A stretch of DNA of 64,000 bases, from positions 62,001 to 126,000 of the forward strand of contig JAVYOA010000009.1 of NCBI GenBank assembly GCA_038734945.1, in the 5' to 3' direction. The position numbers and the translations under genes were made by a program. The notes under the pieces were generated by a model that saw nothing but the letters and a program-made list of their open reading frames with translations, searched no databases and was not told where the DNA came from. This stretch comes from Fervidicoccaceae archaeon. GTDB taxonomy: Archaea > Thermoproteota > Thermoprotei_A > Sulfolobales > Fervidicoccaceae. This document shows, one piece after another, positions 1 to 64,000 of this stretch (position 1 is its first letter; every line of letters begins with the position of its first letter).

Positions 1-243
1 GACCTTCGAATCAATGTTGAAATTTTCCCTCGAGAACTCCTTTGCTATAGAGATATCGTCCATGTTCCCTGGAACGAAAACAATTGAAGAGGAAATCGCC
101 TTAAGTAGATCAACCACGTCTCCATTGCATTCAACATCTCCATGGACTGCTAACAAATCAAACTGCAGGGATGCGCTTTCCTCCCTCAATCTTTTTAAGT
201 TTGCTACATTACAGTGAATGTCCCCCAGCTGGAGGATCTTCAA
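1..243 (-). CDS. Metallophosphoesterase, partial (C-terminus beyond window)
   Basis: Only the first 81 codons lie in the window; the gene runs off the left edge. The reverse strand starts at a TTG and shows three calcineurin-like phosphoesterase motifs in order: GDIHCN near residues 8-13, HGDVE near residues 39-43, and GNMDD near residues 66-70. These are metal-binding motifs of small archaeal phosphodiesterases of the YfcE/MJ0936 type, which hydrolyse phosphate esters in the cytoplasm. It is divergent from the S25e gene with a 77-bp gap. The substrate cannot be inferred. Confidence 0.75.
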   Translation of the reverse strand, partial: MKILQLGDIHCNVANLKRLREESASLQFDLLAVHGDVECNGDVVDLLKAISSSIVFVPGNMDDISIAKEFSRENFNIDSKV

Positions 244-320
244 TCAACATCAGCCCAAAGCGCTATTGGAAGAAATCGTTAATAAACCAATTTAGCAAAC
301 TTCAAGTGGGTAGGAGCAAT

Positions 321-599
321 ATGCCAAAGCAAAAGAAAGAGGAGAAAGGACAGACGGGAAGGAGCGCGATTCAGCAGGCAGAAATGAACGTATCCGCACC
401 AACTGAGCTCATAAGGAGAGCTGAGAGAGAGGTAAAGGGAATGGAGTACATAACCCCATTTTCCCTAGCACAGAAGCTCGGAGTCTCGCTGAGCACTTCA
501 AAGAAGATTCTAAAGGCTCTCGAGCAAAATAAGCTGATTGAGGCTGTAAACAGAAACAGAAGATCTCCCATATATATTTCAAAAAAGAATGAGCAGTAA
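321..599 (+). CDS. rps25e: 30S ribosomal protein S25e
   Basis: A 92-residue basic protein with a lysine-rich N-terminus and a winged-helix core. The segment YITPFSLAQKLGVSLSTSK (about residues 50-68) is the recognition-helix part of S25e, and the C-terminal RRSPIYISK is also typical. S25e is a small-subunit ribosomal protein found in eukaryotes and in Crenarchaeota-related archaea, so it supports the taxonomic call. The ATG at 321 is preceded by GGGTAGGAG with a short spacer. An in-frame start 150 bases upstream is not credible because it would run through the divergent promoter region. Confidence 0.92.
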   Translation: MPKQKKEEKGQTGRSAIQQAEMNVSAPTELIRRAEREVKGMEYITPFSLAQKLGVSLSTSKKILKALEQNKLIEAVNRNRRSPIYISKKNEQ

Positions 600-779
600 A
601 TTTCTCAATTAATAATTTAAAAAACTGATTTTTGCTCAAAATTTTTTGGAAAAGGTTTATTTAGTAGAAGAAACTTTAATGCGATCTCTGAATGCAAAGC
701 TCCCTAGAATATGGAGCATAAGCATATAAGAAAGTGATTCGAATATAAAAATGGAATAAAAAATTGGGGTGAAATTAAA

Positions 780-1139
780 ATGAAGCTAAAGTCCATCTAC
801 GAGGATGAGGATGTGGTCGTTGAGGTAGGACCTCATGACGACGAAATCCCGCAACTCATAATGGATCTCTTCAAGAGAAGAAAGAGACCAATGACATGGC
901 AGCAGCTGAGAGAGCACTTCAGCGCTGTTATCGGGGAAGATAGGCTGAGAAGAGCTCTGAGACAGCTAGTTAAGGAGGAGAAACTTGTTCAGCTAAACAG
1001 AACGACGTATGCAGATCCAGATACGCTGACACCAGAAATGATAGAGGAGCTCGAGGCAAAAAGAAGGATATATTCAGCTAGAGCAAGAAGCTACCTCTAT
1101 GAGTCTATGAGAAGGAGCCTTGAGTCGGAGTCCAACTGA
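780..1139 (+). CDS. Conserved-looking winged-helix-like protein of unknown function
   Basis: A 119-residue soluble, charged protein. The N-terminal 20 residues are acidic (IYEDEDVVVEVG). A helix-rich middle (MTWQQLREHFSAVIGEDRLRRALRQLVKEEKLVQL in two pieces, about residues 39-75) resembles a winged-helix or HTH fold followed by a beta wing ending TYADPDTL. The C-terminus is a basic helix. The SD GGGGTGA sits 7 bases before the ATG. The gene lies downstream of S25e in its own 180-bp AT-rich promoter region, and its stop codon abuts the stop of the convergent peptidase gene. I do not recognise the family; DNA or RNA binding is only a guess. Confidence 0.7.
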   Translation: MKLKSIYEDEDVVVEVGPHDDEIPQLIMDLFKRRKRPMTWQQLREHFSAVIGEDRLRRALRQLVKEEKLVQLNRTTYADPDTLTPEMIEELEAKRRIYSARARSYLYESMRRSLESESN

Positions 1140-2249
1140 TCAAACTTCAATCAACACATCCATTCTGTTCAAAGGCTTCCCCCCATTCTCTGTAACAACT
1201 ACAGTATTTTCCACTCTCATGCCGAGCTTTCTCGGTATATAGAATCCAGGCTCTATGGTCACAACATCTCCCTCCATGAGGACTTCCTCGCTTGCAGGGG
1301 ACAATGTTGGTGGCTCATGGACCTCAACTCCTACACCATGACCCAGTGAGTGTATGAAGTTGATGTCCAGTCTCCTCCATGAAAGAGCACTCCTCGCCTT
1401 TAGGTCCACCTCCTTTGCAGGTATTCCAGCCCTAAGCATATCCAACGATTCGGAATAGGCAGAAATAAGGGACTCAAGCAAGGGCCTATAGGATGATGCT
1501 CCAAAGAGAATAGTTCTTGTCATATCTGAACAATATGAACCCTTTTTCGCACCTAGGTCAAAGACAACAGCATTCCCCCTCCTCAGCTTCCTTTCTCCAG
1601 GGATAGCATGTGGGTTTGAGGCATTTTCTTCTATAGCAACAATCGGATCGAATGCCAAAGCATCAGCACCCTCTCTAAATATAGTGGAAAGAAGCTCTGC
1701 ATAGATCTCCTTTTCGCTTAATCCTGGTCTCAGTATGTTGATTATCCTTTCAAGAGCTCTTTCGGATATTTCCGAAGCTTTTGAAATTAGCTCAATTTCT
1801 TCTGTCATTTTTATTCTTCTGACCATAGTGATTTCCCTGGAGGCATTAACTACTCTCTTTTTCTTCAAAACTTCCTGAAAGGAGTTGAGCAAAATGGGAT
1901 CGGAATCTACTGCAAGGCTTTCAATGCCTTCGGAGATTTTTGAAACAGCGTCAGCCACAGACCCCAATATCACCGGATAGTCTGGGTGGCTGTTGAATGC
2001 TATTTTGCTTACAGCATAAACCTGCATTTTTCCCTCAACAGCCGTGCTTACTTTCCAAAATTCCATCAGGGGGACTAATGCTATGATTTCATCGGTGTCT
2101 TGTTCTATGTATATTACTCCTCCAGCGTCAACTCCGGTAAGATAGAGAAAGTTCCCTCTGTTTACTATCAGGGCTCCCTGGGCACCGCTTCCCTCGAGAG
2201 CCCTCCTAACGAGCTTTATTTTCTTTTCAACCATTTCAGATGCTCTCAA
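1140..2249 (-). CDS. Xaa-Pro aminopeptidase/dipeptidase (M24 family)
   Basis: A cytosolic metallopeptidase that removes or splits proline-containing di- and oligopeptides. The C-terminal pita-bread domain has the complete metal-ligand set: two Asp in FDLGAKKGSYCSDMTRT, His in HSLGHGVGVEVHEPP, Glu in TIEPGFY and Glu in MRVENTVVV. The N-terminal third is the creatinase-like domain. The total of about 370 residues is normal for archaeal PepQ-like enzymes. I place the start at TTG 2249 because GGTGA precedes it by 5 bases; ATG 2234 and GTG 2282 are alternatives. It is convergent with the preceding gene with no spacer (stops at 1139 and 1140) and divergent from the acyl-CoA synthetase gene. Confidence 0.88.
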   Translation of the reverse strand: MRASEMVEKKIKLVRRALEGSGAQGALIVNRGNFLYLTGVDAGGVIYIEQDTDEIIALVPLMEFWKVSTAVEGKMQVYAVSKIAFNSHPDYPVILGSVADAVSKISEGIESLAVDSDPILLNSFQEVLKKKRVVNASREITMVRRIKMTEEIELISKASEISERALERIINILRPGLSEKEIYAELLSTIFREGADALAFDPIVAIEENASNPHAIPGERKLRRGNAVVFDLGAKKGSYCSDMTRTILFGASSYRPLLESLISAYSESLDMLRAGIPAKEVDLKARSALSWRRLDINFIHSLGHGVGVEVHEPPTLSPASEEVLMEGDVVTIEPGFYIPRKLGMRVENTVVVTENGGKPLNRMDVLIEV

Positions 2250-2390
2250 GGATTTCACCAATTTATTACTAGAAAGAAGCACTAATTAAGGTCGTTTAAA
2301 GAGAAAAATTATATTATCTCTCAGTATATTCCATAAAATCGTCATATTTTGGAAAATAAAAGATAATTCAAATTAAAAAAGTGATGATGC

Positions 2391-3800
2391 ATGAGCTCAG
2401 ATTCGGATCTCAGCAAGATAGAGAAGCTCTTTAAACCGAAAACAATAGCAGTTGTTGGAGCGAGCAGAAATGTAGCAAAAATCGGAGGAACTATTCTGAA
2501 GAACATTCTGGTCAATGGGTTCAGTGGGAAAGTATATGCTGTCAATCCAGACGCCACTGAAATAATGGGAGTCCCAAGTTATCCATCTCTTCTCGATATA
2601 CCTGATGAAGTTGATCATGCGGTCATTTCCATTCCAGCAGACAAGGTACCTGAAGTCGTGGAGCAAGCTGGCAGGAAAGGGGTGAAAGTTCTCACAATAA
2701 TATCATCAGGATTCAAGGAAACAGGTAGAGCAGACCTTGAGGAGAAAATAGTTGAGCTTGGTAAGAAATACGGCGTGAGAATTTTGGGCCCGAACATTTT
2801 CGGAGTGGTTTACACTCCAACAAACCTTAATGCTACATTCGGTCCAGAGAAAGTGCTGAAAGGAAAGATAGCCTTCCTTACTCAGAGTGGCGCGCTTGGA
2901 ATAGCACTCATGGCATGGACTGCAATGGAGGGGATAGGACTATCCTCTATTGTAAGTTTAGGAAACATGGCTGACATAGATCCAGTGGATCTGGCCAAGT
3001 TCTTTGAGAAGGATGAGAACACCAAGGTAATAGCAATGTACTTGGAGGGGATATCAACAGGAAGAGGTCAAAGCTTTCTAAATGAGTTCAGAAAGATCAC
3101 GAAGAGCAAGCCGGTCATAGCGCTTAAGGCAGGAAGATCAGAGAGAGGTACAAGGGCTATAGCGAGCCACACTGGAAGCTTAGCTGGAAGTGATGCTATG
3201 TATGATTCAGCATTCAAGCAGTCAGGTATATTGCGAGCAAATGACATTGAACAGCTATTTGACTGGGCAAAAATGCTGGCAAGCGTGGAGAGCTTTGAGC
3301 TGAAAGGAAAGGGTTTTGTAATAATAACTAACGGCGGCGGAATGGGTGTTATGGCAACCGATGCTGCTGAGCTCAACGGACTGCCTCTACTTGAGATGAC
3401 AGATAGTTTGAAGCAGCAGTTCAGAAAGAGCATGCCATGGTTTGGCTCACCAAACAACCCAATAGATCTGACTGGACAGGCATCAGCAGATAGCTATGAG
3501 GGAGCAATCAGGACAGCTCTTGAAAGCGATGCAATAACCGGGGCTGTAATAATGTATTGCGAGGTTGGCTTCCTAGATCCAATAGAGCTTGCAAGAAAGA
3601 TCGCATATACTCTGAAGACTTACAACGTGAAGAAGAAGCCTGTAAATGTTGTAATGCTCGGCGGTGAAAAGACCAGGGAGGCTGGAAGGATGCTTGATAG
3701 AGAGGGAATACCAAGCTATAACATACCAGAAAGAGCAGTCTCAGCAATGGCAGCTTTCTACAAGTATGCTAAGTACAGAGCCGATTCATCCCAGCCGTAG
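2391..3800 (+). CDS. ADP-forming acyl-CoA synthetase, alpha subunit
   Basis: This subunit of archaeal acetyl/acyl-CoA synthetase (ADP-forming) makes ATP and acid from acyl-CoA, ADP and phosphate at the end of peptide or sugar fermentation. The N-terminal CoA-binding Rossmann domain begins TIAVVGASRN (about residues 18-27). Two succinyl-CoA-ligase-like domains follow. The phosphohistidine candidate is in ASHTGSLAGSD (about residues 257-267). At 469 residues it is the stand-alone alpha type, without the ATP-grasp beta domain. No beta-subunit gene is adjacent, so the partner must be encoded elsewhere. GTGATG upstream of the ATG is a usable SD. Other NDP-forming CoA ligases of this superfamily are possible for substrate. 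Confidence 0.88.
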   Translation: MSSDSDLSKIEKLFKPKTIAVVGASRNVAKIGGTILKNILVNGFSGKVYAVNPDATEIMGVPSYPSLLDIPDEVDHAVISIPADKVPEVVEQAGRKGVKVLTIISSGFKETGRADLEEKIVELGKKYGVRILGPNIFGVVYTPTNLNATFGPEKVLKGKIAFLTQSGALGIALMAWTAMEGIGLSSIVSLGNMADIDPVDLAKFFEKDENTKVIAMYLEGISTGRGQSFLNEFRKITKSKPVIALKAGRSERGTRAIASHTGSLAGSDAMYDSAFKQSGILRANDIEQLFDWAKMLASVESFELKGKGFVIITNGGGMGVMATDAAELNGLPLLEMTDSLKQQFRKSMPWFGSPNNPIDLTGQASADSYEGAIRTALESDAITGAVIMYCEVGFLDPIELARKIAYTLKTYNVKKKPVNVVMLGGEKTREAGRMLDREGIPSYNIPERAVSAMAAFYKYAKYRADSSQP

Positions 3801-3918
3801 TAGTCAACAAGCTTAACTTATTCCTTGATCTCTCATTAAAATTTTTACAACCTGAAAGCTCCCTTTTCATGGGAAGAGGAAGTCAAAAATCTTGGTAAAG
3901 CGTCTCAAAAGCTTTTCA

Positions 3919-4923
3919 TCAGGAGGAAGATGGTTCCCTTAGCGCCTTCAGATCGAGAACAATTTCAAGTATGTCTGAGCTGTAGCTGAGTATTCTATAT
4001 ATGCTGAGAATAGCCGAAATGAGGAAAAACCCACATTCATTACTATTTATCTTTATACTTGAAACTCTGTTAATTTCATCATCAATTCTTCGTAAAAGTT
4101 CGACTGTCCTTTCCTGGTTCAACTTCGAAAAATTTCTTATCGCATCCTCTACTATTCTCTCAGCATTTCTTATAACGGAGGAAAGTTCAGGATGTACTTC
4201 GCAATTCGACTTGAAAGCAAAAAGAAGATTATTCGATATATTTGAAATGTGATCGCCGATTCTTTCCATTGCTTTTAAGCCGTGATGATAGTGAAGGGCC
4301 TCAGCCAAATTTCTAATCTTGGAGCTCTGCATGCTGTATTTCCCAGAAAGAACGCCTGAGATGTATCTTGTCAGCGCCAAATATACTTGGTCCACCATAT
4401 CATCCCTTTCAGCAGAGCTTCTCAGCAAGCTTTCATCTCTTCTCTCTAATCCCAATAGTAAATCTTCAAACATGTACTCTATATGCCTGAACATCAAACC
4501 AACGGATTCCTCCATGCTGTGCTCTAGCCTGCTCTCGAGCACCTTCAATGTTATGCACTTTTCATTCTCCTCAATTGTGATAGTGTCCATGGTCTTAGAA
4601 ATGATAATTTTTTTGAACTTATCCATCCATTCAGCCTTATCCGATTTCTCGCTGCAAAAAACGATCAAATCATAACCGGCAATGTAGGCTGATATGGCCT
4701 CCGTAGCAGCTAACGCTGGATTTTCCTTTTGCTTAACCCTGTATACTGATTCCTTAATTTCTCTTTTTTCCTTAATTGGAAGAATTCTGAGAGATCCATC
4801 TGGCTCCACAAGCACTTCAACTTTCGATCCTTTAGCTATGCCACTTCTCTCGGCCCATTCCTTTGGAAGACTTATGATGAGCGAAGATGTTCCTGTGAGT
4901 TGAACAGTTCTAATATAGTGCAT
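3919..4923 (-). CDS. phoU: Phosphate uptake regulator, AbrB-PhoU fusion
   Basis: The N-terminal 45 residues form a SpoVT/AbrB swapped-hairpin DNA-binding domain (VQLTGTSSLIISLPKEWAE, then GSKVEVLVEPDGSLRI). The rest is an all-helical PhoU-like region with two helical bundles, ending near residue 330. Archaea commonly fuse these domains to control phosphate transport. It is divergent from pstS across a roughly 105-bp AT-rich intergenic region (4924-5028), so it probably autoregulates and controls pst from that shared promoter region. Length is normal. Its presumed partner transporter is damaged downstream (see 6229-6957). Confidence 0.85.
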   Translation of the reverse strand: MHYIRTVQLTGTSSLIISLPKEWAERSGIAKGSKVEVLVEPDGSLRILPIKEKREIKESVYRVKQKENPALAATEAISAYIAGYDLIVFCSEKSDKAEWMDKFKKIIISKTMDTITIEENEKCITLKVLESRLEHSMEESVGLMFRHIEYMFEDLLLGLERRDESLLRSSAERDDMVDQVYLALTRYISGVLSGKYSMQSSKIRNLAEALHYHHGLKAMERIGDHISNISNNLLFAFKSNCEVHPELSSVIRNAERIVEDAIRNFSKLNQERTVELLRRIDDEINRVSSIKINSNECGFFLISAILSIYRILSYSSDILEIVLDLKALREPSSS

Positions 4924-5028
4924 AAAGGGCTACCTCTATAAATTATTCTATTTCTATATACTAATATATTTTTTATTTGCAACATAAATAAAAATTGCCA
5001 TTTTTTATTTAGATGTTGAGTGATGCAT

Positions 5029-6219
5029 ATGCTACCCCGAACAATTGTGGCATTCACTTTGGTTGTAGTAGCAATTCTGTCATCCTTAACTCTATATGTA
5101 ATGAAAAGCAGCAATAATGCCAGCACCTATCCAGTAACTACTACGGACTCCCCCGTAACTGCTACTAACCTCTCTGAGAAAAATACATCCGCGATTACCA
5201 CAACAGTGGTAGGAAATGGTTCCAAGATAACTTTGATAGGCTCCGGCTCGACATTTATTTACCCACAACTAGACAGATGGATAAAAGCACTTTCAGAGAA
5301 AAATCCCCAGATAATAATTGAATATAGCCCCAGCGGAAGCGGAACAGGGCAGACACAGTTTATGCAAGGTCTTATTGACTTTGCAGGAAGCGATCCTCCT
5401 CTCACGACCAGCGATTGGGAAAAGGCAAAAAACGATCCTAGGGGAGTGATCCAACTTCCAGTCCTAGTGGGCAGTGTAGTAATAACTTACAATATTCCTG
5501 GGATTGCAAGCAAACTGAAGCTCACAGGTGAAGTTCTCTCCCTTATATATAAGGGTGAAATTGAGTACTGGGATGATAGGAGGATAGCTGAGCTAAATCA
5601 AGGCATTTCCCTACCTCACGAGAAAATTGTTGCTGTTCATAGATCTGATTCGAGTGGTACAACGAACATATTTACTCTTTTCTTGTATAAATCTTCGAAT
5701 GGTCTATGGCCTAGAGACCTTGTTGGAAAAGCTATAGATTGGCCTGTAGACAAGACTGGGAGAGGACTTGGTGGAAAGGGGAATCAAGGTGTTGCAGATA
5801 TTGTATCGAGGACCCCTTACTCACTAGGCTATGTTGAGTATGCGTATGCTTTTCTTCAGAATTTGCCCACAGCTCTCATAATGAACTCCGAGGGCATTTT
5901 TGTTGAGGCAAACATGACAACAATGATGGAAGCAATAAGAGCTAGTATGGATAAGCTCCCACAAAGCCCTGAAGGAGATTTCAATGATTTCTGGAATGCT
6001 GTGATATATTCTCCCGGAAAGCAATCATATCCAGTGACCTCTTTTGCTTTTCTAATTTTTCACAAGGTTTATCCAAGCAACAAGGTAGAGGGAATTAAAC
6101 AGCTAATACAGTTCATAAACAATGAAGGAAGGAACTACATCATTGAGGGCTATGTTCCAATACCAGATGAGCTCGCACGGTTCAATTTGAATAGCCTGAA
6201 TCTTATAGTATCAGGGTGA
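5029..6219 (+). CDS. pstS: Phosphate ABC transporter substrate-binding protein
   Basis: An extracellular phosphate-binding lipoprotein-like or membrane-anchored protein. It has an N-terminal hydrophobic segment (about residues 7-23), a Thr/Ser-rich linker to about residue 60 and a PBP-like domain starting ITLIGSGSTFIYP. The SPSGSGTG segment and the RSDSSGTTNIFT segment are the phosphate-contacting loops of PstS. The ATG at 5029 is preferred over GTG 5020 because GAGTGAT lies just upstream. It is first in the pst operon and 9 bases upstream of the chimeric permease/ATPase frame. It appears intact. Confidence 0.88.
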   Translation: MLPRTIVAFTLVVVAILSSLTLYVMKSSNNASTYPVTTTDSPVTATNLSEKNTSAITTTVVGNGSKITLIGSGSTFIYPQLDRWIKALSEKNPQIIIEYSPSGSGTGQTQFMQGLIDFAGSDPPLTTSDWEKAKNDPRGVIQLPVLVGSVVITYNIPGIASKLKLTGEVLSLIYKGEIEYWDDRRIAELNQGISLPHEKIVAVHRSDSSGTTNIFTLFLYKSSNGLWPRDLVGKAIDWPVDKTGRGLGGKGNQGVADIVSRTPYSLGYVEYAYAFLQNLPTALIMNSEGIFVEANMTTMMEAIRASMDKLPQSPEGDFNDFWNAVIYSPGKQSYPVTSFAFLIFHKVYPSNKVEGIKQLIQFINNEGRNYIIEGYVPIPDELARFNLNSLNLIVSG

Positions 6220-6228
6220 ACTTTCCAA

Positions 6229-6957
6229 ATGAGGAGAAACCTCACAGACAAAATTTTTTTCTTCTCCCTCCTATTTCCCTCAGCTCTTGTACTCTTCACT
6301 CTTATACTTATCTTTTATTCCCAACTGAATCTCAGCCTTCCAATATTTGAGAAACAAGGCTTGGAGACCTTTTTAGGAAAGGACTGGAGGCCTAGCAGCA
6401 TTCCTCCTCCTGAAGGAGGAAAATACGGTCTGCTTCCTGCCGTATTTGGCTCACTATATACTTCCACCATAGCTCTTCTGGTATCTCTTCCTCTATCTGC
6501 TAGCGTTATTGTATTTCTCAACGAGATAGCACCGAAGAAAGCAAGAACGCTTTTCTCAGCAATTTTGGACTTAATGGCAGGGCTATGGGAAGAGGTAAAA
6601 GGGAGACTAAAAGACAAACCTTGGAAACTAAGTGGCGGACAGCAGCAGAGGCTGTGTCTCGCAAGAGCTCTAGCAATAAAGCCAAAAATTCTTCTGCTTG
6701 ATGAGCCAACAGCAAATATCGATCCCATCAATACAGTTAAGATAGAAGAGGCTTTGAAGAAGCTAGCCAAGGAAGGGATGACAATTGTTATGGTGACTCA
6801 CATGCCCCAGCAGGCTATCAGAATAGCCAGCCATGCAATTTTCCTATATCATGGATCTGTAGTAGAACAAGGACCAATTTCCAAGCTGGCTTATGCTCCC
6901 AGCAGTGAGCTGACAAAGAATTTTATCTATGGTGAAGTTTCGCATCTCAAAGCCTGA
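6229..6957 (+). CDS. PstC-PstB in-frame deletion chimera (broken phosphate transporter)
   Basis: This 242-residue open frame joins two unrelated proteins. Residues 1-119 match the start of the PstC permease: a first membrane segment (about 10-30), periplasmic loop, then GSLYTSTIALLVSLPLSA and LDLMAG, the beginning of the PstC transport loop. From about residue 119 it is the second half of the PstB ATPase: GLWEEVKGRLKDK, ABC signature LSGGQQQRLCLARALA, Walker B ILLLDEPTANIDP, and switch His in MVTHMPQQ. The Walker A half of PstB, the rest of PstC and all of PstA are missing. The product cannot form a working transporter. Either the genome lost roughly 1.5-2 kb between short repeats at the shared Ala-Gly codons, or the assembly is collapsed here. 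The last 11 bases overlap the convergent TatD gene. Confidence 0.9.
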   Translation: MRRNLTDKIFFFSLLFPSALVLFTLILIFYSQLNLSLPIFEKQGLETFLGKDWRPSSIPPPEGGKYGLLPAVFGSLYTSTIALLVSLPLSASVIVFLNEIAPKKARTLFSAILDLMAGLWEEVKGRLKDKPWKLSGGQQQRLCLARALAIKPKILLLDEPTANIDPINTVKIEEALKKLAKEGMTIVMVTHMPQQAIRIASHAIFLYHGSVVEQGPISKLAYAPSSELTKNFIYGEVSHLKA

Positions 6958-7804
6958 AAAAGGTCCTCACGTTATCAATGGAAAGCTTTTCTGCTTCATT
7001 TTCAGATATTCTCCCAGCACTTAGCAGATAGTTCAAACTGCTCCCGATTTCCCAAGGATATATCACTCTTCCTGGTCTTTTGGGATCATCTATAAAATCG
7101 CTTTCAAGAAGCAAAAGTGCAGTTCCTCTGGAAGGAATAGCTGCTTCTAGAAGCTCTTTTTTACCGAGCATAGTTGACCACAGTCCCAAGCTCTGGGAAT
7201 CCTTTGAAACTGCCAGAGTAGAATGATGAATTAGAACATAGTCCTTTTTGAACCCAGTTTTCTCAACTAATTTCACTATGCTTTCTGCTGTGAAGCCCTC
7301 GACTTGTTCCAAGTGAAGCTGCATTAGGCAACCCTCATCCTTAGCAACTGTCATGAATTTTTCTAGGGCTTCTTGGGTTATCAATGCAGAAGGAACCTGC
7401 ACCTTGAAGTGCTGCCTTCCAACTTCACCTATGCCATCTATTTTTCCCTCTCTGCACATCTCTCTCAGAATCTCTGCTATTTTGAATGCATATTCCCTAA
7501 CATTATTAGGATTTATTCCTGCTTCAATGAGCCTATCAATTTCAGCGGGATGAAGACCTGCAAAGCACTTAATCTCTATTCCAGAGCTCCTTGCCTCTTT
7601 ACATCCCCTGCTGTGAAGCTCAGCAAGCTCTCTATATTTCTCCACATCAAATATCACTTTTCCTACATAGTCCCAGGAAGGGAGCATTATAAAAGCTGCG
7701 AACCATCCTCCATGTTCCTTGATTTTCTCCGCAATTTTCTTTGCCCCAATTCCGCTGATAGGATTCGAGTGGGAATGCGCATCAGCAAATGGCAGTTTCG
7801 TCAT
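6947..7804 (-). CDS. TatD-like metal-dependent hydrolase
   Basis: A TIM-barrel amidohydrolase-superfamily protein of 285 residues. The metal-binding series is visible: DAHSHSNP near the N-terminus (DxH), GLHPAE, GEVGRQH (equivalent of GEIGLD), LHLEQ, IHHS and LLESDF. TatD enzymes are cytoplasmic nucleases or phosphodiesterases; this sequence is a divergent archaeal branch, so the substrate is unknown. The ATG at 7804 is followed directly by the barrel strand, so the start is secure. It is convergent with the pst chimera, with an 11-base overlap. Confidence 0.75.
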   Translation of the reverse strand: MTKLPFADAHSHSNPISGIGAKKIAEKIKEHGGWFAAFIMLPSWDYVGKVIFDVEKYRELAELHSRGCKEARSSGIEIKCFAGLHPAEIDRLIEAGINPNNVREYAFKIAEILREMCREGKIDGIGEVGRQHFKVQVPSALITQEALEKFMTVAKDEGCLMQLHLEQVEGFTAESIVKLVEKTGFKKDYVLIHHSTLAVSKDSQSLGLWSTMLGKKELLEAAIPSRGTALLLLESDFIDDPKRPGRVIYPWEIGSSLNYLLSAGRISENEAEKLSIDNVRTFFRL

Positions 7805-8260
7805 TGCTCTTTACACCTTTTTAGGATATTCGTTTTCATTGATTAGAAAAGAGACTTTTAAGCATAGCTCACGAGCTTTCTCTTTCCATGCACGCTAATC
7901 TGATTTTCCTTCTTTATGAATAGTTTATGAAGAAGATTAGTAGCTATGAAATATAAGCTTTATAGAGTGCTTATTAGCTATGCTCTTCAACACCATCTCG
8001 TTCAAGTGGTGAAATGTTGAGACAAGAGCTAGAAAATGAGAAGATTGTGGATTTTTTGAAGCAGAAAGTAAGAGAAATAAGCGAACATTCCTATGTAGAT
8101 GTTCTAAATTTTGATTGTGATGAAAAATCATTTCCGCATGATCTTCAAGGAGAAGCCAATATTAGGCAGCTAAGATAAATGAATGCACTAAAAACCAGTT
8201 AGTAAATTACTGAAAAAGGACTTCATACAGATCGATGCTAGTAGTATAGAAGCAATAACA
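7805..8260. other. Gene-poor stretch between tatD-like and nadE genes
   Basis: About 455 bases between two minus-strand genes. It is AT-rich and holds one weak 54-codon plus-strand frame (8014-8178) and a TATA-like stretch (AAATATAAGCTTTATAG, about 7949-7965). A 10-codon frame starting at 7980 reads MLFNTISFKW and stops just before the 54-codon frame. I see no transposase fragment, tRNA or clear hairpin. Confidence 0.5.
8014..8178 (+). CDS. Possible small protein, 54 residues, unknown
   Basis: ATG 8014 opens a frame ending TAA 8178. GGTGA lies only 1-2 bases before the ATG, too close for an ideal SD, while a TATA-like stretch is about 50 bases upstream. The product is highly charged (begins MLRQELENEKIVDFLKQK) and looks like one amphipathic helix followed by an acidic tail. 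It could be a small real protein, the remnant of a longer gene, or chance. No family recognised. Confidence 0.25.
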   Translation: MLRQELENEKIVDFLKQKVREISEHSYVDVLNFDCDEKSFPHDLQGEANIRQLR

Positions 8261-9061
8261 TCAAATACCACAGGATTGAAGCCTGAACCTTTTATGTGAG
8301 CTGGAAATTACCTTTTTCCAAACAGTTTCAACTTTCTCAATTGGAATCCCGGTGAGCCTTGAAGCTTCTTCAACAGTCTCCTGCCTATCCACGAGCATGT
8401 GCAAGATAGTATCAATTTCCTCATAGCTCAAACCAATTTCTCCCTCCGCCGTCTGTCCTGGCCAAAGTCCTGGGGAGCTAGGCTTTCTCCAAATTTTCTC
8501 TGGCACTCCTAGAAATTTTGCCATCTCTCTGACCTGTGTTTTATACAGGGAGATTATTGGATAGACGTCTCCTGCTCCATCCCCCCACTTAGTAAAATAC
8601 CCCAGAAGAAACTCGCTTCTATCACTTGTGGCGGAGACTAGAAGTTTCCTAGTGTTTGCAAGGAAATATAGAGCAGTCATCCTCACTCTAGCCTTAACGT
8701 TGCCCTTAGCTACCCTCTCAGCAGTACCATAGCTCTCTCCAAACATTTTGAGGATCCCCTCAACAGCTTCACTTATGTCAGCTATCACATACCTTATGCC
8801 CAGGCTGTCAGCAACTAGTTTTGCATCCTCAATTTCTCTGATGTCCGTTTCTCTTTCCGGAAGAATGAGCGCATGGACCCTCTCCTTCCCTACACCTCTA
8901 ACAAGGAGATATGCTGTTACAGCCGAGTCAAGACCGCCACTAACTCCCAATACATAGCCTTTAGCTCCACTTGCATCGAGGTAGTCCTTGACGCACTGAG
9001 AAATCCTATCTGCTGCTCTTGCATAGTCGATCACGGGAACAGCAGGCTGCCTATCCAACAT
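8261..9061 (-). CDS. nadE: NH3-dependent NAD+ synthetase
   Basis: This enzyme amidates deamido-NAD to NAD+ with ammonia and ATP, the last step of NAD synthesis. The P-loop of N-type ATP pyrophosphatases is clear: GVSGGLDSAV near residues 39-48. SATSDRSEFLLGYFTKWGD and KPSSPGLWPGQTAEGEIG are NadE signatures for deamido-NAD and ATP binding. There is no glutaminase domain, so free ammonia is used. I start at ATG 9061 (266 residues, normal length), preceded by TGGTGGGT; a start 120 bases upstream would run into the divergent gene region. It is divergent from the LOG-like gene. Confidence 0.93.
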   Translation of the reverse strand: MLDRQPAVPVIDYARAADRISQCVKDYLDASGAKGYVLGVSGGLDSAVTAYLLVRGVGKERVHALILPERETDIREIEDAKLVADSLGIRYVIADISEAVEGILKMFGESYGTAERVAKGNVKARVRMTALYFLANTRKLLVSATSDRSEFLLGYFTKWGDGAGDVYPIISLYKTQVREMAKFLGVPEKIWRKPSSPGLWPGQTAEGEIGLSYEEIDTILHMLVDRQETVEEASRLTGIPIEKVETVWKKVISSSHKRFRLQSCGI

Positions 9062-9126
9062 GACCCACCACATATTTTCATGATTTTGGAAACAATTATT
9101 ATTTTCCTCATTGAAAGAGCAGAAGA

Positions 9127-9669
9127 ATGGTGTGTGCTTTGAAAATAGCCATCTCAATTTCCGCCTATAGTTCTGAGCCAAGAGAAAAGCACAGGGAAAA
9201 AGCTCTGAAGCTCCTAGAGGAGCTTGATTTTCTATTCTCAGAAAGAATTTCCTACTATATTCTGGGAGGATATAGGGGATTAATGAAATATGTTACAGAT
9301 TTCCTTGTTTCAAGAGGGAGGAAAGTGGTGATGATTCTTCCTCTTGAATATGAAGCTGACGACATATCTGAGGACGTCATAAAGATAAGGGCAGGGACAA
9401 CATTCACGAATAGAAACGTTATAATGGTCAGATCTGGGGACGTCCTTCTCTGCCTTGGAGGAGGACTCGGTTCCTTCACTGAAGTTGTTAATGCTCTATC
9501 AATGGGAAAGCTTACTATCGTTCTGAGAAATACTGGCAGCTTGACAGATTCTCTAGAAGGTTTCATGGGGAAAGGAGTTGTCGATGAAAGAAAAGGAGGA
9601 TTTCTAGCGTTCGTAGATAGGGGTAGCGAGGCAGTTGAAATCATACAGAATCGTTTCGCTAGTATATAG
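9127..9669 (+). CDS. LOG/TIGR00725-like Rossmann-fold nucleotide-binding protein
   Basis: A 180-residue alpha/beta protein related to the LOG and DprA-like family. The GGYRGLMKYVTD motif (about residues 40-51) matches the GGGxGLM loop, and LCLGGGLGSFTEVVNAL (about residues 109-125) matches the PGGxGTxxE motif with Glu retained. Family members include cytokinin-type nucleoside monophosphate phosphoribohydrolases and molybdenum-cofactor carrier proteins. The first Gly-rich loop is altered (Tyr-Arg inserted), so enzymatic activity is uncertain. Divergent from nadE; a link to nucleotide metabolism is only suggestive. Confidence 0.65.
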   Translation: MVCALKIAISISAYSSEPREKHREKALKLLEELDFLFSERISYYILGGYRGLMKYVTDFLVSRGRKVVMILPLEYEADDISEDVIKIRAGTTFTNRNVIMVRSGDVLLCLGGGLGSFTEVVNALSMGKLTIVLRNTGSLTDSLEGFMGKGVVDERKGGFLAFVDRGSEAVEIIQNRFASI

Positions 9670-9779
9670 AGCAACAGGAAAATCCTCATTTCTCGAAAAA
9701 CACGCGCATTGCTTTCTCATTTTTTAGAGCGAGAGACGGTTATAAGCTTGAACTTGCAAGAATTATTCGGTATGGAACG

Positions 9780-10334
9780 ATGAAAATAAGGCATCTCGTA
9801 ATTATAATGCTATTGCTATTCATACTTGGAGGATTCATAGGCTATTCTCTTGCTATGAGCAACCCATATGGATTGGCTAAGGAGCTATTCAACTCATTCG
9901 GAAATAAGGCAAAAACCATAGGATTTGCCCCATTCTCAATAAGATCTGCTTTCCTAATTTTCATGAACAACTTTGCTATTGCCCTTCTAATGATTATCCT
10001 GAGCATAACCATTGTACTTCCATCTGTTGTAGTCTTTCTCAATGGAGCTGTTGCTGGTGTGGTTGTGGCCTTTGCTGAAGGAAATGGAATAAGCATACCA
10101 CTAGCTATTCTTTCCATGATCCCCCACGGACTGTTTGAGCTATCAGCCTTTTTCTTATCAGCTTCGTATGGAACTGCCCTTGGAATTGCTTTCTGGAAAA
10201 GGATCATCGGAAAAAGTGGAAATCTCTCTTCTCTTATAATAAAGCTACCTCTCTATGTCTTTGCAGTGGCAGCTCTTCTCCTGATAGCAGCATTCGTGGA
10301 GACTTTCATTTCTCCCCTCATCCTAACCCTGTAG
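9780..10334 (+). CDS. SpoIIM/DUF95-family membrane protein
   Basis: An integral membrane protein of 184 residues with about five hydrophobic segments (near 7-25, 58-80, 85-102, 105-130, 150-180). The PHGLFELSAFFLSASYG motif is the hallmark of the SpoIIM/DUF95 family, which archaea carry without sporulating. Function is unknown in archaea. It is a monocistronic plus-strand gene following the LOG-like gene after 110 bases and is not obviously linked to the CODH operon, which has its own promoter. Confidence 0.75.
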   Translation: MKIRHLVIIMLLLFILGGFIGYSLAMSNPYGLAKELFNSFGNKAKTIGFAPFSIRSAFLIFMNNFAIALLMIILSITIVLPSVVVFLNGAVAGVVVAFAEGNGISIPLAILSMIPHGLFELSAFFLSASYGTALGIAFWKRIIGKSGNLSSLIIKLPLYVFAVAALLLIAAFVETFISPLILTL

Positions 10335-10420
10335 TTTTTTGTACTAAAAGCACTTTGAAGCAATTTATATCCTTGATTTAAATTGTTACAAATTTTTTAT
10401 TTTTTCCCACCTTTTTCCCA

Positions 10421-10440
10421 TAAATTTATATAATTATTAT
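10421..10440 (+). promoter_or_regulatory. TATA-type promoter of the cooFSC operon
   Basis: TAAATTTATATAATTATTAT lies 25-45 bases upstream of the TTG start of cooF, with GGTG (10455-10458) as the ribosome-binding site. Together they fit an archaeal promoter with a very short leader. Confidence 0.5.
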
Positions 10441-10465
10441 ATATTAACATTAAATGGTGTAAAGG

Positions 10466-11008
10466 TTGGAAAACGTTAAGAGGGTCTTCATTGTTGTGGA
10501 GCGATGCGTTGGATGCAAGAGCTGTGAAATAGCATGCCACATAGAGCACTCCAAGAGCAAGGATCTCTACAAGGCTATTTTCGAAATTCCAAGGCCTAAG
10601 AGATTCAACACTGTTCTAAAAGTGGATCAGTATAATGCCTCGCTGAGATGTGCTCACTGTGAGGATCCTCCCTGCGCTAATGTTTGTCCTACGGGAGCAT
10701 TACAGAAAGACGAAGAGACTGGATTTGTTACATATAATCCCGCTAAGTGCATTGGATGCTGGCAGTGCGCAATGGTATGTCCTTTCGGTGCCATCTATCC
10801 TGACTATGAGACCTTAACAGCAGCGAAGTGCGATGGCTGCATTGAAAGAGTCAAGTCAGGCAGGCTACCGGCATGTGTAGAGGCCTGTCCAACTAATGCT
10901 CTGGTCTTCGCAGATGTCAAGGAAATGGAGCAATTCAAAAGAGAGCGCTCCCTCAGAGAGCTCACAGCAGGGCAGAAAGTTTCAATTTTTGAGCTAGGGG
11001 TGGTCTAA
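10466..11008 (+). CDS. cooF: CO dehydrogenase-associated ferredoxin CooF
   Basis: A polyferredoxin of 180 residues carrying electrons from CooS to an acceptor complex. Four cysteine groups are present: CVGCKSCEIAC, CAHCEDPPCANVCP, CIGCWQCAMVCP, and CDGC with a later CVEACP, giving the DmsB/CooF-like pattern of four [4Fe-4S] sites. The start is TTG 10466 with GGTG 8 bases upstream; ATG GTG at 10454 runs directly into TAA and is excluded. It is separated from cooS by one base, so the two are co-translated. No energy-converting hydrogenase genes are next to it, so the acceptor is not evident locally. Confidence 0.93.
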   Translation: MENVKRVFIVVERCVGCKSCEIACHIEHSKSKDLYKAIFEIPRPKRFNTVLKVDQYNASLRCAHCEDPPCANVCPTGALQKDEETGFVTYNPAKCIGCWQCAMVCPFGAIYPDYETLTAAKCDGCIERVKSGRLPACVEACPTNALVFADVKEMEQFKRERSLRELTAGQKVSIFELGVV

Positions 11009-11009
11009 C

Positions 11010-12968
11010 ATGGTAACCGATCTATTGAAGGAGAAGAAGGAGGCAATAGAGAAAAGCAGTCAAGAATACGGAATGCTCGATGAAGGAACTGTCAGGCTTC
11101 TAAAGAAAGAGGAGAAAGAGGCGAGGACAACAGTTTATCATAGGCTCGCGAGGCAGGAGCCGCAGTGTGGCTTTGGTGAGCTAGGTGTATGCTGTAGGAT
11201 GTGCTACATGGGCCCCTGCAGAATCGATGTTTTCAATTCAGGAGGTCCTCAGCTCGGAGTGTGTGGTGCTACTGCCGATACTATAGTTGCGAGAAATCTA
11301 CTTAGAGAGACCGTTGGAGGAGCAAGCTCCCATGTTGAGCATGCTATGGAAATAGCTGAGATATTGAGGGATGTGGCAGAAGGAAAGCTAGAAGCGTATA
11401 AAATAAGAGATACAGAAAAGCTTCTCAGTGTCGCACGGAATCTCGGAATAAATACGGAAAATAGAGAAATTTCAGAGATAGCTCTCGAAATTGCTGAAGC
11501 ATCTTTGGAGGATCTCTATAAGCTCGACAGAAAGCCAAGTAGATGGATAGAGAAATACTCTCCATCCTCGAGCTTTAAAAAATGGAGCGCGTTGGGAATA
11601 GTGCCAACTAACATATGGCAGCCCATAGTGAATGCTATGCATAGAACATCCATGGGAAATGATGCCGATCCAGTTAACATCCTGCTAGCAGATCTTAGGA
11701 TGGGAATAGTGGACGGCTACGGACTCACCATGGCCACTGAGCTCTCCGATGTGCTTTTTGGAACTCCAAACATTATTCACAGCTATGCAAACTTAGCTAC
11801 TATAAAGGAGGACTATGTTAATATTGCAGTTCATGGTCACAACCCTGCTCTATCAGAGAAGGTTCTAGAGTGGGCCGAAAAGCTGCAGGAAAGAGCAAGG
11901 GCCATAGGAGCTAAGGGAATAAACATAATTGGGGTCTGCTGCACAGGAAACGAAGTCCTAATGAGGCATGGGATACCTCTGGCAGCGAATGAAATGCAGG
12001 CAGAGCTTGCCATAGTCACCGGAGCTCTAGATGCAATGGTAGCTGACTTTCAATGCATTTGGCCCATACTTGCTCAAGTAGCTTCTTGCTATCACACAAA
12101 GCTCATAACCACTGTTCCCTATGTGAAGATTCCTGGAGCCATACACATAGAATTCTCTCCCGAGAAAGCAGATGAAGTTGCTAGGAGAATAATCGAAATA
12201 GGACTTGAGGCCTATCAGCAGAGAAATCCAGCGAGGGTCTTCATACCGAACCATCCAGAGGAAGTTTATGCAGGTTTCTCCGTCGAGGCGCTGCTTGGAA
12301 TTCTCAAGAAGGTCGATCCGGAGGATCCTCTCAAACCTCTAATAGAAAACATAGCAAACGGTAACATCTATGGAATTGCGGCAATAGTGGGATGTCCCAA
12401 CCCAAAAACAAGAAAGTATCTGTTCAGTGAGAGGCTTATAAAGGAGCTGCTCAAGAACAACGTTCTTGTTATAGTTACTGGCTGCATAGCTCACATAGCT
12501 GCACAGGCTGGCTTCATGAATCCGAGAAAAATAGATGAAATTGGTGTTGGGGAAGGATTGAAGAGTGTGCTCAAAGCCCTGGGAGGGGCAGCTGGATTGC
12601 CCAGCCTTCCTCCCACAATTCACATGGGATCATGTGTGGATAACTCAAGGATAGGTGTGCTGCTTAAAGCAGTTTCAGAAAAGCTGCATGTCGATGTGTC
12701 ATCGCTCCCTGTTGTAGCGTCTGCTCCCGAACTCATTACGGAGAAGGCTGTTTCCATTGGTACTTGGGCTCTTGCTTTGGGTGTGACTGTGCATGTCTGC
12801 CCGCCTCTCAGAGTCCTAGGAGGACCGCAGGTTGCTGATATTTTAACAAGGCAATTAAGGAATATTACTGGAGGGGAGCTCTATATAGAGTGCGACCCGG
12901 AGAAGGCAGCCAAGGAGCTTATTAGAAAAATTAGAGAAAAGCGTATAGGGCTAGGACTGAGGGCGTGA
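11010..12968 (+). CDS. cooS: Anaerobic Ni-Fe carbon monoxide dehydrogenase catalytic subunit
   Basis: The enzyme oxidises CO to CO2 with two electrons at a [Ni-4Fe-4S] C-cluster. At 652 residues it is full length. Visible ligands are D- and B-cluster cysteines C53, C61, C62, C65, C70 and C85; C-cluster His in VHGHNP and cysteines in GVCCTGNE, DFQCIWP, GCPNPKT, TGCIAHI and HMGSCVDNS. The catalytic Lys in TEKAVSIG and the proton-relay His in GGASSHVEHAME are also present. All ligands known from the CODH-II family are retained, so it should be active. It lies between cooF and cooC. No acetyl-CoA synthase genes are seen, so it is monofunctional here. Confidence 0.96.
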   Translation: MVTDLLKEKKEAIEKSSQEYGMLDEGTVRLLKKEEKEARTTVYHRLARQEPQCGFGELGVCCRMCYMGPCRIDVFNSGGPQLGVCGATADTIVARNLLRETVGGASSHVEHAMEIAEILRDVAEGKLEAYKIRDTEKLLSVARNLGINTENREISEIALEIAEASLEDLYKLDRKPSRWIEKYSPSSSFKKWSALGIVPTNIWQPIVNAMHRTSMGNDADPVNILLADLRMGIVDGYGLTMATELSDVLFGTPNIIHSYANLATIKEDYVNIAVHGHNPALSEKVLEWAEKLQERARAIGAKGINIIGVCCTGNEVLMRHGIPLAANEMQAELAIVTGALDAMVADFQCIWPILAQVASCYHTKLITTVPYVKIPGAIHIEFSPEKADEVARRIIEIGLEAYQQRNPARVFIPNHPEEVYAGFSVEALLGILKKVDPEDPLKPLIENIANGNIYGIAAIVGCPNPKTRKYLFSERLIKELLKNNVLVIVTGCIAHIAAQAGFMNPRKIDEIGVGEGLKSVLKALGGAAGLPSLPPTIHMGSCVDNSRIGVLLKAVSEKLHVDVSSLPVVASAPELITEKAVSIGTWALALGVTVHVCPPLRVLGGPQVADILTRQLRNITGGELYIECDPEKAAKELIRKIREKRIGLGLRA

Positions 12969-12974
12969 AATAGC

Positions 12975-13889
12975 TTGCCGTTCACAAGAGCAAGCGAGGA
13001 AGAGAGAGATAGAATAATTAAGGAGATACTCCTCGAGCTGCCTCACAGAGAATCTAAAACAGATGAAGGACTTAGAGTTGTTGTTACAGGAAAGGGGGGT
13101 GCTGGAAAAACAGTACTTGCCTCACTCCTCTCTTACCGATTTGCTGAAGCAGGCTATAGGGTCTTGGCGGTTGATGAGGATCCTCAGATGAACCTTCCAA
13201 TGTCTTTAGGACTTACAGAGGAGGAAGCCAACAGGATAGTCCCTCTCAACAGGCAGCTCGATTATATTGAGGAGAAAACAGGGGCTAGGCCAGGAACAGG
13301 CTGGGGTTTATTCATAAGACTCAATCCAAATGTAGAGGATGTAGTTGAAAGGTTCGGTATTAAGATTACCGAGAAGCTCACTCTTTTGGTAATGGGAACA
13401 GTGGTTCAAGCAGCTGTTGGCTGCACGTGTCCCGAAAACGATCTCCTTGCAGCAGTCATGAACTACATTTCCTTGAAGAGGAATGAAGTTATAGTTATGG
13501 ACACTGAGGCTGGTCTTGAGCAGTTTGGTAGAGCAATCTCAAGAGGTTTCCATCACTCCCTCATTATCTCCGAGCCAACATTAACTTCTATGAGTGTCTC
13601 CTTGAGGGCAGCCGAGCTCTCCAGAGATCTCAAGATTCCCTACGTGCACCTAATCGTGAACAAAGTAAAAAACAAAGAGGATGAGCAAAAGGCTCTGAGC
13701 GTGCTGAACAGCACTGGCAGGAAGCTCTTCCACAGCATATCCTTTCTTCCCTTTTCTGAAGAGATTTATAGAAACGAGCCTTCTGTTCTCCCCATGCTCA
13801 ACTACCGGAATACTGAGTTCATGCTCAAGTTCGAAGAAGCCTTCAAGAGGATCTTTGGAAGCTGGCTCGTTCAGAACAGCAGATCCTGA
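12975..13889 (+). CDS. cooC: CODH nickel-insertion ATPase CooC
   Basis: A deviant-Walker-A MinD/NifH-type ATPase that loads nickel into CooS. The signature P-loop GKGGAGKT spans about residues 39-46, after an unusual 30-residue charged N-terminal extension. A Cys-x-Cys motif (GCTCPEN, C150 and C152) matches the interface cysteines that bind Ni or Zn in CooC dimers. IVMDTEAGLEQFGRA is the switch region. The TTG start lies 6 bases after the cooS stop. The final 19 bases overlap the convergent flavoprotein gene. Confidence 0.93.
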   Translation: MPFTRASEEERDRIIKEILLELPHRESKTDEGLRVVVTGKGGAGKTVLASLLSYRFAEAGYRVLAVDEDPQMNLPMSLGLTEEEANRIVPLNRQLDYIEEKTGARPGTGWGLFIRLNPNVEDVVERFGIKITEKLTLLVMGTVVQAAVGCTCPENDLLAAVMNYISLKRNEVIVMDTEAGLEQFGRAISRGFHHSLIISEPTLTSMSVSLRAAELSRDLKIPYVHLIVNKVKNKEDEQKALSVLNSTGRKLFHSISFLPFSEEIYRNEPSVLPMLNYRNTEFMLKFEEAFKRIFGSWLVQNSRS

Positions 13890-15082
13890 TCAAGAAGCGT
13901 TTTTTTGACCTCATCTATTCCATTGAACACAGGAAATATCTCTCTTCTTCTCATTAGATATCTCTTCAGAAGGCCGCTCCATCTAACATCTCCAACCATC
14001 TCTGCTCCAACTATTTTTCCATCTCTAGAGTAATATAGCTCGAGAAGTCCATCCTTCTCGATTTCGATCTCCTCATCATATTTCCATACGTTTCCCAATG
14101 AAAAAAATGCTTTATCATCTATATTAATAGAATTCAGCCTCACACCACCATCATGCTTCACGCTTTCTCCAGCAACATTTGCTCCAGCTATCTTTCCAGT
14201 CTCAAACGCGTTTGTCCATGTTGGAATTGGGGAGACAGCATCTTCAAGAGCATGCTTGAGCTCTATGCAGTCCCCCGCTGCGAAGACGTCTGGAGAGGAG
14301 GTTCTCATAAATTCATCAACAATGATACCACCGCTTTTTCCAAGCCTTATCGATTCATCGACAAATTCCGTGTTGGGTTTAACTCCTACAGCCATAACTA
14401 TCGTGTCTGCTCTGTAGAATCCACCCTCAGTTTTCACTCCTCTCTCGGGCTCATCTTTCAGCTCAATCACCTTTTCCTCTTTGTATATTTCTATTCCATC
14501 TCTTCTAAGATTATTCTCTATCATATTGCTTAGCTTCTTGCTGAAAACCGTGCTGAGCACATTTTCCAGAGCTTCGATAAGCTTGACTCTTTTTCCAAGC
14601 TTCCTCAGAGAGAGAGCAATTTCGACTCCAACTGGGCCAGCCCCAATTATTGCTATCTCCTTCCCGGCACTACTTTTTAGTCTTTCAGCATCGTCGTAGG
14701 TCCTCACAACAAGGGCCATGTCAGAATTTGGTATCTTCAGCCTTCGTGGGGAAGCTCCGCTTGCTATAATGAGCCTATCGTACGGTATTTCCCTTCTTCC
14801 AGTTGAAACGATCTTTTTCGAAGTATCTATGAATTTCACATCTTCACCAAGGTAAAGTTTTGCTTTATTCTTCTGATAGAAGCTCACATCTCTCGAGAAG
14901 AGGTTATCCTTGCTGAGTCTACCCTCTATGTAGTACGGGATCGCAGCTGGAGAGTAAAATGGGCGGGTCTCATCAAGCTTTTCCCTTGATAGAACAATTA
15001 TTTCAGAAGATTTATCGTATTTCCTCATCTCTCTTAAGGCCGAGATTCCTGCTATTCCATTTCCAATGATAACAACCCTCAT
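13871..15082 (-). CDS. FAD-dependent NAD(P)H oxidoreductase (NOX/CoA-disulfide reductase-like)
   Basis: A 403-residue pyridine-nucleotide-disulfide-family flavoprotein. The FAD dinucleotide fold is VVIIGNGIAGISA at the N-terminus, the NAD(P) fold is IAIIGAGPVGVEIALSL near residue 145, and the second FAD motif is TSSPDVFAAGDC. The Cys usual near residue 42 in CoA-disulfide reductases and NADH oxidases is missing: the segment reads RPFYSPAAIPYYI, with Ser at about that place. That resembles FNOR-type enzymes found beside cooS in bacteria, which exchange electrons between reduced ferredoxin and NAD(P). The gene is convergent with cooC rather than in the operon, so the functional link is inferred. 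Confidence 0.8.
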   Translation of the reverse strand: MRVVIIGNGIAGISALREMRKYDKSSEIIVLSREKLDETRPFYSPAAIPYYIEGRLSKDNLFSRDVSFYQKNKAKLYLGEDVKFIDTSKKIVSTGRREIPYDRLIIASGASPRRLKIPNSDMALVVRTYDDAERLKSSAGKEIAIIGAGPVGVEIALSLRKLGKRVKLIEALENVLSTVFSKKLSNMIENNLRRDGIEIYKEEKVIELKDEPERGVKTEGGFYRADTIVMAVGVKPNTEFVDESIRLGKSGGIIVDEFMRTSSPDVFAAGDCIELKHALEDAVSPIPTWTNAFETGKIAGANVAGESVKHDGGVRLNSINIDDKAFFSLGNVWKYDEEIEIEKDGLLELYYSRDGKIVGAEMVGDVRWSGLLKRYLMRRREIFPVFNGIDEVKKTLLDQDLLF

Positions 15083-15193
15083 TACTTCCCACTACAGTTG
15101 TTTTATTTATTCAAAAAATTATTTTAACCTTTTGTCAGCATTCGAACTCAGCCTATAGGACAAAGCGAAAAAAGCTTTTATCGTACTTCTAAT

Positions 15194-16714
15194 TTATTTT
15201 CGCCTTCTCATCACTGCTAAAAGCATCACCGAAAGAAGAAGAACAGCAGCAACAGATGCAATCACTATGTTTCCATATCCTCCACCACCCTGTGCAGAAG
15301 TAGAGGCAGAAGATGTTTCACTCCCTGTGGCTGTCGTTTTTGTAGGGAAAGTATTTGTGGCTGTTGTCACAGTGTATGAAGTGATTGTGGTTGCTGTTGT
15401 GGTTATAGTAGTTGTTGATGTGCCGCTGAACACTCCCAGAACCTGCGAAGGAGGAGATGCAAGAGGATACAGATCCAGGACATCCTTCCCTGTAGTGGTT
15501 GCTATAGCATAGGGAGAATCGACTATTCCGTCCTTGTTGCTGTCTGGAGATACGTGATTGTACCAGTAGTTCCCCATCTTCGTCGTTTCATTCGCTATGT
15601 ACCATGAATTCCCACCACTTTCGTCTGCTGCGCAGTAATTATAGCAGTACCAGAACACATTTCCAAATATTGTGTTGTTTCCTGTAGATTTCGACATATA
15701 TACTCCTATATGTCCAGTTCTGTTAATGAAATTAAGAGCAATTGTGTTACCATAGCCATTGAGCGCATTGACTCCCCTTCCTCCAGAAAGCACATTGAGC
15801 ACAATGTAATTGTTGCTTCCTCTAAGCTCAACTGCAAATTGTCCCCCTGATATTATGTTCTCTCGCAGTATGTTTTCGCTTCCTGTAAGCCTTATCCCAG
15901 ACGAAGCTCCAGCTATTTCGCTCTTCTCCACTGAATTTGCTATCGAGCCTGCCGGTATATCAATTCCTATGTCTCCGCTTATTCTGCTTCCCATAACAAC
16001 AGCATCCCTTCCAGTAAGGAGAACAGCTGTTGTAGCTGAAGATACCGTGGAATTTCTCAGCTCTCCACTGCTCATCTTCACTCCAGTACCATCGTAGCTT
16101 CTTATATTGCTGAACATTATCTGAGTGCTCCTGCACCCGCCAACTCCTATGCTCCCATTGTAAACAGAAACAGAGCTATAATAGAGGCCCAGCATGCTGC
16201 ACGCTCCCCATATTCCCCCGGGCTTTGGAGTGAGATTTTCTCTTCCAGCAGTGATGCTGCAATGCTCCACACTTGCACTTGCCCAACCATGATCCATATC
16301 CCCTAGCTGGATTCCGCTCGCTGTGCTCTCAACCACCATGCTCTCCAGAAGGACATTGCTAGCCAAGACTTTTATAGCAGAATCCAATCCGCTCGAAGGC
16401 CGTTCTAGAACTACTTTCATGCTTCCTACTTTGGAATTGTTGGCATATATCTCTATTTGGCCTTTTATCACAACTGTAGAGTTGCTTTCACCAAAGATTG
16501 TTAGAGTTTTTGTTACTTTAAAGCCCGAATAAGTCCCCGCCATCACAGTTATTATATCTCCATCTGATGCTGCATTAATCGCTGATTGTATATCCTGATA
16601 ATCTCTAGGAACGACTATGCTCTTTGCTCCGCTGCCCTCCAGCAATGAAGAGGAAAAAAGCACAATACAGAGGGCTGCAGTTATTAGAAAGCACGCACTT
16701 CTAGAGAAGTTCAA
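15194..16714 (-). CDS. Cell-surface NosD-like parallel beta-helix protein with C-terminal anchor
   Basis: A 506-residue secreted protein. It has an N-terminal signal segment (about 7-25), then IVVPRDYQDIQSAINAASDGDIITVMAGTY in two parts, the start of NosD/pectate-lyase-like right-handed beta helices. Repeated SNN and GSNNYIV turns follow to about residue 400. A Thr-rich stalk (about 435-475), a Gly cluster, a 22-residue membrane helix and the charged tail RRRK end the protein. The TTG start has GTGAT upstream. NosD proper is a nitrous-oxide reductase maturation factor, but no nosZ or nosFY is nearby, so a polysaccharide-binding or S-layer-associated role is more likely. Confidence 0.78.
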   Translation of the reverse strand: MNFSRSACFLITAALCIVLFSSSLLEGSGAKSIVVPRDYQDIQSAINAASDGDIITVMAGTYSGFKVTKTLTIFGESNSTVVIKGQIEIYANNSKVGSMKVVLERPSSGLDSAIKVLASNVLLESMVVESTASGIQLGDMDHGWASASVEHCSITAGRENLTPKPGGIWGACSMLGLYYSSVSVYNGSIGVGGCRSTQIMFSNIRSYDGTGVKMSSGELRNSTVSSATTAVLLTGRDAVVMGSRISGDIGIDIPAGSIANSVEKSEIAGASSGIRLTGSENILRENIISGGQFAVELRGSNNYIVLNVLSGGRGVNALNGYGNTIALNFINRTGHIGVYMSKSTGNNTIFGNVFWYCYNYCAADESGGNSWYIANETTKMGNYWYNHVSPDSNKDGIVDSPYAIATTTGKDVLDLYPLASPPSQVLGVFSGTSTTTITTTATTITSYTVTTATNTFPTKTTATGSETSSASTSAQGGGGYGNIVIASVAAVLLLSVMLLAVMRRRK

Positions 16715-17030
16715 GCTAAATCACAAAAATAATGTCAAATTTTAAATATATAAAATTAATATTTTACTTCTTTTCCCTCCTATAAAATTATTTATTTCCC
16801 TTTTTCCACACGTAATGAATTAATAGCAGAAATCGTCTTCTCATCTTAGAATAAATGGACTTGAGACCCGGATATGAGCAGCTCTTTATGTATTCTGCCC
16901 AAAACAAACGCAGAGCTTCTCTTAATGAACTATCGAGGCTGGCACGAATGAACTTCAAACTTCCAGGAATATTTTTCATCATAATAAAAAAATTGGGGAA
17001 AAACTCTGCCAGTTGAGCTGATCCACGAGA
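16715..17030. other. Gene-poor stretch between surface protein and aminotransferase genes
   Basis: About 316 AT-rich bases. Near 16735-16765 there is a TATA-like run (AAATATATAAAATTAATA) that suits a promoter for the minus-strand surface-protein gene. The only sizeable frame is a doubtful 64-codon minus-strand one at 16788-16982. No RNA gene or repeat seen. Confidence 0.5.
16788..16982 (-). CDS. Doubtful small protein, 64 residues
   Basis: An ATG-initiated frame 48 bases downstream of the aminotransferase stop on the same strand. The product is basic with a hydrophobic-basic end (RRRFLLLIHYVWKK). There is no SD before the start (TTTTTTATT). It may be a chance frame in 3' sequence; recorded because the gap is otherwise empty. 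Confidence 0.18.
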   Translation of the reverse strand: MMKNIPGSLKFIRASLDSSLREALRLFWAEYIKSCSYPGLKSIYSKMRRRFLLLIHYVWKKGNK

Positions 17031-18410
17031 TTACCTTCTAGTTGCCTCCGAGAGAAGGGATTCCATGGCATCCATAAAGGACTTGAGCTCGCTATCGTCA
17101 TGTACCAATGCAGGTAATAGATGAGCCATACCCTCTCCAAGATATAGTACTCCATTGTTCCTTGCATGGAGGTTCAAAGCCCTCTCTGCTAGACCTCCGC
17201 TCCACCTCAGCTCATATGCTTCCCCAGTATTTCTAGGTCTTTTCCTAGTGAAGTGTATCCCAGTCATGGTTCCGGCTCCCGTTGAGAAGCACTCCACACC
17301 ATAGCTACTGCATATTTTTTCTGCCTTCCTTCTCAGATCCTCCCAAGCTGAATTCGCATGCTGGTATATTTCTCTGTGGCTGCTCAGATATTCAACTAGA
17401 GCCCTTCCAGCATGAATAGTTATTGGATTTCCAGTGAATGTCCCCCCATGGAAGGCCCTCCTCGCTCTGTCGGGAAACTTTATGTGATCCATCATCTCCA
17501 TTATTTCCCTCCTCCCTCCAATTGCTCCTGCTCCAGGCATTCCACCTCCAACCGCTTTGCCATATATCACCATATCAGCCTTCACTCCAAAGAACTCCTG
17601 ACCTCCTCCAGGAGAGAGCCTGAATCCTGTTATGACCTCGTCGAATATCAGCAAGGTTCCATGCTCTAGCGTCAGCCTTCTAAGCTCCTTCAAGTATCCT
17701 TCATCAGGACCTATGCATCCTCCTCCTCCGAGCACCGGCTCGACTATTACTGCTGCTGTAGGATAGCTCCTCAATGCTCTCTCCACAGCCTCTATATCAT
17801 TGTATGGAACTGCTATTGTGAACTTTGTGAAATCCTGGGGAAGACCTGCAGATTCAGGGAGATCGAAAGGAGGGGAAGATGTTGCTTTGTGCAGTGATTC
17901 AACTCCACCATGCCATCCTCCCTCCATCTTCACGATGTAGTTCTTTCCAGTGTATGCTCTAGCAGCCCTCACAGCATATAGATTGGCCTCAGTTCCGCTG
18001 TTGGAGAACCTGATCATCTCTATTCCTGGAAGGAGCTTCGTAAGGAACTCGGCATACTCAAGCGCATACGGATTCTCATACCCAAGATGTGAGCCTTTCT
18101 TCAGAGCCTCATTCACTGCCTCTATAACTTGCTCAGGGAGATGTCCAAGAAGATGAGTTCCATGCCCCTCCCAGAAGTCTATATATTCATTGCCATCCAC
18201 ATCGTAGACCCTTGTCCCCTTGGCACTTTTTATGAACAATGGATAGGGCCTGAAGAACCTTATAGCATAGGTAACTCCTCCTGGTAGTACTTTCCTAGCT
18301 CTTTCCCAGAGCTCCTTGCTCCTGCCTGTTTTTCTCCTATATTCTTCCTCCTCTCTCTTTGCTATCTCTGACAGCCTGGAGATCAGCACCGTGTTCTCCA
18401 TGCCTCTCAT
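17031..18410 (-). CDS. Class III PLP aminotransferase, glutamate-1-semialdehyde aminomutase-like
   Basis: A 459-residue PLP enzyme. Family marks are IRFFRPYPLFIKSAKG, YDVDGNEYIDFWEGHGTHLLGH, SNSGTEANLYAVRAAR, FDEVITGFR (PLP-binding Asp) and the Schiff-base Lys in YGKAVGGGMPGAGA. The overall shape is close to HemL but with an N-terminal extension of about 30 residues (RKTGRSKELWERARKVLPGG). Its ATG overlaps by one base the stop of the upstream DapB-like dehydrogenase gene, so the two are translationally coupled. No tetrapyrrole gene is near, so a role in an amino acid pathway together with that dehydrogenase is more likely than haem synthesis. Confidence 0.82.
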   Translation of the reverse strand: MRGMENTVLISRLSEIAKREEEEYRRKTGRSKELWERARKVLPGGVTYAIRFFRPYPLFIKSAKGTRVYDVDGNEYIDFWEGHGTHLLGHLPEQVIEAVNEALKKGSHLGYENPYALEYAEFLTKLLPGIEMIRFSNSGTEANLYAVRAARAYTGKNYIVKMEGGWHGGVESLHKATSSPPFDLPESAGLPQDFTKFTIAVPYNDIEAVERALRSYPTAAVIVEPVLGGGGCIGPDEGYLKELRRLTLEHGTLLIFDEVITGFRLSPGGGQEFFGVKADMVIYGKAVGGGMPGAGAIGGRREIMEMMDHIKFPDRARRAFHGGTFTGNPITIHAGRALVEYLSSHREIYQHANSAWEDLRRKAEKICSSYGVECFSTGAGTMTGIHFTRKRPRNTGEAYELRWSGGLAERALNLHARNNGVLYLGEGMAHLLPALVHDDSELKSFMDAMESLLSEATRR

Positions 18411-19396
18411 TACCTCTCAAATCTTATCTTGAATGGGAGAAGCTCGGTCATCAGATGAAGCCCAGGATCCTCATCGATAATTTTCTCCGCAGTGCTTATA
18501 AGTATGGAGGCAGTCCCCAGATCTCCCGGAGTTCCCGTGCTCTTCCACAGAATTTTGTAGTCCTTTCCTTCCACAAGAATTTCCTCGAAATCTGGAGCTC
18601 CTGCATAGGCGTGGAGCTCTACCCTTATGACTTCTCTACTTCCAAGAAAGCCTGAGCCATATCCTCTCATGCCAAGGTTCTTTCCCTTCGCTACTTTGAT
18701 TCCCTCATGCTCCACGTCCTCCTCAGCTACAACTAGCTGGGATCCCTCCTCAACTCTGGTGAGATTCAGATCTCCTGCCTGGGCAATAAGAAGCACGGAT
18801 TCTGCATAGCCAACATGCCCAGTTATCTCCCCTCGCTTCAGCATTTCCTCCACAACTTTTGGATCTTCTCCAACCCCCACCTTCTTTCTGAATGGTTCCC
18901 TCCTCTTGAAAGCATCTAAGCTCCTCACAACGTTTATTCTCCTGACAGTGGGAGAAGAGGATGCTATGACAGCAACAAGAGTATCTAGTATGAATCCAGG
19001 ATTTACTCCTGTCCCTATTATAGGAACGCCCATCCTTGAAGCGAAATCATTCAATCTGACGGAGAGAACAGGGTATCTATAATAAGGATAAGCTAGAGTT
19101 TCACATGAAGATACAATTGGCGCTCCAATTCTGATTAGAGAGAATAGCTGATCGAACACCTTATCCAGATATGAGCCTGTAGCATGAATAATCACATCAG
19201 AATCTATGAGAGAAGATATATCGTTACTGACCTTTACTCCTAATGCTTCTCTTCCTAGGAGCTCTCCAACATCCTTTCCGATCATATCTTCTCTAACATC
19301 AATGGCTCCAGAGATCTCGTGCCCTCCATCCAGGGCAACCCTAGCAGCAAGTCTTCCAATTGCTCCAAAACCGTAGAAGCCTATTTTGAGCTTCAT
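18410..19396 (-). CDS. DapB-like NAD(P)H dehydrogenase, 2,4-diaminopentanoate dehydrogenase type
   Basis: The N-terminal Rossmann fold begins KIGFYGFGAIGRLAARVAL. The body matches the dihydrodipicolinate-reductase-like family that includes 2,4-diaminopentanoate dehydrogenase of ornithine fermentation: IIHATGSYLDKV, SSCETLAYPYY, GTGVNPGFILDTLV and the C-terminal GTPGDLGTASILI. About 328 residues, normal for that family. The start is placed at ATG 19396 with GAGGATG upstream; GTG 19411 is the alternative. First gene of a two-gene operon with the aminotransferase; divergent from the YkvI-type transporter over a roughly 150-bp promoter region. Confidence 0.75.
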   Translation of the reverse strand: MKLKIGFYGFGAIGRLAARVALDGGHEISGAIDVREDMIGKDVGELLGREALGVKVSNDISSLIDSDVIIHATGSYLDKVFDQLFSLIRIGAPIVSSCETLAYPYYRYPVLSVRLNDFASRMGVPIIGTGVNPGFILDTLVAVIASSSPTVRRINVVRSLDAFKRREPFRKKVGVGEDPKVVEEMLKRGEITGHVGYAESVLLIAQAGDLNLTRVEEGSQLVVAEEDVEHEGIKVAKGKNLGMRGYGSGFLGSREVIRVELHAYAGAPDFEEILVEGKDYKILWKSTGTPGDLGTASILISTAEKIIDEDPGLHLMTELLPFKIRFER

Positions 19397-19546
19397 GGAG
19401 AACATCCTCACAGAAGTTCATGGTAAAATAATTATATTGTGTTAATATTTAAATTTTGCTTTATTTAACAGAATAAGACTTTAATAATTGTAATAAGAAT
19501 ATATTATTAAGAAATTAATAATTAAGTCCCACACAAGTGATCCTTC

Positions 19547-20671
19547 TTGTCTGAAAGAACATCTTTTTGGAAAAGAGTAGGATACGCCGCCCTAACAGCA
19601 GCAATAATACAGAATGTCTGGATAGGCGGTGGTTATGGGAGTGGTAGAGAGATCGTGCAGTATATAGCAAGATTTGGATCTCTAGGCTGGATATCGATAG
19701 TTGTTGGGTCTTTAGCTCTCTTAATAGCTCTACTCCTGTCATTCGAAATAGCACGAAGGTTTAAGGCTTTTGATTATAGAATTTGGTCTAGACAATTCCT
19801 ATGGAAATTTTGGCCAGCATTTGAAGTATCCTATGTAATATTAGCATGGATAGTCATAGCTGTAGTAGGTGCTGCAGCAGGATTCATGTTGTCAGATCTT
19901 GCCAATATACCTTACTGGGTCTCAGTCACTATAGTGCTTCTAGCAATATTTCTCCTCCATTTCTATGGAAGGAAGGTCATAGAAGGATTCTGGATTGTTG
20001 GAACTGTTGGGCTCTATATGCTCTACATAGCTATATGGGTTGTCTTTCTCTCGGTCAGAGGAGGAGTCGCAATGCAGAACATATCAGCAGGGGTTCACCA
20101 AGGGACAATAACTGAAGCAGCTATCAGCGGATTCCAATATACCATGTATAATTTAGTAGTTGTGGCTTCCGCTCTCCAATCTGCAGACAGATATAAGGGA
20201 AAAATGGAGAGCATCTTTGCATCTATCCTTTCTGTCTTTTTTGTCTATATAACGGCGGCCCTGCTATGGATATGCTTCATGGGCTGGTATCCTGAGGTAA
20301 TAGGAATGACAGTTCCAGTTTATGAAATAGCCAAGTCTCTGGGAGTTTCCTGGCTCCTATATTTATATGTGTTCTGGATATTCTACACATTAATAGCCAC
20401 AGCTCTTGGAATGATATATGCTATAGTTAGAAGGGTCAGTGCTCAGCTGGAGGCAAGGGGAAAGAAGCTGAGGAAAAGTAGCGAGGCAATTATAGCATCT
20501 CTCCTCTTTCTCGTATCCGTAATCACTGCGCAGGTTGGTCTTGTCACTCTGGTAGCCAAGGGATACGGCACGCTGGCATGGGTGTTTTTTGCTGTTTATT
20601 TCATCCCAATTGTCACCATTGGTGCGGTCAGAATTCTGAAACCTGAGTGGAGAAAGGATCTATGGGGATAG
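19547..20671 (+). CDS. YkvI-type membrane transporter (APC-like fold)
   Basis: A 374-residue polytopic membrane protein with about ten helices. The opening VWIGGGYGSGREIVQY (about residues 25-40) with a broken first helix is characteristic of the YkvI branch of LeuT/APC-fold transporters. Substrate is unknown; related proteins are sodium-coupled amino-acid or nucleobase carriers. TTG 19547 is preceded by AAGTGATCCTTC, a good SD. Divergent from the dehydrogenase-aminotransferase operon, so import of that pathway's substrate is a reasonable inference. Followed by a palindromic T/A terminator. Confidence 0.75.
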   Translation: MSERTSFWKRVGYAALTAAIIQNVWIGGGYGSGREIVQYIARFGSLGWISIVVGSLALLIALLLSFEIARRFKAFDYRIWSRQFLWKFWPAFEVSYVILAWIVIAVVGAAAGFMLSDLANIPYWVSVTIVLLAIFLLHFYGRKVIEGFWIVGTVGLYMLYIAIWVVFLSVRGGVAMQNISAGVHQGTITEAAISGFQYTMYNLVVVASALQSADRYKGKMESIFASILSVFFVYITAALLWICFMGWYPEVIGMTVPVYEIAKSLGVSWLLYLYVFWIFYTLIATALGMIYAIVRRVSAQLEARGKKLRKSSEAIIASLLFLVSVITAQVGLVTLVAKGYGTLAWVFFAVYFIPIVTIGAVRILKPEWRKDLWG

Positions 20672-20687
20672 AAACGGGCGGCAAAAA

Positions 20688-20706
20688 TCTCAATTTTTTA
20701 TAAAAA
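20688..20706. terminator. Bidirectional T-rich terminator between convergent genes
   Basis: TCTCAATTTTTTATAAAAA forms a T-run on both strands in the 37-base gap between the YkvI-type gene and the convergent trmO gene. The same 19 bases recur at 38963-38981. Confidence 0.5.
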
Positions 20707-20708
20707 CT

Positions 20709-21230
20709 CTAGGGAGAGAGCCTTTCCTCTTCAGGACCGAACCTATCTCTTATTCTCTCTTCAAGCAGCTTCGCCCACTGCGGCAGCTCTATTTCTTTTA
20801 TCTGCCTACCATGGTCATAGGGCTTTATGTCAAGAACCGGGGTGCCATCGCTCAGATCCAATCCACTGACAAAGAGCTTGTTTCCTTCCACCCGAATTAA
20901 CCTGACAATGCTCAAGCCAATTGGATTTGGCCTTGCTGGACTATCGGAGGCAAAAACCCCCACTTCTGGAATATCGTCTATTCTGATTCCAAACCTCTCG
21001 AGCTTTCTGTGCTTAATTCTCAGAACTTTCCTCTGATCCTCTCCTATTTTGTGAAGAAATGATATGACAATTATATGAGAGAAGCCCTCCAAGTTGAGGA
21101 GACCATCAGAATACTCAGGAAGAATTTCAATATAGCCTTCAACTCCTCTCCACGCTCTTTTCAAAACATCATCATCCTTGCCGTGCCTGACATATCCTAT
21201 TGGCTTGAAGCATATATACGAGAAGCTCAT
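20709..21230 (-). CDS. trmO: tRNA (t6A37) methyltransferase, TrmO/TsaA family
   Basis: A UPF0066/TsaA-domain SAM-dependent N6-methyltransferase that modifies t6A37 of some tRNAs. Family motifs: FKPIGYVRHG at the start, GFSHIIVISFLHK, VGVFASDSPARPNPIG (the SAM and catalytic loop) and DGTPVLDIKPYD. ATG 21230 is chosen because GGAG precedes it and the core fold begins at once; the frame extends 13 codons further but without support. 173 residues, close to other archaeal members. Divergent from narK. Confidence 0.82.
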   Translation of the reverse strand: MSFSYICFKPIGYVRHGKDDDVLKRAWRGVEGYIEILPEYSDGLLNLEGFSHIIVISFLHKIGEDQRKVLRIKHRKLERFGIRIDDIPEVGVFASDSPARPNPIGLSIVRLIRVEGNKLFVSGLDLSDGTPVLDIKPYDHGRQIKEIELPQWAKLLEERIRDRFGPEEERLSP

Positions 21231-21278
21231 AGCAACTCCTCTATCAGCATATTCAATTATTAAATGCATAATGATTAA

Positions 21279-21289
21279 GTATATAAAAA
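21279..21289 (+). promoter_or_regulatory. TATA box of the nar operon
   Basis: GTATATAAAAA about 30-38 bases upstream of the narK start, in the 86-base gap between divergent trmO and narK. Confidence 0.45.
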
Positions 21290-21316
21290 TGAAGAATTTT
21301 TTGGGATGTGCTGGTG

Positions 21317-22609
21317 ATGTCTGAGGATGGAGTTAGGATAAGTGGGACTCAAAGAAGGGCACTTATAGCTGGAACAACAGCATTCTTTGGAGGTTTTGCA
21401 GCAGTAGCACTTTTTAACATAACAGCAAAGACCCTTTCCGAGACACTGAACCTATCTCTCCTGCAAATAGGATGGCTTGTAGCCATACCAACACTGACAG
21501 GCTCACTAATGAGGATTCCATTTGGAGCGATGGTTGATCGATATGGAGGAAGAAGGATTATTTTACTTCAGCTACTTCTTGCACTTATAGGTATGATAGG
21601 GCTTCTCCTTTCCATCGGAGCTATAATGAATAGATCAATCACATCAAGCACTCTTGGATATGCTCTGCTCATGTTTTTCGGCGCCGTTGCAGGAATAGGA
21701 ATCTCAGTCTTCTCCTCTGGAATAGCCTATGTATCCTACTGGTTTCCTCAGAGAAAGCAGGGATATGCACTCGGCTTCTATGCAGGAATAGGAAACACGG
21801 CCCCGGGAATATTTACTGGGATTCTCCCATATGCTGTAGCATCCTTGGGCTTGCTGGGCTCATATGCTGCCTGGATGCTCATACTAATCGTTGTGATTCT
21901 TATCTTCTTCTTCACTGGTAAGGATCCCTACTATTTCCAGCTTCTTAAGAAATACAACAGAGAGAGAGCAATAGAGGAAGCTAGGAAGCTTGGGCAGGAG
22001 CTCATCCCCACTGGTTCAGCAAGAGAGAGCCTCATGAAGGCCTCAAAGCTTTTCAGAACTTGGATATTTGTGATACTGTACTTCACTTCCTTCGGAGGAT
22101 TTCTTGCCCTAACATCTTGGCTTCCAACATACTGGCAGAAGCTCTTCTCTCTCCCCTCTAGCCAGGCAGGGCTGATCTCAGGGATCCTCTTCTCACTCCT
22201 CGCATCCCTCATAAGAGTAGCAGGCGGATGGACCAGCGATAGAGCTGGAGGAGAGAGGGTTGCCGTATTATCCTTCACAGTCATTCTGCTTGGCAGCACG
22301 ATCATGATGTTAAGTGCATCTTTCTCCATATGCCTGGTTGGTATCCTTGTTCTAGCATTTGGAATGGGCTTCGCCAACGCTTCAACATTCAAGATGATTC
22401 CAAAATATGTTCCGGAAGCTATTGGAGGAGCTACTGGGTGGGTTGGAGGTCTAGGAGCTCTTGGAGGCCTCCTTCTTCCTCCCGCAATGGCCTGGTTTGC
22501 TCAAGAGTTTGGAACAAGAGGCTATTCGCTCGGCTTTTCGACTTTTGTAGTTCTAAGTGCTATTTCCCTAATCCTCTCTTTCATGGTGTTCAAACTTGCT
22601 AGAAAGTAG
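21317..22609 (+). CDS. narK: Nitrate/nitrite MFS transporter NarK
   Basis: A major facilitator of about 430 residues and 12 predicted helices that imports nitrate and/or exports nitrite. NarK-type marks are the Gly-rich stretch GFYAGIGNTAPGIFTG in helix 5 and GGATGWVGGLGALGGLLLPP in helix 11, plus MRIPFGAMVDRYGGRR after helix 2. Start chosen at ATG 21317 (GGGATG 8 bases upstream); GTG 21308 is possible. First gene of narKIGHJ and overlaps narI by 14 bases. Import is consistent with a reductase whose active site is cytoplasmic (see narG). Confidence 0.88.
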   Translation: MSEDGVRISGTQRRALIAGTTAFFGGFAAVALFNITAKTLSETLNLSLLQIGWLVAIPTLTGSLMRIPFGAMVDRYGGRRIILLQLLLALIGMIGLLLSIGAIMNRSITSSTLGYALLMFFGAVAGIGISVFSSGIAYVSYWFPQRKQGYALGFYAGIGNTAPGIFTGILPYAVASLGLLGSYAAWMLILIVVILIFFFTGKDPYYFQLLKKYNRERAIEEARKLGQELIPTGSARESLMKASKLFRTWIFVILYFTSFGGFLALTSWLPTYWQKLFSLPSSQAGLISGILFSLLASLIRVAGGWTSDRAGGERVAVLSFTVILLGSTIMMLSASFSICLVGILVLAFGMGFANASTFKMIPKYVPEAIGGATGWVGGLGALGGLLLPPAMAWFAQEFGTRGYSLGFSTFVVLSAISLILSFMVFKLARK

Positions 22610-23291
22610 CATTTTGGCATCGATTCTCTGGGTCATTTTGCCATATGTAGTCGTAATGACATTCATTATTGGAAATATATACAGATATGTATTTTCACAG
22701 CAGTCATGGTCCTCCAGATCAAGTGAAATATTCGAGGAAAGACTTCTGCGAATTGGTGGACAGCTCTTTCACTACGGCTTGCTGCTTGTCATCTTTGGCC
22801 ACATCCTTGGGCTGTTCATTCCTCCTAGCATTACTGCTGCTTTGGGCATCAGCGATGAGGAGTACCACATGATAGCTATAGCCATGGGCGGAACAGCAGG
22901 AGGAGCAGCACTTCTCGGGAGCTTGATACTTCTTTGGAGAAGACTAGCAGATCCAAGAGTCAGGGCAACCAGCAGCAGCTCAGATACTCTGATTCTTATC
23001 TTAATAGTTCTTACAATGATGTTTGGGGAATTCAACACTGTAGTTTATAGCGCACTGCATGGTCCCTATGACTACAGAAGCACAATTGCTCCCTGGATCA
23101 GATCCCTATTTTACAGCCCAAACCCATCACTAATGACAAGTGTTCCCCTAACATATAAAATCCACATTTTTCTTGCTTACCTTGTCTTTTTCATGTGGCC
23201 TTTCTCCAGGCTAGTTCATGTATGGAGCGTTCCCATATTCTATCTGCGTAGGCCATGGATACTCTACAGGAGGCTGGAGAGATATGAATAG
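22596..23291 (+). CDS. narI: Respiratory nitrate reductase gamma subunit (cytochrome b)
   Basis: A membrane di-haem cytochrome b that oxidises quinol and passes electrons to NarH. 231 residues, five membrane segments. Candidate haem His: FHYGLLLVIFGHILGLF (two His near residues 58 and 68) and the C-terminal pair in YKIHIFLAYLVFFMW and SRLVHVW. The GGQLFHYG segment is typical of NarI. TTG 22596 lies inside the end of narK. It precedes narG and overlaps it by 8 bases; in the usual bacterial order narI comes last. Confidence 0.9.
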   Translation: MLESSILASILWVILPYVVVMTFIIGNIYRYVFSQQSWSSRSSEIFEERLLRIGGQLFHYGLLLVIFGHILGLFIPPSITAALGISDEEYHMIAIAMGGTAGGAALLGSLILLWRRLADPRVRATSSSSDTLILILIVLTMMFGEFNTVVYSALHGPYDYRSTIAPWIRSLFYSPNPSLMTSVPLTYKIHIFLAYLVFFMWPFSRLVHVWSVPIFYLRRPWILYRRLERYE

Positions 23292-26200
23292 AGGGAATCC
23301 AATTGAGGAAGCTAAGAGGCAGCTTTTCCCAAAGGAGAGAATTGGCGAGTGGATAGAGATAGATAGAGCTGGAAGGGAGTGGGAGGAGCTCTATAGAAGA
23401 AGGTGGCAGCATGACAATGTAGTAAGATCTACGCATGGGGTTAACTGCACGGGATCATGCAGCTGGAAGATCTACGTGAAGGATGGATTGGTAGTATGGG
23501 AGCACCAGGCAACTGATTATCCGTCCAATTCCCCAGAGCTCCCCGACTATGAGCCAAGAGGATGTCCAAGAGGAGCGTCTTTCTCTTGGTATCTATACAG
23601 CCCGCTTAGAATAAAGCACCCCTATGTTAGGAGCGCATTGCTAAGGGCCTGGAGAGAGGAACTTTCGAGAACAAATGATCCGGTTCTGGCTTGGGAGAAA
23701 ATAGTGGAGAGCGAACATGGAAGGGCGTACAAGTTTGCCAGAGGCAAAGGAGGATTTGTTCGAACATCCTGGGATGAAGCTCTCGAGCTAATCTCAGCTG
23801 CTCTGATATACACCATAAGGAAATATGGACCGGATAGGATATTCGGCTTCACCCCAATCCCAGCAATGTCAATGGTAAGCTATTCCTCCGGATCAAGGTT
23901 CTTGGAGCTAATAGGAGGAGTCATGCTGAGCTTCTATGATTGGTATGCAGATCTTCCACCAGCCTCTCCTCAAGTTTGGGGGGAGCAGACAGACGTACCG
24001 GAGAGCGCTGATTGGCTGAACTCTCTATTCATAATTGTTTGGGGGACAAATTTAGCTATGACCAGGACTCCTGATGCTCACTTCCTCTCTGAGGCGAGAT
24101 ACAGAGGAGCAAAGGTTGCTGTCATCACACCAGATTACACCGACGTCACGAAGTTCGCAGACATATGGCTCTCTCCTAGGCCGGGAACTGATGGGGCCAT
24201 GGCCATGGCTATGTTGCATGTGATTTTGAATGAATTCTACGTGAAGAAAAGCACTCCCTACTTCATTGATTATGTGAAAAAATTTACAGATCTCCCATTC
24301 CTAGTAGTTTTGGAAAGGGAAAATGGTCAATATAGGACAGGGAGATTTCTCAGAGCTTCCGATATAGGAATTAATACCGAGAATGCGGAGTGGAAAACAG
24401 TCGTACTGAACTCAGAAGGAGGAGAGCTCTCAGTACCAAACGGAAGCATTGGATTCAGGTGGGGAAAGGAGAAAAAATGGAATTTGAGAATGGAGGACTC
24501 GCTAACAGGCAAGAAAATCGACCCCTATCTAACTCTCCTCGGCAATCACGATGAGATAGTTCAGGTGAGCTTTCCAGTCCTAGGAAAGGAAGCTATTAGA
24601 GGTGTTCCAGCGAGGAAGATCAGAGCGAGCGGGGGTGAGTTCCTCGTTACAACAGTTTTTGATCTTCTAGTAGCTCACGCTGGTGTATCGAGAGGATTGC
24701 CTGGGGACTATCCAGAATCCTACGATGATCCAAAACCATTTACTCCTGCTTGGCAGGAGGAAATAACAGGTGTCAGCAGAAAAGCTATTCAGCAGTTAGC
24801 CATCGAGTTCGCAGAGACGGCTGAGAAAACAAAGGGAAGCTCGATGGTAATAATAGGTCCTGGAGTTAACCACTGGTTCCATTCAGATCTGACTTACAGG
24901 GCAATAATATCCATGCTCATCCTCCTTGGAACTGTGGGAAAGAGAGGAGGAGGGCTTGCCCACTATGTTGGGCAAGAGAAAGTGAGACCGATTGATTCCT
25001 GGTCTCTGCTTGCTTTTGCTCTTGATTGGCAGAGACCCCCCAGACAGCAGAACACAACCTCCTGGATGTACATACATTCTGACCAATACAGATTCGAGGA
25101 CCTCAGCGCAAAAACGCTGAGCCCAAGGGCGAGATACGAGCATCCTGGAGATTACATAGTCGAGGCAGTAAAAAGAGGGTGGCTTCCCTTCTATCCTCAA
25201 TTCACCGAGAATCCAATTGAGCTTTACAAAAAGCTCAGCAATGAGGGTAAGCTGAAAGACGAGGAAATAAGGAAAATAGCAGCAGAAATGATAGATAAAG
25301 GAGAGCTGAAGTTTTCTGTGGAAGATCCAGATCACCCTGCTTCCTTTCCCCGCATTCTTTTTATCTGGAGAGCTAATCTGCTAGCTTCAAGCGGAAAGGG
25401 GCACGAATACATACTGAAGCACTTGGTTGGTGCTGAGAGCTCGCTGTCTGCCAAGGAAAGCGACGTTAGGCCAAACCTTATTGCTATGAGGGAACCTATA
25501 CCCGAGGGGAAGCTCGATCTAATTATCACTCTCGACTTCAGGATGAGCACCAGTGCCATTTACTCAGACATAATCCTTCCAGCAGCAACATGGTATGAGA
25601 AGAACGATCTGAGCACAACAGATCTCCATCCATTCATTCATCCATTCAATCAAGCAGTCCCTCCTGCATGGGAATCAAGAAGCGACTGGGACATATTTGT
25701 ATCACTATCAAAGAAGTTCACAGAATTAGCGTGCTCTAGGCTAGGAAAGGTGAAGGAAATTGTTCTCGTTTCTCAGCTTCATGACACGCCTGGAGAGCTG
25801 AGCGGAGAAGGGTCAAAGCCTTCCATATCAATTGTGGAGAGGGACTATTGCGATGTGCACCATAGAATGACATCTCTTGGACCTCTAGCCTCAAAATCTA
25901 TAGGAGCCAAGGGCATTTCGTGGAGCTCGGAGGAAGAATATTCAGAGCTCGTATTAATAAATGGAGCAGATGATCATGGTCATCCATTAATTGATAATGA
26001 CAGGAAGGCTGCGGAAGCTATATTGCATCTATCGAGTGTTACTAATGGAAGAGCATCACTGAAAGCCTTCAGAGCTCTCTCTGAAGCTACAGGCATTACA
26101 TTCGATGATATGGAAATCGATGCATCAAGAAGAACAAGCTTCACGGACTTGGCTTCTCAGCCAAGGAGGGTTCTAACTTCCCCCATATGGAGCGGGAAAG

Positions 26201-26820
26201 AAAAAGGTACTTATTCCCCCTTCACTCTCAACGTGGAGAATTCGGTTCCATTCAGGACGCTGACTGGCAGACAGCATATCTACATTGATCATCCCCTGTT
26301 TATTGAGTTCGAAGAACAGCTCCCGACCTACAAGCCACCTGTGTCTTTTGCCCCATTCCAAAAAGGAGAAGGCGAGGGGAAGATCGGTCTAGTGCTGAGA
26401 TATTTAACTCCGCATGGAAAGTGGCAGATTCACTCTACCTTCATGGATAACCTCTTCATGCTAACTCTATTCAGAGGAGGGCCGGTCATCTGGATAAGCA
26501 GGCATGATGCAGAGGCTCTCGGTGTGAAGGATAACGAATGGGTTGAGGCATCGAACAGAAACGGATCAATTGTAGCGAGAGCTGTTGTGAGCGATAGAAT
26601 ACCAAAGGGAGTGGCTATAATGTATCATGCTCAGGAGAGAACAATATCCGCAGGAAAAGATCCATCGGGCACTCACAACAGTCCAACTAGAACAAGAATA
26701 AAGCCAACGCTCCTTGCGGGGGGATATGCCCAGATAAGTTGGGCATTCAATTACTATGGTCCAACCGGAACTCAGAGAGATGAGCTAATACTTCTTAGAA
26801 AAGTAGGTGAGCAAAAATGA
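23284..26820 (+). CDS. narG: Respiratory nitrate reductase alpha subunit (Mo-bisMGD catalytic)
   Basis: Reduces nitrate to nitrite at a molybdenum bis-MGD centre. 1178 residues from ATG 23284 (GGAGAGAT upstream). The FS0 cluster ligands are H51, C55, C59 and C94 in HGVNCTGSCSW and EPRGCPRGAS, the His-Cys3 pattern of NarG. The Mo-ligand Asp is in FYDWYADLPPASP near residue 219, followed by EQTDVPESADW. The C-terminal molybdopterin-binding part has SGTHNSPT and the HGKWQIHST segments. There is no twin-arginine signal peptide, and the N-terminus aligns in style with the bacterial cytoplasmic form (REWEELYRRRWQHD). The active site is therefore predicted to face the cytoplasm. A 22-codon upstream extension exists but lies in narI and lacks a Tat motif. 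Confidence 0.95.
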   Translation: MNRGNPIEEAKRQLFPKERIGEWIEIDRAGREWEELYRRRWQHDNVVRSTHGVNCTGSCSWKIYVKDGLVVWEHQATDYPSNSPELPDYEPRGCPRGASFSWYLYSPLRIKHPYVRSALLRAWREELSRTNDPVLAWEKIVESEHGRAYKFARGKGGFVRTSWDEALELISAALIYTIRKYGPDRIFGFTPIPAMSMVSYSSGSRFLELIGGVMLSFYDWYADLPPASPQVWGEQTDVPESADWLNSLFIIVWGTNLAMTRTPDAHFLSEARYRGAKVAVITPDYTDVTKFADIWLSPRPGTDGAMAMAMLHVILNEFYVKKSTPYFIDYVKKFTDLPFLVVLERENGQYRTGRFLRASDIGINTENAEWKTVVLNSEGGELSVPNGSIGFRWGKEKKWNLRMEDSLTGKKIDPYLTLLGNHDEIVQVSFPVLGKEAIRGVPARKIRASGGEFLVTTVFDLLVAHAGVSRGLPGDYPESYDDPKPFTPAWQEEITGVSRKAIQQLAIEFAETAEKTKGSSMVIIGPGVNHWFHSDLTYRAIISMLILLGTVGKRGGGLAHYVGQEKVRPIDSWSLLAFALDWQRPPRQQNTTSWMYIHSDQYRFEDLSAKTLSPRARYEHPGDYIVEAVKRGWLPFYPQFTENPIELYKKLSNEGKLKDEEIRKIAAEMIDKGELKFSVEDPDHPASFPRILFIWRANLLASSGKGHEYILKHLVGAESSLSAKESDVRPNLIAMREPIPEGKLDLIITLDFRMSTSAIYSDIILPAATWYEKNDLSTTDLHPFIHPFNQAVPPAWESRSDWDIFVSLSKKFTELACSRLGKVKEIVLVSQLHDTPGELSGEGSKPSISIVERDYCDVHHRMTSLGPLASKSIGAKGISWSSEEEYSELVLINGADDHGHPLIDNDRKAAEAILHLSSVTNGRASLKAFRALSEATGITFDDMEIDASRRTSFTDLASQPRRVLTSPIWSGKEKGTYSPFTLNVENSVPFRTLTGRQHIYIDHPLFIEFEEQLPTYKPPVSFAPFQKGEGEGKIGLVLRYLTPHGKWQIHSTFMDNLFMLTLFRGGPVIWISRHDAEALGVKDNEWVEASNRNGSIVARAVVSDRIPKGVAIMYHAQERTISAGKDPSGTHNSPTRTRIKPTLLAGGYAQISWAFNYYGPTGTQRDELILLRKVGEQK

Positions 26821-28247
26821 AAGTGAGAGCTCAAATATCGATGGTTATGAACCTGGACAAGTGTCTTGGCTGTCATACATGCAGCGTAACATGTAAGACA
26901 ACATGGACGAACAGAAGGGGAGCAGAGTATATGTGGTGGAACAATGTAGAGACAAGGCCAGGAGTGGGGTACCCACAGAAATGGGAAGATCAGGAGAAAT
27001 GGAAGGGGGGATGGAAGCTCGAAAATGGAGATCTCAAGCTCAGAGTAGGTGGAAGGACATCAAGGCTCCTCAGGATATTCTACAATCCTTGGATGCCTAG
27101 CATTGATGACTACTATGAGCCGTGGAGCTATACATACGAAAAACTCATAGAAGCGAAGGAAAATGAGAAGCCTCTCGCTGAGGTCAGATCCTCTATAACT
27201 CAGAAGCCTCTTACTTTGGAGAGAGGTCCAAATTGGGATGACGATCTGGCAGGATCACCCAAATTTGCATCTTCTGACCCAAATTTGGAGGAAGGTATGA
27301 GGCTGGAGTACGAAAGAATCTTCATGTTCTATCTTCCAAGAATATGCAATCACTGCCTCAATCCCTCCTGCGTAGCAGCCTGCCCTTCTGGTGCTATGTA
27401 CAAGAGAGAGGAAGACGGTATAGTTCTCGTGGATCAGAGCAGGTGTAGAGGATGGAGATACTGCATCTCAGCATGTCCATACAAAAAGGTCTACTATAAC
27501 TGGAACACACATAAGGCGGAGAAATGCATACTTTGCTATCCAAGAATAGAGACAGGCCTCCCCACTGTTTGTGCTGAGACCTGTGTTGGGAGAATGAGGT
27601 ACATGGGGCTTCTCTTATATGATGCAGAGAGAATAAGGGAGGCAGCTTCTGCAGAGGAAAGCGCTCTCCTGAAATCGCAACTGAGCATAATCCTTGATCC
27701 TAACGACCCGAAGATAGAAGAGGAAGCACTAAATCAAGGCATTTGGAAAGACTGGTTGGAATCTGCTAAAAAATCTCCAGTATTCAAGATGGTAAAAGAG
27801 TGGAAAATCGCCTTTCCCCTTCATCCTGAGTACAGAACGCTTCCAATGGTATTCTATATTCCTCCACTGAGCCCAATTCTCAGGATTTTCGAAGGAGAAG
27901 AGCTTGGAGAGCTCGAACCAGAGGACATTTTCCCAAATGTTAGGAATATGAGAATCCCAGTTGCCTATTTAGCAAAGATGTTCGCAGCAGGTGATGAGGA
28001 TTCTGTTCGCAAAGCAATCGAGAAATTGATCGCCGTAAGAGCATATATGAGGAGCATCTCTCTTGGGAGACCAAACCTGAATGTGCTAAGTGAGGTCGGG
28101 CTAAGTGAGAAAGATGCGAGAGAGATGTACAGGCTTTTGGCAGTTGCTAAATACGAAGATAGATTTGTTGTACCAAAGGCTCACAGAGAACAGTCACTGA
28201 AAGCATCAATTGAGCAGGGGTATGCTGGATTAGATGAGCTGAGGTAG
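26817..28247 (+). CDS. narH: Respiratory nitrate reductase beta subunit (Fe-S)
   Basis: Carries electrons from NarI to NarG through one [3Fe-4S] and three [4Fe-4S] clusters. Cys groups: CLGCHTCSVTCKTTW at residues 16-30, CNHCLNPSCVAACP, CRGWRYCISACP (Trp replaces Cys, marking the [3Fe-4S] site) and CILCYPRIETGLPTVCAETC. 476 residues, normal. It overlaps narG by 4 bases (ATGA). The C-terminal half contains the NarH-specific region (LPMVFYIPPLSP). Cytoplasmic, as NarG lacks a Tat leader. Confidence 0.95.
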   Translation: MKVRAQISMVMNLDKCLGCHTCSVTCKTTWTNRRGAEYMWWNNVETRPGVGYPQKWEDQEKWKGGWKLENGDLKLRVGGRTSRLLRIFYNPWMPSIDDYYEPWSYTYEKLIEAKENEKPLAEVRSSITQKPLTLERGPNWDDDLAGSPKFASSDPNLEEGMRLEYERIFMFYLPRICNHCLNPSCVAACPSGAMYKREEDGIVLVDQSRCRGWRYCISACPYKKVYYNWNTHKAEKCILCYPRIETGLPTVCAETCVGRMRYMGLLLYDAERIREAASAEESALLKSQLSIILDPNDPKIEEEALNQGIWKDWLESAKKSPVFKMVKEWKIAFPLHPEYRTLPMVFYIPPLSPILRIFEGEELGELEPEDIFPNVRNMRIPVAYLAKMFAAGDEDSVRKAIEKLIAVRAYMRSISLGRPNLNVLSEVGLSEKDAREMYRLLAVAKYEDRFVVPKAHREQSLKASIEQGYAGLDELR

Positions 28248-28252
28248 TTGGA

Positions 28253-28795
28253 TTGAAGCAAGAATTTGAGGATAGCTTTAGGTTCTTTGAAGTCGTGGGA
28301 AAGCTCCTGGAATATCCTGATACTGCCTTTTTTGAGTCAATCCATGAAGCAGAAAAAGCAATAGGAAAATTCCCAAGCAGAACCACGATACTGGAGAAAA
28401 TTGTGCTATTTAGAAAAGAAATTTCAGCACTGGATCTTTATCAGCTGCAAGAGCTCTACTCTAAGACATTTGACTTCTCAGCAGATTCTACGCTGAATAT
28501 ATCGTATTATTTTTCTGGAGATTCCAATGATAGAGGAAGAGTACTAGCCTATTTTTCCTCCTTCTATAGGAAAGCAGGAGAAGATCCTCCTAAGGATGAT
28601 TTGCCAGATAGCGTTCCCCATCTTCTCAAGCTAATCTCGCAACATCCAGAGCTGTTCCAGGAGATAGTGGCTCTTCTGGCAGTCTCTCTGCGCAAAATAG
28701 CAGAAGCCCTCAAAGAAAATCCTTATAGGAACGTCATCGAGGCAATAGAAATAGCAATTGAAGATCTAGCATTTAATTGGAAAAAGTGTGCATAG
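28253..28795 (+). CDS. narJ: Nitrate reductase assembly chaperone NarJ
   Basis: A helical TorD/NarJ-family chaperone of 180 residues needed to insert the Mo cofactor into NarG. Recognisable features are the N-terminal FEVVGKLLEYPD, the LQELYSKTFDFSADSTLNISYY segment (read in two parts; the D..P/S..LYLSYHLFGD-like motif of NarJ) and DDLPDSVPHLLKLI. The start is a TTG 5 bases after narH, with GAGGT upstream. Last gene of the nar operon. Confidence 0.88.
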   Translation: MKQEFEDSFRFFEVVGKLLEYPDTAFFESIHEAEKAIGKFPSRTTILEKIVLFRKEISALDLYQLQELYSKTFDFSADSTLNISYYFSGDSNDRGRVLAYFSSFYRKAGEDPPKDDLPDSVPHLLKLISQHPELFQEIVALLAVSLRKIAEALKENPYRNVIEAIEIAIEDLAFNWKKCA

Positions 28796-28878
28796 AAAAT
28801 TATTAACATAATCAAGCCAAATGGAAAAAGGCTTTAATCAACGAAAGCAACAGTTATAATGGGTTTGGTGCGAACCCA

Positions 28879-29043
28879 TTGAAGTGGATCCCCAAATATG
28901 CTAGAAGGAAGACCAGAGCAATGCTCAGAAGCGGTGAGAAGCTGCACGTAGGCTACAGATATGAAATAAGGATCGACGATAGAACCAACCTGATATACAT
29001 ATATGATAAGAAGACCAGAAAGAAGCATGTATTTCTCAAATAG
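28879..29043 (+). CDS. Small basic protein, 54 residues, unknown
   Basis: A short frame from TTG 28879 with GGTG (28867-28870) 8 bases upstream. The product begins MKWIPKYARRKTRAMLRSG and continues with two short beta-like stretches (YRYEIRIDD, NLIYIYD) and the basic tail KKTRKKHVFLK. Codon use (AGA, AAG, ATA) matches neighbouring genes and the frame ends 25 bases before the radical SAM gene. It looks like a small nucleic-acid-binding beta protein, but I do not recognise it. Confidence 0.5.
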   Translation: MKWIPKYARRKTRAMLRSGEKLHVGYRYEIRIDDRTNLIYIYDKKTRKKHVFLK

Positions 29044-29068
29044 CTATTATGCTACAGGGGGATAAGAA

Positions 29069-29953
29069 ATTAGCAAATCTATCTATCCATTTTCGATTTT
29101 CGATCCATGGAATGGAGAACTCTGCACATGTCCCAGAAAGTACTCACTTAATCCATATACAGGTTGCTCTTTTTCCTGCCTTTACTGCTATGCCAAGAGC
29201 TACATAGGCAAAAAACCCAGCATACCAAAGAGAAACTTCATTCTTCTCCTGGAGAGGGCCGTTCCGAAGCTGGATTATAGACTTCCAGTGAACTTAGGCA
29301 CAAGCAGCGATCCCTATCCAAAAGAGGAGGAAGCTTATGAATTGACCAGAGCTTCTCTGAAAATACTCGTCGAAAACAAGTTCAGGGTGCTAATAACTAC
29401 AAAGGGAGGAAAGCTAATGCTCAGAGACTTAGACATAATGCTTAGAGGGAAGATCGCTGTAACGCCTACGGTTACAACCATGAGAAGTGAAATTGCCAGG
29501 AAAATCGAGCCTGGTGCTCCCGATCCATCGGAGAGAGTCGAAGCTATGAAAGCTCTGAGCTCAAAAGGGGTGCCCGTGGGGGCAAGGATAGATCCTATAA
29601 TACCTGGAATCAACGATGATGAGGAGGAGCTGAGGGAGCTTGTAGATATCTTGGCAAGCGCCGGAGCAAGACTCATAATAACTTCTACATACAAGGCAAA
29701 GCAGCTTGATTTCAGAGATCTAGCAGAGGCGTTTCCTGAAATGGAAAATAAATGGAGAAAAATATACTTTGAGGAAGGGGAGAGAATAGGTCCATATAGG
29801 TACTTGAGAAGGGAGATTAGGGAAAAGATGCTGATGCCTGTGGTTCAAGAAGCAAGAAGGCTAGGACTTGAGTACGCTACATGCAGGGAGGGGCTTACTG
29901 CAAGAGAATTCTTCAATTCTAGATCTTGCGATGGGACGCATTTAGCTGAATAA
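29069..29953 (+). CDS. Radical SAM protein (SPL-like), apparent ATT start
   Basis: A radical SAM enzyme with CxxxCxxC at residues 33-40 (GCSFSCLYCYAKSYIG). It is preceded by the archaeal signature IFDPWNGELCTCP and YSLNPYTG, and followed by GTSSDPYPKEE and GARIDPIIPGIND, marks of the spore-photolyase-like/Elp3-like archaeal group. In-frame sequence upstream reaches TAA at 29063-29065 with no ATG, GTG or TTG before the essential cysteines. The first plausible codon is ATT 29069, with GGGGGAT 5 bases upstream. A GTG at 29288 is internal and would remove the cluster. Alternatives are a sequencing error or frameshift near 29050-29095. 294 residues. Substrate unknown. Confidence 0.75.
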   Translation: MSKSIYPFSIFDPWNGELCTCPRKYSLNPYTGCSFSCLYCYAKSYIGKKPSIPKRNFILLLERAVPKLDYRLPVNLGTSSDPYPKEEEAYELTRASLKILVENKFRVLITTKGGKLMLRDLDIMLRGKIAVTPTVTTMRSEIARKIEPGAPDPSERVEAMKALSSKGVPVGARIDPIIPGINDDEEELRELVDILASAGARLIITSTYKAKQLDFRDLAEAFPEMENKWRKIYFEEGERIGPYRYLRREIREKMLMPVVQEARRLGLEYATCREGLTAREFFNSRSCDGTHLAE

Positions 29954-29997
29954 AAAGTTTTAACTCTTTGTGAGAAAGATTCTCCGCGGTGCTTGAG

Positions 29998-30171
29998 ATG
30001 ACAGAAGAGAAAAAGGAATGGGTCGAGAAAAAGCTGGCGAAGCTTGATGAGGAATATGAGAGCGGAAAGAGGAGAATAGAGGAGAGAGGCTCCCAGCTCG
30101 TTAGGGAGTTGGAGGAGAAATTGAAGGAAAGGGAAAGGGTTCTGCTCAATGAAATCAGGAAAGAAAAGTAA
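29998..30171 (+). CDS. Small coiled-coil protein
   Basis: 57 residues, almost entirely one charged amphipathic helix (begins MTEEKKEWVEKKLAKLDEEY, ends NEIRKEK), so a coiled coil. ATG 29998 has GGTG 7 bases upstream; GTG 29989 is the alternative. Its 3' end overlaps the glutaredoxin-like gene by 23 bases in another frame, which suggests co-translation. No family recognised. Confidence 0.5.
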   Translation: MTEEKKEWVEKKLAKLDEEYESGKRRIEERGSQLVRELEEKLKERERVLLNEIRKEK

Positions 30172-30439
30172 GCTAAAGCTAATAGTATACGGCACAGAAG
30201 GCTGCATTCCATGCGAGAGAGCAGTCAAGTATTTGAGCGAAATGGGAATAGAGTGGGAATACATAGACATTGAAAAGAATGAGGAAGCAAGAATGACAGT
30301 GGAAATGATAGAAGGAGGAGAGCTTCTTCTTCCTCTTATACTAAATCCAGAAAATGAGCAGATTGCTCTAGGCTGTCCAGTGGAAAAGGAAAAATTTGAG
30401 AGAGAGATAGGGAGAATAGTCTCACAAGATAGGTGGTGA
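30149..30439 (+). CDS. Glutaredoxin-like thiol-disulfide protein
   Basis: A 96-residue thioredoxin-fold protein. The redox motif CIPC (about residues 19-22, in YGTEGCIPCERAVKYLSEMGI) is at the expected place after the first strand, followed by WEYIDIEKNEEAR. The cis-proline region LLLPLILNPENEQIALGCP also fits the glutaredoxin/NrdH layout. It probably reduces disulfides or carries an electron in the cytoplasm. Start ATG 30149 lies inside the coiled-coil gene. In the same tight series as the aldolase gene downstream. Confidence 0.75.
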   Translation: MKSGKKSKLKLIVYGTEGCIPCERAVKYLSEMGIEWEYIDIEKNEEARMTVEMIEGGELLLPLILNPENEQIALGCPVEKEKFEREIGRIVSQDRW

Positions 30440-30441
30440 AT

Positions 30442-31074
30442 ATGAGCAATTTAAAGAAGAAGGTTGCTGATGGGATGAAAAGGCTATACGAGAGGGGGCT
30501 TGTCTCTTCTCTTGGAGGTAACGTGAGTGCCAGGTCAGAGGACAACAGCAGAATATTCATAACCCCTTCCGGGGTACCAAAATGGGAAATATTTGAAGAG
30601 GACGTTGTTGTTGTAGATCCTGAGGGAAGGATCATTGAGGGAACTCAGAAGCCCTCGAGCGAGCTTCCCAGCCATCTTCTTATTTATAGAAAGAGAGATG
30701 AAGTTCATGCAATAGTCCACGCTCATCCGCCATATGCTATTGCACTTGCAAATCAGGGACTTCTTGTACCACCATTGCATGTCTCTCCAGAAGAAGTGCT
30801 CTATCTTAGGAGATTGAGTGTTGTTGATTTTGCTCCTCCTGGTATAAAGACAGCGGAAATGATATCAGAAGCAATAACTTCTTCCGATGTAATTGTAATG
30901 AAGAATCATGGTGCATTCGCTATGGGAGGTAGCATTGAGGAAGCCATAGCGAAAATGGAGATCCTCGAGGAGGCATCAAAAATTATATACTTGCAGCTGG
31001 CCATTGAGAGAAATCCCAGCAAGATATCGAATGATAATGTCCAGGAAATACTGAGAACATACAAAAAAAGCTAG
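30442..31074 (+). CDS. Class II (zinc) aldolase, fuculose-1-phosphate aldolase-like
   Basis: A zinc-dependent aldolase/adducin-family enzyme of about 210 residues. Signatures: SLGGNVSAR near the N-terminus, ITPSGVPKW, the catalytic Glu region SSELPSHLLIY, zinc His in VHAHPPYAIAL and the distal NHGAFAMG. Family members cleave sugar phosphates such as L-fuculose-1-phosphate to dihydroxyacetone phosphate and an aldehyde. ATG 30442 is chosen because GGTGGTG lies just upstream; GTG 30433 overlaps the glutaredoxin-like gene. Its stop overlaps the P-loop gene start. Confidence 0.82.
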   Translation: MSNLKKKVADGMKRLYERGLVSSLGGNVSARSEDNSRIFITPSGVPKWEIFEEDVVVVDPEGRIIEGTQKPSSELPSHLLIYRKRDEVHAIVHAHPPYAIALANQGLLVPPLHVSPEEVLYLRRLSVVDFAPPGIKTAEMISEAITSSDVIVMKNHGAFAMGGSIEEAIAKMEILEEASKIIYLQLAIERNPSKISNDNVQEILRTYKKS

Positions 31075-31943
31075 TGAGACAGGAAATGGTGATTCACCTC
31101 CTTGTTTCAGGCCTAATTCCGTATGATTCAGGTAAGACAACCTTTGCTGTTTCTCTAGCAAAAAAATTGAAGATGAGCGCTTCCGTCCATCCATTCAAGC
31201 CTGTCTCGGCCCATAGCATATTTACGCAGAGCTGGTCGTTTGAGGAAAGCTATAGGAGAGGCTACTTGATTGGAGGAGATGCTCTGATCTATGAAAGAGA
31301 GCTTGGATTAATGGAAAGGGACCTTCTCAGAATAAATCCCATCGATTTTCTCCTGTCTCCAATATCATCTCCTACTGTGTTGACAAGAGAAGAGCTGAAC
31401 GAGTACATGAAGAGCATGGAGAATCAGCTGAAAACGATGGCAGTAGCCAGAATCACGGATTGCCAAGATGGAAGATCAAAGCACTATCTCATAGTGGACA
31501 ACATCGATAGCTTTCCATCCAAGATCAGAAATAAAATAGACGATTTTTCTAGAAAAGTCAACTCAGAGAAAGAGGAAATAAGCGAACTTCTTAAGCTCAT
31601 GAGAAGCAGAGAAATCGAGAGAAACCTCGATACCTGCTTGGATTATCTGGAAAGAAACAGCAGAATTGTAATCACTGAATCCTTCAGCGACTCTCTCTAT
31701 CCATACGCAGGCATTTTGGGAAGAGCAAACATGATAGCAGTTGTGGCCCCAGGAAAGGCATACATATATTTAGATGCCTCCAAAGTGCAATCTCTTATCT
31801 CAACTGGAAAAATCTCCCCAGAGGAGCCCAGATCTGTTAGTCTTCTGCTCCATTCTCAGCCAGACTTTTGGGAGGACCTCAGCTTAGGGGATCCCATTTC
31901 CGCTGAAAGCAAAATTCTCTCAAGAATACTATCTTCACTCTGA
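31074..31943 (+). CDS. P-loop NTPase of unknown function
   Basis: A 289-residue protein starting with a deviant Walker A, LLVSGLIPYDSGKTTFAVSLA (read as two parts, P-loop about residues 13-21). This resembles dethiobiotin-synthetase-like or NifH-like archaeal P-loop proteins. The central region is helical and charged. A strand IVITESF near residue 205 could be a Walker B or switch equivalent, and YPYAG follows. GTG 31074 overlaps the aldolase stop (TAGTG); ATG 31086 is the alternative start. I do not recognise the exact family. Confidence 0.6.
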   Translation: MRQEMVIHLLVSGLIPYDSGKTTFAVSLAKKLKMSASVHPFKPVSAHSIFTQSWSFEESYRRGYLIGGDALIYERELGLMERDLLRINPIDFLLSPISSPTVLTREELNEYMKSMENQLKTMAVARITDCQDGRSKHYLIVDNIDSFPSKIRNKIDDFSRKVNSEKEEISELLKLMRSREIERNLDTCLDYLERNSRIVITESFSDSLYPYAGILGRANMIAVVAPGKAYIYLDASKVQSLISTGKISPEEPRSVSLLLHSQPDFWEDLSLGDPISAESKILSRILSSL

Positions 31944-32057
31944 AATCTAAAATTCCCAGAATGGATATCTCTCAACCTTAATTCTCTGCACTCTTGCGTC
32001 TTTCCTAGCCATACAAGATTTACATGATCACTTGCTTGGTCCGATCAATATGTGATG

Positions 32058-32066
32058 TTTATATAT
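32058..32066 (+). promoter_or_regulatory. TATA box of the 2-oxoacid dehydrogenase operon
   Basis: TTTATATAT about 32-40 bases before ATG 32098, with GGTGA at 32089-32093 as SD. The preceding 110 bases (31944-32057) contain no gene. Confidence 0.5.
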
Positions 32067-32097
32067 GAAGTATCTTAAAAATAATAACGGTGAGAAA

Positions 32098-34122
32098 ATG
32101 GTGGAACTGAACAGAGAAGTTGCCCTCAAAATGTACAAAGACATGGTGAAAATTAGGTACTTCGAGGACACTATAAGAAACTATTACTATGAGGGAAAGA
32201 AGCCAATATTCAACATAGCAGCAGGTCCGATACCTGGAGAAATGCATTTAGCGGCGGGACAGGAGCCAGCTGCTGTCGGAATGGCCATTCATCTGAGGAA
32301 GGAAGACTTCATAGCTGCAACTCATAGGCCTCATCACATAGCTATAGCTAAGGGCGTTGATCTCAAGAAGATGGCAGCAGAGATCTTTGGAAAGGCTACA
32401 GGACTAGGAAAGGGAAAAGGAGGGCATATGCACCTCTTCGATGTCAATGCTTCATTTGGATGCAGCGGAATTGTGGGAGCTTCATTTCCACAAGCTGTTG
32501 GTGCAGGATTGGCCTTCAAAAAGCTGGGAAAAAACAACGTTGCTGTAGCTTATGGAGGGGATGGAGCAGCTAATCAGGGAACTTTTCATGAGTCCCTTAA
32601 CCTGGCATCTCTCTGGAAGCTACCAGTGATATTCGTCATAGAGGACAACAAGTGGGCAATAAGCGTTTCGAAGTCGAAGTCCACAGCAGTTTCAAGAAAT
32701 GCGGACAGGGCGGTTGCCTATGGCATACCTGGAGTATTCATACCGGATAATGATCTTTTTGCAATGTTCGAGGCATCCAAGGAAGCAGTGGAGAGAGCCA
32801 GAGCAGGGAAGGGACCAACCCTAATAGAGATAGAAACTTACAGACTCTACGGACACTTCGAGGGGGATCCTGAGGTCTACAGGCCAAAAGAGGAGCTGGA
32901 GCGTCTGAAGGCTAACGATCCCATAATTAGGACTAGAAACGAACTCATAAAGAGAGGATGGCTCGATGAGGCACTGGACAAAAAGCTAACCGAGGAAGCA
33001 AAGAAAGAAGTGGATGAAGCAATCAAGTTTGCTCTAGACAGCCCATATCCAAAGCCAGAGGAGGCTCTTGAAGACGTTTTTGCTCCATCGCCTCTCCCCC
33101 CGGAGCCAGAAATTAGGGGGACAAGAAGGCTCCCCATGTATCTTGCCATAAGCGAGGCAATTGCCCAGGAAATGGAGAGGGATGAAAGAATAATTGTGAT
33201 GGGAGAAGACGTAGGGGTATATGGAGGGATATTCGGGGCAACTTACGGCCTATATAATAAGTTTGGACCAGAGAGAATAATAGATACACCAATTTCCGAG
33301 GCAGGATTCTTTGGTGCAGCTCTGGGCGCTGCCATGAGCGGTCTGAGACCCATAGTCGAGCTCATGTTCGTGGACTTCTTTGGAGTAGCATTTGATCAAA
33401 TGTACAATCACATAGCAAAAAACCACTACATGAGCGGAGGAAGCGTGAATGTACCAGTCGTCATGCAAACTGCAATAGGCGGTGGATATAATGACGCAGC
33501 ACAACATTCTCAAGTTCTGTACTCAATATTTGCGCATGTTCCTGGTATCAAAGTTGTTGTCCCATCAAACTCATTTGATGCTAAAGGGCTTATGATAAGT
33601 TCGATCAGAGACGGGAATCCAATTATGTACATGTTCCATAAGGGCCTCATGGGCCTTCCCTGGATGCCCTATCCGCAGAGCGCTGTCTCAATTGTTCCGG
33701 AAGAGCCCTATCAGGTTCCTATAGGAAAAGCAAAGGTTGTGAGAAAAGGGAGGCATGTGACAATTGTTGGAGCAGCCCTCTCTGTTCACAGAGCGATTGA
33801 GGCTGCTGAGAAGCTTTCATCAGAGGGAATAGAGGCTGAAGTAATAGATCTGAGAAGCCTCAAGCCTCTAGACAAGAAGACAGTGCTGGACAGCCTCAAG
33901 GAAACAGGAAATCTAATAGTGGTTGATGAGGACTATTTGAGCTACGGCCTCACGGGAGAGCTAGCAGCAGTTGCCGCTGAAGAAGCTTTGCCATACCTGA
34001 AGTCCTATACGAGAATAGCTGTTCCCGATGTTCCAATTCCCTACAGCAGACCTCTGGAGCAGTTTGTGCTTCCCTCGGTTGAAAGAATTGTAGAGGCAGC
34101 TAAGAGGGCAGTTGGAAAGTAA
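32098..34122 (+). CDS. Fused E1 alpha-beta 2-oxoacid/acetoin dehydrogenase (TPP-dependent)
   Basis: A single 674-residue chain with both E1 subunits. Residues 1 to about 325 are the alpha part with the TPP motif YGGDGAANQGTFHESLNLA, the TPP-adjacent HRPHHIAIA and KGKGGHMHLFD. From about 340 to the end is the beta part, starting MYLAISEAIAQEMERDERIIVMGEDVG (in two pieces) and including PISEAGFFGAALGAAMSGLRP. E1 decarboxylates a 2-oxoacid, or cleaves acetoin, and acylates a lipoyl group. The start at ATG 32098 has GGTGA 4 bases upstream. The following lipoyl-protein and AcoX-like genes favour an acetoin- or branched-type system. No E2 catalytic domain or E3 is adjacent. Confidence 0.88.
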   Translation: MVELNREVALKMYKDMVKIRYFEDTIRNYYYEGKKPIFNIAAGPIPGEMHLAAGQEPAAVGMAIHLRKEDFIAATHRPHHIAIAKGVDLKKMAAEIFGKATGLGKGKGGHMHLFDVNASFGCSGIVGASFPQAVGAGLAFKKLGKNNVAVAYGGDGAANQGTFHESLNLASLWKLPVIFVIEDNKWAISVSKSKSTAVSRNADRAVAYGIPGVFIPDNDLFAMFEASKEAVERARAGKGPTLIEIETYRLYGHFEGDPEVYRPKEELERLKANDPIIRTRNELIKRGWLDEALDKKLTEEAKKEVDEAIKFALDSPYPKPEEALEDVFAPSPLPPEPEIRGTRRLPMYLAISEAIAQEMERDERIIVMGEDVGVYGGIFGATYGLYNKFGPERIIDTPISEAGFFGAALGAAMSGLRPIVELMFVDFFGVAFDQMYNHIAKNHYMSGGSVNVPVVMQTAIGGGYNDAAQHSQVLYSIFAHVPGIKVVVPSNSFDAKGLMISSIRDGNPIMYMFHKGLMGLPWMPYPQSAVSIVPEEPYQVPIGKAKVVRKGRHVTIVGAALSVHRAIEAAEKLSSEGIEAEVIDLRSLKPLDKKTVLDSLKETGNLIVVDEDYLSYGLTGELAAVAAEEALPYLKSYTRIAVPDVPIPYSRPLEQFVLPSVERIVEAAKRAVGK

Positions 34123-34142
34123 AAATTTTTTTTAAAAAAAAC
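34121..34142. terminator. A/T palindrome between E1 and lipoyl genes
   Basis: A run of A4-T8-A8 immediately after the E1 stop. It gives a T8 tract on the coding strand, which can pause or partly terminate archaeal RNA polymerase inside the operon. Confidence 0.3.
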
Positions 34143-34165
34143 TTTTGAAGGAAGGGGTATCTGAA

Positions 34166-34399
34166 ATGATAGTTCAGGTTCCAAGCAAGTGGGATGTTTC
34201 GAGATATGGAAATGGAGTTATAGCGGAATGGTACAAAAGAGAAGGAGAGAGCGTGAAGAAAGGAGAACTTCTCTGCCTCATAATGGTCTCTAAAATAAGG
34301 ATAGAAGTTGAGTCTCCAGTTGATGGAAAGATCAAGAGAATAATTGCTCAGAAGGAAACCGAAGTTAAGCCAGGAGATCCACTAGTGGAGATAGAGTAA
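34166..34399 (+). CDS. Stand-alone lipoyl-domain carrier protein
   Basis: 77 residues forming one biotinyl/lipoyl-attachment domain: MIVQVPSKWDVSRYGNGVI, then EGESVKKGELLCLIMVSK with the modified Lys in MVSK, and EVESPVDGKIKRIIA. It ends at VEIE with no peripheral-subunit-binding or acyltransferase domain. It should accept the acyl group from E1. ATG 34166 (GGGGTAT upstream) is preferred over TTG 34145. One base separates it from the AcoX-like gene. Biotin attachment is less likely because the usual biotin AMKM motif is absent. Confidence 0.82.
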   Translation: MIVQVPSKWDVSRYGNGVIAEWYKREGESVKKGELLCLIMVSKIRIEVESPVDGKIKRIIAQKETEVKPGDPLVEIE

Positions 34400-34400
34400 G

Positions 34401-35402
34401 ATGGGGGAAAAAAGAGAGCTGCCTGATGGTCCTGTTGGCTTGATAATAAACCCCGTAGCTGGAACTGATCTCAGGAGGCTAACATCAACGGCAGCTTTCA
34501 TGGACAATAACATGAAAGTGAGGCTGGCTAGAAGCGTCATAGGAGGGATGGCTGGCCTCGGAATTAGGGAATTCGCCATAATGCCAGATTACCTTGGTGT
34601 ATTCAAGGTACTTATTGAATCTCTTTCCTTGGAAGGCTTGGAACTTCATGTTCTCGATATGGAAGCAGGAGGAGGGCCTGATGACACTAGAAACGCTGTG
34701 AAGCAGCTCATCGAGCTCAATTCCCCCCTCATAGTATCCCTCGGCGGCGATGGAACAGTTAGAGTCATAGCGGAGCATTCCGGAGAAACACCAATCCTCC
34801 CAATTTCAACAGGAACAAATAACACCATTCCCTACTTCACTGAGGGCACTGTTGCGGGACTTGCGGCAGGATACTATCTTAGAGGGCTCATTGATCCGGA
34901 AATATCACTCATGAGGGCAAAGAAGTTGGTTATTGAAATAGATGGAAGAAGCGAGGGGATCGGGCTCGTTGAAGTTTCAATGACTGATTATCCCTTCAGA
35001 GGTGCTGCCATGATAGATGTTTCCAGAGTCATCGACAGCGTAATAAGTATAGCTGATCCAACAGGGATTGGTGTATCCTCTGTGGGAGGGATGCTGAGAA
35101 TAGTTAAAGCCTCATCCAGATATGCTCTGAGAGTTCTCTTCGGAAAGGGAAAAAAAGTCAGAGCAGCGGTATATCCAGGAGTGGTGAAGGATATAGATAT
35201 AAAGAGCTTCGAGCTGCTTCCAGTTGGAAGTAGGGTGGAGCTCGCAAAAGGACAATATGTTGAGGCAGACGGAGAGAGACTTTTCCATGTTTCTGAAGAA
35301 AACAAGGTAACCGTATTTGTATCGGATGAGGGTCCATATATTCTGGACATTCCATCTATAATGAGTGCAGTATCCGCAAGAGGCCTGGCTATTTCTAGCT
35401 AA
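34401..35402 (+). CDS. AcoX-like ATP-NAD kinase-family protein
   Basis: A 333-residue protein of the NAD-kinase/diacylglycerol-kinase superfamily. GLIINPVAGTD at the N-terminus, the GGDGT core in SLGGDGTVRVIAEH (about residues 113-126) and the NTNN-like STGTNNTIPYF match. Proteins of this COG3199 type occur as AcoX in acetoin-dehydrogenase operons, where their role is unresolved, and here it again sits directly downstream of E1 and lipoyl genes. It might phosphorylate NAD or a small alcohol. It has no SD of its own beyond the lipoyl gene end, consistent with coupling. Confidence 0.75.
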   Translation: MGEKRELPDGPVGLIINPVAGTDLRRLTSTAAFMDNNMKVRLARSVIGGMAGLGIREFAIMPDYLGVFKVLIESLSLEGLELHVLDMEAGGGPDDTRNAVKQLIELNSPLIVSLGGDGTVRVIAEHSGETPILPISTGTNNTIPYFTEGTVAGLAAGYYLRGLIDPEISLMRAKKLVIEIDGRSEGIGLVEVSMTDYPFRGAAMIDVSRVIDSVISIADPTGIGVSSVGGMLRIVKASSRYALRVLFGKGKKVRAAVYPGVVKDIDIKSFELLPVGSRVELAKGQYVEADGERLFHVSEENKVTVFVSDEGPYILDIPSIMSAVSARGLAISS

Positions 35403-35453
35403 CATTTATTTTAACGTATTATTCAATTCTCTTTTTGAGCCGTGGGGAAGCTG

Positions 35454-36149
35454 ATGGAGAAAAGGACACCGATTGTCATAAAGATAAGTGGAAGCTTTAT
35501 TCAGCCTGATATGCCTGAAATGGTTAAACAATATGCAGAGCTATTGAGAGAGATCTGGGAAAGCGGATATAGACCCATGGTAGTCGTTGGAGGAGGAAGA
35601 ATAGCGAGACTTTATATAGAGAGTGCCAGAAGTCTTGGGGCAAGCGAATCCATGCTCGATCTCCTTGGAATCGATGTTACCAGGCTCAATGCCCATCTTC
35701 TCATAACATCGCTTGCTGATATTGCCCTTCCATATCCTCCAAGAAACATTGATGAGATCCTGAATGCGAAGCAGGATCCTTTGGAGAGAATAATGGTTGC
35801 TGGAGGCCTCCAGCCAGGACAATCAACAAATGCTGTCTCAGCAGTCGTAGCAGAACTGGTTGGTGCAAAAAAGATAATCAATGCCACAAAGGTAGATGGC
35901 GTCTACGATAGAGATCCCAACATTGATAAAAACGCTAAGCTAATCAGGAAAATAACTACAATGCAAATGAGAGAGATACTAGAAAAGCAGAGCGCTTTAG
36001 CAGGAAAATATGAGCTCCTGGATCCGCCCAGCCTCACAATAATTGAGAGAAGCAAGATAATTGTCCACGTAATAAGTGGGTCAGATCCACAAAACGTTCT
36101 GAAAGTCCTAAGAGGAGAAGAGCTTGGCTCCGTTATATTACCTGTTTAA
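35454..36149 (+). CDS. pyrH: Uridylate kinase (UMP kinase), archaeal type
   Basis: An amino-acid-kinase-fold UMP kinase that makes UDP. The start VIKISGSFI, VVVGGGRIARLYIESAR, LLGIDVTRLNAHLLI, AGGLQPGQSTNAVSAVVAEL and NATKVDGVYDRDP are the family signatures, the last contacting ATP and UMP. About 231 residues, typical for archaeal PyrH. ATG 35454 has GGGGAAG upstream; GTG 35442 is the alternative. It is followed after 15 bases by the pteroate-synthase-like gene. Confidence 0.92.
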   Translation: MEKRTPIVIKISGSFIQPDMPEMVKQYAELLREIWESGYRPMVVVGGGRIARLYIESARSLGASESMLDLLGIDVTRLNAHLLITSLADIALPYPPRNIDEILNAKQDPLERIMVAGGLQPGQSTNAVSAVVAELVGAKKIINATKVDGVYDRDPNIDKNAKLIRKITTMQMREILEKQSALAGKYELLDPPSLTIIERSKIIVHVISGSDPQNVLKVLRGEELGSVILPV

Positions 36150-36164
36150 AATTAGAGGTCTCAA

Positions 36165-37805
36165 ATGATGCAAGAGGGGAAAAGAAGGCTTAAAATTGGA
36201 ATCATAACAGGCAAGAAAGCATATCCCCTCATTGAGGAGGTTGTCAAGGCTATTGAGAGAAAAGGAAAAGCAGATTTTATCATTATTCCTCTCGATATAG
36301 GAGTAGTATCTCTTGCATCAGCAGACTTGATTGCTAACAAGCTCAAGAACTCTCCATCCTTTCTAAAAACTCTGAAGAGCTGCGATTTGGTTCTAATTCC
36401 AGGAACAGTCAAGGGTGATGCTGAAAAAATAACGGAAATAACAGGGGTCACAACATACAAGGGAGGAATCTATCCATCCAGCATCTCATTCATTGTGGAA
36501 TCCCTGCTCAGAGGAGAGGAGCTATCCACAACTGATCCTGCAGAGACATTCTTGAAAATGAAGGAGGAAAAAATGCTGAGAGGCACACTGGAGCAAATAT
36601 ACAGGAGCTACGAAAGAGCCTTCAGCATAGGAAGCATAGGGATCCCTATTAGACCTCCTCCTATAGTGATAGCTGCAGAGACTCCTGTTTCAATGAGCCC
36701 AGACATGCTGGAGGATCACGCAAGGATGCTGGAAGAGAACGGTGCTGAGATCGTGATCGCGGGTCTACCAATCGATGAGAGCTTGGAAGCAAGTATGAGG
36801 AGAATACAAGCTGTTGAGAAGGGGCTGAACAGAGCATCATTGGGGGTGGATTCCCTGAATCCCAAAGCCCTCATTGAGGGAGCGAAGATTGGAGCTGAGC
36901 TACTTCTATCTCTCAGCGAGGGAAATATGGAACAGCTGCGTGGTGTGAGGGACAGGGCCTTCGTTGTCATTCCCGGAAATCCAATGGAGGGAAGGCTTCC
37001 CAGAAAGGGGGAGGAAGCTGCAAACATGCTAGATGTGGCATTGAAAAAAGCGAGGGAGTTTGGCTTCGAAAAGTTGATTGCCGATCCCGTTTTGAGTCCC
37101 CCTGGCATAGGCTTATCTGAATCCATAAAAGCATACTATTTCTCTTCACAGTTGCTTCAGGGGATTCCGCTATTTGCTGGACTGTCCAATGTCATAGAGC
37201 TTTTCGACGCTGATTCCACAGGCATAGCTGCTTTGCTGGTGCAGTTGCTGGGAGAAATAGGAGTCAGTGTTATGCTCACCTCAGAGGAATCGAGGAAAGC
37301 TCAGGGATCGACGCTGGAGGCAAGAGGAGCATCTCTCCTTTCCTCTCTCTCCCTCCATTTGAAGGCTCCACCCCACAATATAGGGATTGACCTTTTGTTC
37401 ATGAAAGAAAAGGAGACCCAACCTGAGATGGTGTTTCCGGAAGGAGCGATCATCGAGGAAGTTAAGGAAGAGCCTCAGCCTAGGATGGATGAGGGGATCT
37501 TCTTCACAATAGGAATAAACAGAAACGATCAAAGCATAATAGCATGTGCTAACTTGAGCGGAAAGAATATATGCTTTAAGGGAAAGTCTGCTAGGGCTCT
37601 CTATAAGAAAATTGTTTCACAGTTTGAATCAATTTCCAAGGAGCATGCTGCCTATCTTGGCTACGAGCTTTCCAAGGCTGAGCTTTCACTGGCTTTGGGT
37701 AAAACATACATACAGGATTCAGATTTATTAGACCAGTTGAGGAAAAAGAGAGAAAGCATCAGGGGCATTTTCCAACATATTTGGGAAGTGAGAAGTAATG
37801 GTTGA
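36165..37805 (+). CDS. Dihydropteroate-synthase-related protein (TIGR00284 type)
   Basis: A 546-residue archaeal protein. The N-terminal domain (about 1-140) begins KIGIITGKKAYPLIEEVVKA. The central TIM-barrel portion (about 165-400) has the pterin-synthase-like series IVIAAETPVSMSP, VDSLNPKALIEGAKIGAELLLSLS, FVVIPGNP and DPVLSPPGIGL. The C-terminal domain (about 470-546) covers the end of the chain. This three-part layout is that of archaeal DHPS-related proteins presumed to act in methanopterin or tetrahydropterin metabolism, though the reaction is not proven. Overlaps the alcohol dehydrogenase gene by 8 bases. Confidence 0.82.
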   Translation: MMQEGKRRLKIGIITGKKAYPLIEEVVKAIERKGKADFIIIPLDIGVVSLASADLIANKLKNSPSFLKTLKSCDLVLIPGTVKGDAEKITEITGVTTYKGGIYPSSISFIVESLLRGEELSTTDPAETFLKMKEEKMLRGTLEQIYRSYERAFSIGSIGIPIRPPPIVIAAETPVSMSPDMLEDHARMLEENGAEIVIAGLPIDESLEASMRRIQAVEKGLNRASLGVDSLNPKALIEGAKIGAELLLSLSEGNMEQLRGVRDRAFVVIPGNPMEGRLPRKGEEAANMLDVALKKAREFGFEKLIADPVLSPPGIGLSESIKAYYFSSQLLQGIPLFAGLSNVIELFDADSTGIAALLVQLLGEIGVSVMLTSEESRKAQGSTLEARGASLLSSLSLHLKAPPHNIGIDLLFMKEKETQPEMVFPEGAIIEEVKEEPQPRMDEGIFFTIGINRNDQSIIACANLSGKNICFKGKSARALYKKIVSQFESISKEHAAYLGYELSKAELSLALGKTYIQDSDLLDQLRKKRESIRGIFQHIWEVRSNG

Positions 37806-38958
37806 ACTCAAAGACTTCAAGCTTGTATATGGAGGAACAACGCTATATTTTGGTTCAGATTCAACGGAAAAAATAAGGGAGCACATTGCTGGAAAGAAAA
37901 GAGCCCTAATAGTCACTGGGAGAAGGTCTGCAAGGGAAAGTGGAGCTCTGAAGGATGTAGAGAGCGTTCTCGAAGATCTAAAAATCGAGAGGAAAATATT
38001 TGACAGAGTAAGCTCCAATCCAACAGTTGAAATTGTCGAGGAAATAGTAGAGGAACTGAAGAGCTTCTCTCCGGACTTCATCGTAGCAATTGGAGGAGGA
38101 AGCGTAATAGACTCAGCCAAGCTGGCTTCCGCAGCCTATGCAGAGAGTAGAAATCCAGCTGATTATATCAAGGGAAGAGCAAAGGCGCAGAAGCATCTCT
38201 TTCTCGTAGCAGTGAACCTCACACATGGAACTGGAACAGAGATAGATAGATATGCTGTAGCAACAATAAGCCAGACTAAGGAAAAGCTTGGAACAATAGT
38301 GGCATATCCTGATGTCTCCGTTGATAATCCTAAGTACCTCTTGACTCTCTCCAGAAACCAGACTATTTTCACATCTCTCGATGCTCTATACCATGCATTG
38401 GAATCCAGCATATCTAGCTCTTCCAATGCCCTTGTAATAGATCTCTCCAGAGCTGCTGTTGAGAAAATTTTCTCTTATCTAGGGAAAGCTGTCAGCAATC
38501 CTAGGGATATTGAGTCCAGATATATGCTCCTCTATTCAAGCATGTTGGCCGGGATAGCCATAGACTTAGCTGGAACGAGCATAATACATGGACTGGAGCA
38601 TGGTTTGAGTGGAGTGGAACCAGGACTCGAGCATGGAGCTGGGCTGGCTATTATAGGACCAACCCTAATGAAAGTTCTCTATAGGGTAAGAACAGAGGAA
38701 GCCTATGCTGTAATGAGGATAATAGATCCTGAGCTTAGACCGCTGGCAGAAGATGCGGAAAGAGCCGGAGAATCACTTGCAAGGTTCCAGGAATCCGTCG
38801 GTTTCAATTTGTCGCTGGCAGACTATGGCTTCGATGAGAAGAAGCTGAGAGAGGCAATAGAAGTCTCGTGGCCTCTTTTCAACAGTAGGCTGATTCCAGG
38901 AGTTCTTGAGATGGGTAAGGAGCAGATTTTCTCTCTCCTGAGACCCCTACTGAAGTAA
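37798..38958 (+). CDS. Iron-containing alcohol dehydrogenase
   Basis: A group III (Fe-type) NAD(P)-dependent dehydrogenase of 386 residues. GGGSVIDSAKLAS near residue 100 is the nucleotide-binding loop. Metal ligands Asp and His are in SLDALYHALES, and two further His in IIHGLEHGLSG and LEHGAGLAI. NLTHGTGTEIDRYAV is also typical. It could reduce aldehydes produced by the adjacent 2-oxoacid or acetoin system. ATG 37798 overlaps the previous gene. Followed by a palindromic T-run. Confidence 0.87.
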   Translation: MVELKDFKLVYGGTTLYFGSDSTEKIREHIAGKKRALIVTGRRSARESGALKDVESVLEDLKIERKIFDRVSSNPTVEIVEEIVEELKSFSPDFIVAIGGGSVIDSAKLASAAYAESRNPADYIKGRAKAQKHLFLVAVNLTHGTGTEIDRYAVATISQTKEKLGTIVAYPDVSVDNPKYLLTLSRNQTIFTSLDALYHALESSISSSSNALVIDLSRAAVEKIFSYLGKAVSNPRDIESRYMLLYSSMLAGIAIDLAGTSIIHGLEHGLSGVEPGLEHGAGLAIIGPTLMKVLYRVRTEEAYAVMRIIDPELRPLAEDAERAGESLARFQESVGFNLSLADYGFDEKKLREAIEVSWPLFNSRLIPGVLEMGKEQIFSLLRPLLK

Positions 38959-38962
38959 TTAG

Positions 38963-38981
38963 TCTCAATTTTTTATAAAAA
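38963..38981 (+). terminator. T-rich terminator after alcohol dehydrogenase gene
   Basis: TCTCAATTTTTTATAAAAA, identical to the 19 bases at 20688-20706, followed by a second T-run CTTTTATAA. It lies just after the stop at 38958. Confidence 0.45.
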
Positions 38982-39024
38982 ATCTTTTATAATATTCCGG
39001 CGAATAGAAAATTAGGTGCTTTAT

Positions 39025-41406
39025 TTGCAGGAGGAAAAATTCCTCTATATAAGGAAACCAATTCCAAGGATGGATATTGACAAGGTAACAGGGGAAGCTA
39101 CATACGTTGCTGATTTGGAGATTCCTGGAGCACTTTGGATGAAGCTCGTTGGAAGTCCATATCCCCATGCCAGAATTCTCGAGATTGATACCAGTGAGGC
39201 AGAAAAGGCCCCTGGGGTTGAAGCCATACTAACTGGAAAGGACTTTCCCTTCAGAATAGGTCATCATATAAGGGATAGAGAAGTCTTTGCCCAGGAGAGA
39301 GCACTGTATGTGGGGCATCCTGTAGCAGCAGTGATTGCAGAATCACTGGAGGCTGCTGAGAGAGCAGCGGAGCTAATAAAGATCAAATACGAACCCCTTC
39401 CCTATGTGCTTGATCCTGTGGAGGCAATGAAGCCAGATGCTCCTATTCTTCACCCAAAGCTTGGAGAATACGAGCATCTTCCATTCCTATATCCTATTCC
39501 TGGAACGAACATAGCCCATCGCTTCAAGCTCAGAAAGGGATCTATTGAAGCGGGAGAGAGGGAAGCAGATGTAATTGTTGAGGAGGAGTACAGACTTCCC
39601 ATGCTTCATCACTCCTATCTTGAGCCCTGGGGTGCTGTTGCGAGGGTGAGGAGCGATGGGACTATCGAAATTTGGTCATCGACCCAGGGTCCATTCGCAG
39701 TTAGAACGCAGCTAGCTCACTCTTTGCACATTCCAGAATCAAAGATAATTGTTCATTATCTCTATGTAGGAGGAGGATTTGGGGCTAAGAGCGACTTGTT
39801 TCTCGAATATTTTCCTGTGTTAGCTTCAATGAAGCTCAATGGGAGGCCTGTGAAGCTGATACTAAATAGAGAGGAAAGCTTCTACTACGGATATCACAGA
39901 GGGGAATACATCCTAAGGATGAGAACTGGTGCAAGAAGAAGCGATGGAAAGATCGTGTTCCATAGAGGAGAGTATATATATGGTACTGGACACGCTGCCG
40001 ACCTAGGTTCCCTCCTAGGAAACACTGTAGGATGGCTGGCTACAGGGCCATACGATATACCAAATGTTTGGGTTGATTCCTATACAGTCTACACGAACAA
40101 GCCCACAACTACAGCATTTAGAAACTACACACATACTGAGCTCTGGTTTGCATTCGAGCAACAGATGGACATATTAGCTGAAAAGCTCGGATTAGATCCT
40201 GTTGAATTCAGGCTCAGAAATCTGATAAGGCCAGGCGTTTCAACGCTTCCAAGCGGGCAGCCGGTTACAGAAGATTGGGGTGATCCAGAGGGCGTTCTAA
40301 GGAGAGCGGCTGAGCTCATAGAGTGGGGGAAGGAGCCTGAGCAGCCAAAGGAGCCCTGGAAAAAGAGGGCAAAGGCTATCGTAATGGCGCCAAAGGGCCC
40401 ATCCATGCCACCAAACATAACAGCAGCAGCAGTTGTGAAGCTCAATGAAGATGGAAGCGTTGATCTCCTAACGGGAGTGGCTGAGCTAGGACAGGGCACC
40501 ATGAACTCTTTGGCGATGATGGTTGCAGAGGAGCTTCAAATACCCCTAGAGAAGGTTAGAGTCTATGGAATTGATAGAGATACATCGAATGCACCATATG
40601 ACTGGGAGACCTGTGCAAGCAGAGCAACCTTCGCTATAGGACAAGCCGTCCAGAGAGCTGTGGCAGATCTGAAGGAGCAGATAAGACAGATAGCATCTCA
40701 AGTTTTCAGGGTAGATCCGAGCTCTATAGAGATAAGGGATGGAAAAGCTATTGTTAAGGGAGAACCCTGGAAAGCCATCAGGCTTGAGGAGCTTGCCATG
40801 GGATACACTTTTCCAGATGGCCACGCTATATATGGACAGCTTATAGGAAGGGGCAGCTGGGTTCCAAGGAGAACAACAGGTTTGGATGAAAACGGAAGGG
40901 GCCATCCATTGGAATTTGTGACTTACAGCGCTCAAGCAGTAGAGATAGAGGTGGACATCTTGAATGGTAAAATAGATGTCTTGAGGGCGGCCGTTGCAGT
41001 TGATACTCCCTACATAAACAAGATCCTTGCCCTTGGACAGGTTTACGGAGGAGCACTTATGGGGATGAACATGGCTCTAAGGGAGGAAATAAAGTTCGAC
41101 GGGACCGGAAAAATACTCAATCCAGGCTTCACAGATTACAAGCTTCCAAGGGCTGGCGATGTGCCAAAGAACATAAGTATCGATTTCATTGCAACTAGGC
41201 TTCTTCATGATGCTCCATACGGAGCAAAGGGTCTGGCTGAAGTCATACTTGGAGGATGGCCAGCAGCAGTGGCCAACGCTCTATATAGAGCAACTGGGGT
41301 TCGAGTGAAAATGGCCCCTCTAACACAGGAGAGAGTGATAGAGGAAATCAAGAAACAGAGACCAGAGCTCATCGAACAGGCACTGAGGTCAATTGGAGGT
41401 GAATGA
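39025..41406 (+). CDS. Molybdenum hydroxylase large subunit (xanthine/aldehyde/CO-dehydrogenase family)
   Basis: The Mo-binding subunit of a three-subunit aldehyde oxidoreductase-type enzyme, 793 residues. The a/b-hammerhead begins PRMDIDKVTGEATYVADLEI. The Mo-cofactor region includes VGGGFGAKSDLFLEYF, AELGQGTMNSLAMMVAEE and the general-base Glu in GAKGLAEVILGG near the C-terminus. The loop that reads AYRxxFR or AYRGAGR in CO dehydrogenase forms I and II is AFRNYTHTE here, so the substrate is not predictable; CO as substrate is unlikely. TTG 39025 is chosen with GGTG 7 bases upstream; GTG 39016 is possible. First gene of large-medium-small-mobA order. Confidence 0.87.
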   Translation: MQEEKFLYIRKPIPRMDIDKVTGEATYVADLEIPGALWMKLVGSPYPHARILEIDTSEAEKAPGVEAILTGKDFPFRIGHHIRDREVFAQERALYVGHPVAAVIAESLEAAERAAELIKIKYEPLPYVLDPVEAMKPDAPILHPKLGEYEHLPFLYPIPGTNIAHRFKLRKGSIEAGEREADVIVEEEYRLPMLHHSYLEPWGAVARVRSDGTIEIWSSTQGPFAVRTQLAHSLHIPESKIIVHYLYVGGGFGAKSDLFLEYFPVLASMKLNGRPVKLILNREESFYYGYHRGEYILRMRTGARRSDGKIVFHRGEYIYGTGHAADLGSLLGNTVGWLATGPYDIPNVWVDSYTVYTNKPTTTAFRNYTHTELWFAFEQQMDILAEKLGLDPVEFRLRNLIRPGVSTLPSGQPVTEDWGDPEGVLRRAAELIEWGKEPEQPKEPWKKRAKAIVMAPKGPSMPPNITAAAVVKLNEDGSVDLLTGVAELGQGTMNSLAMMVAEELQIPLEKVRVYGIDRDTSNAPYDWETCASRATFAIGQAVQRAVADLKEQIRQIASQVFRVDPSSIEIRDGKAIVKGEPWKAIRLEELAMGYTFPDGHAIYGQLIGRGSWVPRRTTGLDENGRGHPLEFVTYSAQAVEIEVDILNGKIDVLRAAVAVDTPYINKILALGQVYGGALMGMNMALREEIKFDGTGKILNPGFTDYKLPRAGDVPKNISIDFIATRLLHDAPYGAKGLAEVILGGWPAAVANALYRATGVRVKMAPLTQERVIEEIKKQRPELIEQALRSIGGE

Positions 41407-41407
41407 A

Positions 41408-42292
41408 ATGAGGGCTGAGGTTCCCATAGTGTTCAGAACAACGCTGCCTGAGCTGGAGGGCTATTTGAAGCCAAAAACTCTCGAGGAAGCATTGGAGATC
41501 CTAGACGAGCTCAATGACCAGGCGAAGATATATGCTGGAGGGACAGATCTTCTAATTGACATTAGGTTGAGAGGAGTAAGAAACAAGGTAATTGTTGACA
41601 TAAAGGATATCAAGGAATTGAAAGGCATACGAGAGGAAGGAGATAGAATTGTAATTGGAGCAACAACAACAATAGCGGAAATCAGATCGAGTCAGCTGAT
41701 ATCTTCCAAGCTCCCCCTTTTAAGAATGACAACGGAGAGATTTGCAGATCAATTCATAAGAGCAAGGGCCACTATTGGAGGAAATATATGCAATGCTTCT
41801 CCCGCTGCAGATACATCATTATCTCTCCTCGTCTATGGAGCAGAGGTCGAGCTAGCAAGCAGGCGTGGCAAGAGGATCATTCCATTATCTAGCTTCTTCA
41901 CCGGAGTAAAGCGCACAGCAATTGCTCCAGGAGAGCTTGTTGTCAGCATAAAAGTCCCTGTTCCCAGAGGGAGGCAGAAAGTCAAGTATCTCAGATATGA
42001 TAGGAGCGCTGAGGACTTGATGATTGTAGGGATAGCTGGAGCAGTGTTCGAGGAACCAGGATCCTCCAATAAAATAATCAATCTGAGCTATGGAGCTGTA
42101 GCTCCCATTCCACTGCTATTCAGCAATCTTCAAGATGCTCTAGAGAGAGGAGGAGAAGAGGAGATCCTTAGAATTGTCAAAGAAAAGGTATCTCCAATTT
42201 CAGATGTTAGGGCAAGCAGAGAGTACAGAATGCATCTCATAGAAGCTGGAACGAGGCTGTTGCTGAAAGAACTTTTGAGGGGAGGTGCATGA
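41408..42292 (+). CDS. Molybdenum hydroxylase medium (FAD) subunit
   Basis: An FAD-binding subunit of the vanillyl-alcohol-oxidase fold, 294 residues. YLKPKTLEEALEIL, then the FAD loop YAGGTDLLIDIRLRG and the second FAD motif ATIGGNICNASPAADTSLSLLVYGAEVEL (read in pieces, about residues 120-148) are typical. ATG 41408 is preceded by the perfect SD GGAGGTGA (41396-41403), which lies in the end of the large-subunit gene. The product transfers electrons from the small Fe-S subunit. Confidence 0.9.
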   Translation: MRAEVPIVFRTTLPELEGYLKPKTLEEALEILDELNDQAKIYAGGTDLLIDIRLRGVRNKVIVDIKDIKELKGIREEGDRIVIGATTTIAEIRSSQLISSKLPLLRMTTERFADQFIRARATIGGNICNASPAADTSLSLLVYGAEVELASRRGKRIIPLSSFFTGVKRTAIAPGELVVSIKVPVPRGRQKVKYLRYDRSAEDLMIVGIAGAVFEEPGSSNKIINLSYGAVAPIPLLFSNLQDALERGGEEEILRIVKEKVSPISDVRASREYRMHLIEAGTRLLLKELLRGGA

Positions 42293-42295
42293 GCT

Positions 42296-42772
42296 TTGGA
42301 GAAGGAAATCAGAATAAGGCTTAAGGTGAACGGAAGGCAGAAAGAGATCCAAGTTATGCCTAACGAAAGGCTGGTTGACACGCTCAGGGAAAAGCTTGGG
42401 CTGAAGTCTGTTAAGATGGGCTGTCTCACCGGAGAATGTGGCACATGCACAATAATTTATGATGGGCAGCTTGTAAAGAGCTGCCTAATTCTATCTGCAG
42501 AGGCTGATGGAAAGGAAATAACGACAGTGGAAGGAATTGCGAAAACAGAGGAAATGGAGAAGATAAAGAGGACTTTTGCGGCAAACAATGCTTTTCAGTG
42601 CGGCTTCTGCACTCCAGCATTCACCCTGCTGGCATATTGGCTGATGAAGAACAAACCAGAGGCAACGAATGAGGAAATAGAGGAAGCCTCCAACAGCATA
42701 CTCTGCAGGTGCACGGGCTACATCCAAATAATTCAGGCTATCAGAGAGGCACTATCTCTTCTCAGAAAGTAG
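42296..42772 (+). CDS. Molybdenum hydroxylase small [2Fe-2S] subunit
   Basis: 158 residues with two [2Fe-2S] clusters. The plant-ferredoxin-like site is CLTGECGTCTIIYDGQLVKSC (about residues 42-62, in two pieces). The helical C-terminal site is CGFCTPAF with CRCTGY. TTG 42296 follows GGAGGTG at 8 bases. Electron relay between Mo and FAD subunits. Confidence 0.93.
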   Translation: MEKEIRIRLKVNGRQKEIQVMPNERLVDTLREKLGLKSVKMGCLTGECGTCTIIYDGQLVKSCLILSAEADGKEITTVEGIAKTEEMEKIKRTFAANNAFQCGFCTPAFTLLAYWLMKNKPEATNEEIEEASNSILCRCTGYIQIIQAIREALSLLRK

Positions 42773-42854
42773 CACCAGCATCATTTGTTTTTTGAGAACA
42801 CACTCTCAATATTATTTTTTAGTTCTATCTATACTTAAATAGAGCTGTGAGCCC

Positions 42855-43700
42855 ATGGATGTAGGAAAGATTGATGCTATTGTTCTGGCAGGTGGACTGG
42901 GCAGGAGGTTCAGAGAGAAGGGTGGAGGAGACAAGCTCTTCTTCAATGTTGATGGCAAACCAGCAATAGTAAGAGTTGTGGAAAATCTCGAGAGGAGCTT
43001 TTCAAGAGTTATTGTGACTACTAAGCAGAATAGGCTAAAGGAGCTTCAAGCATTGATCGGAACGAAGGAGAGCGTGATGATAGTTGCGGATCAGATGGAA
43101 GAATACACTCCTGTAGCAGGAATGATAGCAGGAGCTAGAGAAGCACGAAGTGATCTTGTTTTCATCACCTCAGTAGATTCTCCATTCATTGAAGGTGATC
43201 TTCCAGCTGCGCTAATTGAGCTGAGTGGCAACTGCTGTGAAGCTGTTATTCCAATATGGCCCAACGGAAGGATAGAGCCCCTCCTCTCCATATACTCCAG
43301 GAGATCCCTTCTGGATGCAGAAAAAGCGATTGGGCTGAAGCCTGTTAGGGCAACCGATCCAGCAAGGCTGAGCACCTCCATTGCCATGATACCAATTGGG
43401 ATGCTCCTGGAAAGCGGTGTTAGATTGAGGGAGCTTGCTAACATAAACGAGCCTTCGGACTTAGAGAGGCCTCCAACGATCCCTTTGCCCTATGACGAAT
43501 ATGGGCTAACTCGAATTCACTATGGGAACAAGCACCACTATATGGAGGGAATTAGGAGCTTAGAGAATGGAGATCTCGCTTCAGCATCCTTGAGCTTCTC
43601 AGAGGAAGCAGTTTTCCTTTTCAAGCACAGACCTAGTGCTCTTTCTCTCCATGCCCTGCTGGATTCGCTCTTTTTTCTGAGGCTTCTCTCCAAAAGCTAA
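42855..43700 (+). CDS. MobA-like molybdopterin nucleotidyltransferase with C-terminal helical extension
   Basis: The N-terminal 200 residues have the nucleotidyltransferase signature LAGGLGRRFREKGGGDK, then VTSVDSPFI-type metal site (ITSVDSPFIEGDLPA) and NINEPSDL, as in MobA/MocA. Such enzymes attach GMP or CMP to molybdopterin, fitting both the adjacent Mo hydroxylase and the upstream nitrate reductase. The last 60 residues (after YGLTRIHYGNKHHYMEG) are an added helical domain with SLENGDLASASLSFSEEAV, reminiscent of a TPR or HEPN helix pair. It has its own TATA-like ACTTAAATAG near 42831. 281 residues. Confidence 0.75.
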   Translation: MDVGKIDAIVLAGGLGRRFREKGGGDKLFFNVDGKPAIVRVVENLERSFSRVIVTTKQNRLKELQALIGTKESVMIVADQMEEYTPVAGMIAGAREARSDLVFITSVDSPFIEGDLPAALIELSGNCCEAVIPIWPNGRIEPLLSIYSRRSLLDAEKAIGLKPVRATDPARLSTSIAMIPIGMLLESGVRLRELANINEPSDLERPPTIPLPYDEYGLTRIHYGNKHHYMEGIRSLENGDLASASLSFSEEAVFLFKHRPSALSLHALLDSLFFLRLLSKS

Positions 43701-44365
43701 TCCATTAGACCTGGAACATAGAATATTCTTTCAATCCTTCTGAATATCTTGGAAAGAGCGAATCCCATGGCCACATATATGATTGCCAGCATCGAGTACA
43801 TCTCCAAGTACCTGAAGCTTCCAGCAGCCAAGTATCTTGTAACATAGAAGAGCTCTGGAAGCGTTACGAATGATGCTATGCTTGAGTACTTGAACAGAGA
43901 AACAAATTCATTGCTCAGAGATGTCATCGAGGATCTCAGTCCTATTGGAAGAACAATGCTGTACACGGCCCTCCACTTGGAGAGACCGAGTGAGACAGCA
44001 GCCTCATACTGTGTTTTCGGTACGCTCAGAAGTCCGGCCCTCAAGTACTCAGACTGATAGGCAGCAGAATTAAGTGCGAAGGAAATTATAGATGCCTGAA
44101 GCGGAGATAGGTTTATACCAATTGAGGGGGATGCATAGTAGATAAAAAATAGCTGGACAAGCATAGGAGTCCCCCTGAAAAGCTCCACATATCCTCTTAC
44201 AAGCCATTTTGGGATTGAAAAGGAGGAAAACACTCTAGCAACAGTTACTGCAGAAGCAAGCAGAAATCCAATTCCAAATGAAGCTATAGATACAAGAAGG
44301 GAGTATCCAAGGGCCTTGAGAATGAGCTCCCAATTATTAACTAATATATCGAATCCCAGAAGCAG
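43697..44365 (-). CDS. Polar amino acid ABC transporter permease (second), apparent CTG start
   Basis: A membrane permease with the HisM/GlnP EAA-type loop EAAVSLGLSKWRAVYSIVLPIGLR. The first GTG in frame (44233) lacks the first membrane helix. The frame continues upstream for 44 codons with coding-like sequence (ILKALGYSLLVSIASFGIGF) up to TGA at 44371-44369, without ATG, GTG or TTG. The CTG at 44365 lies 5 bases after GGTGAT, which overlaps the ATPase stop. With it the protein is 222 residues, the normal size. Three-prime end overlaps the mobA-like gene by 4 bases (convergent). Confidence 0.72.
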   Translation of the reverse strand: MLLGFDILVNNWELILKALGYSLLVSIASFGIGFLLASAVTVARVFSSFSIPKWLVRGYVELFRGTPMLVQLFFIYYASPSIGINLSPLQASIISFALNSAAYQSEYLRAGLLSVPKTQYEAAVSLGLSKWRAVYSIVLPIGLRSSMTSLSNEFVSLFKYSSIASFVTLPELFYVTRYLAAGSFRYLEMYSMLAIIYVAMGFALSKIFRRIERIFYVPGLMD

Positions 44366-44371
44366 ATCTCA

Positions 44372-45145
44372 TCACCATTCAGGCTCTATTCTATGAAGTT
44401 CCCACATTCTGCTTAGAAAGGCTCTCGTCCTTTCCTTCTTTGGGGAGAACAAGACTTCCTTTGGAGTTCCGTCTTCAACAATCTCTCCTGAATCTATAAA
44501 GGCTATCTTCGTAGCAACTGATGCAGCGAATCCCAGCTCATGAGTTACAACAACCATTGTCATACCCTCACGGGCCAACTCCTTCATAACATCGAGAACC
44601 TCTCCTATGAGCTCGGGATCCAGAGCAGAAGTTGGCTCATCGAAGAGTATAACTTCGGGATCCATAGCTACAGCCCTCGCTATGGCAACCCTCTGCTGCT
44701 CCCCCCCGCTCAGCTGCGAGGGATACTTGCTCCACAAGTTCCTTGGAATATGAACCCTCTCTAGGGCAGCTTCAGCCCTTGCTTTTGCCTCCTCTGGTCT
44801 CATCCCTCTCACTTTAATTAGACCGAATGTCACATTTTTCATCACATTCATGTGAAGGAATAGATTGTAGTGCTGAAAAACCATTCCAATTCTTTTTCTG
44901 TATTCAGTTGGATCAACCTTGGGGGAAGTGAGCTCAATTCCATCGAAAAAGACCTTACCCCTATCAGGTCTTATCAGCAAGTTCATCATCCTAAGTAAAG
45001 TAGATTTACCTGAGCCTGAAGGACCTATTATTACAAACCTATCCTTCCTATTTATAGCCAGAGAGATGCCCTTCACTACTGGTCTTCCGTCGAAGAACTT
45101 CCAAACGCTCTCCACTCTCAGTATTTCATTGCCCACTTCAACCAC
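44372..45145 (-). CDS. Polar amino acid ABC transporter ATP-binding protein
   Basis: A GlnQ/HisP-type ATPase of 257 residues. Walker [11 protein letters not shown]-loop [13 protein letters not shown], signature [14 protein letters not shown], Walker [13 protein letters not shown] and switch His VVTHELGFA are all present, so it should be active. It overlaps the first permease gene by 8 bases and is followed by the second permease. The order binding protein, permease, ATPase, permease defines the operon. Confidence 0.93.
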
Positions 45146-45827
45146 CTATGTATTCACGGATGCTATATCCATAGGAGAGCTTTCTATAGAGATAATTGGC
45201 CAGAGACGAAAGGGAGAAGCATATAGCCAGGTAGACGGCTGAGACAAATAAAAGCGGATATGTGAAGCTGAGTATAACTTGAGCAACATGAACAGATTGT
45301 GTGAACATCTCCGTGACTCCTATGGCGTAGGCCACGGATGTGTCTTTCAGCAATATTGTATATTCATTTATTAGAGCAGGTATGGAGAGCCTGAGAACTT
45401 GGGGAAAAATTATGTATCTGAAGCTTCCCCACCTGCTTAGACCGATGGCCAGAGAGCTTTCGTATTGAGAAGTGCTTACCGAATGAAGAAGAGATCTGAA
45501 AATTTGGGATTGATAGGCCCCAGACAAAAGCCCCATCCCCAGCACAGCAGCAATGAAATTTGGAATTCTAATTCCCAAGGAAGGAAAACCATAGAATATG
45601 AGAAATAGCATGACTAGGAGAGGGATCCCCCTCAATACATCAACAATTCCATCCACAATCCTAGCTATAAGCTGAGTGGAAAAAGTTCTAATGAAGAGGA
45701 AAAAAGTTCCTATTATGAAGCCAAGAATGAAACCTAAAATTGAGAGGGAAAAAGTAGTGGTAAGGGCATCCAATATTATGTGTATATATGGAAAAAAAGT
45801 TTGGAATGATGCCAAGCTATGTAGCAC
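45138..45827 (-). CDS. Polar amino acid ABC transporter permease (first)
   Basis: A 229-residue HisM/GlnP-family permease with about five membrane helices and the cytoplasmic loop [24 protein letters not shown] that docks on the ATPase. [18 protein letters not shown] is the typical segment after helix 2. GTG 45827 begins one base after the binding-protein stop; TTG 45815 is an alternative. Forms a heterodimer with the second permease. Confidence 0.9.
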
Positions 45828-45828
45828 C

Positions 45829-46659
45829 TCACCCGAAGTACTTCGCTACTAGCTGATCCCATTGTGGTGAACCCAAAAGCTGCTTGAGTGCTGAATTCAG
45901 CTGATTAAGCAGCTGCGTGTCGTCCTTGTTAACAGCAAGGGCGAACCTTTGCCCAGTGTCTATTGTGGCTGAAATTACTACTGGATATTGCTTTGTAAAC
46001 GATTGAGCAACAGGAGTATCGATCATAGCAGCATCCAGCTTTCCATTGACAAGATCTTGAACTATCAAGATGAAGTTCTCATATGATTTCAAGTTTATCA
46101 CCTTTCCAGTTTCGTTCATATATTGCTTTACTATTAACTCTCCAGTAGTTGATGACTCGGCTCCAACAGTCTTTCCAACCAGATCGTCCAATGACTTAGG
46201 CATGAAGCTGCTTCCGTTCCTGACCACAATTGACATGCTTGCATTCCAGTACGGTATAGTGAAGGAAACAACCTTCTCCCTATCTGGCCTTATGGTGAGA
46301 CCTGCAGCTATGACATCTATCTGCTTATTTTGCAAAGCAAGTATCAAGCTATCAAAAGACATTGGAACTATCTGAACCTTGTATCCAGTCATGTTAGCAA
46401 GTATATTCACGAGATCGATGTCAAAGCCTACTATGTTACCCTTATCGTCAATGTATTCGAACGGTGGAAAGTCGGGAGATGTCCCAACTTTTAGGACAGG
46501 TAGCGAGCTGGATGCAGTGGTTGTAGTTCCTATAGTAGTACTGGTTGTCTGTGAAGTTTGAGTTTGCGTCGATACTCCTTGATGTGCAGCTCCATAGTAA
46601 GCTATCCCTGCTATTATGACAATGGCTACAACAGCTATTACCAATATTATATTCTTCAT
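45829..46659 (-). CDS. Polar amino acid ABC transporter substrate-binding protein
   Basis: An exported family 3 binding protein of about 276 residues. It has an N-terminal hydrophobic signal or anchor (MKNIILVIAVVAIVIIAG), a Gln/Thr/Ser-rich linker to about residue 50, then LKVGTSPDFPPFEYID, VGFDIDLVNILA, DVIAAGLTIRPDREKVVSFT and the C-terminal QWDQLVAKYFG. These match lysine/arginine/glutamine-type binding proteins. ATG 46659 with GGGAGAT immediately upstream is chosen over an upstream TTG/ATG extension of 23 codons. It lacks an obvious lipobox Cys, so membrane anchoring through the N-terminal helix is likely. Confidence 0.9.
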   Translation of the reverse strand: MKNIILVIAVVAIVIIAGIAYYGAAHQGVSTQTQTSQTTSTTIGTTTTASSSLPVLKVGTSPDFPPFEYIDDKGNIVGFDIDLVNILANMTGYKVQIVPMSFDSLILALQNKQIDVIAAGLTIRPDREKVVSFTIPYWNASMSIVVRNGSSFMPKSLDDLVGKTVGAESSTTGELIVKQYMNETGKVINLKSYENFILIVQDLVNGKLDAAMIDTPVAQSFTKQYPVVISATIDTGQRFALAVNKDDTQLLNQLNSALKQLLGSPQWDQLVAKYFG

Positions 46660-46779
46660 ATCTATCTCCCAAATGCTAGTTTGAAACATGACCCAAAGCA
46701 CAATTAATAAACTCTGCGTGCTACCCATGACAAATTTTTATTTTATCATTCTATGCGAAACATCTTCAGGAAAACCTGG

Positions 46780-47385
46780 CTATGGAGTGAGCAGCGATAT
46801 TGCCGAGAGAATAGCTGTTGCTGATAGAGAGAGGGCGAGGAACTTCAGAGATCCAGCTATCCCCCCTTCTCCGCTTATTTTTCCCATATATGCCCCCAAG
46901 AAGCCTATCATCGTGTTAAGCATGATAACAGAAGATCCCACAGCTTCCGCAATGCTTATCGCGCCCTTCACTGCTATGAAGAAAGGAATCAGAGATATAA
47001 ACGTGAAGAGAATACTCCCAAACATGCTCCATAGTGCAACATATATCGGGGCAAATCTCACCACCTCACTGTAAAGAGAGTTCCTTATTTCAATAAGCAG
47101 CTGCTCCTCAATCTCCCTGAGTTCTCTCAATCTCTCAGCCTTTTCAGTTACATAGACCCCAAAGAAAGAGGAGAAGATCCCCATAGTCATTGAACCTCCT
47201 AGAGCAGAGCCCAGATACGAATGGGGATTGGAGATCCCAAATATGTAGTTTCCCAGAACAATACCTATAATAGCTATCATGCTGTCAAAGCTGTTTGTAA
47301 CAAACATTCTCCTAGCTATTTCATCAACGCCCATGCTGGCAAGCAGTTTTCTTATGTAACTTAGCTCGTTGAACTTTCTCAACAA
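46780..47385 (-). CDS. VIT1/CCC1-family membrane protein
   Basis: 201 residues with about five hydrophobic segments. The N-terminal RRMFVTNSFDSMIAIIGIVLG is the substrate-helix region of VIT1/CCC1 Fe2+/Mn2+ transporters, and GGSMTMGIFSSFFGVYVTEKAERLRELREIEEQLL gives the helix 2 plus charged cytoplasmic loop (in two pieces). It may move divalent metal ions. TTG 47385 start; divergent from the nitrilase gene. Metal specificity cannot be read. Confidence 0.7.
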   Translation of the reverse strand: MLRKFNELSYIRKLLASMGVDEIARRMFVTNSFDSMIAIIGIVLGNYIFGISNPHSYLGSALGGSMTMGIFSSFFGVYVTEKAERLRELREIEEQLLIEIRNSLYSEVVRFAPIYVALWSMFGSILFTFISLIPFFIAVKGAISIAEAVGSSVIMLNTMIGFLGAYMGKISGEGGIAGSLKFLALSLSATAILSAISLLTP

Positions 47386-47528
47386 TTTACACTTTTCCTC
47401 CGAAAAATAACAATTTTATTTTTTCCCTTCAGCTTAAAATGCTTAATCCTAATTCTCTAAATTATCGGAAGTATTGTTGGAACTTTTAATAGATACCTTA
47501 GAAATTTATTTTTTTGCCGGTGTCTGGT

Positions 47529-48365
47529 TTGGCGAGAGAGTTCGAACTTATTCTGTATCAACATGGAAGGACTAAGCTGGGTTTAGATGAGAACCTAAAA
47601 AAAGTAGTGAAGAAGCTGGGGGAAGCAAGAGTTGAAACAAATGCTATAGCAGTTCTTCCGGAAATGTGGTTTGGTCCAATTGCAATAGAGGAAGACCGCC
47701 TCGATGCTGCCCTAACACCCCTTCATCTTCTCTCCACAGATTTAGGCATACATATAGTCCCAGGCGCATTTTACATCAAAACTGAGAGAGGGACATTCAG
47801 CAGAAGCTATCTGATTTCTCCAGGAGATAGGAGGGAGCTCATATCCGAAAAGATTTTCCCAAGCCACCCTATGAAGGAGAGGGAGAAAATAAAGAGGGGA
47901 AGGACGCTCAGAGTATTAGATCTGGGTTTCGCAAGGATTTCCTCGATAATCTGCGTAGATGCTATCTATCCAGAAATACCAAGATATCTATCAATAAATG
48001 GAGCAGAAATCATACTCAATCCTGCCAGCATTCCAGCAAACAGAGCTCAGCTGTGGAGAAGCTTAGCTTCGGTGAGAGCAGCGGAAAATACAGTCTTCTG
48101 GGCCACTGTTATGCTAACAGAATCCACATATCCAGATGGCAGACCTCTTAAGGGCGGAAGCGTTGTTGCTGGACCAAGGGGAGAAATAATTGCTGATATG
48201 GGAGCCCTCGAGCAGGCAATCAAGGTAAAAATTAGCCCTGATTTAATAGAGAAGCAGAGGTCGAGGTGGCCCTACCTCAGAGATATAGAGGAAATTGGAT
48301 GGAAAAGCAAATATGAAGCTATGCTATTGAATGAAATGATAGACGAAACGGAGCAAAAAGCATAG
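47529..48365 (+). CDS. Carbon-nitrogen hydrolase (nitrilase superfamily)
   Basis: A cytosolic amidase/nitrilase-fold enzyme of about 278 residues. The Glu-Lys-Cys triad is visible: Glu in AVLPEMWFGP, Lys in SEKIFPSHPMKE and Cys in SSIICVDAIYPEIPR. Downstream AEIILNPASIPANRA and ASVRAAENTVFWATV are typical. TTG 47529 is chosen because GGTG lies 6 bases upstream; TTG 47514 has no SD. The substrate may be an omega-amidated acid or carbamoyl amine. Convergent with ileS. Confidence 0.82.
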   Translation: MAREFELILYQHGRTKLGLDENLKKVVKKLGEARVETNAIAVLPEMWFGPIAIEEDRLDAALTPLHLLSTDLGIHIVPGAFYIKTERGTFSRSYLISPGDRRELISEKIFPSHPMKEREKIKRGRTLRVLDLGFARISSIICVDAIYPEIPRYLSINGAEIILNPASIPANRAQLWRSLASVRAAENTVFWATVMLTESTYPDGRPLKGGSVVAGPRGEIIADMGALEQAIKVKISPDLIEKQRSRWPYLRDIEEIGWKSKYEAMLLNEMIDETEQKA

Positions 48366-48432
48366 GATTTTAGCTCAAATCCTCAGTCAAGCTTGCCTTA
48401 TCAGCTCTCTTCAAAGCATTTTCTCCTTGAAC

Positions 48433-51390
48433 CTATATCTTCACTATTTGAATCGCAACTTTCTCCTCATCTATCTCGAACTCTCTTCCACCTCTGGCAT
48501 CTCCCAGCTTTAGCTCGACAGCTCTCGTCTCATTCATGATGAACTTTCCATGTTCATTAATTGCTTTTCTCAGAAGCTCAGAAGCCGTCGATATCTCAAC
48601 TTTTATGAAATCATCATAATTCAGCTTCGCATCCTTTCTCATTAGCTGTATCCTCCTTACTATTTCCTTCGCATATCCAAGCAACAGAGTTTCCTCGTCA
48701 GCTTCCTCAAGTACATATACATTTCCAGCATCCTCTCCAATACTGAGCTCGGAGACAAACTTTTCCGGCTTCTTCTCTAGAACTTCAACCTTTGTCACGT
48801 TGGCCATGCTCGAGATGAGCTCCGAGAGCTCTTTTGCCTCATTCTCGCTGACTTTCTCAATGAGCAATATGGCCGCTCTTTTAATTGGCATCCTCCTCCT
48901 CATCCCCTTGCTGGCTCTATATGCTAATATCGAGTCAACTGCTTTGAAAGCCGCGTCTATCAGCACTCTTGCCCTCACATCTTTGAGTTCCTCCGAAACG
49001 TCCTCTACTGTCTCAAGCATTATGCTCTCTTTCTTTTCGCCTCCCAGGCTCTCAGCCAGCGCTTGATAGAGGTATTCGGCATGATATGGAGTAAATACTG
49101 CCATCAGGGGAAGAGCGAGTCTGAGAGTAGTATATAGAGTAGCATAGGCTGCGCGCTTCTCCGGAACATCTTCCTCCGTCCACACTCTCCTTCTAATGGC
49201 TACAACATATCTGTGGCTCACATCTTCCACGAGAAAATCATAAAGGCTCTTTGAAGCTAAATGAAGATCAAAATCCTCCGCACTTTCCACGACAGTTCTT
49301 ATTACTTCAGACAGCTTCGTCAATATCCACTTGTCAGTCAGAGTAGCAGCCTTTAAATCTTCGCTGACCTTCTGGGGAGTCCACTTGTCTAGCTGAGCAT
49401 ATGAAACTAGGAATTTGAACACATTGTAAATTATTCTTAGCTTGCTCCCTATCTCAGAAATTTCCCTATCAACATACCTTATATCCTGCCATGGGGAGTT
49501 CCTATAGCACATAAATAGCCTCAGCTGGTCTGCTCCATGCTTCCTGATAGAATCCCTCGCCATTACAACATTTCCTTTGCTTTTGCTCATCTTCTGCCCT
49601 TGACTATCGAGGATTAAACCATGCATTCCAAGCCTTCTATATGGGGTCCTATTGTGGAGAACAGTGCTCGTTATGAGGAGTGTATAGAACCACCCCCTCA
49701 CCTGCTCTGGCGGTTCCAATGCAAACGAATATGGATATATCTTTTCGTGCATTTCCTCAAGGCCAAGCTGCCTAAGAGCCGCAGTATGAGCTACCCCACT
49801 ATCAGCCCATACATCTGCCACAAACGGCTCTCTTCTCATCTCGCCATTGCACTTTGGGCATCTCAAAACAATCTCATCTATTGTAGGCTTGTGAGGATCC
49901 TCCAGCTTCCTATGCGATGCCTCCTCCAGCTCTTTTATGGAGCCGAAGACCTCTGTGTGACCACATTTCTCACATCTCCATATTGGCAATGGTGTACCCC
50001 AATATCTTTCCCTAGAAATGCACCAGTCTCTACTGGAGGATACCCACGAATCCATTCTACTGAAGCCCCAGCTTGGTTTGAACAGTGTATCGCTGAGCTC
50101 TTTCCTCATCCTCTCGACAATTGCTGTAGTTTTGAAAAACCACTGAGCACTTGGATAGTAGATGAGCGGTGTTCCACACCTCCAGCAGTGGGGATACTCA
50201 TGCTCGACCTCCTCAAGAAGAAGCACCAATCCCTTTTTCTGCAGAACCTCAACAACTTTTCTGTTAGCCTCTTTGAACCATAGGCCCGAGAATATTCCCG
50301 AGTCCTCTCCAAACACACCATTATCTCTCAGCGGCGTCCATACTTGAAGGTTGTACTTAGCTCCAGTCTCAAAGTCCTCTGGACCGTGCGATGGAGCAGT
50401 GTGCACTATTCCAGTTCCTTCAGTGAGGACAACGTAGTCAGCAGCTACAACAGTGCAGTTGGGAGGAGAACAAGTAGCATTGGCCGGAACCTCTTCTGCA
50501 AGCGGGTGCCTGTATCTTTTTCCAACCAGATCTCTTCCCTTGTACCTATTGATAACTCTAGCAGAAGATTCTTTCAGCTTGGATAGAAGCGAAGGTAAAA
50601 GCTGCTCGGCAAGGATGTACTTCTCTCCCTTAATTTCAACCATAACATAATCTGCTTCCGGATTGACAGCAAGAGCTCTATTAGCTATTATAGTCCACGG
50701 AGTTGTTGTCCATGCTAAAAAGTAGTATTCACCATCCTCAGCTTTTACCTTGAAATATAAACTGGGATCCTTTACAATCTCACTTCCAAGACTGAGCTCG
50801 TGGTTGCTCAGCGCTGTTCCACATCTCGGACATCTGGGCACAACTCTGAAGTCTCTGTAGAGAAGCCCTGCCTCCTTAGCTTTCTTGAGGAACATCCAGA
50901 CAGTCTCCAAATACCTAGGATGCCTCGTCTGATAAGCGTTCTCATAATCCATCCAAATTCCAAGTCTCTCGTTATCTTTAACCCACTCCTCTATGTAGAA
51001 GTCCACGCTTCTTTTGCACTCTTCAATAAACCTAGCAACTCCTATCTTTTCCTCAATTTCCCTCTTGCTCTTAACTCCAAATTTCTTCTCAACTTCAATT
51101 TCAACCGGCAGTCCCTGTGTATCCCACCCACCTTGGGCCCATACCCTGTGCCCCAATAATATGTGCAATCTAATCATCGCATCTTTGTAAATCCTTCCCC
51201 TTGCATGTCCTGCATGCATGAAGCCATTTGTGGTTGGTGGACCCTCGAGAAATGCAAAAATTGGTTTGTCCTTTCTCTGATTCCATGCAGCATCTAGAAC
51301 TTTTTTCCTGATTCCTTCCCTACTCCAGTATTCTAATACAGCCTTTTCTATTTCCTCATGGTTATAGTTCGAAGGAAGCTTCCAGCTCAA
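48433..51390 (-). CDS. ileS: Isoleucyl-tRNA synthetase
   Basis: A class I synthetase charging tRNA-Ile. 985 residues. The HIGH-type motif is HAGHARGR near residue 58; KMSKSKGNVV lies near residue 600. The editing domain (WTTTPWTI, about 225) and anticodon-binding domain (VSHRYVVAIRRRVW) are present, and the C-terminus ends in the archaeal/eukaryotic-type extension. Start ATG overlaps by 4 bases the stop of the upstream IMPase gene, so the two are probably cotranscribed. Confidence 0.96.
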   Translation of the reverse strand: MSWKLPSNYNHEEIEKAVLEYWSREGIRKKVLDAAWNQRKDKPIFAFLEGPPTTNGFMHAGHARGRIYKDAMIRLHILLGHRVWAQGGWDTQGLPVEIEVEKKFGVKSKREIEEKIGVARFIEECKRSVDFYIEEWVKDNERLGIWMDYENAYQTRHPRYLETVWMFLKKAKEAGLLYRDFRVVPRCPRCGTALSNHELSLGSEIVKDPSLYFKVKAEDGEYYFLAWTTTPWTIIANRALAVNPEADYVMVEIKGEKYILAEQLLPSLLSKLKESSARVINRYKGRDLVGKRYRHPLAEEVPANATCSPPNCTVVAADYVVLTEGTGIVHTAPSHGPEDFETGAKYNLQVWTPLRDNGVFGEDSGIFSGLWFKEANRKVVEVLQKKGLVLLLEEVEHEYPHCWRCGTPLIYYPSAQWFFKTTAIVERMRKELSDTLFKPSWGFSRMDSWVSSSRDWCISRERYWGTPLPIWRCEKCGHTEVFGSIKELEEASHRKLEDPHKPTIDEIVLRCPKCNGEMRREPFVADVWADSGVAHTAALRQLGLEEMHEKIYPYSFALEPPEQVRGWFYTLLITSTVLHNRTPYRRLGMHGLILDSQGQKMSKSKGNVVMARDSIRKHGADQLRLFMCYRNSPWQDIRYVDREISEIGSKLRIIYNVFKFLVSYAQLDKWTPQKVSEDLKAATLTDKWILTKLSEVIRTVVESAEDFDLHLASKSLYDFLVEDVSHRYVVAIRRRVWTEEDVPEKRAAYATLYTTLRLALPLMAVFTPYHAEYLYQALAESLGGEKKESIMLETVEDVSEELKDVRARVLIDAAFKAVDSILAYRASKGMRRRMPIKRAAILLIEKVSENEAKELSELISSMANVTKVEVLEKKPEKFVSELSIGEDAGNVYVLEEADEETLLLGYAKEIVRRIQLMRKDAKLNYDDFIKVEISTASELLRKAINEHGKFIMNETRAVELKLGDARGGREFEIDEEKVAIQIVKI

Positions 51391-52304
51391 CTTGCCCCCC
51401 TCCCAAAGAACAACTTTTTAAACCTTTCATCGAGAAATGAGACAAGATTCCTGAATTTATACATTCCATCGAAATTTATCCTGGGTGAATTTCCATTCAG
51501 GTCAAGAACGCTGCCACCCTGAGCAATTACCATTCCAGCTCCTGCTGCCGCATCCACAATTCTCAGCCTAGATCTAGCATCAACAAACGCATCTATTCTC
51601 CCAATAGATACATATGCTAGCTCAAGTGCAGCACTCCCCAAGCTTCTCAAGGAGAGCTTGTTCCCAATGGATGAGAAAATTCTATAGACTTTAGAAACTT
51701 CTTCTATTGCTCCCTCTTCATCCATATATATAGCAAAGTACCTCTCGTTTTCTCTCTTCTCCAATGAGCTGAGAACATCCTCCTTGGTAACCCTTTTATC
51801 ACCGATGAAGACTCCCTTGGAAATTGAGAAGCTTATTGGTTCATCCCAGAAGACTGGATAGACGGAGCCTGCTATAAAGCTGCTCATATCATTCTTGCTT
51901 CTGTCAGCAAACGCTATGCTAACGCTGCACCATCTTATTGATCTAGCATAATTCTTAGAGCCATCAAGCGGATCTATGATGACCACTAGATCATCTTCCC
52001 CCATATCCGTGATCCCACTCTCCTCAGCTATCACTCTTCCACTGAACCCCTCTTCCCTTAGCCTGCTCAATATGTGCTCCTCAGAGATTATATCGGCAGC
52101 TATAGCTTCTCCTCTTCCTTCAACTCTCTCTTTAGCTCTGCCCTTCTCGCTAAGCTCTCTGAGGAGCTCAGCAGCCTCTCTTGAAATGCTCAGGGAAACT
52201 TTCCTCAAGTGCTCATCATCGAGCTTCGAGTTGACCACCCCAGTGCTCCAGGACAGCGGAATATTCTTTAAATTGCTGAGGATATTTATCTTTTCAATGC
52301 ACAA
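51387..52304 (-). CDS. Inositol monophosphatase/fructose-1,6-bisphosphatase family protein
   Basis: A Mg-dependent, Li-sensitive-type phosphatase fold. Metal motifs: VIAEESGI (Glu), VIIDPLDGSKNYARSI (Asp, Asp) and RIVDAAAGAGMVIAQGG (distal Asp). Archaeal members dephosphorylate inositol-1-phosphate, fructose-1,6-bisphosphate or NAD(P). TTG 52304 is the furthest start; the true start may lie up to 25 codons inside, since the first residues (ILSNLKNIPLSW) lack conservation. About 280-305 residues. Coupled to ileS; divergent from the DHH gene over 32 bases. Confidence 0.82.
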   Translation of the reverse strand: MCIEKINILSNLKNIPLSWSTGVVNSKLDDEHLRKVSLSISREAAELLRELSEKGRAKERVEGRGEAIAADIISEEHILSRLREEGFSGRVIAEESGITDMGEDDLVVIIDPLDGSKNYARSIRWCSVSIAFADRSKNDMSSFIAGSVYPVFWDEPISFSISKGVFIGDKRVTKEDVLSSLEKRENERYFAIYMDEEGAIEEVSKVYRIFSSIGNKLSLRSLGSAALELAYVSIGRIDAFVDARSRLRIVDAAAGAGMVIAQGGSVLDLNGNSPRINFDGMYKFRNLVSFLDERFKKLFFGRGAS

Positions 52305-52336
52305 ATCCGAGGTGCTTCCAGCAGGAGGATAGCGTT

Positions 52337-53311
52337 TTGAAGGAAAAAGTCATCATATACACCCACGGAGACCTAGATGGGATTGCATCGGCAGGGATAT
52401 ATCTACACCTTCTCAAAAAGATTTCTCCGAATGCCGAGATATCAGTTAACTTTGTTGAGCCCAGCAGTCTTGGTTCAGCTCTTACTTCTGCATTACCTTC
52501 AAATTCTGAGGAACTGAGAATTGCCATAATGGATCTTGGACTGAATGCTTCAACCATAGAAACGGTTGTAGGTACCCTAAGGAAGCTCAAGGGAAGGGCA
52601 AAGATGGAGTGGTTCGATCATCATGTCTGGAATGAGAGCGAAATATCTAGCATTGCAGCAACAGGAGTTTCTCTCTACATAGACAGGGATACATGCGCTG
52701 CTGGAAGTGTAGCCAGGCACGCATTTGGAGGACTGGAAGAAGGGGATGGAATGTGGTTGTTGGTGAACGCTGTTTGCGCAGCTGATCTCTGGCTCTGGAG
52801 CGATCCCTTATCTCCCCTCTACTACAGAGCATTTGGAAAGAGGGAGAAATCAATGAAGAGAGAGATGCTGGAACTCTTCAGCAGAGGAATAATATGGAGC
52901 GATGATCTAAACGAGTCAGTAGTAGAGTACATAGATCTCGAGCTCAAGGGGTATGAGAGAGGGCTTAAGAGGGCAAAGATCTATGACCTTGGAAAAATTA
53001 AGGCCTCAGTAGCAGTAAAGCCCAAGGGACCTCCAAACTCAAGCCTTCTAGCATCCCTCCTAATGTCCAGGCTAGAAACAGAAATTGCTGCTGTGGTAAG
53101 GGAAGACGGAGCACTTTCGCTCAGATCAAGAGAATATGATGTCAACACCATCGCTAGATGCTTGGGAGGGGGAGGACATCGGATGGCCAGCGGAGCAATG
53201 CTTGACATCTCCATATTCATGAAAATTCTCAAAATTCTCGCCCCTCCATTATATAGGACAATGCTGGAGAGGCTTGCCGTGAAAAGAATATCCTCATGCA
53301 TTCAGCGCTGA
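52337..53311 (+). CDS. DHH/DHHA1-family phosphoesterase
   Basis: A 324-residue Mn-dependent phosphoesterase with the variant first motif THGDLDGIASAG, then AIMDLG and WFDHHVWNE (DHH) and the C-terminal DHHA1 nucleotide-binding loop GGGGHRMASGAM. Family members include RecJ-like nucleases, nanoRNases and cyclic-dinucleotide phosphodiesterases; a small-substrate or ssDNA activity cannot be chosen. TTG 52337 has GGAGGAT upstream. Its stop abuts the stop of the convergent ModE-like gene. Confidence 0.82.
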   Translation: MKEKVIIYTHGDLDGIASAGIYLHLLKKISPNAEISVNFVEPSSLGSALTSALPSNSEELRIAIMDLGLNASTIETVVGTLRKLKGRAKMEWFDHHVWNESEISSIAATGVSLYIDRDTCAAGSVARHAFGGLEEGDGMWLLVNAVCAADLWLWSDPLSPLYYRAFGKREKSMKREMLELFSRGIIWSDDLNESVVEYIDLELKGYERGLKRAKIYDLGKIKASVAVKPKGPPNSSLLASLLMSRLETEIAAVVREDGALSLRSREYDVNTIARCLGGGGHRMASGAMLDISIFMKILKILAPPLYRTMLERLAVKRISSCIQR

Positions 53312-53569
53312 TCAGAGAATGCCACAGCCCCTCAGCTTTCTTTCCGCTTCAGTGTATACTCTCAAGAATTCTTTTCCCTCTTTGCTTAGCTTATATCCTC
53401 CCCTCCCCCTCCTCCTCTCTACAAGCTGTACCATAGCTTTTGCTTCAGCAGTTCTCAGCTTCAGCCATGCTCTTTTATAGTTCATTCCAATTTTTGCTGA
53501 AGCTCTTCTCAAGCTTCCACTTTCCTCCACAGCCCTCAGTAGTTCAGCAAGACCTCTTCCCCCAATCAC
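53312..53569 (-). CDS. ModE N-terminal-type winged-helix regulator
   Basis: 85 residues with the LysR/ModE-like DNA-binding domain: LAELLRAVEESGSLRRASAKIGMNYKRAWLKLRTAE covers the helix-turn-helix (about residues 8-43 in pieces), and RRRGRGGYKLSKEGKEFL is the wing and following helix. There is no molybdate-binding MOP domain. Archaeal single-domain ModE-like proteins may control molybdate genes, of interest because two Mo enzymes are in this window, but no modABC is adjacent. GTG 53569 start. Confidence 0.78.
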   Translation of the reverse strand: MIGGRGLAELLRAVEESGSLRRASAKIGMNYKRAWLKLRTAEAKAMVQLVERRRGRGGYKLSKEGKEFLRVYTEAERKLRGCGIL

Positions 53570-53652
53570 AATTCCGTTGGAAACTATCAGTATTTCTGTC
53601 CTTACAGTGAAAATTTCTGTTTCTCGGCTGGAAATTTTCCATCACCTGCACA

Positions 53653-53660
53653 TTTTAAAG
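53653..53660 (+). promoter_or_regulatory. Box A of tRNA-Arg gene
   Basis: TTTTAAAG about 27-34 bases upstream of the mature tRNA 5' end, the expected place for an archaeal TATA box. A second A/T-rich stretch (AAACTATAAATA) lies next to the tRNA. Confidence 0.4.
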
Positions 53661-53686
53661 CTTCTCAATTAAACTATAAATATGCT

Positions 53687-53762
53687 GGGCCCGTGGCCTA
53701 GCCAGGATTAAGGCACCGGCCTGCGGAGCCGGAGATCCCGGGTTCAAATCCCGGCGGGCCCG
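53687..53762 (+). tRNA. tRNA-Arg (anticodon GCG)
   Basis: A 76-base cloverleaf: acceptor GGGCCCG pairs with CGGGCCC plus discriminator G; D arm with GGATTAAGG; anticodon stem CCGGC/GCCGG around loop CTGCGGA, anticodon GCG reading CGC (and, if modified, CGU); T arm CCGGG-TTCAAAT-CCCGG. No CCA is encoded and no intron is present. T-rich sequence follows. Confidence 0.95.
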
Positions 53763-53890
53763 CATTTTCAGGATGCATTTAGCTATATTCAACTGTACAT
53801 AAAAATTTCAGAAGTTCTCTGGAGCTTCTGACTATTTCTAAATAATACGCTAATTTTGTAAATCGCAAAAAATATTAATTTGAATAAATA

Positions 53891-53916
53891 TTCATGTGAA
53901 TAGTGATTCACATGAA
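53891..53916. promoter_or_regulatory. Perfect 11-4-11 palindromic operator candidate
   Basis: TTCATGTGAAT, spacer AGTG, ATTCACATGAA: 11 bases of perfect dyad symmetry. It covers the SD (GTGAT) and start codon (ATG 53912) of the HdrA-N-domain gene. The core TGAATAGTGATTCA resembles the 12-2-12 operators of SmtB/ArsR-family repressors, and an ArsR gene is third in this cluster. Binding would block both transcription start and translation region. Confidence 0.65.
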
Positions 53917-54259
53917 AGGGCTTGTAGTATGCGTCTGCCAGGGTACATGCCCCTCATTTTCAAAACTGAATGTTTTTGAACTAATAAATAAGCTTAGGAG
54001 AGAGAAAAAAGTAGATTTTGCCCTTATTCATCCACAGCTATGCGCTTCAGATGGAGACAATCTCTGGAGAGTCCTCTTGGCAGGAAGAAACATCTCAAAA
54101 CTTGTGGTAGCAGGCTGCGCCCCAGAAATGCAGAAGAAGATGTTTGGATGGGTATTCAAGGAGCTGAACTTCGACGAGTCTCTGTTCATTCCTGTCGAGA
54201 TAAGGAACATGACAACAGAGGAAGCTCTACAATCTATTGAGAAAGCACTGGAGCAATAA
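53912..54259 (+). CDS. Stand-alone HdrA N-terminal-domain protein
   Basis: 115 residues homologous by eye to the first 130 residues of the long HdrA at 59951-61900. Both have an N-terminal Cys-x-Cys (C7, C9 here), a central Cys (C44 in PQLCASDGDN versus FMCSEPGQN) and VVAGCAPEMQKKMF versus VIAACSPSMHEQTF (C69). An extra C13 is present. No flavin domain follows. In HdrA this domain precedes the flavin domain and is thought to hold an Fe-S cluster, so this could be a small Fe-S or thiol carrier. ATG 53912 with GTGAT upstream. 15 bases precede the ferredoxin gene. Confidence 0.65.
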   Translation: MKGLVVCVCQGTCPSFSKLNVFELINKLRREKKVDFALIHPQLCASDGDNLWRVLLAGRNISKLVVAGCAPEMQKKMFGWVFKELNFDESLFIPVEIRNMTTEEALQSIEKALEQ

Positions 54260-54274
54260 AAAGGTTGATTCTCC

Positions 54275-54475
54275 ATGACCAAAGATTGGTATCCGATTAT
54301 AGACTATGAGAGATGCACTGGATGCTTAACATGCGTTAATTTTTGTCCACACGCTGTATATAATGTTGGGGAAGACAACAAGCCAAAAGTTGCTTCTCCA
54401 GACAACTGTATAGAAATGTGCAGAGGTTGTCAAAGGATATGCCCTACCTCAGCCATAAGCTATCATGGAGAGTAA
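54275..54475 (+). CDS. 2[4Fe-4S] ferredoxin-like protein
   Basis: 66 residues, begins MTKDWYPIIDYERCTGC. First cluster motif CTGCLTCVNFCP is standard. The second, CIEMCRGCQRICP, has three residues between the first two cysteines rather than two, an altered spacing. Probably carries electrons for the adjacent HdrA-N-domain protein. Tightly placed between that gene and the ArsR gene. Confidence 0.8.
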   Translation: MTKDWYPIIDYERCTGCLTCVNFCPHAVYNVGEDNKPKVASPDNCIEMCRGCQRICPTSAISYHGE

Positions 54476-54526
54476 AAAATAGATATGGCTTTAGCATAAA
54501 TATTCTTCAAGCATGGTTGCTTGGAA

Positions 54527-54910
54527 ATGCCTGAGCAGTATTTACTGAGGGACTTAATCAGAAAAATTCAGGAAGCAGGAATGTGCAAGGAAGAGCCTCC
54601 AGTGCCAGATCTCGATAAAGCTGTAGATCTGCCCACTGAAAATCTGAATACAATCTCAAAAATCTTATCAACAATCTCCGAGCCTTTAAGACTGAAGATT
54701 CTCTATCTTCTCCGCCAATCTCCGCTGCCAGTATGCATAATAGCATTTTTGTTGAAGACTGATAGAACTCTAGTTTCGCATCACATGAATAAGCTCCTTG
54801 AGCTTGGGCTCGTTAAAGTAGAGCGCAGTAGGCGCTTCAGCATATACAGCCTTACGGATCAGGGGAAGGAACTGGTAAAAGCCATCGAAAAAATATTAGA
54901 AAACAGATAA
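54527..54910 (+). CDS. ArsR/SmtB-family transcriptional regulator
   Basis: 127 residues. A 40-residue N-terminal extension (with C20) precedes the winged helix: ISEPLRLKILYLLRQSPLPVCIIAFLLK, recognition helix TLVSHHMNKLLELGLVKVERS, and wing RRFSIYSLTDQG. C70 lies in PLPVC, near the position of the metal-binding Cys of ArsR (ELCVCDL), but the paired Cys is missing; C20 could complete a site. Likely represses its own operon at 53891-53916. TTG 54521 is an alternative start. Confidence 0.82.
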   Translation: MPEQYLLRDLIRKIQEAGMCKEEPPVPDLDKAVDLPTENLNTISKILSTISEPLRLKILYLLRQSPLPVCIIAFLLKTDRTLVSHHMNKLLELGLVKVERSRRFSIYSLTDQGKELVKAIEKILENR

Positions 54911-55032
54911 GTAAGCGCATTGTCGTTCAAGAAAAGCTGCTTCAATATTCAAGGGAGAAAATCTCAACTACCAGCTCTTTTCTTCATTTCCTTTTAGCAT
55001 TTTTAAAAGAAGCTTTAGCAAGTATAAAAAAA

Positions 55033-55875
55033 CTACAAATATGTATATGGATATAGCCTAGGAACAGCTAATGTTAGGAGCTCAATCAATTTGTATGCCT
55101 CAACTGCATCCTTAGCTTTGTATTTTACCGTTTTCCCATCAATCCTCTCAACCATGGGAATTAGCTCCGCTACATCGCCCATCTCTGTTCCTAGGAATCT
55201 CACTTTCATGTCGAGTGGACTTTCAGCCTGCAGTGGTCTTCCCTCCCCTCTTCTATATTTTTCGATAGCCCTTCTTGCTGCTTCTCTTATTTCCCTCTCA
55301 ACCTTCTTCAGACTCTTGCTTGCTGATGCAAATCTGGAGAATGACTCCTTCAGCACTACTCTCTCAGCCCAAGGAGCGCTCTTTGAAACATCCTCTTCAA
55401 TAAGAACTCTGTCTCCAGCCACGAGCATCACGGGAACGTTGAAATGTCCTGCCACATATGCGTTCAGCAAAAATTCACTGACCGGCATGCCGTTGATTTC
55501 AATGCTATCGATTGAAGCACTACTGTAGGTATGGTCGAAGCTGGAGCGAGCAGTCCCAGCTTTAGAATGATATCCCAGAAAAACAGCAATCTTTGAGCCT
55601 TCTATGCCCGTAATCATGCTAAGCGGTCTAGGAAACCCTCGAATCAATGTAACATATTCTGGTAAACTCTCCACATCAAGATTTATCATTGGTCCATGGC
55701 TGTCCGCTACAATAACCTCTTCAAAGCCTCCTTCGTGAAGCTCTTCAACAACAGCTAGTGTCACTCTCGTAGCTATTCTCCTAGCTTCGTTGTAGAGAGC
55801 GCCTTTCACAAAAAGATGTTCGCCAGATGCTATAAACGGCATCCCCTCAAGATCCACCGAGACAAAAGCTCTCAA
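55033..55875 (-). CDS. D-aminopeptidase DppA (M55 family)
   Basis: A zinc-dependent M55 peptidase of about 280 residues. The signature SVDLEGMPF near the start (SxDxEG), VADSHGPMINLD, FLGYHSKAG with the central His, SSFDHTYSSASI and GDRVLIEE are typical. It cleaves short peptides, possibly with D-residues. TTG 55875 with GGTG 7 bases upstream is chosen; the frame extends 18 codons further (hydrophobic, YINILIFSKKI) without an SD. No dpp transport genes adjoin. Confidence 0.82.
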   Translation of the reverse strand: MRAFVSVDLEGMPFIASGEHLFVKGALYNEARRIATRVTLAVVEELHEGGFEEVIVADSHGPMINLDVESLPEYVTLIRGFPRPLSMITGIEGSKIAVFLGYHSKAGTARSSFDHTYSSASIDSIEINGMPVSEFLLNAYVAGHFNVPVMLVAGDRVLIEEDVSKSAPWAERVVLKESFSRFASASKSLKKVEREIREAARRAIEKYRRGEGRPLQAESPLDMKVRFLGTEMGDVAELIPMVERIDGKTVKYKAKDAVEAYKLIELLTLAVPRLYPYTYL

Positions 55876-55983
55876 GACAGTGCACCTTATTTTTTTTGAA
55901 AAAATAAGAATATTAATATATCCTTCCATTTTTTAAAAAAATGGCTATTATTCTTAAGAATTTTTTATCTAAAGCATTAAACA

Positions 55984-57222
55984 TCAAGATATTGAAGCTA
56001 AGTAGGAAGCTATATCCGATATAGACCCTGAAACTACTTCCCGGTAGCTTCCATCTCTGACATTGATACTATACAGCGTTATGCTCTTTATTCCCCCATA
56101 ATCCCCCCAATACAACGAATATCTCTGCAGCTCACTATATGCCATATTTGAGGTTATATGACCGTAAGCGTCTCTTGTCAGATATCTGCCTGCCGAATCT
56201 ATTATAGTTAATTCTCCTCCCTGAACTGGCAAGAAAATGGCAGCATGTCTGCTTCCATCCCCCATTTCTATGTCCGCAAAATACAAAAGGTAATCTTTTC
56301 CATACACATTTAACATATAATATTTAATCATGGCATAAGCTAATACCGCCTGATCATCGCAATCCCCCTGACCATATTCAATAGTAAAGAGAGGAGTCTG
56401 AACATAGTTTTGAAGTGGTAAGTAGAATATTGAAGTCAAGAAGGAGTAGTTGCCGAAGTTCATAAAGAAAGGAATAGGAAAGGGCATATCTATATCATAG
56501 ACATATGCAACGTTATTCACAATATAGTTATATATATTCTGTATTGAACCCCAAATATCGTATTTTGATACACCTGCATTATAAACATACTTCCCTATAG
56601 CCGAGACCTCATCCCAATTGAGGGTTCTCGAGAATGCATCGGGAATCGTCTCCAGCGAATATAGATAGTTTATAAGATCCGAGGCACTTTCGTTCAAACT
56701 GATATATAGAGATAGCAAGTAGTTCATGCTGTTATTGAGGTTGGTATAGTTCTCTTGGAGACTATTATACAGTGCAGTTATCTGCTGAAACCTTGCTGAT
56801 AGGTTGCCGTAGTCCGCATTCAAGTTGCTGTACTTGATGCTAAGTGCAGTGTAGTTATTCTGAAGCTGAGAATATCTATCATTAAGTGCGGCATATTGCG
56901 CTTGAAGATCCATGAAGCTCTTGATCGTTGAGTTGTACTCAGAATAGAGCTGGGCATAGGAATTCGAAAGATCTGAATAACTCTTTGACAGATTGGAGTA
57001 TTTATCTGAGAGCTGTGCATACTGATCTTGTAGAGTACGATAGCTTGCATTTATTATGAGCAAAGTAGTATTCAGATATGCATTCTCAATCGAGAGTTCG
57101 TGGTTGGTTTTTGCAAGAGCATCATTAGTTTTCTGAAGAGCTGAGTAACCGATTTCCCATAGAATATTTGAAGTAGTAATAATTACTATCAATACTATAG
57201 AAACAATTTTTAAATAATTCAC
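55984..57222 (-). CDS. Membrane-anchored coiled-coil protein with transglutaminase-like domain
   Basis: About 412 residues. An N-terminal membrane helix (about 4-20) is followed by an extracellular helical stalk (about 30-180). The stalk consists of Tyr/Ser/Leu/Asn repeats at about 7-residue spacing (YAQLSDKYSNLSKSYSDL, with many NxS/T sites). A C-terminal domain (about 200-400) has a Cys-His-Asp order: EYGQGDCDDQAVLAYA, DGSRHAAIFLP and TIIDSAGRY, the core triad of transglutaminase-like cysteine proteases. It is probably a surface protease, amidase or structural protein. GTG 57222 chosen with GGTGA upstream; GTG 57231 possible. Divergent from the qmo-mvh operon. Confidence 0.72.
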   Translation of the reverse strand: MNYLKIVSIVLIVIITTSNILWEIGYSALQKTNDALAKTNHELSIENAYLNTTLLIINASYRTLQDQYAQLSDKYSNLSKSYSDLSNSYAQLYSEYNSTIKSFMDLQAQYAALNDRYSQLQNNYTALSIKYSNLNADYGNLSARFQQITALYNSLQENYTNLNNSMNYLLSLYISLNESASDLINYLYSLETIPDAFSRTLNWDEVSAIGKYVYNAGVSKYDIWGSIQNIYNYIVNNVAYVYDIDMPFPIPFFMNFGNYSFLTSIFYLPLQNYVQTPLFTIEYGQGDCDDQAVLAYAMIKYYMLNVYGKDYLLYFADIEMGDGSRHAAIFLPVQGGELTIIDSAGRYLTRDAYGHITSNMAYSELQRYSLYWGDYGGIKSITLYSINVRDGSYREVVSGSISDIASYLASIS

Positions 57223-57410
57223 ATATCTCACCGTTACTATTTAGAAACTAAAAAATTTTTATTGTTGGAGAACGAACAATCTCTCAAATTCCCAAGAAAA
57301 TTTGGGATTTTGATCTATTCTAGCAAAATTCATTTGAATTAAAATTATTCTTTTTAAAAATTTCTATAATAGGGAAAAGATAAAAAATTTCAAAAAATAT
57401 GTAGAAATTC

Positions 57411-57420
57411 TTATATATTT
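57411..57420 (+). promoter_or_regulatory. TATA box of the qmo-mvh operon (leaderless)
   Basis: TTATATATTT centred about 26 bases before ATG 57442. No SD precedes the ATG, so transcription probably starts at or next to the start codon, a leaderless mRNA. Confidence 0.5.
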
Positions 57421-57441
57421 ATTTTAGTAAAATTATAATAT

Positions 57442-58545
57442 ATGTACCAAACAGTGGTTCCAAAATCAAAGGTTGTTGAGGAAATAAGTAGGCTGGGAGG
57501 CATCGGTCTTCTGAAGTGCTATCAATGCGGTCTGTGCACAGCAATTTGCCCCATTTCCGAGATCTTTCAGAGCAGCTTCAGGAGAACTATAAGATATGCT
57601 CAGCTAGGAATAGCAAACAGGATCATTTCGGATCCCACACCATGGCTCTGTCACGGATGTGGTGAGTGCACAGCATCATGTCCCAGAGAAGCTAATCCTG
57701 GAGACGTGATGGCAGCTGTAAGAAGGTATCAAACAATCCAGTTCTCTCCTGGAAGAGTGGCTTCACTTTTCAATTTCGGCAGAACATCAATTCCGCTCAT
57801 TCTATTCATCTCCTTTTTTGCATCTGCTGCGCTTTATCTGCTCAGAGGAACTCCAAATATGTCCGAGGTCAATATATACTCCCTCATCCCGTACTCAACC
57901 ATACATGCTCTTGGAGTCATCCTAGCAGCATTCATACTTGTCATAGCAGCATATAGCCTGTTACAGATGTACAGGAAGCTAGGAAGAATGAAAGAGCATC
58001 CCAAGAGTGTAGGCAGCATGGAAAAAATTAGCAAGTTATTGAGCGTTATTATATTAGCTGGATTAATTCAGTTGAATTTCAAAAGATGCTCCAACTATCT
58101 CTCTAGGTATATAGCTCATCTCTCCATTTTCTGGGGATTCATAGGATTGTTTGTAGCTAGCAGCATTCACTATGTAAGCGATATTTTTGCTCTTGGTATA
58201 AGCTCATACGTTCCCAGAGCGGTCGGATTAATTTCTGGGGCCTTTCTAATATATGGGAGCTCTTACTACATCTACAAGAGGCTGAGAAAGGATGAAGCTT
58301 TCATTAGACAGAGCACATATTCTGACTGGCTCTTTCTCATTCTCCTTCTCATAGCAGGGATTACCGGCTTTCTCCTCGATGCATTCATATACTTCAACAT
58401 CCCCCTTGCTGCATATTTCACATATGCTGCTCATCTCATATCCGTGTTCGATTTGATCGTTCTCGCCCCATTCACCAAGTTTGCCCATTCCGTCTACAGA
58501 CCAATTGCTATTTGGATCAATGAGATAAGAGGTGCCAATCCTTGA
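57442..58545 (+). CDS. qmoC: QmoC-like membrane subunit (HdrC Fe-S domain fused to cytochrome b)
   Basis: 367 residues. The N-terminal HdrC domain has two complete [4Fe-4S] sets: CYQCGLCTAICP (C26-C36) and CHGCGECTASCP (C70-C80). After about residue 110 come six membrane segments of NarI/HdrE type, with candidate haem-ligand His in SRYIAHLSIFWG, SSIHYVSD, YAAHLISV and FAHSVYRP. This fusion is the layout of QmoC in quinone-interacting membrane oxidoreductases of sulfate reducers. It should exchange electrons between quinone and the HdrA flavoproteins. First gene of a six-gene overlapping operon. Confidence 0.88.
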   Translation: MYQTVVPKSKVVEEISRLGGIGLLKCYQCGLCTAICPISEIFQSSFRRTIRYAQLGIANRIISDPTPWLCHGCGECTASCPREANPGDVMAAVRRYQTIQFSPGRVASLFNFGRTSIPLILFISFFASAALYLLRGTPNMSEVNIYSLIPYSTIHALGVILAAFILVIAAYSLLQMYRKLGRMKEHPKSVGSMEKISKLLSVIILAGLIQLNFKRCSNYLSRYIAHLSIFWGFIGLFVASSIHYVSDIFALGISSYVPRAVGLISGAFLIYGSSYYIYKRLRKDEAFIRQSTYSDWLFLILLLIAGITGFLLDAFIYFNIPLAAYFTYAAHLISVFDLIVLAPFTKFAHSVYRPIAIWINEIRGANP

Positions 58546-59954
58546 TTTTTCCATTGAAAGATCTCAGTTCCTCTCAAGAGTTGCGGAATGCATCTAGCTT
58601 AAAATTGAGAACTAACGCGCATAGCTCGAAGCCTGTTCTAGTAGTAGGAGCAGGAATAGCAGGAATCCAAGCAGCTCTCGATTTGGCAGAGCAAGGAATT
58701 AAGGTCTACCTCATAGATAGAAATCCGAGCATAGGAGGAAAAATGGCCCTTCTAGACAAAACATTTCCAACCCTTGATTGTGCTTCATGCATTCTTGCGC
58801 CCAAAATGGCATCTGTGCAGAGAAATCCAAACATAAAAATTCTCACGCTATCTGAGTTAAAGCAAATAGATGGGAAGGCCGGAAACTTCCATTGCAGAAT
58901 CCTCAAGCATCCAAGCTATGTAGACTGGGAAAAGTGCACTGGATGTGGCACATGCATAGAGAAGTGCCCCCAGAAAGTTCCAGATGAGTTCAATCTAGGA
59001 ATGAGCAAGAGAAAAGCAATCTTCATAGCTTTTCCCCAAGCTGTTCCGAGAAAGGCGGTTATAGATGCAGCGAATTGCTTGAGGTTGAACCCCCCTCAGA
59101 AACTGAAAGAAAGAGCTGGGGGGAGAGCGATCTGCGGCATTTGCGAGAGATTTTGTCCTGCAGGAGCCATAAAGTTCAGCGATGCATCAGAGGAAGTCAT
59201 TATTGAAGCATCCGCCGTGATAATTGCAACTGGTATGGAAATTTATGATGCTCGGAATGTTCCCGAGTATGGCTATGGGAAATATCAAAACGTTTTTGTT
59301 CACCTCGAATTCGAGAGAATGCTCTCAGCTACGGGACCGACTGGAGGATTGATATTAAGGAGAAGCGATGGGAAGCCCCCGAGAAGAATCGCATGGATTC
59401 AATGCGTAGGCTCCAGAGATATAAGGTTCAACCACTACTGCTCATCTTTCTGCTGCATGGCAGCAACCAAGCAAGCAGTTCTTGCCAAGGAACACTTGGA
59501 AAATGTGAGCTGCACTATATACTACATGGACATCAGAGCTTTTGGCAAGGGATTCAACGAGTTCATAGAGAGGGCAAAGAACGAGTTTGGCATTAAATAT
59601 GTTAGAGGAAAAGTTGCTAGAATTGAGGAGGATCCAAGCTCTAGGGATCTCACGCTCATATATGAGGACACCTCCCATAGCTACCTGAAGAGAGAGAGCT
59701 ACGATTTGGTGGTCCTGGCAGTAGCAATTAGGCCAAACAGGATCTATCCAATAATCCCAGTTGAAACGAATGAGGATGGCTTCGTGAAGCTTAAAGATCC
59801 CTACATAGATCCCGTTTCTACAACAGTCGATGGAATATTCGTGGCTGGAGTGGCAGCTGGAGCAAAGGATATACCCGATTCAGTCAGTGAGGCCAGTGCA
59901 GCTGCTGCTAGAGCAGCCCTCATCGCTAAGCAAAAAGGTGGTGCTGGAAGTTGA
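58542..59954 (+). CDS. HdrA-like flavoprotein 1 (QmoA-like)
   Basis: 470 residues. A short unstructured start is followed by the FAD fold VLVVGAGIAGIQAALDLAE (about 32-50). The HdrA-specific FPTLDCASCILAPKM (C80, C83) is present. Fe-S motifs are CTGCGTCIEKCP and an irregular set (Cys at INAANCLRL-type position, then CGICERFCPAG). The CVGSRDIR plus YCSSFCCMAATKQA motif is that of the HdrA core. It lacks the HdrA N-terminal domain and C-terminal ferredoxin domain, as QmoA does. TTG 58542 has GAGGTG upstream and overlaps qmoC by 4 bases. Confidence 0.85.
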   Translation: MIFPLKDLSSSQELRNASSLKLRTNAHSSKPVLVVGAGIAGIQAALDLAEQGIKVYLIDRNPSIGGKMALLDKTFPTLDCASCILAPKMASVQRNPNIKILTLSELKQIDGKAGNFHCRILKHPSYVDWEKCTGCGTCIEKCPQKVPDEFNLGMSKRKAIFIAFPQAVPRKAVIDAANCLRLNPPQKLKERAGGRAICGICERFCPAGAIKFSDASEEVIIEASAVIIATGMEIYDARNVPEYGYGKYQNVFVHLEFERMLSATGPTGGLILRRSDGKPPRRIAWIQCVGSRDIRFNHYCSSFCCMAATKQAVLAKEHLENVSCTIYYMDIRAFGKGFNEFIERAKNEFGIKYVRGKVARIEEDPSSRDLTLIYEDTSHSYLKRESYDLVVLAVAIRPNRIYPIIPVETNEDGFVKLKDPYIDPVSTTVDGIFVAGVAAGAKDIPDSVSEASAAAARAALIAKQKGGAGS

Positions 59955-61900
59955 GCGAGAAGCCAAGGATAGGCATCTACATCTGCCACTGCGGTCTTAA
60001 CATAGCAGGAACTGTGGACGTAGAAGAGCTCGCGAGATATGCAGCATCTCTTCCCGACGTCATCGTAGCGAGAGATTATGTTTTCATGTGCTCTGAGCCT
60101 GGGCAGAATCTCATAAAGGAGGACATAAAGGAGAAAGAACTTAACAGAATAGTTATAGCAGCATGCTCTCCATCTATGCATGAACAGACTTTTAGATCAG
60201 TTCTCGAATCTGCAGGACTCAACAAATACTTACTAGAAATGGCCAACATAAGAGAGCACTGCTCTTGGATACATTCAGACAGAAGAAAGGCGACAGAGAA
60301 AGCAAAGGAGATAGTCAGAATGGCAGCTTCCAAGGCAAGGTACTTGGAGCCAATAGAAGAGAAAACTTTCCCAACTACAAGAAACGTCATGATCTTGGGC
60401 GGAGGAGTTGCTGGAATGAGAGCAGCTATAGAGCTGGCAGAATACGGCTTTGAGGTCTATCTTGTCGAGAGAAAGCCCATTCTAGGAGGGAAATCTGCAG
60501 TCATAGGTTACATTTCTCCTGGAATAAGGGGTAAAGAAATAGTTCAAAAGATGTTCGAGAGAATAAGGGGAAATCCAAGGATACATGTTTTCACTCAAGC
60601 TGAGCTCATTGAGCTAAAGGGATTTGCTGGGAACTTCACGGGAAAGCTGAGAATTCATCCAAAACATGTGAATGAAAGATGTAACGAGTGTGGGGAATGC
60701 GAAGATGCTTGTCCCATAGAAATATCAAATGAATATGACTTCTCTCTGAGCAGGAGAAAGGCAATTTACAAGCCATTTCCCGGCTCATACCCAGAGGGCT
60801 ATATTATAGATGATAGAGTTTGCGTCAAGTGCGGAGAGTGTGTTAGAGCATGCAGGAGAAAAGCTATAGATCTAGATGGGGAGGAGAAGTTAATTGAGAT
60901 CAAATTCGGAGCTCTCATCATAGCTGTAGGCTATGATCCCTACAGACCCTCCAAAGGCGAGTTTGGATATGGCTTGAGTGACTCCGTGCTGACTCTCTTC
61001 CAGCTAGAAAGATTGCTTGACGAGGATGGTCCCACCAGGGGGGAGCCGATTGTAAGAGGGAAGATTCCAGAGACAATAGCTTTTGTTCAGTGTGTGGGGT
61101 CTAGAAGCACAACCCCCTCATCAAGACCTTACTGCTCGAGAATGTGCTGCACATCTGCTCTAACCAATGCCATAAGGCTGAAGGAAAAACATCCGGAAAT
61201 TGAGATATTCTTCATATACAGAGATATAATGACCTATGGGAGCGATGAGGGGCTCTACGAAGAAGCCGGAAAGAGAATGATAAAGTTCATAAAGTACGAG
61301 GGAGAACCTCCACAGGTCCAAATTACACCCGAGGGAGTATTCATAGAAGTCACCGATTACCTTCTGCAGGAAAGCATAAGAATACCGGTAGACGCTGTCA
61401 TCCTTTCGACCGGAATGATTCCTCCAAGGGATCTGGGAGACGTCATTGCTGTTACAAGGGCAACATGTGGAGAGGAGGGGTTTCTGAGGGAGGCCCACAT
61501 AAAGCTTGCCCCCGTCGAATCACCAACCAGAGGAATATACATAGCAGGATCTGTTTCAGGTCCCAAGAACATAAGAGAGAGCATAATTTCCGGGAGTGCT
61601 GCAGCTGCTAAGGCTATGGCCCTCATTAGTAGAGGAGAAGTTGTTGCTGAACCAATGATAGCCAAGGTTGATGAAGAAAGATGCAGCGGCTGCGGGATCT
61701 GCATTTCTGCATGCCCCTATAATGCCATTTCGATAGAGGAAAAGGAAGGTGATAGACTGGCAAGAGTGGAAGATGCTCTCTGCATGGGATGCGGGACATG
61801 CGCCTCAGCGTGCCCGTCTGGAGCAATGCAGCAGTTGGGTTTCAAGGACATTCAGATAAGAGCTCAGATATCCGCTTTATCGGAGGTCGAAGGGAAATGA
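59951..61900 (+). CDS. hdrA: HdrA-like flavoprotein 2, full-length (QmoB/HdrA type)
   Basis: 649 residues. N-terminal Fe-S-type domain 1-140 (C12, C14, C47, C72, C104), FAD fold ILGGGVAGMRAAIELAE at about 148-164, core Fe-S motifs CNECGECEDACP and CVKCGECVRACR, the CVGSRSTT plus YCSRMCCTSA motif, and a C-terminal 2[4Fe-4S] domain (CSGCGICISACP, CMGCGTCASACP). The double-Cys loop of HdrA1 is absent here; that region reads SAVIGYISPGIRG. TTG 59951 overlaps hdrA1. With the next gene (MvhD) it corresponds to QmoB, which is an HdrA-MvhD fusion. Confidence 0.9.
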   Translation: MSEKPRIGIYICHCGLNIAGTVDVEELARYAASLPDVIVARDYVFMCSEPGQNLIKEDIKEKELNRIVIAACSPSMHEQTFRSVLESAGLNKYLLEMANIREHCSWIHSDRRKATEKAKEIVRMAASKARYLEPIEEKTFPTTRNVMILGGGVAGMRAAIELAEYGFEVYLVERKPILGGKSAVIGYISPGIRGKEIVQKMFERIRGNPRIHVFTQAELIELKGFAGNFTGKLRIHPKHVNERCNECGECEDACPIEISNEYDFSLSRRKAIYKPFPGSYPEGYIIDDRVCVKCGECVRACRRKAIDLDGEEKLIEIKFGALIIAVGYDPYRPSKGEFGYGLSDSVLTLFQLERLLDEDGPTRGEPIVRGKIPETIAFVQCVGSRSTTPSSRPYCSRMCCTSALTNAIRLKEKHPEIEIFFIYRDIMTYGSDEGLYEEAGKRMIKFIKYEGEPPQVQITPEGVFIEVTDYLLQESIRIPVDAVILSTGMIPPRDLGDVIAVTRATCGEEGFLREAHIKLAPVESPTRGIYIAGSVSGPKNIRESIISGSAAAAKAMALISRGEVVAEPMIAKVDEERCSGCGICISACPYNAISIEEKEGDRLARVEDALCMGCGTCASACPSGAMQQLGFKDIQIRAQISALSEVEGK

Positions 61901-62331
61901 ACAGAGAGTGGACTCCCAGAATAGTAGCTTTTGTTTGCAACTGGTGCACCTATGCAGCAGCTGATCTGGCTGGGACTAGCAGGATGCAGCAGCCCGACAG
62001 CGTGAGGATAGTTAGGCTCATGTGCTCTGGTAGAGCAGATCCCCAATTCGTTCTAGAGGCAATAGCTAATGGGGCGGATGGGGTAATAGTTGCTGGGTGC
62101 CATCCGCCCTCAGATTGTCACTATCAAGAAGGGAACTACAGAGCCTTTAGAAGATTCATGCTCCTCCGAAGGGTGCTGGAATCCATGGGTGTCGAGAAGG
62201 AGAGATTCAGACTGGAGTGGATCTCAGCCTCGGAAGCGAGGAAGTGGGTAGAAGTAGTGAGGAGCATGACGGAGGATCTCAAGAGGCTTGGCCCGCTCAG
62301 AAGGGACGAAGAGGGGATAAAGGTTGAATAA
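61897..62331 (+). CDS. mvhD: Methyl-viologen-reducing hydrogenase delta subunit (MvhD)
   Basis: 144 residues. The [2Fe-2S]-binding cysteines are CNWCTYAAADLAG (C14, C17), VRLMCSGR (C43), AGCHPPSDCHY (C68, C74). MvhD connects the hydrogenase to HdrA. Start is ATG 61897 with GGAGGT upstream, overlapping hdrA2 by 4 bases; a 36-codon upstream extension lies inside hdrA2 and is spurious. Its position between HdrA2 and MvhG fits its bridging role. Confidence 0.92.
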   Translation: MNREWTPRIVAFVCNWCTYAAADLAGTSRMQQPDSVRIVRLMCSGRADPQFVLEAIANGADGVIVAGCHPPSDCHYQEGNYRAFRRFMLLRRVLESMGVEKERFRLEWISASEARKWVEVVRSMTEDLKRLGPLRRDEEGIKVE

Positions 62332-63343
62332 ACTGAAAGTAGCATGGTATTGGTGTGCTTCATGCGGAGGCTGTGAAGAATCTTTCGTTGATCTCTCGGA
62401 GGAGCTGGTGGAGTTCTTCGAATCAGCCGATCTCGTGTTTTGCCCCGTAGCAACAGATTTCAAAAAGGAAGATGTTGAGAGGCTGCCAGATGCTTCTGTT
62501 GACGTTGCTCTAATAAATGGGGGAATAAGACTGAGCGAGCACGAAGAAATGGTTAAGCTATTGAGAAGAAAGTCCAAAATTGTAGTGGCATACGGAACAT
62601 GTTCTAGCTGGGGAGGAATTCCAGGCCTCTCAAATTTGTACAATAAGGAAGAGATTTTAAGAGCAAAATACCTTGATCCGCCTTCCATCAACAATCCTAC
62701 GCATGCAGTTCCTGCTGAGAGAACGAGGCTCACCAAGCTGGGAGCAAATCTGGAGCTTCCAGCCTTCCTAGACTCTCTCCTTCCTCTAAATGCTGTCATA
62801 GATGTTGATTACTATATTCCAGGCTGCCCTCCTACACCTGAAGTCTTCAAGAATGCATTAAAGGCTCTAATAAGCGAAAAGCTGCCTCCAAAAGGAAGCA
62901 TAATCGGTGCTTCAGACAAGTCGCTATGCGATGAATGTCCACTGAATTCAACCAAGCCTGAGAAGATCTTGCTGAAGGAGCTTAAAAGACCTCACGAAAC
63001 TATAGCGGATGCAAAGAAGTGCTTGCTTACCCAGGGCCTTCTCTGTCTTGGACCAGTTACAAGGGGAGGATGCGGAGCTCTATGCATTAAGGCCGCCATG
63101 CAGTGTACAGGATGCTTTGGTCCACTAGATGGAATAGCTGACTACGGAGGAAAGGCCATCTCATTCATAGGAACAATAATGGACTATTCCCCTGCTGAAG
63201 AAGAGGAGCTGGAGCGTGCTTACAGTAAAATAAAGGATTGGGTGGGAGTAGTGTACAAGTACACTCTACCTGCCTCAAAGCTGGGAGGGAGAGTGAGGAG
63301 AGAAAAGACAAAAAGGCAGGAGGAGGCCGAGATAGATGAGTAG
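62324..63343 (+). CDS. mvhG: F420-non-reducing [NiFe] hydrogenase small subunit (MvhG)
   Basis: 339 residues. Proximal cluster: CASCGGCEES (C11, C14), AYGTCSSWGG and PGCPPTPE. Distal/medial cysteines: CDECPLNS, LLCLGPVTRGGCGALCIKAAMQCTGC. This is the small subunit of group 3c-type cytoplasmic hydrogenases, without a Tat leader, so cytoplasmic. TTG 62324 overlaps mvhD by 8 bases. Passes electrons from the NiFe centre to MvhD. Confidence 0.92.
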   Translation: MNKLKVAWYWCASCGGCEESFVDLSEELVEFFESADLVFCPVATDFKKEDVERLPDASVDVALINGGIRLSEHEEMVKLLRRKSKIVVAYGTCSSWGGIPGLSNLYNKEEILRAKYLDPPSINNPTHAVPAERTRLTKLGANLELPAFLDSLLPLNAVIDVDYYIPGCPPTPEVFKNALKALISEKLPPKGSIIGASDKSLCDECPLNSTKPEKILLKELKRPHETIADAKKCLLTQGLLCLGPVTRGGCGALCIKAAMQCTGCFGPLDGIADYGGKAISFIGTIMDYSPAEEEELERAYSKIKDWVGVVYKYTLPASKLGGRVRREKTKRQEEAEIDE

Positions 63344-64000
63344 CAGAAAGATTGTGATCGATCCCATAACTAGACTAGAAGGGCACGGAAAAATAGCCAT
63401 AATTCTCGATGATGAGGGAAACTGCTTGAGAGCATATTTTCAGGTGCCGGAGCTCAGGGGATTTGAAAAGTTCCTGCAGGGAAGGCATGCTGAGGATGCG
63501 CCAATCATAACCCCAAGGATATGCGGTGTTTGTCCAACAGCTCATCATACAGCATCAGTAAAGGCTCTAGATGATCTATATAAAGCCCCTCCCCCCTCTC
63601 CAGCCCTGAAGATAAGGGAGATGTTCTACAATCTATTTATGCTTGAGGATCACGCACTTCACTTCTACGTTCTTAGCGGACCGGACTTCATAGTGGGGCC
63701 AGATGCTCCTAGGGCTGAAAGGAACATAGTTGGAGTCATGAATAAGGTCGGCAAGGAACTCGTGCTGAGGATCATAACGATCAGAAAGAGAATAAGGAAG
63801 ATGATGGAGATTATAGGAGGAAGGACCATTCACCCAGTCTTCGGTATGCCTGGAGGAATTTCGAGACCACTAAGCATTGAACAGGTAAAAGAAATTAGAG
63901 CTCTAGCAGACGAAGCTCTCAGCCTCTCCCTCATCACTCTAGAAATGTTCAAAAAGATTGTTCTGGGAAACAAAAGCTATCTACAATTGATTGAGAGTGA
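63336..64000 (+). CDS. mvhA: F420-non-reducing [NiFe] hydrogenase large subunit (MvhA), partial
   Basis: The first 221 codons lie in the window; the rest is cut off. It starts MSSRKIVIDPITRLEGHGKI with the conserved TRLEGHG, then the first NiFe-binding pair in RICGVCPTAHHTASVKALDD (about residues 62-81), HALHFYVLSGPDF and VHPVFGMPGG-like THPVFGMPGGIS (IHPVFGMPGG). The second Cys pair would lie outside the window. ATG 63336 overlaps mvhG by 8 bases, with AGGAGG upstream. Group 3 hydrogenase fold; active if the C-terminus is intact. Confidence 0.93.
   Translation, partial: MSSRKIVIDPITRLEGHGKIAIILDDEGNCLRAYFQVPELRGFEKFLQGRHAEDAPIITPRICGVCPTAHHTASVKALDDLYKAPPPSPALKIREMFYNLFMLEDHALHFYVLSGPDFIVGPDAPRAERNIVGVMNKVGKELVLRIITIRKRIRKMMEIIGGRTIHPVFGMPGGISRPLSIEQVKEIRALADEALSLSLITLEMFKKIVLGNKSYLQLIES

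Follow-up and report, generated by a model that had tools for sequence, protein, structure and literature searches.

A free-standing protein that corresponds to the N-terminal iron-sulfur domain of HdrA, here termed HdrN, is on sequence comparison one half of a conserved pair with a ferredoxin (Fdx) across anaerobic archaea, mostly in genomes in which no HdrA can be detected. In the clade of the window (the whole 64 kb stretch of Fervidicoccaceae DNA analysed here), an ArsR-type repressor appears to be tied to the hdrN promoter through tandem operator candidates. The families to which the component parts belong are already known; what is new is their arrangement and the HdrN protein subfamily. 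To our knowledge, the HdrA N-domain is known only as part of HdrA, where it needs a second HdrA to complete its cluster. No paper on a stand-alone HdrA N-domain was found in the open-licence PMC literature, nor was any paper or named system describing hdrN-fdx-arsR, in agreement with a sequence-only reading of the window, which had recognised no named system of this composition.

HdrN and its ferredoxin partner

The three genes lie in one direction at 53912-54910, preceded by a tRNA-Arg gene (53687-53763). hdrN (53912..54259, +) encodes a protein of 115 aa and starts at ATG 53912, with an in-frame GTG at 53903 as a possible alternative. fdx (54275..54475, +; 66 aa) begins 15 nt after hdrN, and is followed by arsR (54527..54910, +; 127 aa), which starts at ATG 54527 or possibly at TTG 54521. 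The open reading frames were confirmed, and as the adjacency of hdrN and fdx recurs in 48 of 51 loci from two phyla, it is not due to chance. Within the clade of the window, co-transcription of the pair with arsR is probable.

Compared as single sequences, HdrN and HdrA show weak similarity (NCBIfam 1e-4; PDB 0.05). A profile-profile comparison of 45 HdrN sequences with 15 HdrA N-domains gives an alignment over the whole length, with a probability of 97% and an E-value of 1.4e-11. The AlphaFold2 model of HdrN (pLDDT 88.8) matches seven HdrA chains in the PDB at E<1e-3, and nothing else. HdrN is therefore a homologue of the HdrA N-terminal Fe-S domain by both profile and fold, which bears out the initial proposal of a stand-alone HdrA N-domain and the structural comparison suggested to check it. 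The protein ends at a conserved stop and consists of the N-domain alone, without the FAD/thioredoxin-reductase domain, the CXnCX3CC cluster or the ferredoxin domains. Its similarity to MvhD is weak (11% probability by hhalign), while that of MvhD to the HdrA N-domain is moderate (78%). Homology between HdrN and DGC proteins, prompted by a CQGTC likeness at one locus (L011), was rejected (hhalign E 0.32); the DGC fold model is weak (pLDDT 71) and has no PDB match under 1e-3.

In the profile alignment C7/C9, C44 and C69 of HdrN fall on HdrA cysteines, as had been stated from the sequence. A fifth cysteine, C13, had been overlooked; it completes a CxCxGxC motif and lies within a two-residue insertion that is absent from HdrA. 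All five are invariant in 37 of 37 aligned sequences. In the HdrA N-domain, one of the cluster ligands is Cys197 of the partner protomer (Chadwick et al., PMC9012536), and C13 may thus be a local substitute for this borrowed residue.

Fdx carries the two four-cysteine motifs of a 2[4Fe-4S] ferredoxin (Pfam Fer4_10, 6e-10). The second motif starts with CX3C rather than CX2C, so that the altered spacing remarked on earlier is confirmed as CX3CX2CX3CP, and its four cysteines are kept without exception in the 37 ferredoxins aligned. At the three loci that lack an adjacent fdx, hdrN too is damaged, being truncated or broken, and occasionally the order of the two genes is reversed (L011, L075). The distance matrices of HdrN and Fdx correlate with a rho of 0.66, a value reached in 0 of 1000 permutations and not fully corrected for shared ancestry. 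This type of ferredoxin is not exclusive to HdrN, since it is also found beside ArsR without hdrN (L134 in G044). There, and at L129 in G212, it lies divergent from a PVC-type ArsR with no adjacent hdrN.

Orthologues of HdrN occur in 34 of 398 Thermoproteota genomes and in 15 of 115 genomes of the Thermococcus phylum. None was found on plasmids, and an exact-peptide scan of genome contigs, including those of bacteria, returned only archaeal matches. The HdrN tree divides into two groups (support 100/100), one with the motif CVCQGTC, found in the window's order, Terraquivivens and Thermococcus, and one with CxCTGxC, found in other Thermoproteota lineages. The window protein is ~70% identical to the Thermococcus copies and only ~40% identical to the CxCTGxC group, and hdrN is present in only one of three genomes of the window's own family; together these observations suggest horizontal spread. 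At one locus in the window's order (L082, G232:C1:381103-387225) hdrN is split by an insert of ~5.8 kb, with fdx and arsR still behind it. Two copies from the Thermococcus phylum (L091 and L092, in G496 and G505) are frameshifted or truncated.

A search with the flavin domain of the window HdrA (E 1e-20 or better) detected no HdrA in 22 of 37 hdrN-bearing genomes, among them G155, G173, G179, G185 and G232 (99% complete). HdrA went undetected in all Thermococcus-type genomes tested, save the more distant G404. HdrA is thus not a constant companion of hdrN, as would be expected for a subunit of an HdrA complex, and HdrN appears to be independent of it; the suggestion that HdrN feeds HdrA complexes is not supported as a general role.

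The window itself also contains an Hdr/Mvh cluster (57442-63343) with two HdrAs, MvhD and a hydrogenase small subunit, and a similar layout is found at L113 (G259). The HdrA at 58542-59954, ~4.3 kb downstream of the module, has the Cys197 motif (LDCASC) and no N-domain; that at 59951-61900 has an N-domain and is missing Cys197. By these motifs the two are already complementary to each other, and the cluster matches the heterodimeric HdrA pattern proposed by Chadwick et al. (PMC9012536).

The ArsR regulator and the gene neighbourhood

The third gene of the module encodes an ArsR/SmtB-type winged-helix repressor, scoring 58.2 bits against the curated cut-off of 55 for NF033788 (PF01022, 1.6e-12). 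As first described, it has two cysteines, N-terminal C20 and C70, both conserved in close ArsR relatives. C70 sits in an LPVCII segment and corresponds in the alignment to the second of the two CVC-box cysteines; of the classical ELCVCD metal box this Cys alone is kept. Because one cysteine is N-terminal and the other falls in the classical metal-box region, the signal is likely to be a soft metal(loid) or otherwise thiol-reactive. Lack of co-occurrence elsewhere had been named as a refutation of the three-gene module; hdrN and fdx do recur together consistently. ArsR is not obligate, since it lies within 3 kb of hdrN in 18 of 51 loci (like the per-locus DGC counts below, a hand tally with a 3 kb range).

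Two tandem TGAAT-N4-ATTCA sites are located upstream of hdrN. The first, TGAATAAATATTCA (53881..53894, +), is an exact match. The second (53897-53910) is part of a perfect palindrome, TTCATGTGAATA-GT-GATTCACATGAA (53891..53916, +), which has 11-bp arms and a 4-bp centre and overlaps the hdrN start codon. Operators of SmtB/ArsR proteins are of the 12-2-12 type (PMC8790569, PMC5658604), and the palindrome, an inverted repeat at the start of the putatively regulated gene, fits this pattern; its position is conserved in relatives with a linked ArsR. The window contains three exact TGAAT-N4-ATTCA matches against 0.26 expected, two of which are those upstream of hdrN, and the whole 1.34 Mb genome contains only four. 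The third match in the window (51486-51499) lies inside a gene (51387-52304) and is probably there by chance.

Among relatives with a linked ArsR, an exact TGAAN6TTCA lies within 60 nt of the start in five of six loci, against 0.01 expected, and the sixth has one mismatch. ArsR and operator are concordant in 11 of 11 genomes. Both are present in seven (G000, G041, where the operator has one mismatch, G069, G185, G232, G399 and G212), all of them with a window-type ArsR, while G155, G173, G179 and G349 have neither an operator nor a window-type ArsR at E 1e-8. The ArsR of G212 is encoded away from hdrN, at L129, where it is divergent from another ferredoxin. The hdrN promoters of Thermococcus have weaker operator matches, mostly with one mismatch, and more distant ArsR homologues are encoded elsewhere in these genomes. 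One member of the window's family that has no hdrN (L128, G052:C1:1262929-1263276) carries a window-type ArsR, possibly a decayed remnant, with two stops in the matched frame and a CitMHS-type transporter adjacent.

Neighbours other than fdx vary and none is universal. A DGC protein is encoded within 3 kb of hdrN in 23 of 51 loci, and neither DGC nor ArsR in 17. Within the Thermoproteota, DGC is found in 19 of 34 genomes with hdrN versus 37 of 364 without (p 1e-9, or 2e-7 after collapsing one near-clonal genus, with shared ancestry not fully corrected). No described function of DGC proteins (PF08859) was found in the open-licence PMC literature, where none of the titles listed dealt with this family, and the window genome encodes no DGC protein. 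ACR3 lies near the module at L085 and L096 (TIGR00832, over the curated cut-off), an ACR3-like transporter at L129, and an ArsC-like LMW phosphatase in some relatives; sulfur and Fe-S neighbours comprise TusA, GcvH-like, Thioredoxin_3, TauE, SufBC, Mrp and OsmC. The recurrent neighbours point to soft-metal/metalloid or sulfur stress, and the sulfur/metal stress context initially envisaged is plausible. The window module has no arsenic gene, pump or arsenate reductase alongside and does not qualify as an arsenic resistance operon.

Among individual loci, L086 (G285:C20) has five tandem DGC-family genes after hdrN-fdx and then a GcvH-like gene, and L075 and L102 have, immediately downstream of hdrN, AOR-like (aldehyde ferredoxin oxidoreductase) genes together with a multi-cluster ferredoxin. 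In the Cd transcriptome of T. gammatolerans, OsmC (tg1059) and ArsR genes are regulated by Cd (PMC3407056); no link between these genes and the hdrN locus was found.

A proposed redox relay and its alternatives

It is proposed, with a confidence that stands midway between acceptance and rejection, that HdrN is part of an ArsR-controlled, ferredoxin-driven and HdrA-independent redox relay acting in soft-metal/sulfur stress. The pairing of hdrN with fdx and the control by ArsR are considerably firmer than the substrate of this relay. HdrN and Fdx would form a small electron-transfer pair independent of HdrA, in which Fdx, with a predicted two [4Fe-4S] clusters, would contact HdrN and hand low-potential electrons to a putative Fe-S centre within it. 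The extra C13 may supply locally the ligand that Cys197 provides in HdrA, allowing the domain to work alone. In the window's clade, ArsR would bind the tandem TGAAT-N4-ATTCA repeats, which overlap the start of hdrN, and would leave the DNA once its two cysteines capture a thiol-reactive signal. This signal would most likely be a soft metal(loid), As(III) for instance, and failing that reactive sulfur. The derepressed pair would then supply electrons for thiol/sulfur or Fe-S repair chemistry with variable partners, for example DGC proteins. A bolder version, to which only a small probability is attached, is that of a categorically new way of detoxification in anaerobes. HdrN would be a reductase that is driven by ferredoxin and independent of HdrA; once arsenite or reactive sulfur lifts the repression, it would reduce thioarsenicals, metal-thiolates or persulfides, and proteins of the DGC family would carry the sulfur or metal.

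A possible, if doubtful, alternative is that HdrN-Fdx reduces or relays persulfide or polysulfide sulfur with DGC, TusA, GcvH/LbpA-like and thioredoxin-type partners, and that ArsR senses reactive sulfur, not metals. GcvH-like genes directly behind DGC genes (L079, L085, L086), TusA beside L065, two Thioredoxin_3-type proteins in L075 and TauE/SafE transporters in L080 and L081 are consistent with this, as are the only two cysteines of ArsR, which are compatible with disulfide-type sensing. However, each sulfur gene occurs in few loci, and metal(loid)s are the better match for the ACR3/ArsC neighbours and for the CVC-type ArsRs at other loci. HdrN might instead be a scaffold or carrier for Fe-S assembly or repair that Fdx helps to load and that is induced upon the destruction of clusters by soft metals. 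Such a factor is favoured by divergent SufB/SufC-like genes next to the module at 11 loci of the Thermococcus phylum, by the f17 operon Mrp-DGC-hdrN-fdx with its Mrp-type ATPase, and by neighbours of the NifX/MrpORP-like kind. The window and most Thermoproteota have no such neighbour, however, and the five invariant cysteines lie in a domain known in HdrA as an electron-transfer element; this reading is considered unlikely.

The sharing of the HdrA N-domain cluster in trans (PMC9012536), and the presence ~4.3 kb downstream of an HdrA that has the Cys197 motif and no N-domain, could indicate that HdrN complements such an HdrA. That HdrA already has its partner in the adjacent 59951-61900 protein, and the hdrN-bearing genomes without detectable HdrA largely refute a general role of this kind, so that this explanation is very improbable. 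That HdrN is merely a functionless, degenerate fragment of hdrA is scarcely credible. Some copies elsewhere are indeed broken (G232, G496, G505), yet conservation over two phyla, the invariant cysteines and the constant partner gene refute the idea; the homologues, which would have refuted the earlier reading had they consistently been pieces of broken hdrA genes, form a separate family with its own insertion, mostly in genomes where HdrA is undetected.

Significance and comparison with known systems

A self-contained HdrN with its own ferredoxin in archaea that lack HdrA, such as Thermococcus, would establish the domain as a redox module in its own right, and this would bear on the assembly of bifurcating Hdr enzymes. 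The hdrN module is also a concrete lead on the soft-metal and reactive-sulfur response of anaerobic, sulfide-rich archaea, and it suggests for DGC proteins (PF08859) a role that can be tested.

The best NCBIfam match of Fdx is the HgcB-type 2[4Fe-4S] ferredoxin (NF040864), at 46.7 bits far below the curated cut-off of 99, and no HgcA is seen beside the module. The sHdr sulfur oxidation system, with its lipoate-binding protein LbpA, resembles the module in having an Hdr-type domain and, at a few loci, GcvH/LbpA-like and TusA-like neighbours. The module differs in having the HdrA N-domain only, without HdrB/HdrC-like genes, and a GcvH-like gene occurs in just 3 of 51 loci. With the N-terminal Fe-S domain of HdrA in HdrABC (PDB 5odc/7bkd/8rvu), HdrN shares the fold, a full-length alignment and the CxC...C...C cysteine positions; unlike HdrA, which is often absent from the genome, it stands alone, has the extra invariant C13 and lacks the FAD/thioredoxin-reductase domain. 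The ArsR/SmtB metal(loid) resistance operons (ArsR-ACR3-ArsC) have in common with the module an ArsR-type repressor and a 12-2-12-type operator at the operon start, and ACR3 and ArsC are themselves neighbours of the module in some relatives. In contrast to those operons, the window module has no pump beside it, and the genes that appear to be controlled are the HdrN-ferredoxin pair rather than a pump or reductase.

Follow-up and report, generated by a model that had tools for sequence, protein, structure and literature searches.

A probable tandem ArsR/SmtB-type operator, most likely bound by the encoded ArsR, at the hdrN-fd-arsR operon of a Fervidicoccaceae archaeon

The window, a stretch of 64,000 nucleotides from a Fervidicoccaceae archaeon, contained three genes, hdrN, fd and arsR, which were encoded on one strand with short gaps between them. 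At the beginning of hdrN there were two TGAA-N6-TTCA sites in tandem, with centres 16 bases apart; a palindrome reported in a preliminary description of this DNA corresponded to the downstream half of this arrangement. The features of the locus were as follows:

53873–53880, plus strand: TATA-like element TATTAATT, assigned from its position and in register with TTTATATA of a relative (G046, locus L034)
53875–53900, no strand: extended operator 1, 26 bases, agreeing at 15 of 16 consensus positions and symmetric at 8 of 11 pairs
53881–53894, no strand: core site 1, TGAATAAATATTCA, of the form TGAA-N6-TTCA, at -31 to -18 from the start codon
53891–53916, no strand: extended operator 2, which is the perfect 11-4-11 palindrome of the preliminary description, agreeing at 16 of 16 consensus positions
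53897–53910, no strand: core site 2, TGAATAGTGATTCA, of the form TGAA-N6-TTCA, at -15 to -2 from the start codon
53903–53907, plus strand: GTGAT, which we take to be Shine-Dalgarno-like, in the middle of core site 2 and replaced by GGTGAT in several relatives
53912–54259, plus strand: hdrN, 115 amino acids, a stand-alone iron-sulfur protein resembling the HdrA N-terminal domain, with Cys7, Cys9, Cys13, Cys44 and Cys69 invariant in four aligned proteins
54275–54475, plus strand: fd, a 66-amino acid ferredoxin with two 4Fe-4S motifs
54527–54910, plus strand: arsR, 127 amino acids, a winged-helix protein of the ArsR/SmtB family and the proposed repressor, identified from profiles and a structure model

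The similarity of hdrN to HdrA (NCBIfam) was confined to the first ~100 of 771–777 positions (E = 1e-4, 18–20 bits against cut-offs of 1100–1400); at 115 amino acids it was not a full-length HdrA with an FAD domain. The best NCBIfam match of fd was HgcB (E = 2.1e-12, 46.7 bits against a cut-off of 99). Genes for arsenic efflux or conversion were absent from hdrN-fd-arsR, which was therefore not classed as an ars operon. On the minus strand, divergent from the operon, 53312–53569 encoded a ModE-like, stand-alone DNA-binding protein of 85 amino acids (NCBIfam TIGR00637, E = 2.7e-10, below cut-off). A heterodisulfide-reductase-like cluster was located at 57442–62331, comprising a Fer4/membrane protein, two FAD/Fe-S proteins and an FlpD/MvhD protein; the second FAD/Fe-S protein was similar to hdrN at its N-terminus. 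Positions 53854–55180 were 87% identical at the DNA level, over 1337 columns, to locus L198 of G169, a genome placed in a different family, and this block of similarity began 91 bases past a tRNA-Arg gene (53687–53763). Genomes G001 and G002, of the same genus as the window, were without hdrN. Horizontal transfer of the hdrN module next to a tRNA gene is suggested.

The inverted repeat TTCATGTGAAT-AGTG-ATTCACATGAA was observed at 53891–53916, which reads TTCATGTGAATAGTGATTCACATGAA, with both 11-base arms matching perfectly across the 4-base loop, exactly as first described. Its claimed overlap with the start of hdrN was also evident, the ATG (53912–53914) falling within the right arm, and arsR began 611 bases past the end of the palindrome, where approximately 600 had been given. 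When up to three mismatches were allowed, the palindrome arms occurred at a single place in the 1,338,861-base genome, i.e., 53891–53916. Similarly, this was the one perfect inverted repeat in the window with arms of at least 11 bases and a loop of at most 12. However, 20 first-order Markov controls produced a mean of 0.35 such repeats per window (0.15 where the loop was restricted to four bases or fewer), and because of this expectation the palindrome alone is weak evidence and not beyond chance. What does lie beyond chance is the rarity of the tandem core in the genome, the position of its two best 26-base matches at this locus, and the register of both cores across relatives.

In the 1.34 Mb genome there were four occurrences of TGAATNNNNATTCA, two of them in tandem here and two within long ORFs. 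The two best genomic matches to the 26-base form TTCANNTGAANNNNNNTTCANNTGAA were 53891–53916 (no mismatch) and 53875–53900 (one mismatch); the next-best extended match, at C9:138659 with two mismatches, was situated within a GTPase-like ORF. At three mismatches or fewer, this form matched 18 places against 3 for a reversed control, while the loose form TGAANNNNNNTTCA matched 62 against 15. The exact pattern TGAAN6TTCANNTGAAN6TTCA was found at 53881–53910 only, and scans of the genome with core, extended and tandem patterns found no second array of this kind. A search of the whole genome for further copies had been proposed as a route to the regulon; since the best matches were all at the hdrN promoter, there was no sign of one, and a regulon was rejected, although the loose form was matched at 62 places. 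The array is unique in the genome and is taken to be a putative dedicated operator.

Core site 1 abutted the TATA-like element, beginning at 53881 where the latter ends at 53880, and overlapped the reported palindrome, such that the array took in the whole stretch between the TATA-like element and the start codon, ribosome site included. These elements were named for their positions and for the clearer TTTATATA and GGTGAT in relatives. A scan for sigma-70 promoters produced nothing above shuffled sequences, this being a bacterial model unsuited to archaea. An inverted repeat lying over promoter elements or the transcription start is characteristic of ArsR/SmtB-type operators, and this was the arrangement observed, with the promoter elements assigned as above. 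The palindrome of the preliminary description was real but incomplete as an operator, which consists of two sites in tandem; the upstream site at 53881–53894, which had been overlooked, is about as informative as the downstream one.

Conservation was assessed among genomes that carry hdrN. A profile of four hdrN proteins (E ≤ 1e-20) had matches in 15 of the 214 genomes of the order and in 32 of a 398-genome sample of the phylum. Orthologues were taken to be matches with E < 1e-57, plus the split gene of G124, giving 15 genomes that include the window genome (G000); weaker matches (E ~1e-26 to 1e-36) represented a paralogous group and were excluded, and genomes also found under names (e.g., L042 Terraquivivens, L044 Methanomethylicota) were counted once each. 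In all 15, hdrN was followed by fd. In nine genomes the pair was followed by arsR (G000, G169, G046, G140, G123, G124, G172, G249 and G273), while in six arsR was not adjacent (G009, G019, G125, G132, G156 and G394). Searching whole genomes with an ArsR profile built from 11 proteins (A2; orthologue cut-off E ≤ 1e-6) recovered no orthologue in G009, G019, G125, G132 or G156. The exception was G394, which had an unlinked orthologue (E = 1.4e-29) and matched the core at 8/8 positions in site 1 and 7/8 in site 2; a short ORF after its fd (L050) resembled the N-terminus of ArsR, but was not confirmed as an arsR remnant.

At a fixed offset from the start codon, the nine genomes with an adjacent arsR agreed with TGAA-N6-TTCA at 59 of 72 positions in the case of site 1; for site 2 the figure was 65 of 72. 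By comparison, 540 other common upstream offsets scored 19.2 ± 4.0 (maximum 30) and offsets in coding DNA reached a maximum of 45. The five genomes without an orthologue scored 13/40 and 18/40 for sites 1 and 2 respectively. The absence of the palindrome from relatives that keep the cluster, which had been named as an outcome that would speak against the ArsR connection, was looked for; instead, a core site matching in register at 7–8 of 8 positions was present in 9/9 genomes with an adjacent arsR (that of G169 being a pseudogene) and in the single genome with an unlinked orthologue, and was absent from 5/5 that keep hdrN-fd without one. This comparison (10/10 against 0/5) supports the view that the sites are a putative operator for the ArsR encoded two genes downstream. 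By Fisher's test the association has a probability of 1 in 3003, a value that assumes independence among genomes that in fact share ancestry; in an hdrN tree (22 proteins), the 'no arsR' label had to change only three times, and the 15 genomes therefore represent few independent events.

The two sites were not uniformly preserved. Site 1 was poor at loci L127 (3/8 in register), L128 (3/8) and L129 (6/8), and site 2 was weaker at L034 and L136 (6/8 each). Perfect symmetry was peculiar to the window genome, with 7–10 of 11 pairs in the nine other genomes that have an orthologue. Genomes without arsR still scored 8–12 of 16 on the extended consensus, and site 2 is held in part by the ribosome site and a conserved Met-Lys start as well.

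Loss of the sites accompanied loss of arsR. The hdrN DNA of G046 and G132 was 92% identical and both retained TTTATATATGA, while arsR and the sites were present in G046 only. G046 is placed among relatives without arsR, and together with four of these it retained the TTATATATGA stretch. Decay was seen in G169, the nearest relative of the window (96% identity for hdrN and 92% for fd), where hdrN and fd were intact and arsR was a pseudogene with internal stops and gaps (L127/L167); here, small deletions had damaged site 1, but site 2 was kept at 8/8 despite the broken arsR. This case is only half in favour of the link between ArsR and operator. Survival of site 2 may reflect the part of it that the ribosome site and start codon hold in place, or too short a time. 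Relatives that lost the repressor have thus lost, or are losing, the operator, yet keep the hdrN and fd genes, and so constitute a natural experiment. A different disruption was observed in G124 (L197, G124:C1:380500-388500), where hdrN was split by ~5.8 kb, containing ORFs that we take to be glycosyltransferase-like, and the upstream operator, fd and arsR were still present.

Similar sites were also found in other settings. At L007 (G025) and L008 (G037), the genes for a related ArsR and a different ferredoxin were divergently arranged, with TGAA-N6-TTCA just before the ferredoxin gene; at L007 this site read TTCATATGAAGAAAACTTCATATGA on the ferredoxin strand. Therefore, the operator type goes with the ArsR subfamily and extends beyond hdrN alone. 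No such site was found in the 450 and 41 upstream bases inspected at L005 (G028) and L006 (G008) respectively, which have a more distant ArsR (38% identity) in genomes without hdrN, nor at L004, where arsR is interrupted. Five loci of Thermococcales, in one of which hdrN was matched in part, had one site (7–8 of 8, shifted by 1–2 bases) and lacked both site 2 and an adjacent arsR. The four Thermococcales genomes that were searched had unlinked, weaker ArsR orthologues; at L163–L166 these occurred in a repeated gene order, beside ORFs that are presumably JAB-domain-like and MazG-like. Among eight bacterial hdrN loci with a nearby ArsR, TGAA-N6-TTCA was not found in the stretch upstream of arsR in any case, and because of this the archaeal operator cannot be called common to bacteria.

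These comparisons bear on other ways of explaining the palindrome. Its symmetry would allow the hdrN leader RNA to form a hairpin (11-pair stem, 4-base loop) that would control translation by masking the ribosome site and start codon. RNA from 53881–53935 did fold into exactly the palindrome stem (-13.2 kcal/mol, z = -2.24 against shuffles), and this would cover both GTGAT and the ATG; however, the left arm is upstream of the likely transcription start (approximately -11, judged from the TATA-like element), and RNA lacking this arm (53902–53956) had no unusual fold (z = 0.06). Site 1, similarly conserved, is still further upstream and outside the hairpin. Relatives keep the letters TGAA and TTCA rather than their pairing (7–11 of 11 pairs, with single-sequence folds that vary in shape), and the presence of sites tracks arsR. 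A consensus fold of seven rows gave no pairs, but four rows had wrong left ends and it was not counted as evidence. A hairpin was rejected as very unlikely, given that its left arm probably precedes the transcript, that site 1 is excluded from it and that letters, not pairing, are conserved.

Alternatively, the sites might serve another regulator, i.e., the divergent ModE-like protein, whose gene is the nearest other one for a DNA-binding protein, or an unlinked factor; the single similar site of the Thermococcales, without ArsR beside the genes, could be read in this way. Yet tblastn of the gathered loci detected the ModE-like gene only in the window and, weakly (31%), at a single bacterial locus. 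The sites, by contrast, are conserved widely, and their presence follows the ArsR orthologue. Another regulator was considered quite unlikely, and the ModE-like neighbour was rejected since it is not conserved beside hdrN elsewhere. That the palindrome arose by chance from a ribosome site, a spacer and an ATGAA start would agree with the expected frequency of perfect repeats given above and with a right arm partly fixed by GTGAT and ATGAA. This was extremely unlikely, and was rejected as contradicted by the comparative data: both sites are in register across relatives, far above control offsets, they are lost together with arsR, and the tandem is the sole one of its kind in the genome.

The sites are best explained as a tandem ArsR/SmtB-type operator of the hdrN-fd-arsR operon, most likely bound by the encoded ArsR (with a probability of roughly 0.85). 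Membership of this protein in the family was clear. It matched Pfam HTH_5 (47.5 bits against a cut-off of 22, E = 1.6e-12) and NF033788 (58.2 bits against 55), and its structure model (mean pLDDT 91) was matched by Foldseek to SmtB, CzrA and CadC, such that a winged-helix domain of ArsR/SmtB type was indicated by all three. Its sole cysteines, Cys20 and Cys70, were invariant in 11/11 aligned ArsR proteins. The metal box of the family is defined as ELCV(C/G)D (PMC5658604); helix 3 has LPVCII in its place, keeping LPVC while the first cysteine and the aspartate are missing. The best match among solved structures was CadC of S. aureus pI258 (PDB 1u2w, E = 4.1e-16), in alignment with which Cys20 fell on Cys7 and Cys70 on Cys60, Cys58 was replaced by proline and Cys11 had no equivalent. 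Thus, neither the Cys7-(Cys11)-Cys58-Cys60 metal site of CadC nor a three-cysteine As(III) site is present in a protein with two cysteines in total. One N-terminal and one helix-3 cysteine would suit a two-thiol sensor, like the inter-subunit sites of CadC-like proteins.

Without inducer, homodimers of ArsR (54527–54910) would most likely occupy both sites, preventing access of TBP/TFB or RNA polymerase to the promoter and covering the putative transcription start. In this way hdrN, fd and arsR itself, presumably co-transcribed, would be silenced, and the operator is probably autoregulatory. Release of ArsR would follow when an inducer reacts with Cys20 and Cys70; candidates are thiol oxidants and thiophilic metals or metalloids. 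It had been claimed that overlap with the Shine-Dalgarno sequence and ATG offered a direct block to expression; the overlap is present, but a block of transcription seems likelier than one of translation. As judged from sequence, the switch is well supported and of an ordinary kind, an ArsR/SmtB repressor with its operator, here in an archaeon, and it provides a concrete, testable repressor-operator pair for an archaeal lineage. Substances that release ArsR from this DNA could reveal the inducer of hdrN-fd.

According to PMC5658604, the binding sites of SmtB are imperfect 12-2-12 repeats that lie either inside the operator-promoter or across the transcription start, and the footprint of TtSmtB from Thermus thermophilus covers the -35 box. 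The proposed system resembles those of SmtB, CzrA, NmtR and TtSmtB in having a winged-helix ArsR fold and an inverted-repeat operator over promoter elements, but differs in its archaeal promoter, its two overlapping sites reaching the start codon, the position of the repressor gene at the end of the operon and the substitution of LPVCII for the metal box. With CadC it shares an N-terminal extension with a cysteine corresponding to Cys7, and Cys70 corresponding to Cys60, while lacking equivalents of Cys58 and Cys11; in the account of a review (PMC4287715), the CadC site comprises Cys7, Cys11, Cys58 and Cys60, of which Cys11 is not absolutely required. The same review describes As(III)-responsive ArsR types (R773, A. 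ferrooxidans and C. glutamicum) that use three cysteines; the C. glutamicum site combines cysteines near the N-terminus with one from the partner subunit. These belong to the same family, and bacterial hdrN-fd loci often occur with ars genes; in contrast, the ArsR described here has two cysteines and no ACR3 profile match was obtained in the window's genome. The hgcAB genes of mercury-methylating bacteria are described as under ArsR-like control (PMC10349881), and so offer another pair of iron-sulfur genes governed by an ArsR-like repressor, with HgcB the best, sub-threshold match of fd. However, hdrN is not HgcA, and the ferredoxin is under the HgcB cut-off.

The thiol-based regulators SurR and MsvR control redox genes in archaea; the present system is likewise archaeal, and would likewise place redox genes under thiol-based control, but SurR and MsvR are different proteins from this ArsR. 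No publication on the hdrN-fd gene pair or its operator was recognised in the open-access literature.

The hdrN-fd pair was widespread in anaerobic bacteria and archaea (80 genome_contigs loci, L042–L121), where genes for ArsR, ACR3, ArsD, ArsA, ArsM, a permease and thioredoxin were frequent neighbours. The ArsR-operator finding also draws attention to a small iron-sulfur gene pair that is often beside arsenic genes in anaerobes. A link between hdrN-fd and thiophilic metal(loid)s is a lead and not a result. It is possible, and is put forward tentatively, that hdrN-fd represents a redox module, so far unrecognised, that serves in stress from thiophilic metal(loid)s. Anaerobic bacteria and archaea would share it, and it would have come under the control of different ArsR-family repressors repeatedly. 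The archaeal module would answer to an ArsR subfamily of its own (one N-terminal and one helix-3 cysteine, LPVC), whose tandem operator is merged with the TATA-like element, the ribosome site and the start codon; as the module passes from lineage to lineage, operator and repressor would be gained and lost together. Clustering of ORFs around 93 hdrN loci placed ArsR-family genes near 43 of them, and 22 of the 80 genome_contigs loci had a member of an ACR3, ArsD, ArsC, ArsM or ArsA cluster close by. Ten proteins, one per cluster, were checked by profile; the ACR3, ArsD, ArsA and ArsM representatives scored above their curated cut-offs, while those for ArsC and the permease scored below theirs. 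Matches to ACR3 were found in 4 of 15 genomes tested, and one of these was above the cut-off.
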